A stretch of DNA of 64,000 nt from contig LFSH01000034.1 of the NCBI GenBank assembly GCA_001513105.1, positions 1-64,000 on the forward strand. The letters run 5' to 3'. The stretch is from Clostridiales bacterium DTU070 (lineage in GTDB: Bacteria; Bacillota; Clostridia; DSM-8532). Under the pieces are notes generated by a model. That model was not told the DNA's origin and searched no databases. It saw only the letters and a program-made list of their open reading frames with translations. Position 1 is the stretch's first letter; each line of letters opens with the position of its first letter. The position numbers were made by a program, and so were the translations under genes. Positions 1 to 64,000 of this stretch are shown here, one piece after another.

Positions 1-2867
1 TCTGATTCTGTTCCGCGGTTGCCAAAGATATCGTATGCAACAACCCTGAACCAGTATTTGGTCAGAGGTTTCAAATTTTCTATACGCATTCCAAGGGTTG
101 TCGAGGTTCTGCCGTAATAAACGAATTCACCGTCTTCACTGTCTTTCCACTCAACCTCAAAGAAAGAAACATCCTGATCGGGTACATCATTCCAGCGTAA
201 AGTGATAACCGTTGTGGAAGGTGTTGCAGTAACATTGGTGACCTTCTGAGGCCCCTGTGTATCAACTGTATATGTGCGTTCAGGCTGGCCATTGCTTTCA
301 TTTCCTGATGAGTCCCTCGCAATTGCCCGTATTTTAACCATCTCCTGAACAGGGATATTGCCCAGTCTGAACACAGCTGTGCCATTAGTTTCAATGGTTT
401 CTGCACTGGTCCATGTTTTTCCGTCGTCCAGTGAATACTGCAAAGTAATGGATAATAGCTTGAGATTATCTTCTGCCCTTACTGTTATATTGGTATTCCT
501 GCCGATGACAGTACCGGACAGTGGTTCTATGCCAATTACAACCGGCGGTACAGAATCTTTTACCGCCATTGCTTCTGCAGTGTTTGAATACTCACTTTCC
601 TGATCAAACCTGTCACAGGCAGTAACTTTATAGAAATAGGTTTTATCGGGTTCAACGTTGTTATCGGTATAGTTTAAGTTTTTCAGGTTGGTTATGGTTG
701 CGATATGAGAATACGTACCATCTTCGCCTTGAGCCCTGTAAATCTTATAGCATTTAATATCGGCTTCCGGGCACGGGTCGAAGGTTAACCGGATAACTCC
801 TGAATCACCCTCTACGACAAGGTTTCCGGGAGCTGAAGGCGGAGTTCTGTCAACCTGGTACGATACAATAATGCTGTCTGAAGCGCCCGCTTCATCAAAA
901 ACAGTACACCTTACCATGTAATTTCCACTTGGTATAATGGTGAGATTCCAGCCTATATAATGCCATACCTCAGAGGAGTCCTGGTATGGGCCATTAACAG
1001 TACCTGTTATCCCGGTCCACAATTCACCGTCTTCCGAATACTCAAATTTTGCTGTTGGGCCAAGCGCATTCTGAGTATTGGCAAAATAAACGTATATACT
1101 TGTTGCTTTAGCGCCGCCGATTACTTGTCCGTTTACAGGATTTACCCTTGTTATATGTGGTGCTAAAGGAATAACCGTTATCTCTTCGCTTAACGGGGAT
1201 TTATTACCCGCTGCATCATACGCAAGGACAGAATACTTATAAGCCTTGCCAGTTTCAAGGTTTTCATCCTTATATGAATTTGTAGCCGAGGTTCCGACCA
1301 AAACTCCGTCCCTGTATATTTCATATCCTGTTACACTGACATTATCGGATGGAACACGCCATGTAAGTGAAACTGTTTTTGCGGTTTTAGATGACACATT
1401 TAAATTTGAAGGTGCCGCAGGAGGTTCGGTGTCAATTACCGTTAATACTACAAGTTCATTGCTTTTCTCCGACCGATTACCGGAGGTGTCATATGCTATA
1501 ACATAGTAAGTATATTCTGTATTTGGTAATAATCCTGAATCTGTATAAGTTGTAGCAGTCTGTGTTTTTATTCTGGTTCCGTTACGGTACAGCTCATATC
1601 CTGCTACTTCTATGTTATCTGAAGAGTCAAGCCATTTTAACACAATTTGCGTAGTGTTTTTTGATACAACATATAACTCAGGAGGGACAGGAGGCTCATT
1701 GTCGTATATAACTGAATTGCTCTGCTCTGACAGATTATTATACGCATCAACAGCCTTTACATAATATGTATATGTACCAGGGAAAATTTCGGTATCAACA
1801 AAGCTTGTACCATTTGAAAAGCCGACTTCCTCATCGTTTCTGAATACTTTGTAGCCTGCCAGCTTAACATTATCTGTTGAACCTGTCCAAACAAGTGTAA
1901 CAGACGATTCTGTTTTAGAAGATATTCTAAGGTTTTGAGGTACTGTTGGAGCTGTTGTGTCTTTTTCAGTTACAGCAATTACAATATTGCTGCTTTCTGA
2001 TTGATTCCGCATTATGTCGTAGGCAACAACGAAGTAAGCATACCCTGTATCAGGAGAAAGTCCTGTATCCATAAAACTGGTTGTAGTGGATGAACCAACA
2101 CGTATACCATCCCTGTAAACGTCATAACCTGCAACACCGACATTATCAGTTGATTCATCCCAGGATAAGCTGACCGTTGTTTCAGTTACTTTCGTAACTT
2201 CCAGGTTTGACGGTGCTGTTGGAGATTCTTCATCTACAGGTTCTTCAATCAATGTATTCCATACCGGTGTTCTGTTAAACCTATATCCTATGTCAATAGA
2301 TTTAGTAATTACAAGTATATTGAACCGGGATTCAGTTCTTTCGAAATTCACAGTCTGAAGACCTGTCCCGCTCAGTACCGTCGTATGTGTTCCTGTTGCA
2401 TAAAAGTTATTGTTATAATAACCATACCGCTGTATAAAGTCGCCCTTTACTTCAAGGATTCCTGCCGTCAGATATCCGTCATGGCTGTAATACGCCTGGG
2501 TGACAAAATCTCCTCCTACCTTTACATAGTCATCAGTATTTATCATCCTTAAGTAACCATTGCTCCGGGAATAACTTATGGTTCCGTCCGATGACTTGTT
2601 TTCGGTCTGAATTCGGTAGTCTCCATCTATCATTAACTGACCGCCGTTTATATATAACGTTCCGCCTGATTGTATTACATTTCCCTTAACTATTAAATCT
2701 TTTCCATTAAGGTCTAATGTTCCGCTTTTAATATAAAGGTCGCCTATGGTTTTGTCTTCAATAACAGTAAAATTTGATTCTATTATTGTATCTGTAATTA
2801 TGCTTACAGTATTGCTTTCCTTGGATTCATTTCCTGCCTCATCACTTGCTTGCGGCCACGGCAGCAA
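1..2867 (-). CDS. FN3-repeat secreted/surface protein, partial (3' end beyond the left window edge); 5' end not in frame with its apparent signal peptide
   Basis: Reverse-strand translation gives repeated FN3 units (e.g. ...SDEAGNESKESNTVSI..., TAPSNLEVTKVTETTVSLSWDESTDNVGVAGYDVYRDG..., TAPTVPQNLRISSKTESSVTLVWTGSTDNVKLAGYKVF...) plus a GTLDLNGKDLIVKGNVIQSGGTLYINGGQLMIDGDY beta-repeat segment. Codon phase at 2843 matches that at the left edge. Not in the ORF track because it is open at the edge. Confidence 0.85.
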   Translation of the reverse strand, partial: MLPWPQASDEAGNESKESNTVSIITDTIIESNFTVIEDKTIGDLYIKSGTLDLNGKDLIVKGNVIQSGGTLYINGGQLMIDGDYRIQTENKSSDGTISYSRSNGYLRMINTDDYVKVGGDFVTQAYYSHDGYLTAGILEVKGDFIQRYGYYNNNFYATGTHTTVLSGTGLQTVNFERTESRFNILVITKSIDIGYRFNRTPVWNTLIEEPVDEESPTAPSNLEVTKVTETTVSLSWDESTDNVGVAGYDVYRDGIRVGSSTTTSFMDTGLSPDTGYAYFVVAYDIMRNQSESSNIVIAVTEKDTTAPTVPQNLRISSKTESSVTLVWTGSTDNVKLAGYKVFRNDEEVGFSNGTSFVDTEIFPGTYTYYVKAVDAYNNLSEQSNSVIYDNEPPVPPELYVVSKNTTQIVLKWLDSSDNIEVAGYELYRNGTRIKTQTATTYTDSGLLPNTEYTYYVIAYDTSGNRSEKSNELVVLTVIDTEPPAAPSNLNVSSKTAKTVSLTWRVPSDNVSVTGYEIYRDGVLVGTSATNSYKDENLETGKAYKYSVLAYDAAGNKSPLSEEITVIPLAPHITRVNPVNGQVIGGAKATSIYVYFANTQNALGPTAKFEYSEDGELWTGITGTVNGPYQDSSEVWHYIGWNLTIIPSGNYMVRCTVFDEAGASDSIIVSYQVDRTPPSAPGNLVVEGDSGVIRLTFDPCPEADIKCYKIYRAQGEDGTYSHIATITNLKNLNYTDNNVEPDKTYFYKVTACDRFDQESEYSNTAEAMAVKDSVPPVVIGIEPLSGTVIGRNTNITVRAEDNLKLLSITLQYSLDDGKTWTSAETIETNGTAVFRLGNIPVQEMVKIRAIARDSSGNESNGQPERTYTVDTQGPQKVTNVTATPSTTVITLRWNDVPDQDVSFFEVEWKDSEDGEFVYYGRTSTTLGMRIENLKPLTKYWFRVVAYDIFGNRGTES

Positions 2868-2940
2868 CTATAATGACAGTCCACCACAAACATGCAAATG
2901 CAAACGGCCGGAAAAAGGATATATAATATTTTTCAGTCAT
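2842..2940 (-). pseudogene. Detached signal-peptide ORF (MTEKYYISFFRPFAFACLWWTVIIVAAVAASK*) probably belonging to the FN3 protein
   Basis: ATG preceded by AGGAGG at good spacing; hydrophobic signal-like peptide; TGA stop directly before the FN3 frame resumes one base out of phase. Confidence 0.6.
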
Positions 2941-3192
2941 TAAATGAATCCTCCTTTTTTGCACAGCAATTGCCTTTACTGTTTATTACGCCAAATGGTG
3001 ATAATTATTTATACGTTTCTGCAAATTGCCTATTAAATATAGGTAAAATTGTTTAATATTAGTTTATCATGTTTTTTAATTACTTGCAAATACATTCCAG
3101 CTTTATGGTTTAGCTGTTACTATTTGAAAAAGATACTAACTGAAACTTCGCAAAAACCCTTTTGGATAATAAGCCTAAACCATTTTGGGATT

Positions 3193-3219
3193 AAAAAAAG
3201 CACCGTATTACCGGTGCCT
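3193..3219 (-). terminator. Rho-independent terminator downstream of metK
   Basis: Minus strand GGCACCG-GTAATA-CGGTGC followed by TTTTTTT. Confidence 0.8.
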
Positions 3220-3360
3220 TTCCTGTTTCGTTGCAAAGCATAGTTTGCAGTTCTTTACCTTTAGTTTCAGACTAAAATGAGGAATGATTTCACCCGGGAA
3301 CGATTCTGTCGGAGATGACAGAACCGCCCCGGCTTCCTGATGCTCCCCCCCTGTTTTTGC

Positions 3361-4509
3361 TTAGTACAATATTTTAGAAAGATCGGTACGTTCCCAGGGC
3401 ATGTTAACTGCATTGCTGCCAAAATGGCCATAGCAGGAAACTGCTGAAAACATCGGGTTATTTAACCCAAACCTTCTTATAATTGCAGTGAGGCGCAGAT
3501 CCAAGTTCTTCAAAACATGCCTGCAAAGATCTTCATCAGGCATCTTTCCTGTACCGAAGGTGTCCACCATAACTGCGATTGGTTCTGTGAGACCAATTGC
3601 ATAACTCAGCTGAACCTCGCACTTGTCTGCGAGACCTGCGGCTACAATGTTTTTTGCTATGTACCGTGCCATATATGTCCCACTGCGATCTGCTTTTGAT
3701 GCGTCTTTCCCCGAAAGCGAACCGCCGCCGCACCTTGAATAACCTCCGTAGGTATCGGATACCGTTTTCCTTCCTGTTAATCCTGAATCGCCTGCAGGGC
3801 CACCCGTTACGAATCTTCCGGCAGGATTCACAAAAATCTGTGTATCCTCATCTATTAAGTATTCAGGTATAACAGGATATATTACATGTTTTGTCACTTC
3901 ATTGCGAAGCGTCTCAGTCTTTACTTTGTCCCTGTGCTGACAGGATAAAACAACAGCAGATACTCTCGAAGGGGTACCATTTTCATACTCCACAGTCACC
4001 TGTGATTTACCGTCGGGCAGCAGGTAGGGCAGTTCTCCGGTTATTCGTGTTTGTTCAAGGCGCTTTGTAAGAGCATGAGCAAGTTCAATTGGAAGCGGCA
4101 TGAGACATTCGGTTTCCCTGCAGGCGAAACCAACCATAATACCCTGATCACCTGCGCCCATATCCAATATATCCTGTTTCCTCATTAAAGCAGCAGCTAT
4201 ATCCGGCGATTGTTCGTGAAAATATACACGGACAGCACAGGTATCTGCATCAAACCCCCGTCCGTGTTCGGTATATCCGATTTCTCTGATAACTTTCCTG
4301 GCTGTTCCTTCATAATCAACCTCGGCAGTTGTCGTAATTTCACCGAAAATGTGTACCTGGTCCACCGTACATGTAACCTCACAGGCTACATGCGCCTGCG
4401 GGTCCTGTACAAGTATTTCATCCAGTATCCGGTCGGCAATCTGGTCGCAAATCTTGTCCGGATGACCCCTTGTTACAGATTCTGATGTAAAGTACCTTTT
4501 CATTGGCAA
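3361..4509 (-). CDS. metK: S-adenosylmethionine synthase (divergent form)
   Basis: TSESVTRGHPDKICDQIADRILD, GAGDQGIMVGFA, GPAGDSGLTGRK..DTYGGYSRCGGGSLSGKD, YIAKNIVAAGLADKCEVQLSYAIG. Confidence 0.93.
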   Translation of the reverse strand: MPMKRYFTSESVTRGHPDKICDQIADRILDEILVQDPQAHVACEVTCTVDQVHIFGEITTTAEVDYEGTARKVIREIGYTEHGRGFDADTCAVRVYFHEQSPDIAAALMRKQDILDMGAGDQGIMVGFACRETECLMPLPIELAHALTKRLEQTRITGELPYLLPDGKSQVTVEYENGTPSRVSAVVLSCQHRDKVKTETLRNEVTKHVIYPVIPEYLIDEDTQIFVNPAGRFVTGGPAGDSGLTGRKTVSDTYGGYSRCGGGSLSGKDASKADRSGTYMARYIAKNIVAAGLADKCEVQLSYAIGLTEPIAVMVDTFGTGKMPDEDLCRHVLKNLDLRLTAIIRRFGLNNPMFSAVSCYGHFGSNAVNMPWERTDLSKILY

Positions 4510-4518
4510 TCCCCTGCC

Positions 4519-5904
4519 TTACACAGCTTCCTTATGAGGTTTCATTTTCCCTCTTGTAATAGGCTTGCGCGGGAACTGCTTCCACAATTGATCAGCAACG
4601 GGAGCCCATTTTTCCGCCCTTTCCACACATTTATTGCAGTAGTCACTGGCTTTCTCAGGGCACTTCAGATCTGTGGATTTTGCCCCTGTTTTTTTAACCA
4701 TTTCGGTTAATTTTCCGGGGTTGTCAAGAACAGGGCATGGCCTTAACATATTATCATTAAACGGCTGCCCGGCCCGGTAGGCTTTGAAGAACGGAGACTG
4801 GTATGCTTCAAGCAGCGTTTTCTCCCTGATATTGGAGTCGGAATAATGTATGAATGCACAGGGTTCTATATCTCCGTTTGCATTTATATGGATGTACGCT
4901 CTTCCCGCTGCAATGCAGCCGCCGACAAACTCGCCGTCATTCCAGAAATCCATGGTGAATATCGGTTTTTCCTTCCTGAACTTACGAACCTGGTGATACA
5001 TGAATTTACGCTGTTCTGCGGTAACCATCAGTTCTGGAACCGCATCAGCGCCTATTGGCATATATGTAAACAGCCATGCGAACTTGGCACCGCGTTCAAT
5101 CATTTCATCAAAAAACTCGTCACTGCCTATAACCTCGACATTTTTGCTGGTATAGCAGCATGATATGCCAAATCCCAGTTTGTGTTCCTTCAGTATTTTC
5201 ATTGCCCGTATTATCGCCTGGTAAGTACCTTTGCCCCGCCTGAAATCGGTAGCTTCCTCAAAACCTTCAACGCTTATGCATGGCACGAAGTTCTTAACCC
5301 TGAGCATTTCCTCAGCAAAAGCATCATCAATAAGCGTACCGTTTGTAAAAGCAAGGAATGCACAGTCTTTATGCTTCTCGCACAGTTTTATAATGTCGGC
5401 CTTCCGGATAAGCGGCTCACCGCCTGAATAAATGTAAACATATGTACCGTGTTCCTTACCCTGGTTAATAATACTGTCAAGTTCTTCGAATGTCAGGTTC
5501 AGCCTGTTTCCGTACTGGGCAGCCCAGCATCCGGTACATTTAAGGTTGCATGCCGATGTAGGATCCATTAGGATTGCCCATGGAATATTGCAGTTGTATT
5601 TCTCCATATATTCAATCTGGATTGGTGTTCCAATCATCGAGCCATTTACGACAAAGTTTTCAAACAGGACTTTACGCTGTCCCGGATCAATATCGGTCCA
5701 TAAGCTCCTAATCAATTTAGACCAGTTACTGTCAGGGTCCGAGACAGCTTCTTTTACTGCGGTAACAGGACCTGTAACTCCTTTTCCCTTATCATGTTCG
5801 AGCAGCCAGTCCAGTATTTTAGGAATATTCGTGGAGGGATCCCTGTCAAGGTAACTGTAAACGGCCTTCATTCCCAACCTTTTTACCGTATCTGATACGT
5901 TCAT
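4519..5904 (-). CDS. Radical SAM protein
   Basis: MDPTSACNLKCTGCW (CxxxCxxC), YIYSGGEPL, Cys-rich C-terminal part (CPVL...CPEKASDYCNKC). Confidence 0.92.
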   Translation of the reverse strand: MNVSDTVKRLGMKAVYSYLDRDPSTNIPKILDWLLEHDKGKGVTGPVTAVKEAVSDPDSNWSKLIRSLWTDIDPGQRKVLFENFVVNGSMIGTPIQIEYMEKYNCNIPWAILMDPTSACNLKCTGCWAAQYGNRLNLTFEELDSIINQGKEHGTYVYIYSGGEPLIRKADIIKLCEKHKDCAFLAFTNGTLIDDAFAEEMLRVKNFVPCISVEGFEEATDFRRGKGTYQAIIRAMKILKEHKLGFGISCCYTSKNVEVIGSDEFFDEMIERGAKFAWLFTYMPIGADAVPELMVTAEQRKFMYHQVRKFRKEKPIFTMDFWNDGEFVGGCIAAGRAYIHINANGDIEPCAFIHYSDSNIREKTLLEAYQSPFFKAYRAGQPFNDNMLRPCPVLDNPGKLTEMVKKTGAKSTDLKCPEKASDYCNKCVERAEKWAPVADQLWKQFPRKPITRGKMKPHKEAV

Positions 5905-5970
5905 ACAGATTACCTCCTATGATCTATTCTCAGCTTAAGTTTATAAAGGCACGCAATTATACTCAACGGA

Positions 5971-6010
5971 CAAAAAAGCGACTCTGTTCGATTTTTGAAC
6001 AAAGTCGCCC
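5971..6010 (-). terminator. Rho-independent terminator between the TetR gene and the radical SAM gene
   Basis: Minus strand GCGACTTTGTTC-loop-GAACAGAGTCGC followed by TTTTTT. Confidence 0.75.
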
Positions 6011-6033
6011 TTTTGTCTGATTTTTGTATAAGT

Positions 6034-6642
6034 TTATTGGTTTGTCCTGTTCTTAGGGGAATTATTGTTTTTATCCGAGCAGTTCTTAAGCGCAAGCTGT
6101 ATGTTTCCGTCTATAATGGTATTCAGCCTGTCTATGAAATCCTCTATATCGGGTTTCATATCACTCCAGAGAAACTTCAGAAAAAATCCTGTAAATGCGT
6201 ACTGGTAGAACTCGGATACGAACCTGATGTCTTCATCGGTCACATTCAGCCCTTCAGCCTCTTTTTTAACCAGTTCGTACATATGCTTGTTGGTGGAATC
6301 AAAAACATACCGTTCCAGCTGATCCCTGTTCAGAGAGTTGAAGATATGGTATACAATCTGCCTGTTTTCAGTCACCATCTGTAAAACATCCCTGAGCATA
6401 TTCTGCCAGGACTCATTGGTGTTGGCTTCTATTACCCTTTCCAGTTCCTCTTTGAAGAACGATTCCAACAGATCATAGATGTCGCGGAAATGATAGTAGA
6501 AAGTGTTTCTGTTAATCTCGCATTTTTCAATTATATTTGTTACGGTAATCTTGTCCAGCGGTGTTTTTTCAAGCATCTCACGGAACGTTTGAATTATTGC
6601 TTTCCTGGTAAAACGCGCCATTACTTTTCTCCTTTTCTGCAT
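6034..6642 (-). CDS. TetR/AcrR family transcriptional regulator (start may be the internal Met at about 6621)
   Basis: N-terminal HTH FTRKAIIQTFREMLEKTPLDKITVTNIIEKCEINRNTFYYHFRDIYDLLESFF. Confidence 0.9.
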   Translation of the reverse strand: MQKRRKVMARFTRKAIIQTFREMLEKTPLDKITVTNIIEKCEINRNTFYYHFRDIYDLLESFFKEELERVIEANTNESWQNMLRDVLQMVTENRQIVYHIFNSLNRDQLERYVFDSTNKHMYELVKKEAEGLNVTDEDIRFVSEFYQYAFTGFFLKFLWSDMKPDIEDFIDRLNTIIDGNIQLALKNCSDKNNNSPKNRTNQ

Positions 6643-6812
6643 GGAACAAATAAACGATTTCCCCGCTTACTGCATGCGTACACTGATACTTTTCAATAAA
6701 AATACCTGGTCCTGTTGTATACCGAATTACCGGTAAACCATATTGCAATAAGCAGGTTCTGCGTTATGCAAAACCTGCCATTGCATGATTAAGCAAAATA
6801 TTTACGGAGGTG

Positions 6813-8739
<1,927 letters not shown>

Positions 8740-8803
8740 TCAACTCCTTCTAATATTAGTTATTGATGTGATATTAAAGAACCAACAGAAATTTTCTTTA
8801 ATT

Positions 8804-8830
8804 TTAGCACTCACCTATAACGAGTGCTAA
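8804..8830. promoter_or_regulatory. CIRCE element (HrcA operator) upstream of groES-groEL
   Basis: TTAGCACTC-N9-GAGTGCTAA, perfect match to the CIRCE consensus. Confidence 0.97.
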
Positions 8831-9071
8831 CAATAATAATTTAATTCTATTGGATTATATAGTCAATTAATTACGGGCATGAATAACCGGGTTTACAGGC
8901 TAATATCCGGCGTTTATGCAAAATATCTTTTGTTTGCTCAATAAAGCTCTGTTTTATCCAATAATTGCTGTTAAACTCCATTTGTTGCTAAAACCAATCC
9001 GGCTGTTTATACTTGTATTATGAAACTATATCCACCGCGCGTTATCCTGGTATAAAACGGGAGAGATTACG

Positions 9072-9785
9072 TTGCAGAGGAAAATAAAAAGAAGGGGCTT
9101 TGACCCCAATGATTTTAAATGGTTTTCAGACGAAGCCGTCGCAAAACTTAAAAAAGCGCAGGACGAAGTCCAATGGCTTCTTGACAGGGGGTTTAAATTT
9201 GACTCCGTGATTACATTTGTCTGCAACCACTACCTGCTCTCGTCAAGGCAGAGGCTTGCCCTTCAGAGGTCGGCTTCAGGTTCTGTAAAGTTTGAAAAAA
9301 GGAAAAACACAATGCTGCCTCTCGAAGCAGCCAGGGACGGGTGTATTTATATTGACGGATTCAACCTGGTCATTACTCTCGAGGTTGCCCTTTCGGGAAG
9401 CCCCGTATTTCTTGGAAGGGACGGCGTTATAAGGGATCTTGCGGGGCTTCGCGGAACGTATAGACTGATAGATAAGACAGAAACGGCCTTGAACCTGATC
9501 GGAAAATGTTTAAATGACCTTTCGGTTCCTGCAGTGATGTTCTTCCTTGATTCCCCTGTTTCCAACTCCGGCAGGCTTGGAAGCAAAATACTTGAATGCT
9601 CATATGACTGGAATATCCCTGTTGAAGTGGAAATTGTGCCAAACGCTGATGTTATCCTTTCGGGAATGAACAGGATTGTAACTTCCGATGCGATAATCCT
9701 TGACTCTTGCACAGGCTGGTTCAACCTTGGAAGAAAAATAATCGAGGATTATATAAGTTACGCATGGGTTGTGGATTTGACCTAA
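9072..9785 (+). CDS. DUF434 domain-containing protein
   Basis: RGFDPNDFKWFSDEAVAKLKKAQDEVQWLLDRGF... and DGFNLVITLEVALSGSPVFLGRDG... recognised as DUF434. Confidence 0.8.
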   Translation: MQRKIKRRGFDPNDFKWFSDEAVAKLKKAQDEVQWLLDRGFKFDSVITFVCNHYLLSSRQRLALQRSASGSVKFEKRKNTMLPLEAARDGCIYIDGFNLVITLEVALSGSPVFLGRDGVIRDLAGLRGTYRLIDKTETALNLIGKCLNDLSVPAVMFFLDSPVSNSGRLGSKILECSYDWNIPVEVEIVPNADVILSGMNRIVTSDAIILDSCTGWFNLGRKIIEDYISYAWVVDLT

Positions 9786-9812
9786 AACAGCTCAGTGCCG
9801 GAAATTTCTATA

Positions 9813-10430
9813 TTACAAAATGTTTTTATAGTAGAAAATCGCAAGCTGTGTCCTGCCGCGCAGATTCAGTTTTTCAAGAATAATGCTTATGTAATTCCTT
9901 ACCGTGCCCTCGCTCAAATAAAGGATTCGGGATATTTCCCTGTTCGACAGCCCGTCGGCCACATGTTTGATTATCGCCATTTCCTTCTCATTCAGGCCGT
10001 ACTTCTCCAAAACATTTTCCTTCCTGGATATATGGGGTATTTTACTGATGATTTCGTCGCCAAACACCCTCTGGCCCATATATACAGCCTTGACCGACGG
10101 TATTATGCTTTCATAATTCTGTTTCAGAATATACCCCTTTGCACCAATCTGAAAGGCCCTTGTGATATATTCGTCATCCGAAAAGGTGGTAAGGAAAAGC
10201 ACCTTTGCATCCTTATCCTCCGCTATTATTTCTTCGGCAGCGTCTATCCCGCTCATACCCTCCATCCTGATATCTATAAGAAGAATATCAGGCCTGTGCT
10301 TTCTATACAGTTCCACGGCCTGCCAGCCGCTGTTCCCTGTCGCTGTAACTTCAATCTCCTTATCCGATTTCAGTATTGTTTTAAGGGAGGAAGTAACCAG
10401 CCTGTCATCATCAACAACCAGTATTCTCAT
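9813..10430 (-). CDS. NarL/LuxR-family response regulator (LnrK-like)
   Basis: Receiver MRILVVDDDRLV...ILLIDIRMEGMSGIDAAEEI; C-terminal LuxR HTH GLSNREISRILYLSEGTVRNYISIILEKLNLRGRTQLAI. Confidence 0.93.
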   Translation of the reverse strand: MRILVVDDDRLVTSSLKTILKSDKEIEVTATGNSGWQAVELYRKHRPDILLIDIRMEGMSGIDAAEEIIAEDKDAKVLFLTTFSDDEYITRAFQIGAKGYILKQNYESIIPSVKAVYMGQRVFGDEIISKIPHISRKENVLEKYGLNEKEMAIIKHVADGLSNREISRILYLSEGTVRNYISIILEKLNLRGRTQLAIFYYKNIL

Positions 10431-10441
10431 ACTGCACCTCT

Positions 10442-11572
10442 CTATGCAACATCTTTTTTAGGGATTGAAATAAATATCTCGAAACCGTTGTCAGTATTTA
10501 TATTAATATTGCCTCCGAAGGAGTTCACCCTGTCGATCATGTTTGTAAGCCCGAGGCCCTTTTCAAAACTTTGGACTTTCCCGTTATCCTTTATGATTAA
10601 CTGGTAAATGGCCGGATGTTCATTGAACGCTATTGTTACTTTTGATGCATTCGAATGCCTTATCACGTTCGCCAGTGCTTCCTTTACTATTGAAACAAAC
10701 GTGTATTTCAGCTTTTTATCCGGATTGGTGTTTATATTGTAATAATAATCCACTTCACAGAAAGTGAACTTCTTTATCAGCTCCCTTACCTGGATATCAA
10801 GATCCACCGACTCTTCATACACTTTATGTACGCTCGTTCTGATGCTGGTCATCGCCTGGTTCAGGGTTTCGTTCAGTTCTTTCAGGTGTTTTGCCACCTG
10901 TTCGTCCCTGTTTACAGTCATAAGCGCTCCTGACTGCAAAATGGCACTTGACAGCAAATGCCCGACGTTGTCATGAATATCCCGTGCGATGCGGTTTCGT
11001 TCATTCAGTGTTGCAAGGTACAGCTCATTGTCCTGCTTTTCAAGCAAATCCGCATTCTGCTTTTTCAGTTTTATAGACATCTCCCGGGCATCATCAAGAA
11101 GTTCGTTAAGTTTTTTATGAAGCCTTTCCTGCGAATTAATGCGATACCCTATTACAATACAAAGGATTATCATTACCGTGACCATATAAAAAAGCTGGAC
11201 TGACGAAGAACCGAAAAAACAAACAAGGGGTACGACAGTGAAGATATTAAAATACGGAAACCTGCCGAACATCATGTCGTAAGCCGTCAATGGCAGGAAA
11301 ACAGCGGCCTCTGGCAAAAAGCAGCAAAAAACTGAAAAGCCTGAGAACAGTAAAAGCCTTATATAATTATTGTCGAAGTAGCTCAGCAAGCCGCTGATAA
11401 TAACAGGTACAAGCACTACAGCCACATTAATGCTGAAGTCCGGCTGGCCGAGGTACAGGATCAGGCAGCATATGAAAATAATTGTTTTTTCCAGTAGACT
11501 TGCATATTTAAACATTTTCACTACCCGCCGTTTTTTGGGGAATGGTATGAAAGGCTTCCCTGTGGAAGCCAT
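10442..11572 (-). CDS. Sensor histidine kinase, HisKA_3 type (LnrJ-like)
   Basis: N-terminal TM segments; H-box NERNRIARDIHDNVGHLLSSAI; ATPase VKEALANVIRHSNASKVTI...GLGLTNMIDRV. Confidence 0.92.
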   Translation of the reverse strand: MASTGKPFIPFPKKRRVVKMFKYASLLEKTIIFICCLILYLGQPDFSINVAVVLVPVIISGLLSYFDNNYIRLLLFSGFSVFCCFLPEAAVFLPLTAYDMMFGRFPYFNIFTVVPLVCFFGSSSVQLFYMVTVMIILCIVIGYRINSQERLHKKLNELLDDAREMSIKLKKQNADLLEKQDNELYLATLNERNRIARDIHDNVGHLLSSAILQSGALMTVNRDEQVAKHLKELNETLNQAMTSIRTSVHKVYEESVDLDIQVRELIKKFTFCEVDYYYNINTNPDKKLKYTFVSIVKEALANVIRHSNASKVTIAFNEHPAIYQLIIKDNGKVQSFEKGLGLTNMIDRVNSFGGNININTDNGFEIFISIPKKDVA

Positions 11573-11626
11573 TTTATCATATTCCCGGCAATTTGTATAT
11601 TATGGAAGAAACAGTTTTTCATATCA

Positions 11627-11652
11627 TGACATTTGTCACACCGGTTTGTGAC
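11627..11652. promoter_or_regulatory. Overlapping inverted repeats between the divergent TCS and ABC transporter, possible response-regulator operator
   Basis: TGACA-TT-TGTCA (11627-11638) overlapping GTCACA-N6-TGTGAC (11635-11652). Confidence 0.5.
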
Positions 11653-11739
11653 TGTATTCACTTAAAAATGAAACCGCCAGGAAATACAATTAAGTCAGTG
11701 AATAAGGTATATGGATAAAAAGGTATGGAGGTCTGAAAA

Positions 11740-12672
11740 ATGATTGTCAGGGTCAGGGATTTGGTAAAGAGATATGGCGATATACTTGCATTGGATCACC
11801 TTTCTTTTTCGATTGAAGAAGGTGAAATATTCGGTCTGCTGGGACCGAACGGTTCGGGAAAAACAACGGCCATAAACTGTATTTTGTCGCTCCTTAAATA
11901 CGATAAGGGTGAAATCGAGATTTTCGGGCAGCCAATGAGACCCGACGCCTATGACATTAAACGGAACATAGGAATCGTTATGCAAAACGTGGCTGTATAC
12001 AATGAGCTTACAGTATACCAGAATATTGACTATTTCTGCGGGCTTTATGTAAAGGACAAAAACACAAGAAAAAAACTGGTTGATGAAGCTGTTGAATTCA
12101 CAGGCCTTGGTGAATACATCAGGTTCTATCCGAAGAAGTTAAGCGGAGGCCTGTTAAGAAGGCTGAACATAGCATGCGGTATTGCGCATAAACCAAAGCT
12201 GATTATTCTTGATGAGCCAACAGTTGCTGTTGACCCGCAAAGCCGCAACAGGATCCTGGAAGGAATCCTGGAACTGAACAGGCACGGAGCCACAATTATA
12301 TACACCTCCCATTACATGGACGAAGTAGAGAGAATCTGCAGCAGGATAATGATTATAGACAGGGGCAGGGAAATTGCAACAGGAACCAGTGACGAACTCA
12401 AGGCAATGATATCACTTGGAGAAAAAATCACCGTTGAATCCTACAGCATAACCGAAGCTCAAATATCGGCCATAAGAGAGCTGCACGGCATAACTTCGGT
12501 TGAATACAAGGATAACAAGCTGATAATTAAGTCGGAGAAAGGTACCAACAATCTTGAAACCGTCCTGGACTTTATCAGGAAAGAAAATATTCATTTCGGA
12601 AGGATATACTCGGAAATGCCTACGCTGAATGATGTTTTCCTTGAAATAACAGGCAAGGAGCTTCGGGATTAA
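11740..12672 (+). CDS. ABC transporter ATP-binding protein (LnrL-like)
   Basis: Walker A GPNGSGKTT, LSGGLLRRLNIA signature, LIILDEPTVAVDP Walker B. Confidence 0.95.
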   Translation: MIVRVRDLVKRYGDILALDHLSFSIEEGEIFGLLGPNGSGKTTAINCILSLLKYDKGEIEIFGQPMRPDAYDIKRNIGIVMQNVAVYNELTVYQNIDYFCGLYVKDKNTRKKLVDEAVEFTGLGEYIRFYPKKLSGGLLRRLNIACGIAHKPKLIILDEPTVAVDPQSRNRILEGILELNRHGATIIYTSHYMDEVERICSRIMIIDRGREIATGTSDELKAMISLGEKITVESYSITEAQISAIRELHGITSVEYKDNKLIIKSEKGTNNLETVLDFIRKENIHFGRIYSEMPTLNDVFLEITGKELRD

Positions 12673-12684
12673 GGGGGGACAATT

Positions 12685-13821
12685 GTGTTTATACATGTTT
12701 TTGCTTACAGGATGAAAATCCTTCTGCACCACCGCGAAACCATTTTCTGGACAATGTTTTTTCCGCTGATACTGGCAACCTTTTTCAACATGGCGCTGTC
12801 AAACCTGGGCAGTACAGAAAAATTCAGTCCAATTGACATTGCAGTTGTTGATAATGAACAATACAGGCAGAACGCAAACCTCAGGCTGACTCTTGCCGAA
12901 GTGTCCGAGGGAGATGACAGGCTTTTCAATCTTTCGGTTGTTTCAGCCGAAGAAGCCGACAAGATGCTTAAAAACAACAAAATAGACGGGTATATAGTTG
13001 CAGAACGGCCGATAAAGCTTGTGGTAAACAAATCGGGCTTAAACCAGAGCATTATTAAAAGTTTTGCTGACAATTACATGCACACTGTTTCGGCAACAGA
13101 AAACATTCTGGCAAGGGATCCTTCCAAAATCCAAAATCATATAAGCAGCATTGAGGACAGAGTGAATTATATAAGGGATGTATCATCTTCCGGTGCTGAA
13201 CCAAATACTGTTCTTGCCTATTTCTATTCACTGCTTGCAATGGCCTGCCTGTACGGAGGATTTATTGGGGTGCGTGAAATATCGGATATCCAGGCAGACA
13301 TATCGCCTGTTGCGGCAAGAGTAAACATTGCTCCGGTGCATAAACTCAAAACTTTTTTATACAGCTCAATGGCATCAGTCACCATTCACATTGCAGAAAT
13401 GATGATACTGCTTGCTTATCTTATTTTTGTGCTGAAGGTTGATTTCGGTACAAAGACCGCTCTGGTTTTGCTTACAACAGTTATCGGTTCGATAGCAGGC
13501 TTTTCCTTTGGTTCTTTTATCAGTGCAGTCACAAAAAAGTCTGAAGGGTTTAAAGTTGCGGTTTTATTAAGTATAACAATGGCATGCTGCTTTTTGGCAG
13601 GCATGATGTCCCAGGATGTTAAATATATTATTTTAAAAAATGCACCGGCATTATTGTATGTGAATCCCGCGAACCTTCTGACAGATGCTTTTTTCTCACT
13701 GTATTACTATGACACATACACAAAGTTCCTTACTAATATAACAATACTTACAGGTTTTATAGTTGTGTTCTGCACAGTCACATATTTAATAATCAGGAGG
13801 AGGAAATATGCAAGTATTTAA
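12685..13821 (+). CDS. ABC-2 family transporter permease (LnrM-like)
   Basis: ABC-2 permease topology (N-terminal TM, extracytoplasmic domain, C-terminal TM bundle); starts 12 bp after the ATPase. Confidence 0.85.
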   Translation: MFIHVFAYRMKILLHHRETIFWTMFFPLILATFFNMALSNLGSTEKFSPIDIAVVDNEQYRQNANLRLTLAEVSEGDDRLFNLSVVSAEEADKMLKNNKIDGYIVAERPIKLVVNKSGLNQSIIKSFADNYMHTVSATENILARDPSKIQNHISSIEDRVNYIRDVSSSGAEPNTVLAYFYSLLAMACLYGGFIGVREISDIQADISPVAARVNIAPVHKLKTFLYSSMASVTIHIAEMMILLAYLIFVLKVDFGTKTALVLLTTVIGSIAGFSFGSFISAVTKKSEGFKVAVLLSITMACCFLAGMMSQDVKYIILKNAPALLYVNPANLLTDAFFSLYYYDTYTKFLTNITILTGFIVVFCTVTYLIIRRRKYASI

Positions 13822-14974
13822 ACTTTGCCTTATGATAATATATAAAAACAAGGCTACCCTGTTAATATATATTGTTATATTCATGGTTGTTTCATCCTTC
13901 ATGTCATCAGTTTCAGCAAAGGAAATGGAGGACAGTACTTCATTCAAGCCCGTCAAAACTGAGGTCGCCTTTTTCAGCGATGAAGACACCCCGCTGATAA
14001 ACGGGTTCAGGGAGGAACTGGCAGATGTTGCAAACTTCGTGGATATTCCTGATGAAACCGTAGCCCTTCAGGATGCGCTTTATTACCGTGAGGTTTCATG
14101 TATTATCCGTGTCCCCGAAGGATTCACCAAAAAATTCATGAACGGTGAAAATGTACAGCTTGAAAAAATCAGCATACCGAATTCAACTAAAAATGTGCAT
14201 ATAGACCTGTTTATTGACAAATACTTTAACACTGCAAGGCTGTACGTTCAAAACATGGAGGGCATTACGCAGCAGGAACTGGTGCGGTATCTTAAAAAGG
14301 ACCTGTCGGAAACTGTATCGACAGAAATGGTGGAAGATGAGAAAAAAACATCTGATATGGCTTCTGCGAAATATTCTCTCAACTTCTTTGCATATCCGTT
14401 GTTGTCTGTAATTATCATGGGAATGGGTACTTTAATGCTTATATTCAATGACAGGGACCTGAAAATGCGAAACAATTGCTCACCGGTAAGCAGCACCAGC
14501 ATCAGCATGCAGTTTGTACTGGGCAACCTGGTATTTACATTTCTATCCTGGCTGATAATGCTCATAATATGCCTTGCAATGAATTTCAGAAACATTTTCA
14601 GCCCGAACACAGTGTTTCATATAGCGGGATCATTTGTTTTTGCCTTTTGCTGTTCAGGGATCAGCTTTTTCATAGGCAACCTGACAAATAGCCATGAGGC
14701 GGTTACAGCAGCAGCCAATGTTGCTTCCCTTGGGCTGAGTTTTATAAGCGGTGTTTTTGTGCCCCAGGAATTAATCGGAAGTTCGGTGCTGAAGGCAGCA
14801 AGTTTCACACCGACATATTGGTATGTCAGGGCAAACAATACCATTGCAGATCTTACCGTGTTCAGTTACGAGGCTTTAAAACCTGTACTGAACGACTTTC
14901 TGATTATTATTGGTTTCGGCCTTGCATTTTTCTCGGCAAGCCTCGCAATCAGAAAGGCGAAAACCAACGACTGA
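13808..14974 (+). CDS. ABC-2 family transporter permease (LnrN-like)
   Basis: Same topology as the preceding gene and overlaps it by 14 nt. Confidence 0.85.
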   Translation: MQVFKLCLMIIYKNKATLLIYIVIFMVVSSFMSSVSAKEMEDSTSFKPVKTEVAFFSDEDTPLINGFREELADVANFVDIPDETVALQDALYYREVSCIIRVPEGFTKKFMNGENVQLEKISIPNSTKNVHIDLFIDKYFNTARLYVQNMEGITQQELVRYLKKDLSETVSTEMVEDEKKTSDMASAKYSLNFFAYPLLSVIIMGMGTLMLIFNDRDLKMRNNCSPVSSTSISMQFVLGNLVFTFLSWLIMLIICLAMNFRNIFSPNTVFHIAGSFVFAFCCSGISFFIGNLTNSHEAVTAAANVASLGLSFISGVFVPQELIGSSVLKAASFTPTYWYVRANNTIADLTVFSYEALKPVLNDFLIIIGFGLAFFSASLAIRKAKTND

Positions 14975-15004
14975 AAGAATATTAAAGGTACCTGCCCCAG
15001 CATA

Positions 15005-18000
15005 CTAATCCGGTGTTGTATTGTCAACCTTTTCGAAATAAAGCTGGGGCAGCACTATTTTAACTTCGTTTTGATCTTCTCCCTTCCAGAAAACAATAAA
15101 CCTCACTTCTGCAGATTTGAGTGCATAGTTGCCGGCTTTAGCCGAGTTTATTTTTCCGATGCACTTTTTTGAGAATTTCAATATTACCTGCCCTTCCTGG
15201 TTCAGGCAATATTCATCCCTGACAATCAGCCTGTCGCCGCTGACCAGTTTTGATATCAGGTTCTGACGGCTACCGGGTTTGAAAAAGTCAAGAAAAACAT
15301 CTTCATGGGCAAGCTGCATCACCAGTTGCTCCGGCGGGGAATACAAATTTCTGTTATAAACCTTTTCAAGGTTTTCAGACCGTATGCGTTCCAAATAATA
15401 CCCGTTATAATGTATGGCCAGGTTTTTCTTTGCCCTCGTCATGGCAACATAAAGAAGCCTTTTTTCTTCATCGGTTTTAGGAACGAAATTGTCCAGCATA
15501 ATAAACACGTTGTCAAACTCACGGCCTTTTGCTTTATGCATTGTTGACACAAGTATCGTTTTGGTTTTTTCGTCATAGAAGTCTTCAAGGTTCGACTCCC
15601 GGACAAACTCCTCGAGGTCGGATTTGTATCTTGTCTTCGGATTCATTGATTCAAATATTCTTATAAGATTTTTACATATCTCGTAATTCCGGCTTCTTCC
15701 AAACTTCTTTGACAGTTTCAGCTTTGCCTCATCCCAGACATCTTCGCTGACCGTGCTGCTGTCCTTGTCTGCGTTTACTTCATCAAGGAAATACCTTATC
15801 TCTGAAAGATTGTACAGGTTAAACCCGTCATTTGACTGGATCAGCTTTGCTTTCATCCGGTTTCTCACAAGCAAACCTGCGATCTGCAATGCTTCTTCGT
15901 TTGTCCTGGTCAGCACGCAGGTGCTTCCCGCGATGTCCTGTGCAAGGATATCTTCAACCACGGGTGTAACGAGATTGGCGGAACTGTAGCGTACAAGCCT
16001 TATCCTGCCGTTATCGTTCTGCCTGGGCTGAATGGGAGTGCGTTTTAAGCGGTTCCTTATTTCAACTGAAAACTGGTTTGTAAAATGTACAAGATTACTT
16101 TTGCTCCTGAAGTTTTCAACCAACTCATACACCTTTGCACCTTTTTCATCAATCAGTTTTTGCATGTATTCCGAACTTGAGCCCCTGAACCCGTATATGT
16201 TCTGATCGTCATCCCCCACTGCTATCACGCGTATATCCTCGTTATATTCCATAAGGCATTTCACAAGCTCAAACTCATCTGCATCCATGTCCTGCGCTTC
16301 ATCTATAACCAGAACGGTTTTGGTTATTTTCGAAAGTTCAATTTCATTGCTTTTTATTTTCAGGATTGTCTCTTTTATGATGTTATCCGACTTTTCAATG
16401 GTTCCAACCCTGCCCAGCAGATCAAAGCAATAGGAATGAAATGTTTTTATGTCTATATAGTGCGCGGCATTTCCGTAAAGTCCCAGAAGCCTTTTTTTGA
16501 ATTCGGTGGCTGCCGATCTTGAGAATGTGAGCATCAGCAGCTGCTCGTGCTTCACATCTTCCATATATAAAAGCGATGCCAGTTTATGAACCAGGACACG
16601 GGTCTTTCCGCTTCCGGGACCGGCAGCAACCACAATATACCTGGATTCGATGTCATTTATTATGCTGAGCTGGGCCGGTGACAGCTCGCCGAAAAGCTGT
16701 CTGAACTTGGAAGGGGTAATCGTTCTTTTAATGGTCTGTATGTTCCCCCTGAAATATTTGCCTGAAAAAGAATCGTAGTTAAGCTGAAAATAGTCGTCTA
16801 CAAACTGAAGCGCAGCTTTATAGTCATTAATCATTTTTCTTGCGTATTCGCCCACAATATGAATCTGCTGCACCTTGTTTTCATAAAATTCCTGCAGTTT
16901 CCGATAGTCCGCGGTTTTAAAACGCTTCCTGTTATCCATTTCAATCCGTTCTATGCTCATGGTATTATAAATAACAAGAAAACCGCCTTCGACATATATT
17001 GATTCAATTCTTGACAGGTAAAAAAGGGCATCTTCTATATCACTAATTGAGGCTTTGGTGCCGAACATCGTAATCCTGCTATTAAAAGCCTCTTTTAACT
17101 GCACGACCGAAAAATCCACTCTGACCTCGCCCTTGGAATTAACTTCGGCCGGTGTTTCATAAGCTATGTTATAGAGATACTCCAGTATAAATTTTGAAAG
17201 CTCATAGCGTTTATATGATTTTTCTTTAAGGACCTTTTTTTCATGAATGCAGTATGCTGAAAAATGATTGGGCGGATAAGAATTACGCTTAATCCATTTG
17301 GTTATTGCCCAGAAATTTATAATGGTTTTCAGTTTATTTGGCGTTGCACCTTTACATCCGAATTCTCTGGCCTGCTCATTAAGCTCTTTTATGTTAAATG
17401 TTTTTGCTTCTTCAGTAAAAACCGTTAACAGGAACTCTTCCATATCATGGAATTCGTACAGAATATTCAGTGAATGCTTCACACTTTCACTTTTCTTTAT
17501 ATATACAGACATGTCCCTGGAATCATCCAGCAAACCTTCATCCCTAAGCAGGGTTACAATGCGTATTACAGTCGCTATATCAAGCCCGAGGCGATCGGCA
17601 ATATAGTCGATTCTCGATTCGGCTTCATCGGTACCGGCTTCGCTTCTTTTTCTTTTACCGATAAGCATGCCTATTATCCTCCTCGCATGCACCGACTCCT
17701 CCTTTGAGAATTTTCCCGAAGCATAAATCCTGTTTACCGCCTCTATAGCGTTTCTTGCCCGTATACTGCTGGCAAAAATTCTCGGAACATTACGGCCTCT
17801 TCTAACGTATCCGGCTTCTTCGAGGGCATTGATTGCTGTCTTTACTTTTGTCTCCAGATCATGGATGCTGTCATCCCATCCTGCTCTTCTTGCTATATCC
17901 AAAGCAGACCTGGACATTGTTTTCCTTATTCCCGTCAGGCTTTTTATGGCCTTCCAGACCTGCTGAATCTCCTGTATCTGCAGTTTTGTCTGGTTCAAGA

Positions 18001-19861
18001 GAACAAAATGCTTGTTAAGATCATCATCGTTATACAGTATATAACATTCCGCTGAAATGGATTCATCCCTTCCCGCCCTTCCTGCTTCCTGAACGTAGTT
18101 TTCCAGCGAGTTGGAAATATCATAGTGAATAACCATCCCGACATCCTTTTTGTCCACCCCCATCCCAAAGGCGGATGTTGCAACCATAATGCGGACTTCA
18201 CCTTTAGTGAATGCGTCCTGGTTTTCGGTTTTCACCTGTTTTTCGAGCTGCCCGTGGTATGCCCTTGCCCTGTACCCGTCCTTACACAGCCTGTCTGCCA
18301 GCTCTTCGGCGCGCTTTGTCCGCGATACATAAACAATTGTCGGACAATCCTTTTCTTCAATTAGATTTCTCAATGTAATATACTTCTCCTCGTCATCCTT
18401 TCTTTCGAGAACCCTGTAACTGAGATTGCTTCTTTTTGCATCGGTCCTGAATATTTCAAGTTCGAGGGACAGCTTATCCCTGAAATACTGTCTTATGTCT
18501 TCAATAACATTTGGCTTGGCCGTGGCTGTAAAACACGACACAGGAATCGGCTCTTCCGGGTTTTTCATTTCCTGAAGCATTTTTATAAAATCACCTATAT
18601 ATAAATAGTCAACCCTGAAATCCTGGCCCCATGTGGAAAAACAATGTGCCTCGTCTATTACGAACCTGACCACGTTCCTTCCGAGCAGAAGCCGTTCAAT
18701 TGTCCTCGAACGCAGTGATTCCGGTGATATATAAAGTATGGATGCCGAACCGTCCTCAACCCGTTCAATGGATTTTGCCCGTTCTATCGGATCCAGAAGG
18801 CCGTTGATCGTAACAGCATCGGTTATTCCGATTTTCTCAAGGTTATCAACCTGATCCTTCATCAGTGACTGCAGCGGTGATATTACCACGGTAAGGCCTT
18901 TTGAGTTTTCACCTGCCATCAGTGCAGGCAGCTGGAATGTAACAGATTTGCCGCCTCCAGTCGGGAAAACCACCAGCAGTGATTTATTGTTTACAGCGGC
19001 CCGGACAGCCATTTCCTGCAGCGGTTCGCCCGCATAAGTCCTGAATGAGTCAAAACCAAAAAATTTTTTCAGTCCCTTGTGAATGTCAATAGCTTCATTA
19101 CAATATGCACAGCCTGGTATACACCGGGTGTTTTTTAGAAGGCGCATAACCTGCTCAACATTGGAGTATGTTCTGACCACCCATGGAGGCGTGATTGAAT
19201 CCTTTCTTCCTGTTTTTATTAATGCAAGGCAATATGACAGTTCTATGGGATGTTCACGGATAAGTTTTCCGATATCGGCATTTTCACAGACTAAACCATG
19301 GAATCTTGTACGGATTAATGTTTCCAAATCATCGTTACCGATCTTATATCCTGTATAGGAAAAAAACGCTTTAAACTCCCTTTTGTCATTCAGCAGAAGG
19401 AAAAAAATCCGTTTCATGTCGTCATCCAGTCTCTTAAAGGCTGCAACCTCGTCATTTAAAAGGTCACGTGCCTTCATCGAATCATTAAGCGGATTATTAA
19501 ACTCATCGGTTATAAGTTTGTCATCCTTCAGAAGCGAATGGTAAGGCTTTACCGGAAACAAAAGAGGTGACAGGAACAGCGTGTCGATTACATATTCATT
19601 TGATATACCTGCGTCGGTAATGGCATTTTGTATATACTTCAGGTCATGGTTCAGTATATTGTGCCCGCATATGTACTCTGAACCGCGTATAAAGTCAATA
19701 AATTCCCTGATATAGGCTGAATGGAATTCAGCCCCGTTATCCCTGACAGCACCAATATCCAGGATTCTGTTGTTTATAGGATTAATCTCGGTATCAATGA
19801 AAGTAATCCGGTTCATTTTATTGCCTTCCAGGATTAAATATATTTCTCGTTTCAAAAGCAC
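15005..19861 (-). CDS. Fusion protein: DnaQ-like 3'-5' exonuclease + RecQ-family SF2 helicase + UvrD/Rep SF1 helicase (1618 aa)
   Basis: Exonuclease ITFIDTEINPINNRILDIGAV...CGHNILNHDLKYI; RecQ VFPTGGGKSVTFQLPAL...FVIDEAHCFSTWGQDFRVDY...MVIHYDISNSLENYVQEAGRAGRDE; UvrD VVAAGPGSGKTRVLVHKLASLL...LVIDEAQDMDADEFELV...VGDDDQNIYGFRGSS...STMHKAKGREFDNVFIM. Confidence 0.93.
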   Translation of the reverse strand: MLLKREIYLILEGNKMNRITFIDTEINPINNRILDIGAVRDNGAEFHSAYIREFIDFIRGSEYICGHNILNHDLKYIQNAITDAGISNEYVIDTLFLSPLLFPVKPYHSLLKDDKLITDEFNNPLNDSMKARDLLNDEVAAFKRLDDDMKRIFFLLLNDKREFKAFFSYTGYKIGNDDLETLIRTRFHGLVCENADIGKLIREHPIELSYCLALIKTGRKDSITPPWVVRTYSNVEQVMRLLKNTRCIPGCAYCNEAIDIHKGLKKFFGFDSFRTYAGEPLQEMAVRAAVNNKSLLVVFPTGGGKSVTFQLPALMAGENSKGLTVVISPLQSLMKDQVDNLEKIGITDAVTINGLLDPIERAKSIERVEDGSASILYISPESLRSRTIERLLLGRNVVRFVIDEAHCFSTWGQDFRVDYLYIGDFIKMLQEMKNPEEPIPVSCFTATAKPNVIEDIRQYFRDKLSLELEIFRTDAKRSNLSYRVLERKDDEEKYITLRNLIEEKDCPTIVYVSRTKRAEELADRLCKDGYRARAYHGQLEKQVKTENQDAFTKGEVRIMVATSAFGMGVDKKDVGMVIHYDISNSLENYVQEAGRAGRDESISAECYILYNDDDLNKHFVLLNQTKLQIQEIQQVWKAIKSLTGIRKTMSRSALDIARRAGWDDSIHDLETKVKTAINALEEAGYVRRGRNVPRIFASSIRARNAIEAVNRIYASGKFSKEESVHARRIIGMLIGKRKRSEAGTDEAESRIDYIADRLGLDIATVIRIVTLLRDEGLLDDSRDMSVYIKKSESVKHSLNILYEFHDMEEFLLTVFTEEAKTFNIKELNEQAREFGCKGATPNKLKTIINFWAITKWIKRNSYPPNHFSAYCIHEKKVLKEKSYKRYELSKFILEYLYNIAYETPAEVNSKGEVRVDFSVVQLKEAFNSRITMFGTKASISDIEDALFYLSRIESIYVEGGFLVIYNTMSIERIEMDNRKRFKTADYRKLQEFYENKVQQIHIVGEYARKMINDYKAALQFVDDYFQLNYDSFSGKYFRGNIQTIKRTITPSKFRQLFGELSPAQLSIINDIESRYIVVAAGPGSGKTRVLVHKLASLLYMEDVKHEQLLMLTFSRSAATEFKKRLLGLYGNAAHYIDIKTFHSYCFDLLGRVGTIEKSDNIIKETILKIKSNEIELSKITKTVLVIDEAQDMDADEFELVKCLMEYNEDIRVIAVGDDDQNIYGFRGSSSEYMQKLIDEKGAKVYELVENFRSKSNLVHFTNQFSVEIRNRLKRTPIQPRQNDNGRIRLVRYSSANLVTPVVEDILAQDIAGSTCVLTRTNEEALQIAGLLVRNRMKAKLIQSNDGFNLYNLSEIRYFLDEVNADKDSSTVSEDVWDEAKLKLSKKFGRSRNYEICKNLIRIFESMNPKTRYKSDLEEFVRESNLEDFYDEKTKTILVSTMHKAKGREFDNVFIMLDNFVPKTDEEKRLLYVAMTRAKKNLAIHYNGYYLERIRSENLEKVYNRNLYSPPEQLVMQLAHEDVFLDFFKPGSRQNLISKLVSGDRLIVRDEYCLNQEGQVILKFSKKCIGKINSAKAGNYALKSAEVRFIVFWKGEDQNEVKIVLPQLYFEKVDNTTPD

Positions 19862-20215
19862 ACCGGTACATACAGATCAGCGCAGAAATTTAATATGTGC
19901 AATAACAGGAAATACTTCCTTTAATATATAATCGGCAATCGCTGCTTTTTACCTGAACATGTTATTAAATACTTTGCCTGTATTTACCTGTACTTATATA
20001 TATTATACAATAACTGTGACATGCGGCAATATGAACACGGAGTTCAGGAATTGGATTTACGCGGATATGATGTTTGCATGGGAATTCCTCCATTCGTATT
20101 TTTCGGGCTCAGGTTTATCATAACCGCCTATATAACGAACGGAGGCTCCAAAGTGTTGATTAAAAATATCTCTTGTCGCGGAAATTTCGGATATGATAAT
20201 GTTCGGCGGCAATAC

Positions 20216-21022
20216 CTAAATGTTGTAATTTTCAATCCATGACCTTACAGGAATTTTATATTCCACAAGTTTATCCTTGATTTCCTTTACTGAGTAATTC
20301 CTGTCCATGCGCGGAGAATACAGCATTGAACTGATAATCGCAGCCGATGCACCTGTTTTTGTAAACACCTCTGCCACGTGTTCCGGTTTACCGGCACCTC
20401 CGGACGCAATCACAGGGATATTGACATTTCTACTGATTAACGACGTAATCTCTATATCGTACCCGGAATGGGTACCATCCTGATCAATGCTGTTCACACA
20501 TATTTCCCCTGCTCCGAGCTCTTCACCCTTCTTAGCCCATTCCACCGCATCAATACCGGTAAAAACCCTTGCCCCGTCAATAGCTATTTCATATCCGCTC
20601 GGAATCCGGAAAGTTTTTTCAACGCGTTTCACCTGCATGCTCAGAACTATACACTGTCGTCCGAAGGCCATTGCACCTTCACGTATAATCCCGGGATTGC
20701 GCACAGCCATTGAATCTATGCTGATTTTTTCAGCGCCGGCTTTCAATACTTCGTACATATCGTCAAGATTTCTGATACCGCCGCCTACAGTAAAAGGCAC
20801 AAAAACATGCTTTGCAACTTTCCTGACAGTTTCAAGGTCTATCTTTCGCTTTTCGAAACTTGCAGTAATATCATAGAATATAATCTCGTCTATCTGGTCT
20901 TCATATATCCTGCGGGCAACGTTTTCAGCAGTATCAATGTCTATGTTGTCCTGAAACTTATGTGCTTTCGTTACCATCCCGTTTTTTATATCAAAACAGG
21001 CAATCAATCTTTTTGTCAGCAT
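20216..21022 (-). CDS. HisF-like protein (imidazole glycerol phosphate synthase cyclase family), divergent orphan copy
   Basis: KRLIACFDIKNGMVTKA, EIIFYDITAS, VPFTVGGGIR, SIDQDGTHSGYD, PVIASGGAGKPEH. Confidence 0.85.
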   Translation of the reverse strand: MLTKRLIACFDIKNGMVTKAHKFQDNIDIDTAENVARRIYEDQIDEIIFYDITASFEKRKIDLETVRKVAKHVFVPFTVGGGIRNLDDMYEVLKAGAEKISIDSMAVRNPGIIREGAMAFGRQCIVLSMQVKRVEKTFRIPSGYEIAIDGARVFTGIDAVEWAKKGEELGAGEICVNSIDQDGTHSGYDIEITSLISRNVNIPVIASGGAGKPEHVAEVFTKTGASAAIISSMLYSPRMDRNYSVKEIKDKLVEYKIPVRSWIENYNI

Positions 21023-21696
21023 AATACACCCTCTGCAATCATTGAGAAATTTTTCAGAAGCCTTAATCCCATCACACCGCTTTTTTCAATGTGAAACTGG
21101 GCTCCGAATATGTTTTTATACGATATCATTGAACAGAAATCCACGCCGTACTGTGTTCGCGCCAGTACAACCTCCTCATTCGCCGACGTGACATAATATG
21201 AATTAACAAAATAAAAAAACTCCGACTCATTCAGGCCTGAAATAACAGCGTGATTTCTTATAAACTTCACTTCATTCCAACCTATTTGCGGTACGCGTAC
21301 CTTATCCTCCGGAAATCTCCTTACATTCCCGGGAATCCATCCCAGGCATTCGGTATCTCCTTCCTCGCTGTGATCAAAGAGTATCTGCAGACCTATGCAG
21401 ATTCCCAGGAAGGGTACGCCGTCGTTCAGAACTTTTTCCTCAAGTACATCCAAGAAGCCCATTTTCCTGAGTGAATCCATGGTTGCCCCGGCTGAGCCCA
21501 CACCGGGCAGTATAATACCTTTTACCGTACTTATATCCCGAGGAGAAGATATCAACTCCGACGGGACATTCAATTTATGCAACGCATTCAAAACACTGGG
21601 AGCATTTCCGGCTTTATAGTCAATTACACCAATCATAAACACAGACCTTTCGCATGAAGAATTCACTGGATTAAGAAATAAAACCATACGCAGCAT
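21016..21696 (-). CDS. HisH-like class I glutamine amidotransferase; start likely MIGVIDYKAGN (about 21639)
   Basis: GIILPGVGSAGATM, PFLGICIGLQILFDHSEEG (nucleophile Cys), GAQFHIEKSG (His/Glu); overlaps the HisF-like ORF by 7 nt. Confidence 0.85.
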   Translation of the reverse strand: MLRMVLFLNPVNSSCERSVFMIGVIDYKAGNAPSVLNALHKLNVPSELISSPRDISTVKGIILPGVGSAGATMDSLRKMGFLDVLEEKVLNDGVPFLGICIGLQILFDHSEEGDTECLGWIPGNVRRFPEDKVRVPQIGWNEVKFIRNHAVISGLNESEFFYFVNSYYVTSANEEVVLARTQYGVDFCSMISYKNIFGAQFHIEKSGVMGLRLLKNFSMIAEGVLC

Positions 21697-21759
21697 TCAC
21701 TGCTCCAGGGTATATATCATATTTTATATATTAAGTTTTTTGTCCTTGTCAATAATTCA

Positions 21760-22671
21760 CTATCCTGTTTTTTTGAATTTTGTATATTTAATGTACAGCC
21801 TTTCCCTGTCAGGCCATTTTGCTTTATCATGCGGAAGTATAATCTTTTTATGCTGAAGTTCCTGGATTCCATGTTTAAGCATGGGTCCATCCTTTTCTTC
21901 CAGTATGTCCTCTCTGACTTCTATGATATAATCTGGAGTAACTCCTATAATATTGGCATCAAATGCCGCATGATGTATTTTACACAGGGATATTCCGTTA
22001 TTTACAACGGGATCACCTAATTCCTCACCATCCGGTATGATATGCGCAGCATCCAGGAGCTGAATATGCCTTATCCTGCAGAATGCACATTGCTGTGAAT
22101 ATGCCAGAAGTACTCTCTCCCTGAACGATTTCTGGTGCAGTCTCTGCCTGACCGATGAGGTTATGTATCTGCGTACTGCAATCTCCGAATTGCTGGAAAT
22201 GTTATACCCTTGCGATCTGAATAAATGGTTTTCTATTGTTGATATGTCGTCTGCTGCTATTGTAAAAGTCAAAGATGAGGGATTGTCTCCTATAATGTAA
22301 ACAGGCCAGACAGCCAGGTACTTACCCGGGACAATACCGTAAAAATATATCAATGGTATCTGTTTTTCCATGGCTTCCCGTAAACCTTTATTATCCCTGT
22401 GTTCAGGATCGGTACCCCTGTAACGGTACTGAAGAAACCCGCCGCTGTCTATCGCGTCGTCATATGGTCCGTCGTACACAGTTGTAACCGACAGCGGTAC
22501 TGATAAAGCCTTTGGCTTCCATATACCCTGCGGTCCCAAAAGGGTTATCCTCTGTCCGTCATATTCAAAACCTCTTGCCAGGAGTTCCCTGGGCAACACA
22601 TCCCCGTACAGCATCGTCTGCTCTTTAAGCCAGTTAAATGCCGCCAGCCTTATTCTTTTTTGCTCTTCCAT
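21760..22671 (-). CDS. HNH endonuclease, candidate modification-dependent restriction-type nuclease
   Basis: C-terminal HNH: CAFCRIRHIQLLDAAHIIPDGEELGDPVVNNGISLCKIHHAAFDANIIGV; N-terminal conserved module GPQGIWKPKALSVPLSVTTVYDGPYDDAI...YRYRGTDPEHRDNKGLREAMEKQIPLIYFYGIVPGKYLAVWPVYI. Confidence 0.82.
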   Translation of the reverse strand: MEEQKRIRLAAFNWLKEQTMLYGDVLPRELLARGFEYDGQRITLLGPQGIWKPKALSVPLSVTTVYDGPYDDAIDSGGFLQYRYRGTDPEHRDNKGLREAMEKQIPLIYFYGIVPGKYLAVWPVYIIGDNPSSLTFTIAADDISTIENHLFRSQGYNISSNSEIAVRRYITSSVRQRLHQKSFRERVLLAYSQQCAFCRIRHIQLLDAAHIIPDGEELGDPVVNNGISLCKIHHAAFDANIIGVTPDYIIEVREDILEEKDGPMLKHGIQELQHKKIILPHDKAKWPDRERLYIKYTKFKKTG

Positions 22672-22839
22672 GGGACAACCTCACAAAACTTTTATAAAAT
22701 CTTGTGATGTATTGGGCAATCAGGTGTTCTGATATTAACGGTCGGTTGTATTATAACATCTGTCGTCGGTATTGCGTCTTCTCAAACATAAAACCAGGAT
22801 TAACCGTAAAATAGGACATGTTTTTCCTGCGATATATGG

Positions 22840-22917
22840 TATAATATTATTGCAAAATATTTATTTTTGCTGTAATGAAAACTCCCCCCCTAATCATTTT
22901 CATTACAGCACTTTTTT
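22840..22917 (+). ncRNA. Candidate short hairpin RNA (extended -10 promoter, 13-bp stem, C7 loop, T6 tail)
   Basis: TGgTATAAT (TATAAT 22840-22845), GCTGTAATGAAAA (22869-22881) / TTTTCATTACAGC (22897-22909), loop ctccccccctaatca, then ACTTTTTTG. Confidence 0.35.
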
Positions 22918-22928
22918 GTTTGCGGTAT

Positions 22929-23924
22929 TTATTTTTTACTGTATTTTTGCCTCATCCGCTCAACTTCCCAGGTGACTTCAAACTTCAATGAGTCCGGTTC
23001 CAGGACCTCGGCATCTGCGCCGAATTTTAACACCCACTGCAGTATGTCCGGGGTATAGGTTGTTTTCTTTTCAAAAAGAATCTTATCCCCGTCAAGGTTT
23101 GTAATTTTATCAGCCCTGTATGCCTCGTATTCCTTTACATACCGTGCGCCCTGTCCCTCAAAAACTATCTTCATGGTTATTTCCTCATCACCGATCATCT
23201 TTTCAAAGCGGTTTTTGTTATACTCCTCATAAAAGTTTTCAGGGCGTTTAAAAGTTTCATTCAGTATTTCAACGTTTTTCATGCGTGATACGCGAAAATC
23301 CCGGATTTCCTTACGGAGATGGCAATAGCAGATCAAATGGTAACAGCCTTCCCTGATCTCGAGGTAATACGGATCTATTTTGCGGTTCGTCATTTCATTG
23401 TTGTTAAACGAAAAGTATTCTATCCTAAGCCTGCGGTTCTTTTCTATTGCTTCCCGTATGGTCCTGAGGTAGCTTTCGTTAATGCATTTTTCAAGCACTG
23501 CTTCGGAAGGGTTGACCTTCAGAAAATCAGAGAGGGAATCTATATAGCTCTGGTTAACAGGCGGAACATTTTTGAGCATGTTCTCAAGCATGTCCTGTGC
23601 GGTTTTCCCTACATCCAGCACCGAATAGGGTTTCAGGATCTCTTTCAGAAAATATATGGAAATAAGTTCAGGCACAGTAAATGCAACATTGCCTATGTTG
23701 TACTTGTCGGCCTTGTAACATATTTCTCCGGCCTCGTTTTTTTCCTCATACACAAAAAAGTGTCGCGAAATATCGTCAATATCACGCTGAATGGTTTTTT
23801 TGCTTACATCAATTCCAAGTTTTTTCATGTTGTCATGAATCTCATTAACTGTAAACCCTTCCTTGCTCTCGGAAAGGACAGAAAGTATATGCATCTGTCT
23901 TTCAATCTGCTTTATGTCCGACAT
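22929..23924 (-). CDS. WYL-domain transcriptional regulator with N-terminal HTH
   Basis: N-terminal HTH (ILSVLSESKEGFTVNEIHDNMKKLGIDVSKKTIQRDIDDI); WYL-type core LRIEYFSFNN...DPYYLEIREGCYHLICYCHLRKEIRDFRVSRM. Confidence 0.9.
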   Translation of the reverse strand: MSDIKQIERQMHILSVLSESKEGFTVNEIHDNMKKLGIDVSKKTIQRDIDDISRHFFVYEEKNEAGEICYKADKYNIGNVAFTVPELISIYFLKEILKPYSVLDVGKTAQDMLENMLKNVPPVNQSYIDSLSDFLKVNPSEAVLEKCINESYLRTIREAIEKNRRLRIEYFSFNNNEMTNRKIDPYYLEIREGCYHLICYCHLRKEIRDFRVSRMKNVEILNETFKRPENFYEEYNKNRFEKMIGDEEITMKIVFEGQGARYVKEYEAYRADKITNLDGDKILFEKKTTYTPDILQWVLKFGADAEVLEPDSLKFEVTWEVERMRQKYSKK

Positions 23925-24124
23925 ATTTTACCACCCACGAACTATATCGGAACATACCCGAAATAGATTAAGAATACGTTTTTTGTATTATGCTTAAAAA
24001 GGGCTTTTTGAATAAAAAGTATAAAAATGCCGGTTTTTCATGCATCTTTCTAACAATTCCGGGTATTTGCACGCCGATCATAAAAAACCGAAAGCAATAC
24101 AGGATAAGCAACTAAAAATAGGAT

Positions 24125-27100
24125 TCACTCATTTACGGTAACCGAACCCGCCCCTGTGAAATACAGTTCTCCCGCTGCCTTTTCCTTCATTATTTTCTCC
24201 CATACCCGGCAGTAAATCCTAATCTGTTTTGAATAATGTTTTACCAGCAGTTTCAAATCTTCTTCGGTTTCAAAATGGTTTGTTTTGTAGTCAATTATCC
24301 TCCAGCCGTCTTCATCCTTCAGCACCAGGTCTATCTTCCCCTGCAGGGTGACGGGCAGTTTGCTTTCAACATTCAGCTCCTCCAGGATCTGATCTCCATT
24401 CTCAAGTGTTATGGAAAAAGGAACCTCGGTAAGTTTTATCCCGGCATTCCGGATTCTTGCATAAAGCCCGCTTTCTTTGAACTCCGTAATTATTTCCTCC
24501 GCCTTTTCACTGTACATGGGCTCGGTAAAACCATACTGCTCCAGTATCATTTTCTTATAATTCTCAAAGCTTGTTTCGTCCTTTACCAGCCTTTCAATCA
24601 TTTCATGAACGGCACTTCCCCATTCAGGGCCAAGACCGCCTTTGACGGTATGGAGCGGTTCCTCGCTGATTATATCCGATACCGATAATTCCATATACGT
24701 AGGCTGTTCAGCAGATGCAATAAACTCTTTTATGCTGTTTTTGAAATCCTCAAGATCCTCCTTTTTTATCCGCACAGGTGTCTCAGGCTGGCGCGGTTCA
24801 GGAATTTGGACCTCTGGTATCTTATAAACATATTCTTCCTTGTTTGTAAAATCGAGTAACGGCTCCCACGGGTTCCTTTTGTCCGAATATTCACTGCAGG
24901 ATATAAACAACAGGTTCCTGGCCCTGGTCGCAGCAACATATAAAAGCCTGATTTCCTCGGCGTTCTGATACTTTTCTTCCGTTGCTTTCAGGCTGTCCCA
25001 GTTCAAAGGCTGGCCCACCGTTCTTGTCGTGAATTCGCCCATTTCCTTTTTTATTACGAAATATCCCATGGGACTTGATTCAGTTCTGCTAATATGGTGA
25101 TCGGGTTCAATATCCGGCCTTTTGCACGGGTGGGCAAGGAAAACAACTGGGGCTTCGAGGCCTTTTGCCTTGTGAAGATTCATGATTCTTACGGCATTTT
25201 GTTCTTCCCCGCTTATTTCAAGCTCTTCATCCAAATCGGCATCCATTATCGCATCAAGCCAGTCAATCATTGCATCAAAACTGATATAACCTTCAGCGGC
25301 ATCACGCCTTAACATTTCAAGGATTTTTATTATGTAACCACACCGGGTTTGACCTTCCGGCCCGACAAAGGTTAAAGGGATAAGGCCGATATCCTGCGCT
25401 GTTTTCTCAAAGGCGGTTACGGGAGGATATTTCCGCGACCATCTGAGATACATTGAGAGCTTTTCATAGGCATTTTTAAACAAGGCCCTCGTTTCTTCAG
25501 GCAAATCACCCGGTATTTCGGCATAGGTCCTGAACACTCCTCCCGAAAGTTTATACTCAGCCAGTGCCTTATCGCTTATGCCGAAGAACATACCCCTGAG
25601 CACAGCAACAAGAAGGACCTGGTTCTCAGGGTCCTTAAGGAACTTAAGAAGTATTATGAACTCTTTCAGTTCCTCCACGTCCGACAGTGAACTGCCTCCT
25701 GACATCTGCACGGGTATACCGTATTTTTTAAGCGTTCTTGCGTAGACGTCCATACTGTCTTTATAGCGAAGAATTATCATAAAATCCCTGTACGCTGGTT
25801 TTTCTGCCAGGCCTTTTGCTGTTTCCCCACCGGTCCTGGTAAGTTTTATGCCTTCATTGTCCACCGCATTACGGATTATCCGCGCAATATTCTCTGCATC
25901 CTGTTCTATGATCTCCTGCTTCTTCCTGAATTCTGCAGGTACCTTTACAACCCTTACGCCTGAATCGGTGCCTTCGATATTGTCATTCACAGTATTTACT
26001 GGGCTGAATGCAGCCTGGTATGAATCCGACTCCGGCGTCAGCAGGTTCTCAAAGGCTTCGTTGAACCAATCGCCCAGCGTGTTCACCGAGCGGAAATTCG
26101 CGGTTAATTCAGCAATTTCCCCGCCTGTCTGCAGAAACAGTTCCTTTACCCGGTTGTAAATATCAATATCTGCTCTCCTGAACCTGTAGATGGACTGTTT
26201 CGGGTCCCCGACAACAAAAAGCGACCCCGGATAAGGCACGAGCTTATCCCATTGCTTCTCATACACATCCTGCCCTGTTAAAAGAAACATCAGCTCTGCC
26301 TGTATCGGATCGGTATCCTGGAACTCGTCAATCAACAGGCACCGGTACTTTTTTTGGAAATAAAGCCGGACCTCGGGATGCTCCCTCAGCATTTGCACCG
26401 CTTTCATCAGAAGATCCTGGAAGTTAAGCACCGATTGCTGATTTTTTACGTACTCATAATACTCTACAGCCGGCATTAAAAAGTTCATTGCAATGTAATG
26501 GCAGTATTCCCTCCATTGTTTCAGAACAGGCCTTATTTCAGTCTGGGACAGGTGGTTTATCTCACCTGCGATTTCTTTTGTTTTTTCCTTTTCGCAAAGC
26601 CACCTGTTTAGAACTACCTTCTGTTCGGGCTCAAACATTTCAAGTATGGTCAGCCTGTTTATGTCATCGTCCATGTTAAAATAGCTGAGCATGCGGATAC
26701 TTGTCAGTATCCTGTGCTGAAGGTAGTCGTATCCCTTTTCAGGTTCTGTTGAGGGTATATAGTTTTTAGCTTTATACAGGTGCGGTTTCAGCTTTTTCAG
26801 GGCGGGTGCCAGGTCAGGTTTTTCGGTACGGTTTCGTACGATCTCCACATCGGGATACCCGGTTATGAGATTGTAGATATTCTCAAGATCCACAGGTTTC
26901 AGGCCGATATCGTTCAGTTCTTTCAGCCTTTCGGGATAGTCTTTTCGTGTATCCAGAAGGTATTGCTGCCAGGCCTGCTTGTGCAGCAGTACGTCATTTG
27001 CATCATCTATCTCTTCAAAATCCGGATCCACCAGGCCTTCAACAGGCCTTTCCCGGAGCAGTGATGCGCAAAATGAATGGATCGTGCCTATGAAACACTT

Positions 27101-27400
27101 CTCAATATTATTAAGTGCCTCTTTCAAAGTGTTTTTAAGCCCGGGATCGGTTTCCTCCCGGTAACACTCTTCGAGCTTGTTCTGAAAACGCTCCTTAAGT
27201 TCGCGCGCTGCTTTTCTTGTAAATGTAATGGCCGCTATATTCTCCACTTTGCATTTGCCCGAAGCTACCAGGCTTACCATGCGGCTTACCATGCTTGTAG
27301 TCTTTCCCGAGCCTGCGCCCGCCTCTACAAGCATGTTCACATTCAGTTCATTCCTGATCCGTTCGCGAACATTGTTATCCGGAACAGTATTGTTATTCAT
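24125..27400 (-). CDS. AddA-like UvrD-family helicase with C-terminal PD-(D/E)XK nuclease
   Basis: VEAGAGSGKTTSMVSRMV, CLLIDEFQDTDPIQAELM, MNLHKAKGLEAPVVFL; C-terminal LQGKIDLVLKDEDGWRIIDYKTN. Confidence 0.92.
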   Translation of the reverse strand: MNNNTVPDNNVRERIRNELNVNMLVEAGAGSGKTTSMVSRMVSLVASGKCKVENIAAITFTRKAARELKERFQNKLEECYREETDPGLKNTLKEALNNIEKCFIGTIHSFCASLLRERPVEGLVDPDFEEIDDANDVLLHKQAWQQYLLDTRKDYPERLKELNDIGLKPVDLENIYNLITGYPDVEIVRNRTEKPDLAPALKKLKPHLYKAKNYIPSTEPEKGYDYLQHRILTSIRMLSYFNMDDDINRLTILEMFEPEQKVVLNRWLCEKEKTKEIAGEINHLSQTEIRPVLKQWREYCHYIAMNFLMPAVEYYEYVKNQQSVLNFQDLLMKAVQMLREHPEVRLYFQKKYRCLLIDEFQDTDPIQAELMFLLTGQDVYEKQWDKLVPYPGSLFVVGDPKQSIYRFRRADIDIYNRVKELFLQTGGEIAELTANFRSVNTLGDWFNEAFENLLTPESDSYQAAFSPVNTVNDNIEGTDSGVRVVKVPAEFRKKQEIIEQDAENIARIIRNAVDNEGIKLTRTGGETAKGLAEKPAYRDFMIILRYKDSMDVYARTLKKYGIPVQMSGGSSLSDVEELKEFIILLKFLKDPENQVLLVAVLRGMFFGISDKALAEYKLSGGVFRTYAEIPGDLPEETRALFKNAYEKLSMYLRWSRKYPPVTAFEKTAQDIGLIPLTFVGPEGQTRCGYIIKILEMLRRDAAEGYISFDAMIDWLDAIMDADLDEELEISGEEQNAVRIMNLHKAKGLEAPVVFLAHPCKRPDIEPDHHISRTESSPMGYFVIKKEMGEFTTRTVGQPLNWDSLKATEEKYQNAEEIRLLYVAATRARNLLFISCSEYSDKRNPWEPLLDFTNKEEYVYKIPEVQIPEPRQPETPVRIKKEDLEDFKNSIKEFIASAEQPTYMELSVSDIISEEPLHTVKGGLGPEWGSAVHEMIERLVKDETSFENYKKMILEQYGFTEPMYSEKAEEIITEFKESGLYARIRNAGIKLTEVPFSITLENGDQILEELNVESKLPVTLQGKIDLVLKDEDGWRIIDYKTNHFETEEDLKLLVKHYSKQIRIYCRVWEKIMKEKAAGELYFTGAGSVTVNE

Positions 27401-30383
27401 AATCAGAAAGCCCCCTTAACGCTGCAAGAGCTTCAACATTCTTGTCGTTTCGCTTTTCTTCTGCCACTGAAGGAAGCCTGTGAATGCGGCAAACCACCTG
27501 GTAATCACACCACCGGCAGTCACCAGGGTCTTCGGTTACTGCGAACGTCCCCTCCTCTATAACAGTGAGAAGGTTGTCAAGCAGCCTGAAGAATTTTGAC
27601 AAGTCCTTCAGTACCCGTATAAAGCGCCTTCCTTCACCTTTTTTAGTTGGAAAAAGGTATACCCCTTCCTTTACCTTTGCATTTTGGGCATCCCTGTATT
27701 TTTTAAGTAAAACCTCGCATGCGTATGCGTACAGGGCATGCTGAATCTGCTTGCCTTTTTTGAAGAAATCCCTGTCGCTGAAACCATAAGTTCCACCGGA
27801 TTTATAGTCAATTATTCTGTAATTGTTCCCGTCCACCTGATCAATGCGGTCAATTTTCCCTGCCAACAGGAATTTTCGTCCAGAAGGAAGAGTAATTTCT
27901 ACCGGTGGATATCCTTCACCGTCCATTCCAAAAGCAAGTTCAAACTCAACGGGTCTTCCACCGTCGGCGTTTTCCTCCTCTCCTGCAAGGAAAATCAGGC
28001 AGGACTCCAAGATCTCTCGCCTTTCAATATCAAATACAATCTCGTTTGGCGGCGGGACTTGCTTTTTATACTCCCGGATTACATCCTCGGCAATTTGAAG
28101 TATAACGGCACTGTGGCCTTCCCTGCTTGGTTTTTCCTGTTTTTCGGTTATCGTTTTATAAAACAGTTCGAAAACAGCATGATACAACGAACCTTTCTGC
28201 AGGGGATCAAGCCATGTTCCGGGATCGTAAACCAGTTCATCGGGCAGCGATACATTAAGTATATAGCGCAGGTAATACTTATACGGGCATTTCGCCAGAA
28301 GCTCCAGCCTGCTTGCCGAGAATACCTCGCCATCGGTTTTAATTCCCAGGTTCCCTATATATCCGTCATAGCAGGTAAACCTGGTACTGCCCTGGTTATC
28401 CCATGCATTCCATCCTCTTTCAAGGTGCGGATAACATTCAAAAACAGACTCCCTGATGCTCCCCGCGAAAACCGTGTTAAAGCATCTGCTGAGCCAAAAA
28501 GAGGATTCATCTATGGCATTTCCGTTAATATAGCCCTCGGATTTTGCAAAATAGTCTCTTAAATCCGAATAATCCGCAAGGCTGTTATTACTAATCATCC
28601 TGTAGACCTGGAGAATGAATGAGGACGGCATTTGATCCCTGTTTTCAGCAGGATCAAGGCATGAATATGACAATGTTATATTTCCGTTCAGGCCTGCCAG
28701 CAGCTCAACAAGCCTGTATATGCTTTCATTCGGTTTTTCCCTGTTCTGAACAATTCTATCCGACAGTCTCTGTTTTTCGGCATCAAGCAGAACAGGGTCT
28801 TCACCCGTTTTACCCGGGAACCTGTCTGCATCAAGGCCTATGAAATAATGATGCCGCCTGTTTATATAAACACCGTTGTCAAAGTCGGAAAGGTGGATAT
28901 GACCACTGCAGGGATTTGATACTCCAATACGGAGGCCCCGGACAAAACTGTCAAGTATACGCAGTGCTTCACCGGTGTCAATGAATAAGTCTATCGAAAC
29001 CCGGTTAAGGGTCTCGACTATCATCTTTTTGGCTTCTGCGTCAAGTTCACTTTTTACCTCGGCAAACCCATTGACAAAAGAAGCTATCCCTTTCGCAAGC
29101 TCTTTCAATGAAACCCTTTGGCCCTGCGAAGAGGGAATCATGTTCAGAACGGTCTCAGTAAATTTTCTCACAGAGCCCAGTATCTTCAATCTTTTCAGTT
29201 TGTAATCGTCGTCAGGGCTTTCTTTCTGTAATGCTTCCAGTTTTTCATCAAGAACCGGAAGATAACGTTCCCTGCCCCAGCCAATACCCGATGCCCTTAA
29301 GACATTTGCAGCCTGGTACGGGCTTATCGTATCGCCGTTTTCCGACGGAACCCGGATTAGCTCCTGGTGCAGCATTTTAGTCAGGTCAGACACCAGGTAG
29401 TCCGAGCCAATCCACCTGATTACAGCATCAAAAACCTTTCCGGGTCCCGAGTTCTGAATGCTTATGCCGTAACTGAAAGTAACAGGTATCCCGAGCTGCA
29501 TTGCCTTCTGGTATAACAGCTGCGCATATGGTTCCCTTGTCGCAGCGTAGATGCATACGTTGTCAAAGGGTATTCCTTTTGTTTTTATATCGCGTAATAC
29601 CGCTTCTGTTTCGTTGCTTTCACCATAAGCCTTTTTTAAATGTATTCCGCTTATATCGGCGTCTTCGCCTGTTTCACCCGGAGCATACAAACAGGCAAAC
29701 GGGGATTTAGGAAGTTTTTTCTCCGGATAATCTGGACAGTAATACGAAGCCGGAGGATCGATGCCGTTTATCGGTTCATCATAGAGTATTCGTACCGAAC
29801 TGAATTTTTCGGAAATTAATTTCTTTTCAAGATAACGCAGCTTAATACTGTTTGGAACAAGCAAAAGCGCATCTTCCTTGCTGTCGGCCTTGAGAATCCT
29901 TTGGATCAGCCCTGGATAGTCTGTCAGCCCTTCATTTTCCAGCATCAAATCGTATTCCCTTATAATTCTTTTAATATCCCGCCCTTTTTCCGGGCATACA
30001 AAGCTGTCCTCGCTGATGTCATCTGTGTTTAAGCCTGCATATTTTATCTCCATGACCGCATTCCACACCGAGTCTGAAACCGACGGAGTGACCCGGATGG
30101 CGGTGAAGTATTCAAATTCATTGTTCTGCTGCAGGTTATATATAACTGCGAACATTTTCTGCCTCGACAAACCGTCATTGGCAAGGGTTTCGCTGCCGGC
30201 TGCCAGAAGCGGCATACCCAGCTCATACGCAATGCTTTGAATTGTTTCGATTCTCAGATTCAATACAGAAGTTCTCCCCGCAAGAGCCGCAATGATATTA
30301 CGCCCTGCCGTGTACGAAGGAACAAGTAGTATTTTGTTGAGCAACAGGTTTTCCCTGCATATGTCTGCTAAAGTCTCTATCAT
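27393..30383 (-). CDS. AddB-like PD-(D/E)XK nuclease family protein
   Basis: ECPYKYYLRYIL-type motif (LAKCPYKYYLRYIL), LAGKIDRIDQVDGNNYRIIDYKSG, terminal Cys cluster DCRWCDYQVVCRIH; overlaps the AddA-like start by 8 nt. Confidence 0.9.
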   Translation of the reverse strand: MIETLADICRENLLLNKILLVPSYTAGRNIIAALAGRTSVLNLRIETIQSIAYELGMPLLAAGSETLANDGLSRQKMFAVIYNLQQNNEFEYFTAIRVTPSVSDSVWNAVMEIKYAGLNTDDISEDSFVCPEKGRDIKRIIREYDLMLENEGLTDYPGLIQRILKADSKEDALLLVPNSIKLRYLEKKLISEKFSSVRILYDEPINGIDPPASYYCPDYPEKKLPKSPFACLYAPGETGEDADISGIHLKKAYGESNETEAVLRDIKTKGIPFDNVCIYAATREPYAQLLYQKAMQLGIPVTFSYGISIQNSGPGKVFDAVIRWIGSDYLVSDLTKMLHQELIRVPSENGDTISPYQAANVLRASGIGWGRERYLPVLDEKLEALQKESPDDDYKLKRLKILGSVRKFTETVLNMIPSSQGQRVSLKELAKGIASFVNGFAEVKSELDAEAKKMIVETLNRVSIDLFIDTGEALRILDSFVRGLRIGVSNPCSGHIHLSDFDNGVYINRRHHYFIGLDADRFPGKTGEDPVLLDAEKQRLSDRIVQNREKPNESIYRLVELLAGLNGNITLSYSCLDPAENRDQMPSSFILQVYRMISNNSLADYSDLRDYFAKSEGYINGNAIDESSFWLSRCFNTVFAGSIRESVFECYPHLERGWNAWDNQGSTRFTCYDGYIGNLGIKTDGEVFSASRLELLAKCPYKYYLRYILNVSLPDELVYDPGTWLDPLQKGSLYHAVFELFYKTITEKQEKPSREGHSAVILQIAEDVIREYKKQVPPPNEIVFDIERREILESCLIFLAGEEENADGGRPVEFELAFGMDGEGYPPVEITLPSGRKFLLAGKIDRIDQVDGNNYRIIDYKSGGTYGFSDRDFFKKGKQIQHALYAYACEVLLKKYRDAQNAKVKEGVYLFPTKKGEGRRFIRVLKDLSKFFRLLDNLLTVIEEGTFAVTEDPGDCRWCDYQVVCRIHRLPSVAEEKRNDKNVEALAALRGLSDYE

Positions 30384-30453
30384 ATCAATCCCTGCTTTTT
30401 ATGCCCGAATGCGGACTAACAGAAATCTAAGCCTGCCGGGCCCCTTGGAATAT

Positions 30454-30485
30454 CAGGTACCCGCTGCAAAAAGCAGCGGGACCTG
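30454..30485. other. Strong stem-loop between the MOP-like gene and the AddB-like gene
   Basis: CAGGTACCCGCTGC-aaaaa-GCAGCGGGACCTG (one bulge). Confidence 0.6.
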
Positions 30486-30527
30486 TCTTATGTTTATATT
30501 TTACTATATATTCCGGACAAAAAAAGG

Positions 30528-31874
30528 CTATTGTAAGGATAAAATTGTTTTAGCCGAAATGTACAGGTAGAAAAGCTCGGCAACCGAAGCACCAACCACG
30601 GCAGTAATTCCGGCAATGGCCATATCAGCGCCAAGCAATAATGCAATAAGCAAAATCAATGCAAGAGTTAACAGGTTAACTGCTTTTCCCTTGCTTAACG
30701 GTTTTGTGGTCTGGTTTTTCATCATTACCCCGGTCAAATACTGGATAAAAACTATTATAAACGGAAGCACCGCCGCTACCCGGATTACCCGTTGTGCAAG
30801 GTTTGCAATTGTCAGGTCAACGCGAATCCACTCGGTAAGTATATGCATGCCTGCAGGTGTAAACCCAATCACAACAAACAGAACGGTTACAAATGCTCCA
30901 AGCAAAAGGGCAAACCTCCTGACGGCGCATTCGGTCTCAGGTTCGCCGGGTTTAATGAATCCTATCGGAACCTGGTAGAACTCGGTTACCGGTGATACAA
31001 TCAGGGAATACAGCCCCCATGCAACCGAAAAGACTGAAATTGTAACATTGGGATCCGGGGTTTGACCCAGCGCAGTATTTATTATCGGCATATTCAAAGT
31101 ACTGAAAAACGAAGTAATGATTAACGGCCAGTAGAAACGCCATATGCCCGAAACAGTAAGGGTATTGCGCTGAATAACGCTGTCCCGTTCTTCAAATGCC
31201 TTAACAACGTTTTTAACTGTTGCCCTGATTCCAATAAGCGACGTAAGACCATCGGCATAAAGAGAGGTGATCAATATTCCGCCCGCGAGTATCGCAGCCG
31301 GTATGAAAGATAAATGGCTTACAGCTGCAACCAGGAGCATCAGGGTCAGCACCCGGACCAGTGAACATACGGGCATCAGCCATGTTTTCGAAAATTTTAT
31401 CATTATACCCTGGTTAAAATCCTTCAACAAAAGGCCTAACGGGTAAAGAATGAATACCGCAAAGATTCTGACCGCTTCGTCAAGAGTTGTCCCGCTTAAA
31501 TGAAATGCTTCGGCGAAAATTGCCCTTGTGAGGCCTGTAACCAGAAAAACTATCATTAAAGCTGCAATTATAATTGTCAGGATTACTGCAAACTCCCTTA
31601 CCTGCCTGTAATTCGGGGCATTATCCGCCAATGATGCAACTGTCGGACTTATCAAATGCAATGGGCTCTGGAACATCGACATAAAACCATGTGCAACCGA
31701 ATAAGCCGATATATAGACAATCGGAGAAGGAAGTCTTGCCAGCGCGGCATTTACAAAGGTTCCGGTTGAATTAAGAATAATGGCCATGCATATCAGCGGG
31801 AAGTAAAACCTGAACTGCATGAAAATCGAGTAATCGGTACGCGAAAAAGCAAAGCTGCTGAATTTGTGTCGCAT
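30528..31874 (-). CDS. Multi-pass membrane transporter, MOP/MATE-superfamily-like
   Basis: About 12 hydrophobic segments; NSTGTFVNAALARLP...VSPVTEFYQVPIGFIKPGE pattern. Family placement is by general impression only. Confidence 0.55.
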   Translation of the reverse strand: MRHKFSSFAFSRTDYSIFMQFRFYFPLICMAIILNSTGTFVNAALARLPSPIVYISAYSVAHGFMSMFQSPLHLISPTVASLADNAPNYRQVREFAVILTIIIAALMIVFLVTGLTRAIFAEAFHLSGTTLDEAVRIFAVFILYPLGLLLKDFNQGIMIKFSKTWLMPVCSLVRVLTLMLLVAAVSHLSFIPAAILAGGILITSLYADGLTSLIGIRATVKNVVKAFEERDSVIQRNTLTVSGIWRFYWPLIITSFFSTLNMPIINTALGQTPDPNVTISVFSVAWGLYSLIVSPVTEFYQVPIGFIKPGEPETECAVRRFALLLGAFVTVLFVVIGFTPAGMHILTEWIRVDLTIANLAQRVIRVAAVLPFIIVFIQYLTGVMMKNQTTKPLSKGKAVNLLTLALILLIALLLGADMAIAGITAVVGASVAELFYLYISAKTILSLQ

Positions 31875-31933
31875 TTAAAGTTGTCCCCCTGTTAATGTCA
31901 TGGCCATATTGTACTACTAATTCGGAATTTTTT

Positions 31934-33331
31934 CTACAGGTTGCCTGCCAGGCTGTTCACCTCCACATTCCTCATACTGAGCGGCACATATTCTCTTGGC
32001 GGTGCAATACTCCTGTATGCAGGCCTGATTATTTTGCCCCTGTTCACCAGTTCTTCTATCCTGTGGGCGCTCCAGCCCACAATCCTTGACACGGCGAACA
32101 GTGGTGTAAACAGTTCTTCCGGTATATTTAACGCTTTATAGACAAAGCCTGAATAGAAATCCACGTTAATGCTGACACCTTTGTATATCTTTCTTTTTTC
32201 GGCAATTACCTCCGGGGCCAGCCGCTCAACTTTTTCATACAGACTGAACTCAGCTTCAAAGCCTTTCTCCTTTGCAAGCGCCCTTGCATATTCCTTGAAT
32301 ATCTCGGCTCTTGGATCGGATATCGAATAGACCGCATGGCCTACGCCATAGATTAAGCCGCTTCTGTCAAAGGTTTCTCCGTCCAGCAGCTTATTGAGAT
32401 AGTCCCGTACCTGTCCTTCATCCTCCCAGTCTTTAATGTTCTGTTTCATATCGTCGAACATTTGAGCCACCTTAACATTTGCGCCTCCATGCCTCGGCCC
32501 TTTCAGGGAACAAAGAGACGATGCTATTGTGGAATAGGTGTCGGTTCCGGTTGAAGTAATGACATGGGTGGCAAAAGTGGAGTTGTTTCCTCCGCCGTGC
32601 TCGGCATGCAAAACCAGGGCCAAATCCAGTAAAACAGCTTCAAGATGGGTGAATTTCGAGTCGGGCCTTAGAAGATGAAGGATGTTTTCGGCCGTGGAAT
32701 ACCTGCGTTTCGGGGCATGTATGACAAGGCTTCTGTTCTTGTAATAATGCGCCAGCACCTGGTACCCATAGACGGCCAGCAGAGGGATCTGTGCAATCAG
32801 CTTAAGGCACTGCCTGATAACATTGCTGATCGATATGTCGTCTGCCTGCTCATCATAAGTGTATAGTGCAAGCACGCTTCTTGACAGAAGGTTCATTACA
32901 TCCCTGCTCGGAAGTTTCATTATGGCGTCCTCGACAAAGGATAACGGCAGTTTTCTGTATTCCGACAGCAAAGCCCTAAACTCGTTTAACTCGTTTATGT
33001 CAGGCAGTTCTCCAAACAAAAGCAAATATGTTACTTCCTCAAAGCCAAACCTGCCTTCGGACATGAACCCGTTTACTATGTCCTTAATATCCATTCCCCT
33101 GTAAATCAGTTTTCCCGGAGCAGGAACAGTCTCACCCTTTTCATTGGTATAGGATGCGACAACGTCGCCAATCTCGGTAAGCCCTGCCAGAACTCCTTTT
33201 CCGGTAATATCCCTTAATCCTCTTTTTACATCGTACTTTTTATACAATTCGGGATCAATTTTATTGCGTTTCTCCGCCATTAATGTGTATTCTTCTATAA
33301 GTGCGTCCTTTCTTTTTCTGATTACTTCCAT
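31934..33331 (-). CDS. Citrate synthase (citrate/2-methylcitrate synthase family); start placed at MEVIRKRKD behind AGGAGG
   Basis: LVLHAEHGGGNNSTF, SLKGPRHGGANVKV, GLIYGVGHAVYSISDPRAEI, NVDFYSGFVYKALNIP, SRIVGWSAHRIEE. Confidence 0.95.
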   Translation of the reverse strand: MEVIRKRKDALIEEYTLMAEKRNKIDPELYKKYDVKRGLRDITGKGVLAGLTEIGDVVASYTNEKGETVPAPGKLIYRGMDIKDIVNGFMSEGRFGFEEVTYLLLFGELPDINELNEFRALLSEYRKLPLSFVEDAIMKLPSRDVMNLLSRSVLALYTYDEQADDISISNVIRQCLKLIAQIPLLAVYGYQVLAHYYKNRSLVIHAPKRRYSTAENILHLLRPDSKFTHLEAVLLDLALVLHAEHGGGNNSTFATHVITSTGTDTYSTIASSLCSLKGPRHGGANVKVAQMFDDMKQNIKDWEDEGQVRDYLNKLLDGETFDRSGLIYGVGHAVYSISDPRAEIFKEYARALAKEKGFEAEFSLYEKVERLAPEVIAEKRKIYKGVSINVDFYSGFVYKALNIPEELFTPLFAVSRIVGWSAHRIEELVNRGKIIRPAYRSIAPPREYVPLSMRNVEVNSLAGNL

Positions 33332-33402
33332 TGTACACCTCCTGAGAATAAAATAAACTAATATCAATATTTGTAATATTATCCAGATATTATTGAATAG
33401 TG

Positions 33403-33432
33403 TTAAAAAAACCATGGAGTATATCCATGGTT
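33403..33432 (-). terminator. Rho-independent (riboswitch expression-platform) terminator in the citrate synthase leader
   Basis: Minus strand AACCATGGA-TATAC-TCCATGGTT followed by TTTTT, between the riboswitch and the start codon. Confidence 0.85.
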
Positions 33433-33435
33433 ATA

Positions 33436-33560
33436 TGCTATACCCCTCTTTCACGGCCTACGAGGTTAGCTGCCGGGCTCGGACTGAAAGAGTTATCCTA
33501 TCCTGAAAAGGAATTCGCCCCCGAAATGGTTCCCCCGCTCCACTAATGTGAATTAAGCCT
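33436..33560 (-). promoter_or_regulatory. c-di-AMP (ydaO/yuaA) riboswitch aptamer upstream of citrate synthase
   Basis: Minus strand: GCTTAATTCACATTAGTGGAGCGGGGGAACCATTTCGGGGGCGAATTCC...AGGATAACTCTTTCAGTCCGAGCCCGGCAGCTAACCTCGTAGGCCGTGAAAGAGG; matches recalled ydaO conserved blocks (GGGGAACC, GGGGNGAAUC, AGUCCGA-CCCG-CAGCUAACCUCGUAGGC). Confidence 0.88.
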
Positions 33561-33755
33561 ATATGATTTTTAAGAACCAATTGATTTTTGACTTATTTAA
33601 TTTTACAATATGCCGTTTCATTTGTCAAACAAAAATTACCGCATGGATCATCCTGTAAACTAACAGTTTACGCATTTCCGGCCTTCGGGCGGCCATAGTT
33701 CTGCCAGGGAACACTAAAGAATTTCCCGGAATGACCTCTGAACATCAACCAGGGT

Positions 33756-35258
33756 TTATTGCTCCATCACCTTGATAATCAGGTTGGCAAAATTCTTGTC
33801 TCCCACAATCAGGGCGTAGTTAAGAAACAGTACTTCCTGGATTCCGTTGTCTTCTATCAACTTAAATATATTCTTTCCGTACTGCCTTGGATCAACCACA
33901 TATATTTCTTCGTAATGGGGCAGAAGGAAAGGCACCATTGCATTTCCGTAAGAGTCCTTAATAACAAGTATTTTTTTGCCGTTCTGAATTTCAGTTTTTA
34001 TAACACCCAAAGGCCTGTCACCGCTTATGAAAACCCGGTACTTGTTTTTCTGTGTTGCATGGTACATATCAATAACCTTGAGTTTTACAGGTCCTTCGTA
34101 CCAAACGTTGTATTCATTCTTCACAAAAGGCTTGTATACGGTAATAGTATCGGGATTTTTCTTAAGGACACTGCTTGACGTCATGTCATACATTGAGCCT
34201 ACATAGTCTTCTATTGTCTCGGTTTCGTACCTGTCAAGGGGAACTGCTTCAAACCCGCATGCATCGGCAAAGGCGGTATATGCATAATACGCCCCCAATG
34301 CCGTCCAGTGGTGGTCGGTTCTGAAATAAATGTATTCATCCTTATGTTCCTCGAGCCTTGAGTAAGCATCAACAGGTATCACGCCATCAAACCTTTCATT
34401 AACACGGGTAATGGCCTCTTTCTGAGAGTCTGACAGGCTTCTGTACTTTTCATTGTCAACGAACTCAATACTTGTCGGGGCAAGAAGAGAATATACCTTT
34501 ACTTGTTCCCCTGCCTTTTCCCTGAACTTGTTCAAAGTGTCGGCATAGTAAACTTCAGCGTCAGTATATGCTTTAAACAGCTGCATTGCACTGTTGTTCC
34601 AAATAAGTATTTTCCCGATTCTCTTTCCGTTGTCATTCTTCTCGGATGCAGGCGCTGGCGTGGGATCCGGCTTTTCTGCCGGAGCCGGTGTCGGTTCTGT
34701 CTTTTCCGTGGAATCTGCTCCGGGTTCCGTGCCTGGTTCCTGCCCAGGATCAGGTTCCGGTCCGGCTGAAGGCACAGGAGTAATTTCTGTTTCACCGCTG
34801 TCCCGGGTTTCAGGTGCTGGCGTAAGTCCAGGATCTCCGGAAGGTTCCGGAGTTATTTCATCTTCATTCCTGTCATAAGGCTCAACCGGCATTTCTTCGA
34901 AGGGTTCGCCCGGTTCCGGCATAAATCCGTGCTCTTCGGCATCATTGAACTCTCCCTGCACGATTATGGTTGCACCGTCACTGCCGGGAAAGCCTTTGAG
35001 CTCTTTTACCGCACTGCTGATCTGAACAAAGGAATCCCTGAAGAGAAACTGATCTGAAAAATACAAATCAACCTTCCTGAAATACTCCCCGGAAAAAAGA
35101 GCCTGCGCCGAAAACCCGGGAAACTGCTCAAGTGTCCTGTTTTCGTACTCCGATACGAGCTTATCCCCGATAAATATATTTACAAGTCCTATACCAATCA
35201 AACAGGCAAAAAACAGGATTATATTGATATACTTGCTTTTCATGTCGGACTCTCCCAT
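33756..35258 (-). CDS. DHHW-family (AlgX/AlgJ-like) protein with long Pro/Glu/Thr-rich linker
   Basis: ENRTLEQFPGFS...YFSDQFLFRDSFV; FRTDHHWTALGAYYAYTAFA; LVIKDSYGNAMVPFLLPHYEEIYVVDPR. Confidence 0.88.
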   Translation of the reverse strand: MGESDMKSKYINIILFFACLIGIGLVNIFIGDKLVSEYENRTLEQFPGFSAQALFSGEYFRKVDLYFSDQFLFRDSFVQISSAVKELKGFPGSDGATIIVQGEFNDAEEHGFMPEPGEPFEEMPVEPYDRNEDEITPEPSGDPGLTPAPETRDSGETEITPVPSAGPEPDPGQEPGTEPGADSTEKTEPTPAPAEKPDPTPAPASEKNDNGKRIGKILIWNNSAMQLFKAYTDAEVYYADTLNKFREKAGEQVKVYSLLAPTSIEFVDNEKYRSLSDSQKEAITRVNERFDGVIPVDAYSRLEEHKDEYIYFRTDHHWTALGAYYAYTAFADACGFEAVPLDRYETETIEDYVGSMYDMTSSSVLKKNPDTITVYKPFVKNEYNVWYEGPVKLKVIDMYHATQKNKYRVFISGDRPLGVIKTEIQNGKKILVIKDSYGNAMVPFLLPHYEEIYVVDPRQYGKNIFKLIEDNGIQEVLFLNYALIVGDKNFANLIIKVMEQ

Positions 35259-35260
35259 AC

Positions 35261-36676
35261 CTAAAACCTGAAGTATAAAAACGGATTATAGGTTCTTCCC
35301 ACGAGGAAGGCGGTGCACAAAAGAATAAGCACAACATTTATTGCAGGACGGCATATATCAAGCACCAGTTCCCTGTGTTTCCAGTTGTCCGTTTTGGTTC
35401 TCAAAAGGTTGTTCAAAGCCGGAATTACCGGCGTACAGCCTATTGCAGCAATTATCAAAAATACCCCGTTATTCAGTAAAGTCATCGAATCCTGTACTGA
35501 GCAAAACCCGTTTGCTCCCATTCCGAACATAACCCCTATATAGCCGATTGCCTTGTTTATGTCGGTAAAATAGAAGAAAACCCATGCCACATTAACAATC
35601 AACAGGAGATAAATATGGGATACAAAAGCGGGGATTTTCTTTAATACTTTTGAAAGCAGCGTTTTTTCCAGTATGATTATGAACCCGTAAAACAGTCCCC
35701 AGATTACAAAGTTCCAGCTTGCACCATGCCATAAACCTGTCAGAAACCATACTATTACAAGGTTGCGTATATGATGTCTCCTGTTTCCGCCCAACGGAAT
35801 GTATACATAATCGCGGAAAAAGGTTCCGAGCGAGATATGCCACCTTCTCCAGAACTCGGTTACTGTCTTCGATACATACGGGTAATTGAAATTTTCCTTG
35901 TAGTGAAAACCTATCATTTTTCCCATTCCTATGGCCATATCGGAGTATCCCGAAAAGTCAAAATATATCTGGAACGCGTACAGGATAATTCCAAGCCATG
36001 CACCCACCACGGATAGCTGCCCCAGCTCTCCGTTCAGCAGGGGTTCGGCGATTTCACCCGCCGTATTCGCCAGAAGAACCTTTTTGCCAAGACCTGCAAC
36101 AAACCTGTTGATCCCGCTGTACATCCCCGAAACGGTTACAGTACGGTCCTCAATCTCCCTTGCTATATCACTGTATCTTACAATGGGTCCTGCTACGAGC
36201 TGGTGGAACAGCGAAACAAAAAGCATGAACTTCAAAAATGAGGTCTGTGCCCTGGTCTCGTTACGGTAGACATCAATAACGTATGAAATGGTCTGAAATG
36301 TATAAAAGGAAATCCCGATGGGTAAATTGAAATTGCTTGGGGGAATATTTGTTCCGAACAGAATGTTTACGTTCTGGGTCAGAAAATCCGAGTACTTAAA
36401 AAAGCCAAGCAGCGACAGGTTCAGAACCAGTGATGATATCAGCGCGGCTTTTGCTTTCCATGTTCCGCGGTTTTTTTCTATAATAAGTCCATGGACATAG
36501 TCGATGGCTGCGCTGAAAATCAGGAGCGTAATCCATACAGGTTCACCCCACGCATAGAAGGCAAGTGAAAAAAACACCAGTATAATATTCCTGTAGTTCA
36601 GATTCCTGCACAGAAAATATAAAACCAGGTTCAGAGGTAAAAATACATACAGAAAAATCAAGCTTGAAAAAACCAA
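35261..36676 (-). CDS. MBOAT family O-acyltransferase (AlgI/DltB-like)
   Basis: LPIGISFYTFQTISYVIDVYR, FFDFSGYSDMAIG-like motif, VTEFWRRWHISLGTFFRDYVYIPLGGNR, FLTGLWHGASWNFVIWGL. Confidence 0.95.
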   Translation of the reverse strand: MVFSSLIFLYVFLPLNLVLYFLCRNLNYRNIILVFFSLAFYAWGEPVWITLLIFSAAIDYVHGLIIEKNRGTWKAKAALISSLVLNLSLLGFFKYSDFLTQNVNILFGTNIPPSNFNLPIGISFYTFQTISYVIDVYRNETRAQTSFLKFMLFVSLFHQLVAGPIVRYSDIAREIEDRTVTVSGMYSGINRFVAGLGKKVLLANTAGEIAEPLLNGELGQLSVVGAWLGIILYAFQIYFDFSGYSDMAIGMGKMIGFHYKENFNYPYVSKTVTEFWRRWHISLGTFFRDYVYIPLGGNRRHHIRNLVIVWFLTGLWHGASWNFVIWGLFYGFIIILEKTLLSKVLKKIPAFVSHIYLLLIVNVAWVFFYFTDINKAIGYIGVMFGMGANGFCSVQDSMTLLNNGVFLIIAAIGCTPVIPALNNLLRTKTDNWKHRELVLDICRPAINVVLILLCTAFLVGRTYNPFLYFRF

Positions 36677-36890
36677 CCTGCATCACCGTTTCCACTAAGT
36701 CACTTAACTTAAAATATCACAGCACCCCTTAATTGTCAACAAAGATTACCCGCAAGGGTTAAAGCATTACATAAAAAAGTAATATTTAGTAACAATCTAT
36801 TCACAATCAGTTAAGAAATTAATGGCTGCTTTCTGATATAATTATATTGTATGGGATTATAACAAACAAAAGAAAACGAGGTAGATTCAG

Positions 36891-37268
36891 TTGAGCATAT
36901 ATCAGAATGTATTGGTTTGCGTCACAAAGCAGAAAACATGTGAACGCCTTATAAAAGCCGCTTCAAAACTCAAAGCCAGAAACGGAAATCTCCGTGTTTT
37001 GCACGTAGCCAAAAATTCATGGAACATACTTGACAACAGCCGTGAAAGCGAAGCCCTTGAATACCTGTTCAAGGTTTCCAAATCACACAACGCAGATATG
37101 ACAATGTTGAGGTCCGATGATATTTCCAGGACCATCGCAGAATTTGCCAGGGAAAACGATATTGACCTGATTGTGCTTGGCCAGTCAAACAATGAACAGG
37201 AGAATAAGTTTTACAAACGGCTTTGCACCCTGTTAAAGGATGAAATAAATATTGAAGTGATATCCTGA
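36891..37268 (+). CDS. Universal stress protein (UspA-domain) family protein
   Basis: Single USP-fold-like domain: NVLVCVTKQKTCERLIKAASKLKARNGNLRVLHV...FARENDIDLIVLGQS; TTG start. Confidence 0.7.
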   Translation: MSIYQNVLVCVTKQKTCERLIKAASKLKARNGNLRVLHVAKNSWNILDNSRESEALEYLFKVSKSHNADMTMLRSDDISRTIAEFARENDIDLIVLGQSNNEQENKFYKRLCTLLKDEINIEVIS

Positions 37269-37319
37269 AACATTCAGGACAGACAGCGGAGCATTCCTGC
37301 AATTGTTCTGAAAAAACGA

Positions 37320-37354
37320 CTTAAAAAGGACTGCATCGGTGATACAGTCCTTAA
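37320..37354 (-). terminator. Rho-independent terminator downstream of the SPT-like gene
   Basis: Minus strand AAGGACTGTATC-ACC-GATGCAGTCCTT followed by TTT. Confidence 0.75.
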
Positions 37355-37366
37355 CTTTCTTAGAAA

Positions 37367-38620
37367 TCAGTTATTAATATCTTTTTGCTTTCCGGCTGCC
37401 GGGGGAAGTTTTGAAAAGACTTTGCCAATTGCCTCCATTGCCCTGTCCATCTGCTCTTTCGTATGTGTTGCCGTGTAACTGGTCCTGAGCAGGCACTGCC
37501 CGGGCGGTACTGCAGGAACAATAACAGGATTGACATAAACCCCCTCTTCAAAAAGCATCTTCGTAGCAAGGAATGTTCTGTCAGTGTCATAGGTCATAAT
37601 GGGTATTATCGGGGTTTCTGATTCAAGAATCGGGATTCCCATTTTCTTAAGCCCCTGCCTCATATAGTCGGCAATACTCAAAAGGTTCTTTATTCTCCAC
37701 GGCTCCTGTTCTATGATCTCAAGAGCCTTCAGTGCAGCAGCAGCATTTGACGGAGGTATTGATGCACTGAAAATGAACGGACGGGAATTATGTTTTATAT
37801 AATGTATCACGTCTTCGCTTGCAGCCACGAAACCTCCAAGGCTTGCAAGGGACTTGCTGAAAGTACCCATTATTATGTCTACTTTATCCTCAAGCCCGAA
37901 ATACTCGGCTGTTCCGCGGCCATGTTCACCGATGACGCCAAGACCGTGAGCGTCATCAACCATAACCCTTGCGCCGTATTTTTCAGCAAGTTCAACTATT
38001 TCAGGAAGTTTGCAGATATCCCCGCCCATGCTGAATACACCGTCGGTAACAATCAGGATACCCTTGTTATCGGGAATTTCGCTTAATACCCGCTCCAGGT
38101 CCTCCATATCGCTGTGCTCATACCGGACCATTTTTGCATAGCTTAACCGGCATGCGTCGTATATGCTTGCATGGTTCTCCTTGTCGCATACAATATAGTC
38201 ATTTCTTCCCGCGATTGCGGAGATGATGCCAAGATTGCTCTGGAAACCGGTACTGAAGGTAATGGCGGCTTCCTTGTTCAGGAATTTTGCCAGCCTTTCT
38301 TCCAATTCCATATGTAACTTAAGAGTCCCATTCAGAAAACGAGACCCGGAACAGCCCGTGCCATATTTGAGCAAAGCCTCTTTTGCCGCCTCGATTACAC
38401 GACTGTCGGACGTAAGACCCTGATAATTGTTTGATCCAATCATGATAATCTTCCGGCCTTCCATAATTACTTCGGTGTCCTGGCCGGTTTCAAGATAATG
38501 GAAATAAGGATAAATTCCTGCTGCCATTGCCTCTTTTGCTGTCGTGTAATCATAGCACTTCTGAAACAGGTCCATACCAACATCTCCTTGTCTTTTATGA
38601 TATTGCAACCCAAATAACAA
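37367..38620 (-). CDS. Alpha-oxoamine synthase family PLP enzyme, serine palmitoyltransferase-like
   Basis: GIYPYFHYLETGQDTEVIMEGRKIIMIGSNNYQGLTS, GTGCSGSRFLNGTLKLH, VDDAHGLGVIGEHGRG, MGTFSKSLASLGGF (PLP Lys), PFIFSASIPPSNAAA. Confidence 0.88.
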   Translation of the reverse strand: MLFGLQYHKRQGDVGMDLFQKCYDYTTAKEAMAAGIYPYFHYLETGQDTEVIMEGRKIIMIGSNNYQGLTSDSRVIEAAKEALLKYGTGCSGSRFLNGTLKLHMELEERLAKFLNKEAAITFSTGFQSNLGIISAIAGRNDYIVCDKENHASIYDACRLSYAKMVRYEHSDMEDLERVLSEIPDNKGILIVTDGVFSMGGDICKLPEIVELAEKYGARVMVDDAHGLGVIGEHGRGTAEYFGLEDKVDIIMGTFSKSLASLGGFVAASEDVIHYIKHNSRPFIFSASIPPSNAAAALKALEIIEQEPWRIKNLLSIADYMRQGLKKMGIPILESETPIIPIMTYDTDRTFLATKMLFEEGVYVNPVIVPAVPPGQCLLRTSYTATHTKEQMDRAMEAIGKVFSKLPPAAGKQKDINN

Positions 38621-38772
38621 ATTCTGTTATTACCAGGTCATAATACCTCAAATGAAGTTAAATACAAAATTATTGTATCATACTTTTTCAAAATATCCAC
38701 ATATTTTTGATTTTTTTAAAGGTTTGTATTAGAATTATTTTAACATGATTATTTGAAAAGGGGACTTGATTT

Positions 38773-39606
38773 ATGCGGGAAAACAGGAAAGTCATCCTTG
38801 TTACAGGAGCCTCTTCAGGGCTGGGTCTTGCGGTGGCAAACCATCTTGGAAATACCGGACATATTGTTTATGCCGGGGCAAGGTCATTCGGCAATGAAAC
38901 ACCTGGTGAAGCAAGTCCCAGAAGGGTCCGTCTTGACGTAACCGATGAGAAGTCGGTAAATGACGTGATTAACAGCATTATTTCAGCAGAAGGAAGGATA
39001 GACGTTCTTGTCAATTGTGCCGCCATGCTGGTGTTAGGCTCTGTTGAGGATATTTCCCTTGGTGAATTTGAAAATGTTATGAACACAAACCTGATCGGAA
39101 CTGTCAGGATGTGCAAGGCCGTTTTGCCGCATATGAGGGAAAGAAAGACCGGGCTGATTATAAATTTCAGCTCTATAATGGGCTTGCTGGCCATACCGTT
39201 TCAATGTGCCTACAGCGCCTCCAAGTTTGCAATAGAAGGTTTTTCAGAGGCCTTAAGCCTTGAAGCCGGGGATTTCGGAGTAAAAGTTGTGATTATTGAA
39301 CCAACCGATCACAAGTCAGGTTCCCAGAAATACAGGCCTCACGCAGAGAAGGCAAAGTCGGAGAACTCCCCGTACAGGGATACATTCCTCCGGGTTACAA
39401 AGAAAATCGAATATGACGAGGCAAACGGGAGCGAACCCGAAGCACTGGCAAGGGTAATAGAAAGGATTATTGACAGCAGGAATCCAAAGCTCAGGTACAA
39501 AATCGGGAAATTTGATCAGAAATTATCGGTTGCCGCAAAAAGAATACTGCCCGGCAGGATTTTTGAAAAGGTAATTCTGTCTTATTACAATTCAGGAAAG
39601 GAATAA
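38773..39606 (+). CDS. SDR family oxidoreductase
   Basis: VTGASSGLGLAVA, VNCAAMLVLGS, SSIMGLLAIPFQCAYSASKFAIEGFSE (S-Y-K). Confidence 0.92.
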   Translation: MRENRKVILVTGASSGLGLAVANHLGNTGHIVYAGARSFGNETPGEASPRRVRLDVTDEKSVNDVINSIISAEGRIDVLVNCAAMLVLGSVEDISLGEFENVMNTNLIGTVRMCKAVLPHMRERKTGLIINFSSIMGLLAIPFQCAYSASKFAIEGFSEALSLEAGDFGVKVVIIEPTDHKSGSQKYRPHAEKAKSENSPYRDTFLRVTKKIEYDEANGSEPEALARVIERIIDSRNPKLRYKIGKFDQKLSVAAKRILPGRIFEKVILSYYNSGKE

Positions 39607-39799
39607 ATCACATTTCGGCACCTACCCGGGGTAATGAACAGGATAAATAATTCCGGCCGAAAGGATATGCTGCGGGAGGCAAATCCCTTATGCCGGTATG
39701 ACAGGATTCCCTGTTTAGTTATAAAGGAATTCATTTTTGCCATCAAACCCGTCAAACTATAATAAGATGCTTGCGGGATGAGTTTGAATTAGAACAGTA

Positions 39800-40354
39800 A
39801 TGGGAAACAGGAAGTTGATTATGAATTTGGAATCAAAGTACAAAAGACTGTACAAAAAAGTTTTGAAAGAACTGGGCATTGCCACGCCGCTTCACAGCGA
39901 CTGCGGAGTGCTGTGCGGCGAAAAATGCTGCTCGGGCACCGAAGATGACGGAATGCTGCTTTTCCCCGGAGAAGAGTATTTATACCAGGGCAGGGACTGG
40001 TGCCGGGTAAAAGACACGAATATTGTACTTTCCGACGGCTATATCGTTAAACTCCTGGTTTGCAGGGGAAAATGCCCGAGGGATGAACGCCCGTTATCGT
40101 GCAGAATATTCCCCCTGACTCCATATATCAACGAGTTTGGAAGAGTGGATTTCAGGCTTGATCCAAGAAGTTTCGGGATATGCCCTGTAAGCCGGAACCC
40201 CGATGAATACCCGGTTGAGGATGATTTCATAGAAAGCCTGTATAAAGCCTTTCCACCGCTTTTGAAAGACGAGAAAGCGGTGGAGTTTATCGAAATTCTG
40301 TCCGAACAGTATGATGAAGCAATGGAAGTTTTTGAAAAATTTATCATCGGTTAG
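39800..40354 (+). CDS. YkgJ-like cysteine cluster protein
   Basis: CGVLCGEKCCSG...LLFPGEEYLY...CRGKCPRDERPLSCRIFPLTPY...FGICPV. Confidence 0.75.
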   Translation: MGNRKLIMNLESKYKRLYKKVLKELGIATPLHSDCGVLCGEKCCSGTEDDGMLLFPGEEYLYQGRDWCRVKDTNIVLSDGYIVKLLVCRGKCPRDERPLSCRIFPLTPYINEFGRVDFRLDPRSFGICPVSRNPDEYPVEDDFIESLYKAFPPLLKDEKAVEFIEILSEQYDEAMEVFEKFIIG

Positions 40355-40511
40355 GAGCTTTAAGCGTTCCTTTCTGCATTCAGCTATCAGCTAAGAATTC
40401 AAAAAGAACAGGGATAAAACGCATATTGCATACCTTTTCAGCTTAGGCGTCCTGCGGCTCTCCATTTATAATCTTTTTAATATATTAATATACTGAAACG
40501 GAGAATGCAGT

Positions 40512-41939
40512 TCATTCCCCGTTATCAGCAGCTACAGGGTACAACAGTATTTCACCGTCAGGACTAAAAGAATAATCTATTCGATATGCTATGTCTTCTT
40601 CCCCGTAATATACCAGTATTATGCCATCTTTGCTGCTTAATATTTCAAACATGTATGACCGGTAATAGTCTCCGCCGAAATCAAACAGTCCCGTTTCTTC
40701 AAGTATACTGACTGTTTCACCTGTTTCAACATCAAGTATGCAGGGAGCATCAGAATAAAAATCAGAATACAGGATATACCTGTCGTTCAGCCAGAAATAT
40801 TCGCCTGTTGCAGCCACCCCTATATATTTGTCGGGTGTGCTGTTGTCCATTGCCCTTATGATGAAATAATAGCTTTGGCTGTAATTCCATACATACAGGC
40901 TGTTATATTTCCCGCCGGGCGACATAATTCCATCTTCCTCAAACCGGCGGTTCAAAGAAATATAAGAGCCTAAACCAAACAGCATATTGTCCATTATACA
41001 ATCAGTATCCACATACCTTATTCCAAACTCATACATATCTCCCCGGATATCATACAGTTCACCCTCAAAATTGTTGTATACAGTTATTTCATCACCACCA
41101 AACGATTCAATAAAAATGCCGTTCATTGATTCGGTATGCCAGCCTCCGCCGTGGATATGGCCGACAGGCCCGAGAAATTCATGTATCTGCTCTGTTTTGG
41201 TATTGGATTCATAGTCAAAATCAAATATTGCATTGTAATTTTCTATTATCGTTTTGAGAATATCAGCGGGATACGGCCCCGGTTTCTGTGCAATAACGGC
41301 CTGTTCAACCTGTTTTTCTCCGCGAAAACCCAGGTAATACTCATTGGTTTTATAGAACAGCGTATTATCAATAAAACAGCCCGGCTCTCCAAGTTTTTCC
41401 GTAACCTTCGCTATATTGTCACCGATAGAAATATCCTGAATAATACTTTCACTGAACCGTTCAGTGATAATTAAAACAAATAACCGGTCATAACTCCATT
41501 CCCCGACCAGTCCGTTTCTGTAATCCTCATCGGTATATGTTTCAGGGTTTTCAAGAATCCTTTGCATCGAAGGATTCAAAGAAAAATCGCTGAAATCAAA
41601 AGTTGGTATTGTTGACAGGCCTGCTTCCTCACGGGTTATTCTGATTATCCCGCCCTCAGGCAGGCTGTTATCCCCGGTTGATACTGTGTCATTACCGCTT
41701 CCGGTGTCACTGACTTCTCCCTGTTCCGGTCCAGTTCTTCCGTCATCCGGCTCTGAATCGTTACCGTCTTTCAAAGGCTCCGTAACCGGGGCGTTTGTAT
41801 CATTGTAATCTTCAGTATGTACCGGATTCCGGTCCTGCCCGCCGGCCTTTTTATCCTTATTCTTAAACTTGCATGCCGGAAAAGATAACAGGAGAATTAC
41901 CGGTAAAACCAGTATCATATATTTTTTCAGTTTCGTCAT
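40512..41939 (-). CDS. Putative lipoprotein, paralog of 46506..47945
   Basis: Lipobox-like LLLSFPAC; shares GIIRITREEAGLSTIP, NTLFYKT.EYYLGF, ITVYNNFEGELYDIRGD, SPGGKYNSLYVWN with the downstream paralog. Confidence 0.85.
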   Translation of the reverse strand: MTKLKKYMILVLPVILLLSFPACKFKNKDKKAGGQDRNPVHTEDYNDTNAPVTEPLKDGNDSEPDDGRTGPEQGEVSDTGSGNDTVSTGDNSLPEGGIIRITREEAGLSTIPTFDFSDFSLNPSMQRILENPETYTDEDYRNGLVGEWSYDRLFVLIITERFSESIIQDISIGDNIAKVTEKLGEPGCFIDNTLFYKTNEYYLGFRGEKQVEQAVIAQKPGPYPADILKTIIENYNAIFDFDYESNTKTEQIHEFLGPVGHIHGGGWHTESMNGIFIESFGGDEITVYNNFEGELYDIRGDMYEFGIRYVDTDCIMDNMLFGLGSYISLNRRFEEDGIMSPGGKYNSLYVWNYSQSYYFIIRAMDNSTPDKYIGVAATGEYFWLNDRYILYSDFYSDAPCILDVETGETVSILEETGLFDFGGDYYRSYMFEILSSKDGIILVYYGEEDIAYRIDYSFSPDGEILLYPVAADNGE

Positions 41940-42010
41940 TATCTGACTCTCCTTTTATAAATTACAATATATTATTTATATCTTAGCACAGGGAAACCGT
42001 TTTAGCGAGT

Positions 42011-42035
42011 ACAAAAAACGGGGATTCTCCCCGGG
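42011..42035 (-). terminator. Terminator-like hairpin in the 5' region of lipoprotein 1 / divergent intergenic region
   Basis: Minus strand CGGGGA-GAA-TCCCCG-TTTTTTG. Confidence 0.6.
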
Positions 42036-42152
42036 ATCTGCCTGGTAAAAGCTGTTTTAACTGTATTATGGCGTAAAATACGGTAAACTTGTAGTAACCC
42101 GTTCAGTGTGCTATATTAAAAACATGAAAAAAGTTAAAAGCAGGAATGAAAT

Positions 42153-45092
42153 ATGTCTAAAAATGTTTTCCTCTTAATCATACTGCTGGCATTGATTATT
42201 ACAATGGGCTTTATGTACCTGGGAACCGGAGAAACTCTTCAGGTTTATTCCGACCTGGATGAGCCTGTTATTTTAATAAACGAGGTAATGTCCTGCAATA
42301 AATCAACCCTGGTTGATTTCGAGGGTGATTCATCCGACTGGATTGAACTGGTCAATTTAGGCGATACCCCGGTAAACCTTGAAGGGTATGCCCTTTCAGA
42401 CGATCCGTCTGATCCGGGAAAATGGATTTTCCCTTCCGTGGAGGTCCCTCCCCGCGGGTATCTTGTTGTATTTGCATCAGGCAAAAATAAAGTTGTTCAT
42501 AACCAGGTGCATACAAGTTTCAAAATAAGCTCTGAAGGCGAGAATATTGTCTTAAGCGATCCCCATGGCAATTGCATCTGCAAGGTTGAAGTACCCGGAT
42601 CAGGTGACAATATTTCATACGGCAGAAGACTTGACAACCCTGAAATATGGGAACTCTTTCATCATCCTTCACCGGGCTTCCCGAATTCGGATGAAGGGGC
42701 CAAGGCCTTTGAAGCAAGTATGATATCCGAAAACTCACCCATATACATAAATGAAGTTATGGCCGGAAACATATCGCTTATACAGGACGAAGACGGTGAC
42801 TATCCCGACTGGATAGAAATCTTTAACAACAGCAGCAGGGATGTCGAGCTTTCTGATTATTATCTGTCGGATAATGAAAATGATCTTTTCCAGTGGCAGT
42901 TCCCTGAAAAAACAATAAAACCCGGGGAATACATGGTGGTTTTCTGTTCGGGCAAAAACAGGCGTGATCCCGGCGGATATCTGCATACAAACTTCAGGAT
43001 AAATAAAGACAGGGAAACCATAACCTTAGCCGATCACTCGGGGAAAATCTCGGATTCAGTGACTGTTCACAGACTGGCCGATGATATATCCTACGCCAGG
43101 GAAACATCCGGTGCGTGGGCGGAGTCGAAGCAACCCACCCCGGGATTTCCGAATACGGAAGAGGGATACAGCGAGTTCTGCGAAGAAAGATATCGCCACA
43201 GCAAATTCTTCATATGGGAAGTTATGACCGGAAATGAGACAACACTGGCAGATGAAAACGGTAATTACCATGACTGGGCTGAAATAAGAAATATCACCGA
43301 TGAAGTACAGGACCTCGGGGGGTATACACTGTCTGACGACAGTAATTACCTTTCGAAATGGGAATTCCCGTCCATATCCGTCCAGCCCGGCCAGTCGGTA
43401 ATAGTATTCATGTCACCCGATTATGATGCCGGCGCAAATACCGGCTCCGGATTTCTGTATGCTGATTTCGGTCTTGGCAGGAAAGGGGATGTGTTATTCC
43501 TGTCCGATCCGGAAGGGAACATAATACAGAGAATGGATATACCCGAACTGACATCCGATATATCGTACGGATTCCTTGAAGGCAGTTTTGAACCCGTTTA
43601 CTTTTCAAATCCCACCCCGGGAATGCCGAACGATGAAAAAAGCAGCGCGGTTGCGTACTGTACAAGCCCTGTTTTTTCAGCCCGGGGCGGTTTTTACGCT
43701 TCCCCGGTTTCACTGTCATTAAGCACGCCCGAAAACGAAACAACAATATACTATACCACCGACGGTTCCACGCCCGGTCCCGGCTCTAAGATCTATACAC
43801 AGCCCATTAATATTGAGTCAACGACTGTTATTAATGCCCGCGCGTATAAAAGAGGGTGCCTTCCGAGCAAGGTTGTAACAAACACTTACCTGTTCGAGCC
43901 GTTAAACGGTTTTGCAACGGTGGCAATAACCACCGACCCTGAGAATCTGTGGGATGAGGATACCGGGATATATGTCATGGGGAAAAATGCAGAGCCTGAA
44001 TACCCGTATTTGGGCGCGAACTTCTGGCAGGACTGGGAAAAACCCGCGCATATAGAGTTTTTTGAAACCGACGGAAGCCTCGCTTTCAGTATGAACGCCG
44101 GAATTTCAATCCATGGTGAATACACCCGCGCAGCAGATCAGAAATCTTTTGCAATTGAGGCAAGGAAAAAATACGGAAGTGAATATATAAACTACCGGGT
44201 TTTCCCTGAAAAGAACCTTACGTATTACCAGTCCCTTGTACTCAGGAACTCGGGCCAGGACAACGGAAACACTAAAATAAGGGATGTGCTAATCTCACAG
44301 CTGATGAAGGAAACAGGCATTGATTACCAGGCCTACCGGCCCGCGGTACTGTACCTGAACGGCGAATACTGGGGGCTTTATACTCTCAGGGAATCAACCG
44401 ACAAGCATTTCCTTTCGTTCAACAACAATTTGCCGGACCCCGACAACCTGGACATAATTGAAGGAAATAACCGTGTTCACCAGGGCGATTACTCCCATTT
44501 CAAATCTGTTCTGCAATATATAAAAAGCCATGATTTGAGCGTTGACGAACACTATGAGCATGTTAAAACATTAATAGACGTTGACAATTTCATTGACTAC
44601 CAGATTGCCGTCATATATGCGGCTAACACCGACAACGGAAATATCAAATACTGGAGGGAAAGAACGCCGGACTCGAAATGGCGCTGGATCCTGTTCGATT
44701 TTGACATGGCTTTCAGGAGGGTTGATCACGATACCGTAAGCCATGTTTTCAATCCTGAGGGCACCGGTGCGGGCAACTGGTTCTCAACAACCGTACAGAT
44801 GGGCCTTTTGCAGAATGATGAATTCAGGGACAGGTTCCTGAAACGCTTTGCATACCATCTGAACAATACCTTTGAACCAAATCGTGTAATTTCATATATA
44901 GATGAACTTGCATCAGAAATAGAACCCGAGATACCGAGGAACTTCAAAAAATGGAAAGGCTCATACAGCCTGTGGAAGGACTGCGTGCAAAAACTTAAGG
45001 ACTTTGTTATCGGAAGGCCATACTATGTTAAAATGTATTTGCAGCAGTATTTCGGGTTAACCGACGAGCAAATGCAGGAGTACGGGTTTTAG
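42153..45092 (+). CDS. CotH kinase family protein with three lamin-tail (LTD) domains
   Basis: Three repeats of ILINEVM...DWIELVN...L.GYALSDD...KW.FP; chitobiase-like YYTTDGSTPGPGSKIYTQPI; CotH core ISIHGEYTRAADQKSFAIEARKKYG...LVLRNSGQDNGNTKIRD...LNGEYWGLYTLRE...WILFDFDMAF. Confidence 0.93.
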   Translation: MSKNVFLLIILLALIITMGFMYLGTGETLQVYSDLDEPVILINEVMSCNKSTLVDFEGDSSDWIELVNLGDTPVNLEGYALSDDPSDPGKWIFPSVEVPPRGYLVVFASGKNKVVHNQVHTSFKISSEGENIVLSDPHGNCICKVEVPGSGDNISYGRRLDNPEIWELFHHPSPGFPNSDEGAKAFEASMISENSPIYINEVMAGNISLIQDEDGDYPDWIEIFNNSSRDVELSDYYLSDNENDLFQWQFPEKTIKPGEYMVVFCSGKNRRDPGGYLHTNFRINKDRETITLADHSGKISDSVTVHRLADDISYARETSGAWAESKQPTPGFPNTEEGYSEFCEERYRHSKFFIWEVMTGNETTLADENGNYHDWAEIRNITDEVQDLGGYTLSDDSNYLSKWEFPSISVQPGQSVIVFMSPDYDAGANTGSGFLYADFGLGRKGDVLFLSDPEGNIIQRMDIPELTSDISYGFLEGSFEPVYFSNPTPGMPNDEKSSAVAYCTSPVFSARGGFYASPVSLSLSTPENETTIYYTTDGSTPGPGSKIYTQPINIESTTVINARAYKRGCLPSKVVTNTYLFEPLNGFATVAITTDPENLWDEDTGIYVMGKNAEPEYPYLGANFWQDWEKPAHIEFFETDGSLAFSMNAGISIHGEYTRAADQKSFAIEARKKYGSEYINYRVFPEKNLTYYQSLVLRNSGQDNGNTKIRDVLISQLMKETGIDYQAYRPAVLYLNGEYWGLYTLRESTDKHFLSFNNNLPDPDNLDIIEGNNRVHQGDYSHFKSVLQYIKSHDLSVDEHYEHVKTLIDVDNFIDYQIAVIYAANTDNGNIKYWRERTPDSKWRWILFDFDMAFRRVDHDTVSHVFNPEGTGAGNWFSTTVQMGLLQNDEFRDRFLKRFAYHLNNTFEPNRVISYIDELASEIEPEIPRNFKKWKGSYSLWKDCVQKLKDFVIGRPYYVKMYLQQYFGLTDEQMQEYGF

Positions 45093-45107
45093 CCCGGGGT
45101 TTCAGAG

Positions 45108-45833
45108 GTGTTCGGCTTGGCAGCAGTTAAAAAATTCAGACATGAGCACAAGTTTTTAATCAGTTTCAGGGATTATGTCATTCTTAAGAACAGGATAGGC
45201 CGCTTTATGAACAGGGACCCGAACGGGGACCGCGATGGCCGGTACCATATACGGAGCCTGTATTTTGACGATATACACAACAGTGCTTATTATGAAAAAC
45301 TTGACGGGGTACTGAAAAGAAAAAAGTACAGGATACGGATTTACAACCACAGCAATTCGGTTATCAAGGTTGAAAGAAAGGGAAAGGAAGGACAGTACAC
45401 TCAAAAGGAATCCGAGCTTGTTTCGGAAGAACTGTGCAACGGTCTTATCAGCGGAAATACAGACCTGCTGTTGACAGGCAGCCCGCTTCTTCTTGATATG
45501 TATGTTCAAATGAAAACCCTTCTTTTGAAACCCGTTGTTATTGTGGATTATATCCGGGAAGCCTATATCCATCCCGTTGAGAATGTGCGTATCACCTTTG
45601 ATACCGAACTTAAATCCGGGCTTTATTCCACCGAGTTGTGGAATACCGGCACTCCATTGCTTAGTGTACTGGAACCTGGCCTCGTTATCATGGAGGTTAA
45701 GTTCAACAGGCTGCTTCCGTCTGTTTTTGCGGCATTGCTTTCAGATTTGAACTGTGAACAGGTTTCAGTATCAAAATATGTATTATGCAGAGAATTTGCA
45801 GAAAGATACGTGCGGGGTGAGTGGAATGAATGA
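45108..45833 (+). CDS. VTC domain-containing protein (polyphosphate polymerase family)
   Basis: FRHEHKFLISFRDYVILKNRI...YHIRSLYFDDIHNSAYYEKLDGVLKRKKYRIRIYN...IKVERKGKEGQYTQKES; GTG start. Confidence 0.9.
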   Translation: MFGLAAVKKFRHEHKFLISFRDYVILKNRIGRFMNRDPNGDRDGRYHIRSLYFDDIHNSAYYEKLDGVLKRKKYRIRIYNHSNSVIKVERKGKEGQYTQKESELVSEELCNGLISGNTDLLLTGSPLLLDMYVQMKTLLLKPVVIVDYIREAYIHPVENVRITFDTELKSGLYSTELWNTGTPLLSVLEPGLVIMEVKFNRLLPSVFAALLSDLNCEQVSVSKYVLCREFAERYVRGEWNE

Positions 45834-46509
45834 TAACACCATTAATTTCAGCGACATAATCAAGAAGAAGTTTCTTGAGGAAATGGGGAATCTGACAATC
45901 AACACAAACAGAATAATAACTGTAATGCTGCTGTCCCTCGCAGTGGGGCTGCTGATCTATTATGTTTACAGGAAAACCTTCAGCGGTGTTGTATACAACC
46001 GCAGTTTCAATTTTACGCTTATATTTATAACAATGGTTACAGCCTTTATTATACTGCCGATAACCTCGAATCTTACGCTTTCCCTTGGCATGGTAGGCGC
46101 GTTGAGTATTGTCAGGTTCCGTACAGCGGTAAAGGAACCAATAGACATAGCTTACCTGTTCTGGGCAATTGCCGTAGGGATTACAACCGGCGCGGGTTTC
46201 TACTCGCTTTCAATATTGGGTTCACTGTTTATTTCTGCAGTTGTTGTGGCTTTCAGCTATATCCGCGGAAACAACGCCGGTTTTTATCTCCTGGTTCTGA
46301 ATTACAACAGCAACTGCCAGGACCAGGTTCTTCAAGTGATTGATAAAATACCGCAGAAGAAGTTAAAAACCAAAACCTATACGGACAACAGCGTTGAAGC
46401 TACATATGAGATAAGGGTAAAAAGCAATGACACTTCATTTGTTTCGGAGCTTTCCGGAATTGACGGCGTAACAAATGCAGCCCTTGTAAGCTATAACGGG
46501 GAATGTTAG
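45826..46509 (+). CDS. DUF4956 domain-containing membrane protein; start placed at MNDNTINFS, overlapping the VTC stop
   Basis: TM segments; LTLSLGMVGALSIVRFRTAVKEPIDIAYLFWAIAVGITTGAGFY. Confidence 0.9.
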   Translation: MNDNTINFSDIIKKKFLEEMGNLTINTNRIITVMLLSLAVGLLIYYVYRKTFSGVVYNRSFNFTLIFITMVTAFIILPITSNLTLSLGMVGALSIVRFRTAVKEPIDIAYLFWAIAVGITTGAGFYSLSILGSLFISAVVVAFSYIRGNNAGFYLLVLNYNSNCQDQVLQVIDKIPQKKLKTKTYTDNSVEATYEIRVKSNDTSFVSELSGIDGVTNAALVSYNGEC

Positions 46510-46521
46510 TCATTCCCCGTT
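46495..46521. terminator. Perfect 11-bp hairpin at convergent stop codons
   Basis: AACGGGGAATG-TTAGT-CATTCCCCGTT; no long U-tract, so terminator function is an inference. Confidence 0.5.
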
Positions 46522-47945
46522 TCCCCTGTGTCGACTGTAAGAAGTATTTCACCATTCTGTCCGAATGAGTAGTCAATGGGGTAAAACCTGTCTTCATCTT
46601 CACAATAGATTATTATCCTGCCGTTTTGAAAACCGGTTATCTCAAAAATGTACGACCCGTAATAATCCCCTTCAAATTCAAACAATCCGGTCTTTTCCAG
46701 TATATTTATTTCATCATAAGTTTCAACGTCAAATATTAAGGGGGCTAAATTGTAGTAGTCCTGGTACAGGATATATCTGTCGTTCAGCCAGTAATACTCC
46801 CCGGCTAAAGAAAGGAATATATACTGATCGGGAATGCTGTTGTCCAGTGCCCGTATAATGAAATATTGGCTCTGGCTGTTGTTCCATACATACAGGCTGT
46901 TATATTTCCCGCCCGGTGAAGCAACTCCGTATTCCTCGAATTCGCTGTTTGTTAAAATATAGTCTTTCAGTGCGCTCAGCATTCCGTCCATCATAAAATC
47001 GGTGTCAACATAGCTTATTTCAAAATTATAAATATCTCCGCGTATGTCATACAATTCACCTTCAAAATTGTTGTATACCGTTATACCGTCCTCAATATAC
47101 GCTTCCATCGTAATACCGCTGTTTGAATAGCCATACATGCTTCCCGACCCGTAAACATATCCAAGCCATTCAAGAAAATCGTAAATCTGGCTTACCTCGG
47201 GATCTGATTCACTATCATAGTAGAACAATTTACTGAAGTTTTTGATTATTGTTTTAAGAATGTCAGAAGGGTATGGTTCAGGTTTCTTTGCAATAATTGC
47301 ATGCTCAACCCGTTCGTTACCATAGAAACCCAGGTAATAATCCGTTGTTTTATAGAACAGCGTATTTTCAATTATGCAACTTGGTTCCCCAAGTTCTGCG
47401 GTTAATTCAGATAAACTGTCACCGGTCTTTATTTCCCCGATTATATAATCATCGAACCATTCGGCTGTTATTATAAATTCACCATAAATGTTTTCATCAT
47501 AGACAAGACCGCTCTTGTAATCCTTATCGGAATAAACATACGGCCTTTCAAGGAGGCTTTGTATGGAGAAATTCAAGTCAGATCCGCTTATGTCAAGCTC
47601 GGGTATTGTTGAAAGTCCGGCTTCCTCGCGGGTTATGCTGATTATCCCGTCGTCGCCCGGGATTCCATTTTTGCTTAATCCTTTTTCGTTACCGTCCGCA
47701 TGGTCATTTTGAGATACATTCCCGCCGGCAGTCGTTTTTCTTTCATTGTTAACGTCATCTTCCTTTTCCCATAATCCCGTATCATCCGAATACTCTTTTG
47801 ACAACAGATCCTCATTCTCACCTATAAGTACCCTGTTATCAGTCTTGCTATCATCTCCCGCGCCGCTGCATGCCGTAAAAAGGATTAAAAGAAGTACCGC
47901 CGGAACAAGTACAATAAACCTTTTCAATTTCAACATTTCTACCAA
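46506..47945 (-). CDS. Putative lipoprotein, paralog of 40512..41939
   Basis: Lipobox-like LLLILFTAC; shared blocks with the other lipoprotein (GIISITREEAGLSTIP, NTLFYKTTDYYLGF, GITVYNNFEGELYDIRGD, SPGGKYNSLYVWN). Confidence 0.85.
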   Translation of the reverse strand: MVEMLKLKRFIVLVPAVLLLILFTACSGAGDDSKTDNRVLIGENEDLLSKEYSDDTGLWEKEDDVNNERKTTAGGNVSQNDHADGNEKGLSKNGIPGDDGIISITREEAGLSTIPELDISGSDLNFSIQSLLERPYVYSDKDYKSGLVYDENIYGEFIITAEWFDDYIIGEIKTGDSLSELTAELGEPSCIIENTLFYKTTDYYLGFYGNERVEHAIIAKKPEPYPSDILKTIIKNFSKLFYYDSESDPEVSQIYDFLEWLGYVYGSGSMYGYSNSGITMEAYIEDGITVYNNFEGELYDIRGDIYNFEISYVDTDFMMDGMLSALKDYILTNSEFEEYGVASPGGKYNSLYVWNNSQSQYFIIRALDNSIPDQYIFLSLAGEYYWLNDRYILYQDYYNLAPLIFDVETYDEINILEKTGLFEFEGDYYGSYIFEITGFQNGRIIIYCEDEDRFYPIDYSFGQNGEILLTVDTGETGND

Positions 47946-48215
47946 TCCTTTTTCAATTTTTTAAAGCCAGCCTCATGCATATAAAATTCTTGAATCGGTC
48001 GTCAAAAAAGTGTTACTGCAGGTGTTTTTTCAGAGTCTTTTTCATTTGGTTTTTTTATTGTTTCTGAATATTTGACGGAAGATCTTCTTTTTAGGTTCCC
48101 GGTTTTGTCATCGGCATCCAAGGCAATAACCTGCCGGGCATACCCCGGAATTTACATTGCTCTGCCATTGCTGCAGTTCCTGTTCCAGGCAAATGCTGCA
48201 TCTTTATCAACAGCC

Positions 48216-49225
48216 TTAATACTCCAGGCACTCCGAAAGCAGATGCATCGTAAGGCCCTTTTCCTTTATAGCCGTGATTATTTCATCCAGCCTTTCGGTA
48301 TCGTACGGGTTAAAATGCAGGAGAATAATCGAACCCCCTTTTGCTTTCGCCGAAACATGGGCATAAACCTCATCGGCTATCGGGGCAACCGGTTCAGTTT
48401 TTAAGTCATGTTTCCTGAGAACGGCATAATAGCTTTCTATATTCCATCCGACAGGAACATAGCCGAGTTCGGAAACAATCTGCAAAATTCTTTTGCTTTC
48501 ATTCCCGGCACCGCCCGGCAGGCGGATAAAGGGAAATTACTTCTTCATTTTATCTACGTATTCCTGCCCAAGAATTTCAGCAGCTCCCGTTTCCCATTCC
48601 AGTATCTCTTTTTTTGCGTCATCGCTGTTCAGTTTCGTCAGCCATGTATGGTTCTGTGTGTGATTGCATACAAGGTGGCCGTCTTCAACGGCCTGCTTCC
48701 ACAGGTCTTCGTGGGTTTTTAAGTACCTGCCCACCACAAAGAAAGTGCTTTTCACTTCATGTTTTTTTAACACTTCGAGAGCTTTTTTTACGGCTTTTCC
48801 GTTGCCCCCGTCGTCAAAGGTAAGGCAAATCCTGGTTTTATCATTAAAAGACTTAATGGGATAAATGATCTCTGAACCTGTCTTTACCGGAGCAGCGGTA
48901 GGGCCTGTATCCGGTTCCTCCCCGGCAGCAGTATCATCAGGCGGCAGCTCCACAGCCTGGGTAACGGGTGTCGGGGTTACCGGCAATACAGGTTCGGAAA
49001 CGGCAACGGTATATCCTCCGGGGAAGGCAACACGGCAGAAACAGCTGGTACAGGCTCGGCACCGGTTCTTGTTCCAGGTTCGGCATTCTCGGCATATACG
49101 GAAAAAGAAACCGTAAAGGTCTCAACCGATTCATCCTTTACCGGCACCGAATCTGAAGCAAAATCGCCCAGGCATATCACCATCGCAGCCAATACCACCC
49201 AATGAGAAAAACGGTGTTTTTCCAT
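48216..49225 (-). pseudogene. Polysaccharide deacetylase (NodB-like), disrupted by a frameshift and an in-frame TAA
   Basis: Pieces: 48977..49225 (N-terminus), 48537..48986 (TRICLTFDDGGNGKAVKKALEVLKKHEVKSTFFVVGRYL...VCNHTQNHTWL...EYVDKMKK*), then FPFIRLPGGAGNESKRILQIVSELGYVPVGWNIESYYA...GGSIILLHFNPYDTERL in the same frame after the TAA. Confidence 0.85.
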
Positions 49226-49367
49226 TAATGTATCTCCTCGTACGATAATACGGCATATGCGCCGATCACTTTAAACATTCTATTGGATGTTGTCATGACT
49301 TGTCAACTGCCCGGCCGTATCAGCCGCTGTAAAGCATCCGGCAAAAATCAGGCGGCTGTCATCTTCT

Positions 49368-49625
49368 TTATTCATTAGGGAACTGCGCGTTTATAACCGT
49401 GAAGCCGTTTTCCCTGAACCTGTCAAGGATGGCGCTGAACTCAATATTCTTCATCTTTGCGGCTTTCGGAACAGTCATTACCTTCCCCGCGGTTTTCAAG
49501 AGTACCGGATTTGTAATGCTTTCAAATCCCAGGTTTTTTAATATATCTTTTATTTCAGGATATTCGTTTGCAAGCTCGAAAACCGTCTTACTCATGTCAA
49601 GTATTTTTTCATCCACTAATGCCAT
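49368..49625 (-). CDS. DUF1858 domain-containing protein
   Basis: ILDMSKTVFELANEYPEIKDILKNLGFESITNPVLLKTAGKVMTVPKAAKMKNIEFSAILDRFRENGF. Confidence 0.85.
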   Translation of the reverse strand: MALVDEKILDMSKTVFELANEYPEIKDILKNLGFESITNPVLLKTAGKVMTVPKAAKMKNIEFSAILDRFRENGFTVINAQFPNE

Positions 49626-50090
49626 CAGCCTTCAAAATTCCATGTTTATCGGTTCATAACAGTACAGGAATAATCTTTTGCAGCATATAACAATTACAGG
49701 TTTTATTCTCATACCCATATTTTACCCGGAAAATTAAGAAACTCACACTGTCTATTGATAATTACCCGGTTAATCGGGCAGCAAAACCTTCTATACGAAT
49801 TTGATGCTGAATCAGCAGGAATATGCATAAATATGCCCTGCCAATGAACGTCCTGAAAATAGGACAATGTAAATTACAGCAGCTGACGATGCACCCGAAC
49901 CGCGGAGGAAAAGCCTGTATGCCCGTTTTTGTCAGATGTAACATTTTTTCAGTTATTATTACAGTACTTTTTTGTTAAAAACCAAAAATTATACAAAAGT
50001 ATTGAAGCAATTAATAATATGTAATATTATATTAATTTAGAAAGTTTCAAGGTAAGCCGAACTGACATTTCATGGTTAAGGAGAGTATAT

Positions 50091-53000
50091 ATGCCAAAAA
50101 GAACGGATATCAGGAAAATTCTGATCATCGGCTCGGGGCCGATTATCATTGGGCAGGCCTGCGAATTTGACTATTCAGGCACCCAGGCCTGTAAAGCTCT
50201 AAGGAAACTTGGTTACGAAATTGTACTTGTAAATTCAAATCCAGCAACAATTATGACAGATCCCGGAATCGCAGATGCGACATATATTGAGCCTTTAAAC
50301 CTTGAAAGATTAACCCAGATTATTGATAAAGAACGTCCCGATGCACTTCTTCCGAACCTTGGCGGTCAGTCCGCCCTGAATCTTTGCTCAGAACTTGCAA
50401 AAGCAGGAATTCTTGAAAAATACAATGTCCAGGTTTTAGGTGTAAAAGTTGATGCAATAGAGCGCGGAGAAGACAGGATTGCCTTCAAGGAAACAATGAA
50501 CAGGCTGGGAATAGAAACACCGCGCAGCATGCCGGCATACACCGTGGAAGAAGCCGAGAAAATTGCCCTTGAGCTCGGGTTCCCGGTTGTTGTACGTCCC
50601 GCATATACAATGGGCGGTACTGGCGGCGGGCTGGTTTATAACATTGAAGAACTGCGCCAGGTTGCAAACCGGGGTATCCAGGCAAGCATGGTAGACCAGA
50701 TACTGGTCGAGGAATCGGTGCTCGGCTGGGAGGAACTTGAGGTTGAAGTGGTACGAGACACGAAAAACCAGATGATCGCAGTATGCTTCATTGAAAATAT
50801 AGACTCAATGGGCGTACACACTGGTGACTCGGTCTGTGCCGCCTCAATGCTCACAATAAGCCCGGAACTTCAGGAGCGTCTTAAGGACTGCGCATTCAGA
50901 ATTGTTGAGGCAATAGAGGTAATAGGCGGCACCAATGTACAGTTTGCCCATGATCCTGAAACCGACAGGGTTGTTATAATTGAAATAAATCCCCGAACAT
51001 CCCGGTCGTCAGCCCTTGCTTCAAAGGCCACAGGTTTTCCGATTGCTTTTATCTCGGCTATGCTGTCGGTAGGAATAACCCTTGACGAAATCCCGTACTA
51101 CAGGGGAGGCACCCTCGATAAATATACACCGTCCGGGGATTATACCGTTGTGAAATTCCCCCGCTGGGCTTTTGAAAAATTCAAGGGCGCACAGGACAGG
51201 CTTGGCACGCAGATGAAGGCTGTCGGCGAAGTAATGAGCATTGGCAAAACCTATAAGGAAGCACTGCAGAAGGCGGTACGCTCCCTTGAAGTCGGCAGGT
51301 ACGGCCTGGGTTTTGCAAAGAACTTTAGTGATTTGGATCTCCAGGAGTTACTGGAACTCCTGGTGGAGCCTTCAAGCGAACGCCAGTTTATTATGTACGA
51401 AGCCCTGCGCAAGGGTGCGGATATAGAACAGTTAAGCAGGATAACCCATGTCAAGGAATGGTTTATCAGGCAGATGAAAGAACTGGTTGAACTCGAAGAG
51501 GAGATACTGAAATTCAGGGGCTCAGCCCTTCCTGATGAGCTTTTGATCAAGGCTAAAAAAGACGGTTTTGCAGACAGGTATCTTGCAAAGCTCTTAGGCG
51601 TCAGCGAGCAGGAAATCCGGAGCCGCCGGGTTAAACTGGGAATTGTCCAGGAGTGGGAGGCAATCCCTGTAAGCGGCGTTGAAAATGCATGTTATTATTA
51701 CTCTACGTACAACGGTTCAAAGAACAGTGAAAAGCCCGTTCCAGCATCAGAAGGCAATAAACCGAAAGTGATGGTATTGGGCGGAGGCCCCAACCGTATA
51801 GGTCAGGGAATAGAATTTGATTACTGCTGCGTCCATGCGGCATTTGCCCTCAGGGACATGGGCTATGAGACAATAATTGTCAACTGTAACCCTGAAACCG
51901 TTTCAACCGATTACGATACATCTGATCGTCTTTATTTCGAGCCTCTTACCGTTGAAGATGTGTTAAGCATTTATCAGAAAGAAAAACCTATTGGTATTAT
52001 AATTCAGTTCGGCGGGCAGACCCCTTTGAATATTGCAACCGAACTTTCAAAGGCAGGGGTAAAAATCCTGGGTACCACGCCCGAAACTGTTGATATGGCC
52101 GAGGACAGGGATCTGTTCAGAAACATGATGGAAAAGCTCGGCATTCCGATGCCCGAATCGGGAATGGCCAGCACCCTTGACGAGGCACTGGCGATAGCCG
52201 AAAAAATTGGTTATCCGCTTATGGTAAGACCATCCTATGTTCTTGGCGGACGAGGGATGGAAGTGATTTATGACCGGGAAATGCTTGAAAAGTATGTTTC
52301 CGAAGCTGCAGGCGTTACACCCGACCGTCCCCTGCTGATTGACAAATTCCTTGAAAATGCAATTGAAGCCGAGGCTGACGCTATAGCTGACGGTTCAAAC
52401 ACTTTTGTACCGGCAGTAATGGAACATATTGAACTGGCCGGTATACATTCGGGAGACTCGGCGTGTGTAATACCGCCCATTAGCCTGAAACCCGAACATA
52501 TAGATACCATATCAGAATATACGCGTAAAATAGCGAACGAGCTAAAGGTTGTAGGCCTGATGAATATTCAGTACGCTGTTTATAACGACCGGGTTTACGT
52601 GCTTGAAGCAAATCCCCGGGCATCAAGGACGGTACCGCTGGTGTCAAAAGTCTGCAATATATCCATGGCATACCTTGCCACCGAAATTATTCTTGCTGTT
52701 GAAAAGGGTTCCAGGTCCCCGGTTCTGGATTTGAAAAGGCGGAAAATAACCCATTTTGGTGTTAAGGAAGCAGTTTTTCCGTTTAACATGTTCCATGAAG
52801 TTGACCCGTTGCTGGGACCCGAAATGCGTTCCACCGGCGAGGTCCTGGGTATTGCAAATTCGTTCGGGCTTGCTTACTTTAAAGCCCAGGAGGCTACACA
52901 GGTTCCCCTTCCGACAGAAGGAGCCGTTCTGATGAGCATTGCAGACAAGGACAAGATTTACCTCCTTGACATAGCCCGCAAATTCTCGGAACTTGACTTT

Positions 53001-53333
53001 GAGATAATTGCCACCGAAGGCACTTACAATTATCTTACCGAAAACGGAATAAAATGCCGGAAGGTAAAGAAAATGTATGAGGGCCGGCCGAATATCGTGG
53101 ACCTTATTCTCAACGGCGAAATACAGCTTATTGTAAATACGCCGTCGGGAAAACAGAGCCAGTATGACGATTCATACATCAGGAAAAGTGCGATAAGATA
53201 CAACATTCCGTATATAACAACCATGACAGCAGCCCTTGCAAGCGTTAAGGGAATAGCGGCGTATAGGGTGGATCATGAAACCGAGGACAAGGTAAAATCG
53301 CTGCAGAGTTACCATAAAGACATCGGTGACTGA
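50091..53333 (+). CDS. carB: Carbamoyl-phosphate synthase large subunit
   Basis: [50 protein letters not shown]; duplicated ATP-grasp halves; 1080 aa. Confidence 0.98.
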   Translation: [1080 protein letters not shown]

Positions 53334-53361
53334 TGTAATCTGAAAAGGAGAGTGTATTTTC

Positions 53362-54762
53362 TTGGGAGGAGTATTCGGTGTTGTTTCAAAGAATGACTGC
53401 GTACTGGATTTGTATTTCGGTACCGACTACCACTCCCACCTCGGAACAAGCCGGGGGGGAATGGCCGTTTGGACCGGCAGGTCGTTTTCAAGATCGATAC
53501 ACAATATAGAAAATGTACAGTTCCGTTCAAAGTTTGAAGTGGACCTGTCAGGCATGAGCGGTCATATGGGCATAGGATGCATCAGCGACAACGAACCCCA
53601 GCCCCTTCTGGTCCGTTCCCATCTTGGCCACTATGCAATAACAACGGTCGGACGCATTAATAACATAGATGATATTGTTGATCACTGTTTCAGGAACAAC
53701 CTGATCCATTTCCTTGAAATGAGCAGGGGGGAAATCAATCCCACCGAGGTTGTTTCGGCGTTGATTGACCAGGAAAGTTCCATTAAGGACGGTATTCTGT
53801 ATGCCCAGCAGACAATTGACGGTTCATGCACACTGCTTGTTCTGACAGACAAGGGCATTTATGCGGCAAGGGATCGTTTCGGACGAACCCCTCTCATTGT
53901 GGGCAGGAAGGAAGGAGCATATTGCGTTTCGTTTGAATCCTGCGCATTTACAAATCTGGGTTACCATCCGTTTTACGAGCTTGGTCCGGGTGAAATAGTG
54001 CTTATTACACCGGATGGCATTGAACAGGTTTCGCCGCCCGGAGACAAAATGAAAATATGTTCTTTCCTGTGGGTTTATTTCGGTTATCCGTCCTCGACCT
54101 ATGAAGGCGTTAATGTCGAGGTTATGCGTAACAGGAACGGCGCAATAATGGCCCGAAAGGACAAGGTGGAGGTTGACTTTGTTTCGGGGATACCCGATTC
54201 GGGCGTAGCCCATGCGATAGGTTATTCGAATGAAGCCAAAATACCGTATGTGAGGCCGTTTATCAAGTACAACCCCACATGGTCCAGGAGTTTCATACCC
54301 CAGACCCAGGAAGTAAGGCAACTGATTGCTAAAATGAAACTTATGCCCATTATTGACCTGATAAAAGGGAAAAGGCTTCTGTTCTGCGACGACTCAATAG
54401 TACGCGGCACGCAAATGAAGGAAACTGTTCAGTTTTTATACAGTTACAACGCCAGGGAAGTTCATATCCGTTCAGCCTGTCCACCGCTGCTTTTTACATG
54501 TAAATACCTTAACTTCTCAAGGGCAAGGTCTGACATGGACCTGGTTGCAAGGCGCGCAATCAGGAAACTTGAAGGCAAAGACGATGCCAACCTGGAACAG
54601 TATTGCGATCACAGGACCGAAAAACACAGGTGCATGGTTGAATACATCGGCAAACAGCTTGGTTTTACATCATTAAAATACCAAGCCCTTCCCGATATGC
54701 TTGACGCGACAGGTCTTCCCCATGAAAAACTGTGTACTTACTGCTGGAACGGCAGGGAGTGA
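53362..54762 (+). CDS. Amidophosphoribosyltransferase-like protein (PurF paralog) lacking the N-terminal Cys
   Basis: M-GGVFGVVSKNDCVLDLYFGTDYHSHLGTSRGGMAVW; PRPP motif LLFCDDSIVRGTQMKET; position 2 is Gly. Confidence 0.88.
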   Translation: MGGVFGVVSKNDCVLDLYFGTDYHSHLGTSRGGMAVWTGRSFSRSIHNIENVQFRSKFEVDLSGMSGHMGIGCISDNEPQPLLVRSHLGHYAITTVGRINNIDDIVDHCFRNNLIHFLEMSRGEINPTEVVSALIDQESSIKDGILYAQQTIDGSCTLLVLTDKGIYAARDRFGRTPLIVGRKEGAYCVSFESCAFTNLGYHPFYELGPGEIVLITPDGIEQVSPPGDKMKICSFLWVYFGYPSSTYEGVNVEVMRNRNGAIMARKDKVEVDFVSGIPDSGVAHAIGYSNEAKIPYVRPFIKYNPTWSRSFIPQTQEVRQLIAKMKLMPIIDLIKGKRLLFCDDSIVRGTQMKETVQFLYSYNAREVHIRSACPPLLFTCKYLNFSRARSDMDLVARRAIRKLEGKDDANLEQYCDHRTEKHRCMVEYIGKQLGFTSLKYQALPDMLDATGLPHEKLCTYCWNGRE

Positions 54763-56063
54763 TAACCTGTTTTCATTGCGATATAACGGTTCACTGCTTC
54801 AAGGGTGAACCTGTCCGGGGCGGATTCAAGTACATGAATACCCGACTTTTCAAGAACCGAAAAGGTGCGATGCCTGTCGTCAACCAGTTTCATTGCAGCG
54901 CTTTTGCTGAATATATCCTCGGTTGTAAGAACCTCTTTCTCTGCCATACCATAAAGGGCAGGGTTTTTTATGCACAAAACCATGACCCTGTGTCTCGGAG
55001 CACAAACTTTCCATGAGTTTACTATATCCATGGCATGTTCAAAATTATACGGATCGGTAAACAGCAATACCAGGCTCTGGCGGTTCTGTTCCCGCTGCAA
55101 TGTGGTGAAGGCTTTCTGATAGTCGGCATAGTTTTCGGTTGTCTGGATATTGTACATGCTTTCTGCCAGTCTCTGAAAATGTCCTCTTCCCTTTCCTGCG
55201 GCAACTATACGGTTAATTTCGCTGTCAAAGGATATCAGTCCTATATTGTCTCCGTAATTTATAGCTGTTTCTGCAACAATGAACGCAGCGTTCACCGCAT
55301 AGTCCAGCTTTGTTATTTCGTTAATCTCCTCGTTCATAACCATGCTTGTATCCATCATAAGGTAAACATACTGGTTTCTTTCGGGTTCGTAATGGTTTAC
55401 ATAAATATGCCCGGTTCTTGCGGTCACATTCCAGTTTATGTGCCTGAAATCATCGCCCTGGCTGTATTCACGAATGCTTTCAAACTCGGTTCCAACACCG
55501 AGGCTTCTTATTTTTCTGAGCCCGGCCAGGAGCCTTTTCTTCTGTACGATTAAAAGATGACTGTTCCTGAGATCCTTAAGATTCGGATACACCTTAACCT
55601 TATCGGCTATTTTAATGGTTTTCGACAGGACGCAAAGCCCAAGGACACCCGTTATCCTTACATGAAGATCGGGAAAAACGTATTCCCCGCGTTTCGTTGG
55701 TTTAACCCTGTAGAATATGTTCCTGTTCCTGCCGGGATTAATCTCGAACTCCAGTACCTCTTTATCAACGCCGAAACTTTCAGGCACGCTGTCCCTGAGT
55801 TTGGCTTTTAGCCTGTACTTAACGGGGTTTTCTATACATAAACCAATTCTGTTCCATGCAGAAAGGGAAAGGATTTGATCTATTTCCCTGCGGAACCCGA
55901 AATCCCTGATCCTTGGCGACAGGGAAAAATCAACGACAAGAAGTGTAACAAGCAGAAAATTGTACGCCAGCAAAGCATACACTCCAATGCCGGGTATGAA
56001 TGACAAAGCCGCGGGTATGACACCCATTGCAACCAACAGAATAAACCGTTTACTGACAAACAT
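54738..56063 (-). CDS. DUF58 domain-containing protein
   Basis: EFESIREYSQGDDFRHINWNVTARTGHIYVNHYEPERNQYVYLMMDTSMVM. Confidence 0.92.
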   Translation of the reverse strand: MFVSKRFILLVAMGVIPAALSFIPGIGVYALLAYNFLLVTLLVVDFSLSPRIRDFGFRREIDQILSLSAWNRIGLCIENPVKYRLKAKLRDSVPESFGVDKEVLEFEINPGRNRNIFYRVKPTKRGEYVFPDLHVRITGVLGLCVLSKTIKIADKVKVYPNLKDLRNSHLLIVQKKRLLAGLRKIRSLGVGTEFESIREYSQGDDFRHINWNVTARTGHIYVNHYEPERNQYVYLMMDTSMVMNEEINEITKLDYAVNAAFIVAETAINYGDNIGLISFDSEINRIVAAGKGRGHFQRLAESMYNIQTTENYADYQKAFTTLQREQNRQSLVLLFTDPYNFEHAMDIVNSWKVCAPRHRVMVLCIKNPALYGMAEKEVLTTEDIFSKSAAMKLVDDRHRTFSVLEKSGIHVLESAPDRFTLEAVNRYIAMKTGYHSLPFQQ

Positions 56064-56083
56064 AATAACCTCAACCTGCCCTG

Positions 56084-57037
56084 TTATCTTGGTACTGCTA
56101 CGGTTTTAACAATTCCGTCAAGGATGTCGTCCACCGTGATATTGTCAAGCAGTGTTTCGGGCTTGACTATGATCCTGTGCCTGAGGACAGGTTTTATTAT
56201 CTCAATAACATCTTCGGGAATCACAAAGTCCCTGCCCGAGAATGCCGCGAGAGTTTTTGCGCATTTCATGACTGCAATGGATGCACGGGAACTTGCCCCT
56301 AACAGTACGGCAGGTGAATTTCTTGTTGCAAGTATTATTGAAGTTATATATCGGATTATGTTCTCATTTACAAGCACACTGTTGATTTCCCTGTCAATGG
56401 ATGACCACTCCCCGGGAGTGATAACCGGTTCAACCATATCCGGGTTTATATCCCCGCCTTTTTCATTTACCATTTTTAAAAGCAGTTCTTCCTGTTCGGG
56501 AGGAAGATGGGTTACCGTCAGCTTCATCAGGAACCTGTCAAGCTGCGCCTCGGGGAGCGGATATGTTCCTTCAAACTCCAGCGGATTCATAGTTGCCAGT
56601 ACCATAAAGGGTTTAGGCAGTTCATAGGTTTCACCGTCTATTGTGACATTTCCTTCTTCCATGCACTCCAAGAGAGCCGACTGGGTTTTCGGTGTGGCAC
56701 GGTTTATTTCATCTGCCAGCAATATGTTTGTAAAAACCGGGCCCTTTTTCATATAAAAAGTGCTGGTTTTTACATCAAATACTTTTGTTCCGGTTACATC
56801 GGAAGGCATAAGATCAGGGGTGAACTGTATCCTTGAAAAATCTGCTTCAAGGGTTCTGGCAAGTGCCCTTGCAGACAGGGTCTTCCCTATTCCCGGCACT
56901 CCTTCTATCAGCACATGGCCGCCGGTGAATAATGCTATGGCCAGGTGTTCAAGGAACTCATCCTGTCCGACTACAACCTTTTTCATTTCCTTCATCAGTA
57001 TCTCATATTTTTCCTGTATAATCCGGTTAAGTTCCAT
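56084..57037 (-). CDS. MoxR family AAA ATPase
   Basis: GHVLIEGVPGIGKTLSARALARTLEADFSRIQFTPDLMPSDVTG...LLADEINRATPKTQSALLECMEEGNVTIDG. Confidence 0.96.
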   Translation of the reverse strand: MELNRIIQEKYEILMKEMKKVVVGQDEFLEHLAIALFTGGHVLIEGVPGIGKTLSARALARTLEADFSRIQFTPDLMPSDVTGTKVFDVKTSTFYMKKGPVFTNILLADEINRATPKTQSALLECMEEGNVTIDGETYELPKPFMVLATMNPLEFEGTYPLPEAQLDRFLMKLTVTHLPPEQEELLLKMVNEKGGDINPDMVEPVITPGEWSSIDREINSVLVNENIIRYITSIILATRNSPAVLLGASSRASIAVMKCAKTLAAFSGRDFVIPEDVIEIIKPVLRHRIIVKPETLLDNITVDDILDGIVKTVAVPR

Positions 57038-57044
57038 ATGATTT

Positions 57045-58061
57045 TCATCCCTTTCTCATGATTTGGCTGCTTTTATTTATCTCATGTTCAAGTTTTTCAA
57101 GGCCAAGAACCATCTTTCTGAGTTCATTTCTGCTCAGTTCGCCTTTTCTCAGGTAATACTCGCATTCTGCAAGCAATCTCAGGGCTTTATCCCTGTAAGC
57201 GCTGTTCATCGACAAATACCTTCCGTATTTACGGGTGAAACTGCCGTAGTAGTTCGACAATACCAGCGGGTAAGCCTTCATTCTCTGGTAAAGACCTGAA
57301 AGTGCCCTGACCACTTCATTTTCAGGCCTCAACACCATTATCCTATCGCTCCGCACCCGCCCGAAGGGTTTCCAGCCTCTTACTGTAAAAAGCAGAACAG
57401 CCAGTACAAGCTGTATTAATACCAGCTGCCCGGCATACCCGATTAAATCCCATATATGCGGTGACGGAACCTGCATGAAATGGAAATACTCATTGAACAT
57501 CACTTTTGGGTTGTTTATCCTGGTAAGCACATTAATAAACGCAACCGCCGCGTCCGATGCGGAAATGTTTTCGTTCAGAAAACCGTCGGCGCTGTCCATC
57601 ACACATACCAGCCCGTTTTCGAGCCAGTACCATGTGGCCGTGATATTCCCGATTGCCGTAACCTCGTGCCGGCTCATATGCTCAGCGATAAAGTCAAAAA
57701 TCCACAGGTTGCCTATATTCCTTTCGTCAATAATCAATACGAGTGTATTGCCGTTTCCAAGCCATTGTTTCAGAGCCTGTTCCTCCCCGGGTTCATTGAA
57801 CAGCGCGGGTATTGGACGGTAAGCAACCATTACGGGACTTTCCTTTATAAATTTAGCCGGGTAATGATACCGTGAAACCTGAAAACCGCATCTGTCCGCA
57901 AGCAGGTATAAAGCCTTAACCCCTGTTTTCTTTGCACTGTATGAAGAAAATTCGGGATAATCACTCTCATATACTGTTATCGAGTATAAAATAAGCGCTA
58001 CAAACGCCACAGAGAATATAATCAGCATGGAAAAAAGAACTTTTCTGAGCCTGTTTTTCAT
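57045..58061 (-). CDS. DUF4350 domain-containing protein
   Basis: TM anchor; SSYSAKKTGVKALYLLADRCGFQVSRY; position in MoxR/DUF58 cluster. Confidence 0.75.
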   Translation of the reverse strand: MKNRLRKVLFSMLIIFSVAFVALILYSITVYESDYPEFSSYSAKKTGVKALYLLADRCGFQVSRYHYPAKFIKESPVMVAYRPIPALFNEPGEEQALKQWLGNGNTLVLIIDERNIGNLWIFDFIAEHMSRHEVTAIGNITATWYWLENGLVCVMDSADGFLNENISASDAAVAFINVLTRINNPKVMFNEYFHFMQVPSPHIWDLIGYAGQLVLIQLVLAVLLFTVRGWKPFGRVRSDRIMVLRPENEVVRALSGLYQRMKAYPLVLSNYYGSFTRKYGRYLSMNSAYRDKALRLLAECEYYLRKGELSRNELRKMVLGLEKLEHEINKSSQIMRKG

Positions 58062-58726
58062 TCACGCTTCTCCTTCTGGTTCATATAAAAATCAAACCAT
58101 TTGCCGACAACAACTTCATCCACCGCCCTGTTTCCGTAACAGCAGGCGTTGAAAAGCGCAGAAAACTCCTGCATTTGCGGGATCAGTTTTTTTTCCTTCT
58201 GTCCTATTTCCCGGATATACATACGGTTCGTTTTCCATTTTTCAATCCTGATAATTTTCCTTTTGTCAAGTTCCAGGAGCAAAGCTATGAAAAGGAACCG
58301 CAGAGCTTTTGAATACTCCTTCGAGGATAAATACCCGTAATAGTTCTCCATGGCTTCATCGGGCCTGTTAAGATATTCATACGCTTCGGGAGCCTGCATC
58401 TTCCTGATCCGTCCTGAAAGATACACCTTTTTCACTATAAACCTGACAAGAAAAAACAAAAGTATTGCGGCAATCAAAATTAGGAGCACTTTCAGTATGG
58501 TCTGAAGCACAGGAACATTTATACCGAAGTCAGGATCTATCCGGATTTGAGGATTGGGCTGTTTGTACTGCAATAATTCCCTGACCCATTCCTTTATTGC
58601 TTCCCAGATGCTGCCCAGAACTTTTACCAGCGGGCTTTTTTCACCCTCATTATGGAACTCGCGCCTTTTAAGAATCTGTTCAAGTATATCGCGTATCTCC
58701 TGTTCACTGACATTATTACTCAGCAT
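58058..58726 (-). CDS. DUF4129 domain-containing protein
   Basis: C-terminal YSKALRFLFIALLLELDKRKIIRIEKWKTNRMYIREI; cluster context. Confidence 0.75.
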   Translation of the reverse strand: MLSNNVSEQEIRDILEQILKRREFHNEGEKSPLVKVLGSIWEAIKEWVRELLQYKQPNPQIRIDPDFGINVPVLQTILKVLLILIAAILLFFLVRFIVKKVYLSGRIRKMQAPEAYEYLNRPDEAMENYYGYLSSKEYSKALRFLFIALLLELDKRKIIRIEKWKTNRMYIREIGQKEKKLIPQMQEFSALFNACCYGNRAVDEVVVGKWFDFYMNQKEKRE

Positions 58727-59801
58727 TAGGTGCCTCCGAAAACCAACGTTTGTTCTTTTCCGCCTCTTCCTGTTTTATTTCCCAAAGGTTCAACTCGATA
58801 TCAAGACCTTCGCGCTTAACCCTCAGCGTAATATACAGGGCCGTCATTATACATGTCAGCAGCGGGCGTAATATTTCCGAGAAAAGCTGGGTTACAACCG
58901 TACTGATCCTGAACAGTTCTATATCCATATTGCCTGAGAATGTATTGACGATATTGAAGACAAGGCTTATTACCGTCGGAAACAGCAGAAACATGATATA
59001 CCCGAAGGTAAAGGACAGGCCGATAATATAAAAGCCATTCCTGCCGAGATCGCCTCCCCTGCCGATGCTTGAACCTGCTTTCTGCTGTTCAATGCAGATT
59101 GCGGGCAGGAACATCCAGAATCTTCCGTAATAATAACCTACCGCTATCAGAACAAAAAACACAAGTACCGTTATAATAAGAATGAGCAGGCTCGAAAGAG
59201 CCAGGGCAAGCCATGGGGTGTTATAAGTTGATGCTATAAGTCCCACAAGCCCGAATGATATTGCAAACATTCCTGCAATAAGAATAATATACAAAACGGT
59301 GATAACCACACCCTGGATCAGTATGTATAGCATTCTTCCGAGAAATAACGTGCCGAACTGCCTGAAGCATTCCTTCACTGCCTGTTTTACGGTTTTCTTC
59401 TGTTCCAGGACAACATCGGCGTACAGGATTTTGACAATTGACCCTTCCATTACATTCTTTAGCGTAACAAAGTAAATGACCTGCAGAAGCAATGAACCAA
59501 ACAGCATTGCATAAAAGGTAATCGCCGAAGAGAATATTTCGTCGGGATTTATTGCCGTAATATCCAACGGATTTATAAAATTCCAGTATTGTTCTGTAAA
59601 TACCGGGTTTAAAATGGTTATTACCAGCATCACCGGGATATTGAATATCAGGTTGATTACAAGAAGACTTTTAAAATGCTTTCTGAACAGAAAAATCCCA
59701 TAATCCAGGACATCGGCAAAACCCGCTTTCTGCAAAGGCCTTAAGGATACCATAAAACCACCGTTTGTAAAATTTCTATCTGTATTATCATATAATACCA
59801 A
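58716..59801 (-). CDS. Multi-pass membrane protein of the MoxR/DUF58 cluster
   Basis: Several TM helices; overlaps the DUF4129 start. Confidence 0.6.
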   Translation of the reverse strand: MVLYDNTDRNFTNGGFMVSLRPLQKAGFADVLDYGIFLFRKHFKSLLVINLIFNIPVMLVITILNPVFTEQYWNFINPLDITAINPDEIFSSAITFYAMLFGSLLLQVIYFVTLKNVMEGSIVKILYADVVLEQKKTVKQAVKECFRQFGTLFLGRMLYILIQGVVITVLYIILIAGMFAISFGLVGLIASTYNTPWLALALSSLLILIITVLVFFVLIAVGYYYGRFWMFLPAICIEQQKAGSSIGRGGDLGRNGFYIIGLSFTFGYIMFLLFPTVISLVFNIVNTFSGNMDIELFRISTVVTQLFSEILRPLLTCIMTALYITLRVKREGLDIELNLWEIKQEEAEKNKRWFSEAPNAE

Positions 59802-59832
59802 TCAGAATCTGTCAAATGACGTAAAACAATTG

Positions 59833-59858
59833 AAAAAAAGGGCGGTTCGCGCCCTTTT
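59833..59858 (-). terminator. Rho-independent terminator downstream of the D-Ala-D-Ala carboxypeptidase
   Basis: Minus strand GGGCG-CGAAC-CGCCC-TTTTTTT. Confidence 0.85.
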
Positions 59859-59902
59859 ACCGGTGTTTTTGGGAGTCGGTTGTGCTATACGCTCTTTGTC
59901 GT

Positions 59903-61129
59903 CTATCTTCTCGCCAGTGAAAACCAGTGTACCGTAAGCCTCAAAAACAGCTTGAACCATGAGGCCTTTTGCACGTCTTCGGTTACAATCAGGGGTATAC
60001 TGAGGATTTCCTTGTTCTCAAGCGTCAGAACAACTTCACCGGCCCTGTCCCCGGTTGAAACGGGTGCATTGACATACTCCGGAAGCCTGACCTCCTGCTG
60101 AACCTTGTCCCTCTGCCCCCTTTTCAGAAGCACCGATTTATTGTCCTCATATGCAACGGGCACCGAAAGCCCCAAACCCTTTCTTACCATTACTTTACCT
60201 GCTGTCTCGCCTTTTCTTTCAATTTTCATTATTTCATAGTTTGAAAAACCATAATCCAGCATTTTGGTAGTCTCCGAAAAGCGCAGGCTCATGCTTTCGG
60301 CACCAAGTATTACCGATATCAGATCAAGTCCGTCACGGGAAGCCGTGGCTGTTAGACAGTAGCCCGCCGCATTTGTCACCCCGGTTTTTAATCCTGTCAT
60401 GCCCCTGTATTTACCGATCAGATGATTTGTGTTATCCAAATCAAAGGTCCCGTTTCTGAAAGTATCGTGTTTGATTGTTGTATATTCAATTATCAGCGGG
60501 TATTTCGTAATCAGTTCTCTTGCCATTATCGCTATATCGCGGGCCGTGCTGTAATGGCCTTCATCGGTCAACCCCGAACAGTCCAGGAAATTGGTATTTG
60601 TCATTCCCAGCTCCCTGGCCTTTTCATTCATCATGGTTACAAAAACGCCTTCACTGCCTGCAACATGCTCTGCCAGTGCAACAGACGCATCATTTGCCGA
60701 ATGGATTGCAACAGCTTTTAAAAGATCATGAACCGTAAACTCCTCCCCAACGGCGAGATAAACCTGCGAGCCGCCCATGCCTGCTGCGTGTTCGGACGCA
60801 ACAACCACATCATCGAGGCTGATCTTATTCTGTGCAATGGCTTCCATGACCAAAAGCATTGTCATTATCTTTGTTATCGATGCAATGGGGCGTCTTTCAT
60901 CACTGTTCATCTCAAAAATAATCTCGCCGGTGTTTGCACACATTAATAATGCTGATTTTGCCTTGATTTCAAAGGGTATGTTTTCAACTATCGGTACATT
61001 TTCCTTTTCAACCGTCTGTTCGTCTTTATCCTTAACCCCTGTTTCATCCTCAATGGCAATAACGCTCCCGTTAACCGAAACAATCAAAAAAACGCACAAT
61101 AAAACCCATATGACCGCTTTTCCCTTCAT
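59903..61129 (-). CDS. D-alanyl-D-alanine carboxypeptidase (DacF/DacB-type, peptidase S11)
   Basis: RRPIASITKIMTMLLVMEAI (SxxK), HSANDASVALAEHVAGS (SxN), MTGLKTGVTNAAGYCLTATA (KTG). Confidence 0.95.
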   Translation of the reverse strand: MKGKAVIWVLLCVFLIVSVNGSVIAIEDETGVKDKDEQTVEKENVPIVENIPFEIKAKSALLMCANTGEIIFEMNSDERRPIASITKIMTMLLVMEAIAQNKISLDDVVVASEHAAGMGGSQVYLAVGEEFTVHDLLKAVAIHSANDASVALAEHVAGSEGVFVTMMNEKARELGMTNTNFLDCSGLTDEGHYSTARDIAIMARELITKYPLIIEYTTIKHDTFRNGTFDLDNTNHLIGKYRGMTGLKTGVTNAAGYCLTATASRDGLDLISVILGAESMSLRFSETTKMLDYGFSNYEIMKIERKGETAGKVMVRKGLGLSVPVAYEDNKSVLLKRGQRDKVQQEVRLPEYVNAPVSTGDRAGEVVLTLENKEILSIPLIVTEDVQKASWFKLFLRLTVHWFSLARR

Positions 61130-61267
61130 TATCGGACAACTCCAAAACTATTGCTCCATAATAAATGTATGCATGGCTCATATGGGTTTATTCAGGCTTA
61201 TTTATCAAAATAACGGCAGTTGCACCTTCGCCTCTTCAGGCGGGAAGCGTTCAGGTTCAACAAAACA

Positions 61268-62611
61268 TCAATGCACCTTACCCAGGATCAAAGGCTTCCC
61301 GGGCACTGGGTCCGGGCTTATACCGATCGCAGTTTTCAGAACCCCGAGAGCCTCCGGTATCCTGTTTTCATCCGAAGTATGCAGTACTGCAATGGTTTCT
61401 CCCGCTTCCACTTTATCCGAAGGCTTTTTCACAAGTTCAATACCGGCAGAGGGATCTATAACATCGTCCTTATGCTTTCTTCCGGCTCCAAGCAGCATCG
61501 ATGCCATACCAAGTTTTTCGGCATGCATCTTCTCAATATATCCTGGTTCTTCGGCCTTCCATTCAGCCCTGAACGGGGCGGACGGCAGTTTCGAAGTATC
61601 ATCCACAACCCCGGGATCACCGTCCTGCCTTTCCACCATTTCTTTCAGTTTCTTTATTGCGGTGCCTTTTTCTATAGACTCAACGGCCAGGCTACGGCAG
61701 AATTCAATGTCACCTTTCCCTGCAGCAAACAGCATGTTTGCGGCCAGCTCCACACACACTTCCCTCAGGTCGGCGGGGCCTCTGCCGTTAAGTATGTCAA
61801 CCGCCTCGCTTACTTCGAGCGCATTACCTATTTTATTTCCCAATGGTCTGTCCATATCGGTTATAAGGGCCACCGTTCTCTTCCCCGCGCCCTTTCCTAT
61901 ATCCACCATCAGCCTTGCAAGTTTTTCGGCCTCGTCAATTGTTTTCATAAACGCTCCGCTGCCCGTTTTAACATCCAGGACTATTACATCCGAACCCGAG
62001 GCGAGTTTTTTGCTCATTATACTGGCTGCAATCAGCGACAGGTTTTCAACAGTACCTGTTGCATCCCTCAACGCATACAGTTTTTTGTCGGCAGGCGCAA
62101 GATTGCCCGTTTGACCGGTAACTGCAATACCAATTTCCTTTACGTTTTTAACAAACTCTTCGGATGAAAGGCCGGTGCGAAAGCCCGGTATGGATTCGAG
62201 CTTGTCAATTGTTCCGCCGGTATGTCCCAGGCCCCTTCCCGACATTTTTGCCACAGGAACCCCGCATGATGCTACAATGGGTGCTATTACAAGAGTGGTC
62301 TTGTCTCCGACGCCGCCCGTGCTGTGCTTGTCTACTTTTATACCGGGTATACAGGACAGATCAACCACATCACCTGAATGCAGCATGGCTTCTGTCAGCC
62401 ACAGGGTTTCTTCGGTATCCATTCCGTTGAAATAGACAGCCATCAGGAAGGCAGAGGCCTGGTAATCGGGAATCTGACCCGTTGTATACCCGTTGACGAA
62501 ATACCTGATTTCCTCCTTGCTCAGCTTCCCACCGTTGCGTTTCTTTATGATCAGGTCCAATGCAAACATATCCGTACCCTCCTCCGGAATTTTTAATAGT
62601 CCGTGTTTCAA
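61268..62611 (-). CDS. pdp: Pyrimidine-nucleoside phosphorylase; start probably MFALDLIIKKRNGG (about 62569)
   Basis: LIIKKRNGGKLSKEEIRYFVNGYTTGQIPDYQASAFLMAVYFNGM; VDKHSTGGVGDKTTLVIAPIVASCGVPVAKMSGRGLGHTGGTIDKLESIPG. Confidence 0.96.
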   Translation of the reverse strand: MKHGLLKIPEEGTDMFALDLIIKKRNGGKLSKEEIRYFVNGYTTGQIPDYQASAFLMAVYFNGMDTEETLWLTEAMLHSGDVVDLSCIPGIKVDKHSTGGVGDKTTLVIAPIVASCGVPVAKMSGRGLGHTGGTIDKLESIPGFRTGLSSEEFVKNVKEIGIAVTGQTGNLAPADKKLYALRDATGTVENLSLIAASIMSKKLASGSDVIVLDVKTGSGAFMKTIDEAEKLARLMVDIGKGAGKRTVALITDMDRPLGNKIGNALEVSEAVDILNGRGPADLREVCVELAANMLFAAGKGDIEFCRSLAVESIEKGTAIKKLKEMVERQDGDPGVVDDTSKLPSAPFRAEWKAEEPGYIEKMHAEKLGMASMLLGAGRKHKDDVIDPSAGIELVKKPSDKVEAGETIAVLHTSDENRIPEALGVLKTAIGISPDPVPGKPLILGKVH

Positions 62612-63796
62612 TTATATTATCAGGTTCAAAAAGCTCTCACCGCTAAGGCTGTTTTCGATGCCGAAATACTCCGCTATTGTTTTTGCAACATCTGCAAAAC
62701 TGTTTCTTACATGCATATTCACACCCTTCCTGACATGTTTTCCCGTTACAAGAAGGGGTACATATTCCCTTGAATGATCGGTGCTGGTTGTTGACGGATC
62801 GCATCCGTGATCGGCTGTAATAATCAAAATGTCCTCATCCTTCAGATGCCCGGTTATTTCCGGAAGCCGCCTGTCAAACTCAGCAAGGGCTTTGGCATAT
62901 CCTTCCACGTCATTTCTGTGCCCATATTTCATATCAAAATCCACAAGATTCGTAAACAGCATTCCTTCATACTCTTCCCTTATCCATTCAATGGTCCTGT
63001 CAATTCCATCGGCATTCGAATGGGTCTTTACCGACCTGGTTATGCCCGAACCGCTGAAAATATCTTCAATTTTGCCGACTGCCCGGACCTCATATCCATT
63101 TTCGCTGAGATAGTTCAAAACAGTCTTTTCGGGAGGCCTGATTGAGAAATCCTTTCTCCTGTCGGTCCGCGTATAGTTACCCGATTTTCCTGTAAAAGGC
63201 CTCGCAATAACTCTTCCCACGCCATAATCACCTGTGAGCATTTCACGCGCTGTCCGGCATATCCTGTACTGTTCCTCAACAGGAATCACATCCTCGTGGG
63301 CTGCGACCTGGAACACACTGTCGGCAGACGTATAGATAATCGGAAAACCCGTTTTAACATGCTCGTCCCCGAGCTCCTGTATTATAACCGTTCCCGATGC
63401 AGGCTTGTTTCCAAGTGTTTTACGGCCTATTCTCCTTTCAAACTCTTTTACCAGGTCATCGGGAAAACCATTTGGAAAAAGCGGAAAAGGCTTATCGAGT
63501 ATAATTCCCGCTAATTCCCAGTGCCCGGTGGTAGTATCCTTCCCGGCTGATTTTTCAGCCATTTTGCCATAGGAGCCGGTAAGCTCCAGACTTTTCAGAT
63601 CGGTGGTTGTCCGGTATGTCCCGCTGAATCCGTCAATATTTGCAAGCCCGAGCCTTTCAAGGTTCGGAAGTGAAAAATCCTTCACAAGCCTGGAGATATG
63701 CCCTATCGTATTGCTTCCTTCATCCCCGTATTCCCTGCTGTCGGGCAGTTCTCCAATGCCGGCACTGTCCATAACAATAACAATGAATCTTTTCAT
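62612..63796 (-). CDS. deoB: Phosphopentomutase
   Basis: [72 protein letters not shown]. Confidence 0.97.
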
Positions 63797-63923
63797 GTTA
63801 TTTATCCTCCTGTTTTAATAGGATCCAACAATACTATTCATATATTATCATTTATTTGATAAAATAAACAGCATAGAACCATAAGACGGTATTATTAGCA
63901 GAAACATTGAAAGGACAGTCCGG

Positions 63924-64000
63924 ATGCTTAAATGGTATATAACCGTACCTTTATCCTTATTGCTTATTTGCATTTACATGTTGGTTCAGGCTTCAGTCTA
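63924..64000 (+). CDS. Possible partial CDS running off the right edge (MLKWYITVPLSLLLICIYMLVQASV...)
   Basis: Open frame from ATG with a hydrophobic N-terminus and weak AAAGGA upstream. Confidence 0.35.
   Translation, partial: MLKWYITVPLSLLLICIYMLVQASV

Follow-up and report, generated by a model that had tools for sequence, protein, structure and literature searches.

Gene content of the locus

The window, by which we mean the whole 64,000-nucleotide stretch analysed here, lies on contig C72 of the 2.89 Mb genome of Clostridiales bacterium DTU070 (G000) and contains a run of seven genes encoding helicases, nucleases, a HisH-HisF-like pair and a regulator (Table 1). The original prediction had described this run as six consecutive minus-strand loci, and while the strand and the coordinates are borne out, the number of genes is seven rather than six. 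The domains assigned to them at that stage (nucleases, helicases, HisH/HisF-like, HNH and WYL) proved correct, with scores far above chance: Pfam-type searches matched DEAD/Helicase_C, UvrD and UvrD_C in the fusion protein, HNH_2 in the HNH protein, WYL and WCX in the regulator, UvrD and PDDEXK_1 in AddA2, PDDEXK_1 in AddB2 (1e-38) and His_biosynth in HisF2 (3e-66). The exonuclease placed at the N-terminus of the fusion retrieved no Pfam match and is backed by DEDD-type motifs.

Table 1. Features of the island and its flank (positions in the window)
Feature	Coordinates	Strand	Remarks
DnaQ-like exonuclease + RecQ + UvrD fusion, 1618 aa	15005..19861	minus	
Gap between hisF2 and the RecQ fusion, 354 bp	19862-20215	minus	no ORF of note
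HisF2, TIM-barrel HisF paralogue, 268 aa	20216..21022	minus	
HisH2 glutaminase, 226 aa	21016..21696	minus	Cys, His and Glu present; likely start Met21
Stand-alone HNH endonuclease, 303 aa	21760..22671	minus	C-terminal HNH
HTH-WYL-WCX regulator (wyl), 331 aa	22929..23924	minus	3' of addA2
AddA2, 1091 aa	24125..27400	minus	SF1 helicase + PD-(D/E)XK nuclease
AddB2, 996 aa	27393..30383	minus	AddB-like nuclease/scaffold
Citrate synthase gene	31934-33415		
c-di-AMP (ydaO/yuaA) riboswitch	33439-33569	minus	94 bits

Upstream, the seven genes are flanked by a MATE/ANKH-like transporter gene and citrate synthase, and on the other side by an ABC transporter set, a histidine kinase, DUF434 and groEL. The addA2 and addB2 ORFs overlap by 8 bp, and long gaps and separate promoters set apart the four cassettes described below. 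No sign of recent foreign composition was seen in the island genes, whose GC and GC3 are unremarkable.

Between hisF2 and the RecQ fusion, one reading frame opens with about 50 stop-free residues, which may be a gene remnant. In the flank, the riboswitch lies directly upstream of the citrate synthase gene, an arrangement shared by the four genomes of the genus (relatives' loci L022, L023 and L024), and this placement suggests that citrate synthase could be under c-di-AMP control.

The island as a mosaic of four cassettes

We surveyed 61 related genomes, together with 222 genera in a wider survey of the class, for the genes of the island and their neighbours. That the entire block is a single co-evolved defence or DNA-processing system, as had originally been proposed, would fit with all of its genes lying on the same strand in one genome, with the HNH gene adjoining wyl, and with an HNH gene standing beside an AddAB-like pair in Bradyrhizobium elkanii. 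The relatives speak against it. HNH orthologues were found in G006, G008, G021, G059, G183 and G389, HisF2 orthologues in G013, G183, G397, G241, G064, G260 and G113, and the RecQ-UvrD fusion in about 10 of the 61 genomes, with some copies decaying with stop codons; these sets of genomes differ and are mostly non-overlapping. Where two cassettes occur in one genome (G002, G008, G013 and G183) they are located on different contigs, and in no other genome examined are two cassettes adjacent. In addition, HisH2-HisF2 orthologues go with GlnN, GOGAT, PurB and PurC or with an ECF transporter, in Clostridia the fusion lies beside no defence genes, and the neighbours of AddAB2 there are housekeeping genes, e.g., for spore-germination proteins, sugar transporters and citrate synthase. 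Because the cassettes are patchy and unlinked in relatives, the island is not one system but a mosaic of four unrelated cassettes; the long intergenic gaps and separate promoters agree with this, and we hold the single-system reading, largely refuted by the unlinked distribution, to be very improbable.

The exception to this lack of linkage is the AddB-AddA-WYL trio. AddB2 occurs in each of the four genomes of the genus, in two of the three genomes of the sister genus (g6) and in one distant genome among the 61, and its family was found in only 2 of the 222 genera of the class. The wyl gene follows addA2 in G000, G002, G008 and G013 (80-87% identity), but no wyl gene adjoins addA2 in G001, G003 and G050, so the WYL protein is not obligatory. 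Across the order to which G050 belongs, a search yielded no genome other than G050. The named contigs that carry close relatives come from anaerobic-digester-type Clostridiaceae and Clostridiales MAGs, and no relatives of AddB2 or the HNH protein were found in viral contigs.

Within the genus, the spot bounded by groEL/DUF434 on one side and citrate synthase/aminotransferase on the other is itself variable, holding sugar transporter and two-component genes in G001, radical-SAM, peptidase and phosphodiesterase-like genes beside a RecQ fusion in G002, and a beta-galactosidase-like gene in G003. The reading that we consider probable is that this variable chromosomal spot would have gathered four independent cassettes (addB2-addA2-wyl, the HNH gene, hisH2-hisF2 and the DnaQ-RecQ-UvrD fusion), the first of which would encode a WYL-regulated, Chi-blind complex of the AddAB type. 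PADLOC names no system here, in line with the earlier remark that no named system fits.

The HisH2-HisF2 cassette

Against the IGP synthase family (HisH-HisF), HisH2 scores 217 bits with TIGR01855, well above the cut-off of 105. HisF2 has the HisF fold and keeps Asp11, but it differs from IGP synthase in forming its own clade, in scoring below the cut-off (285.9 bits vs 294.55) and in carrying Gln in place of Asp130, a replacement found in all eight orthologues. Orthologues of the pair share 65-88% identity across several families. Their neighbours, as established partly by reading the sequences by eye, are type III glutamine synthetase, GOGAT, PurB, PurC and argininosuccinate synthase, or, in another setting, an ECF transporter and a uridine-kinase-like gene. 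These nitrogen and purine neighbours rule out a DNA-modification pair, and the cassette is metabolic rather than one for DNA processing.

HisH2 is the only HisH in the host genome, the his genes elsewhere (contigs C4 and C25) being without hisH; the hisC-hisB-hisA cluster on C25 has none between hisB and hisA. The view that the pair merely duplicates a complete his set was revised accordingly. From these sequence comparisons, the pair may provide the missing glutaminase supply or may serve a new amidotransfer role. Among the other members of the genus, HisH is absent from G002 and G003 and occurs once in G001, where it lies beside a second HisF. It seems that two members of the genus have acquired HisH-HisF pairs that differ from one another. 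In G013 (L059:854-2647), genes for an ECF transporter S component and a uridine-kinase-like protein come after HisH2-HisF2, and a gene for a DeoR-like regulator lies at the opposite end; this locus perhaps represents a salvage pathway with an unusual HisF.

The DnaQ-RecQ-UvrD fusion cassette

All motifs of the fusion are intact, those of the exonuclease being D23-x-E, H67-N-x3-H-D and N-D-S at 126, and its true start is probably about 15 codons inside the called ORF. Full-length homologues are carried by plasmids of Bacteroides finegoldii and Phocaeicola (about 50% identity) and Aliarcobacter (35%), and others at 28-30% were found in Nostoc, Sulfitobacter, Croceicoccus and Paracoccus. The homologues lie close to plasmid partition genes or have no constant partners. 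Phage records matched the RecQ core only. With the RecQ-family defence helicases DpdF and PsyrT, too, the fusion has only the RecQ core in common (224 bits vs the cut-off of 550 for DpdF NF041063); it differs from both in its DnaQ-like exonuclease and UvrD parts, and no dpd or psyrA partner was seen among the window proteins scanned. By its sequence relatives, the fusion behaves as a mobile orphan helicase.

The HNH cassette

The HNH protein carries the motifs CAFC, DAAHI and N..SLCKIHH..FD in its C-terminal part and has a conserved N-terminal domain with no Pfam match. Its C-terminal HNH part matches that of phosphorothioate-DNA-binding, McrA-like HNH enzymes (NF045808), but the protein falls well under their cut-off (65.8 bits vs 180, over residues 158-290 only) and, unlike in those enzymes, its N-terminal region has no match to the sulphur-binding reader domain. 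The predicted structure is of low confidence (pLDDT 31).

Beside its orthologues, PADLOC models matched BrxL (G006), a type IV restriction helicase (G008), HerA with SIR2 (G183) and a type IV-like helicase (G389). Plasmid homologues share 32-39% identity; that of Allochromatium adjoins type I restriction genes, and that of Methylibium lies 6 kb from a phosphorothioation-associated gene. From these neighbours the HNH gene looks defence-associated, and our best guess is that the protein would be a modification- or foreign-DNA-dependent nuclease. The link to defence in the original prediction thus holds for this gene, and for the distant plasmid AddAB-like pairs described below, which also occur among defence genes, but not for the whole block as one unit.

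A second AddAB-like pair

Whether the genome has a separate canonical addAB had been raised as a check, and one is present on contig C6 (AddA 1261 bits vs a cut-off of 707), which rules out AddAB2 as the host's only recombinase. AddA2 and AddB2 score far below the AddAB equivalog thresholds, at 312.6 bits for TIGR02785 (cut-off 707.65) and 89.2 bits for TIGR02773 (cut-off 903.7), respectively. AddAB of the B. subtilis type (PDB 3U44/3U4Q) is nonetheless the best solved match to the pair, sharing with it the two-gene addB-addA order, the motor and nuclease of AddA, and an AddB nuclease with Fe-S cysteines. The SF1A motor and nuclease motifs of AddA2 are intact (AGAGSGKT 27, DEFQD 358, GKIDLV 1021 and DYKT 1037), as is the PD-(D/E)XK nuclease of AddB2 (GKIDR 842 and DYKS 859), which also retains the Fe-S cysteines C699/C956/C959/C965. 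AddAB2 is thus supported as a second, accessory AddAB-like pair. For Gabija, GajB models matched only via the common SF1 domain, and no GajA model matched among the ten window proteins scanned.

Where the pair departs from AddAB, besides its scores and its coexistence with a canonical copy, is in AddB2. The N-terminal P-loop is absent from every AddB2 and from all 13 plasmid relatives, whereas the canonical AddB of two genus members has the P-loop GRAGCGKT and that of G046 a variant loop. In B. subtilis AddB, the substitutions F68A and F210A reduce Chi recognition (PMC4824097). The equivalents in the host's canonical AddB are F67 and F204; in a profile alignment (20% identity, E 8e-26), F67 falls opposite Ile48 of AddB2, and AddB2 therefore lacks Phe68. 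Around F210 the alignment with AddB2 is poor, with no equivalent Phe seen, and as a result it is the F68 position that firmly carries the loss of the Chi pocket. The predicted structure of AddB2 is of low confidence (pLDDT 42).

The linked WYL regulator

The WYL protein has the HTH, WYL and WCX layout of PafBC, DriD and BrxR and keeps the arginines of the FR-x-x-R motif, a pair that PafB requires to bind ssDNA (PMC11804915). PafBC and DriD are WYL regulators that control DNA-damage responses, and by analogy the protein encoded here probably senses single-stranded nucleic acid. Upstream of wyl, a conserved CCGATATAGT looks like the gene's own -10 region. No inverted-repeat operator common to the upstream regions of addB2 and wyl was found, the repeats upstream of addB2 being unrelated. 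No inverted repeat was found upstream of wyl either, and in contrast to PafBC, DriD and BrxR the ligand and operator are putative here; BrxR homologues can do without an inverted-repeat operator. We infer that the protein probably controls addB2-addA2.

Proposed role of AddAB2 and its plasmid relatives

Canonical AddAB/RecBCD both breaks down linear DNA of foreign origin and repairs that of the host, which Chi marks as self. Our best reading of the AddAB2 sequences is that of a Chi-blind accessory helicase-nuclease with the WYL protein as its probable regulator. AddB2 and AddA2 would form an AddAB-type complex on DNA ends, with AddA2 giving a 3'-5' SF1A motor and one nuclease, and AddB2 giving a second, Fe-S-stabilised nuclease on a helicase-like scaffold without an ATP loop and Chi pocket. 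With that pocket lost, the complex should go on degrading linear DNA at Chi sites instead of changing over to recombination there. The WYL protein would regulate the cassette, yielding an inducible second exonuclease alongside canonical AddAB, and a role against foreign DNA is plausible.

A plainer possibility is that AddAB2 is a double-strand-break repair paralogue with a lineage-specific housekeeping function in sporulation, germination or heat-damage repair. Its presence on the chromosome beside citrate synthase throughout the genus looks like vertical retention, spore-germination genes lie next to it in the sister genus, and the damage responses governed by PafBC and DriD would suit such a role. 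We nevertheless consider it unlikely, given the canonical AddAB already in the genome, the lost Chi-pocket Phe and P-loop, the rarity of the family in the class and a nearest outside relative that is plasmid-borne.

That relative was found in a search of 72,556 plasmids, where the closest full-length match to AddA2 is encoded by pSR116 of Salinibacter ruber (29.8% over 91%, E 3e-109; next-best match E 1e-44). In a phylogenetic tree, AddA2 and the Salinibacter AddA form one clade with 100/100 support, apart from canonical AddA and from the other plasmid pairs. The Salinibacter AddB partner is without the Fe-S cysteines, and 3.3 kb upstream at this locus there is a WYL gene in the same direction. 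More distant P-loop-less AddAB-like pairs of a PD-(D/E)XK nuclease and a UvrD helicase are carried by plasmids of Cyanobacteria, Pseudomonadota, Campylobacterota, Thermodesulfobacteriota, Deinococcota and haloarchaea; these resemble AddAB2 in the P-loop-less AddB partner, the kept nuclease and the gene order, but all except Salinibacter pSR116 fall in other clades, and several are without the Fe-S cysteines.

Known or candidate defence or conflict genes lie near 9 of the 13 independent plasmid loci. These are BREX-1 with WYL (Mesorhizobium), a CBASS-type nucleotidyltransferase, E1-E2 and JAB directly upstream of the pair on the same strand (Desulfosarcina ovata, L129:1-9439), AbiE (Aminobacter), two GmrSD/DUF262 genes (Aliarcobacter cibarius pACIB, L101:6942-15611), AIPR and toxin-antitoxin genes (Picosynechococcus), HNH, HipA and a methyltransferase (B. 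elkanii), the candidate PDC-M05A (B. japonicum) and, as weaker cases, a type II-like methyltransferase (Halalkalicoccus) and a TIR protein (Methylorubrum). The Deinococcus, Bosea and Halosimplex pairs have no clear defence gene nearby, and Salinibacter has WYL only. Among four stretches taken as controls from the same plasmids, one contained a conflict-type gene (a Fic/Phd-type pair). With the sample and control small and plasmids rich in such genes, we regard this association as suggestive.

The association favours AddAB2, with or without WYL and HNH, being an anti-phage or anti-plasmid module that degrades linear foreign DNA escaping canonical AddAB, e.g., when the host enzyme is blocked by a phage, entering at HNH cuts or phage ends. 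Some functional link between AddAB2 and the HNH protein would be in keeping with the 258 bp between the HNH gene and wyl and with the B. elkanii HNH gene lying about 1.2 kb from the AddAB-like pair. The plasmid pairs are, however, distant relatives, no defence gene adjoins AddAB2 in Clostridia except HNH in one genome, and no PADLOC system matches; we see a dedicated module of this kind as a possibility to be entertained rather than favoured. PADLOC 2.0.0 has no model for AddAB-like pairs, and the open literature searched yielded no account of either these pairs or the DnaQ-RecQ-UvrD fusion. More speculatively, and with doubt on our part, the P-loop-less accessory pairs could together be an unnamed, Chi-blind module spread by plasmids in bacteria and archaea against linear foreign DNA, with the clostridial-Salinibacter branch under nucleic-acid-sensing WYL control.

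The part of the island worth following is accordingly the P-loop-less, probably Chi-blind AddAB variant with its linked WYL regulator. If a Chi-blind copy does work alongside normal AddAB, it would offer a natural test of a separate, regulated enzyme devoted to destruction only, and the recurrence of AddAB-like pairs beside BREX, CBASS-type, AbiE and GmrSD genes makes this idea directly testable. In Aliarcobacter cibarius pACIB, the two GmrSD/DUF262 genes lie between the AddB-like and AddA-like genes, inside the operon, which may represent a combined restriction and end-degradation system.
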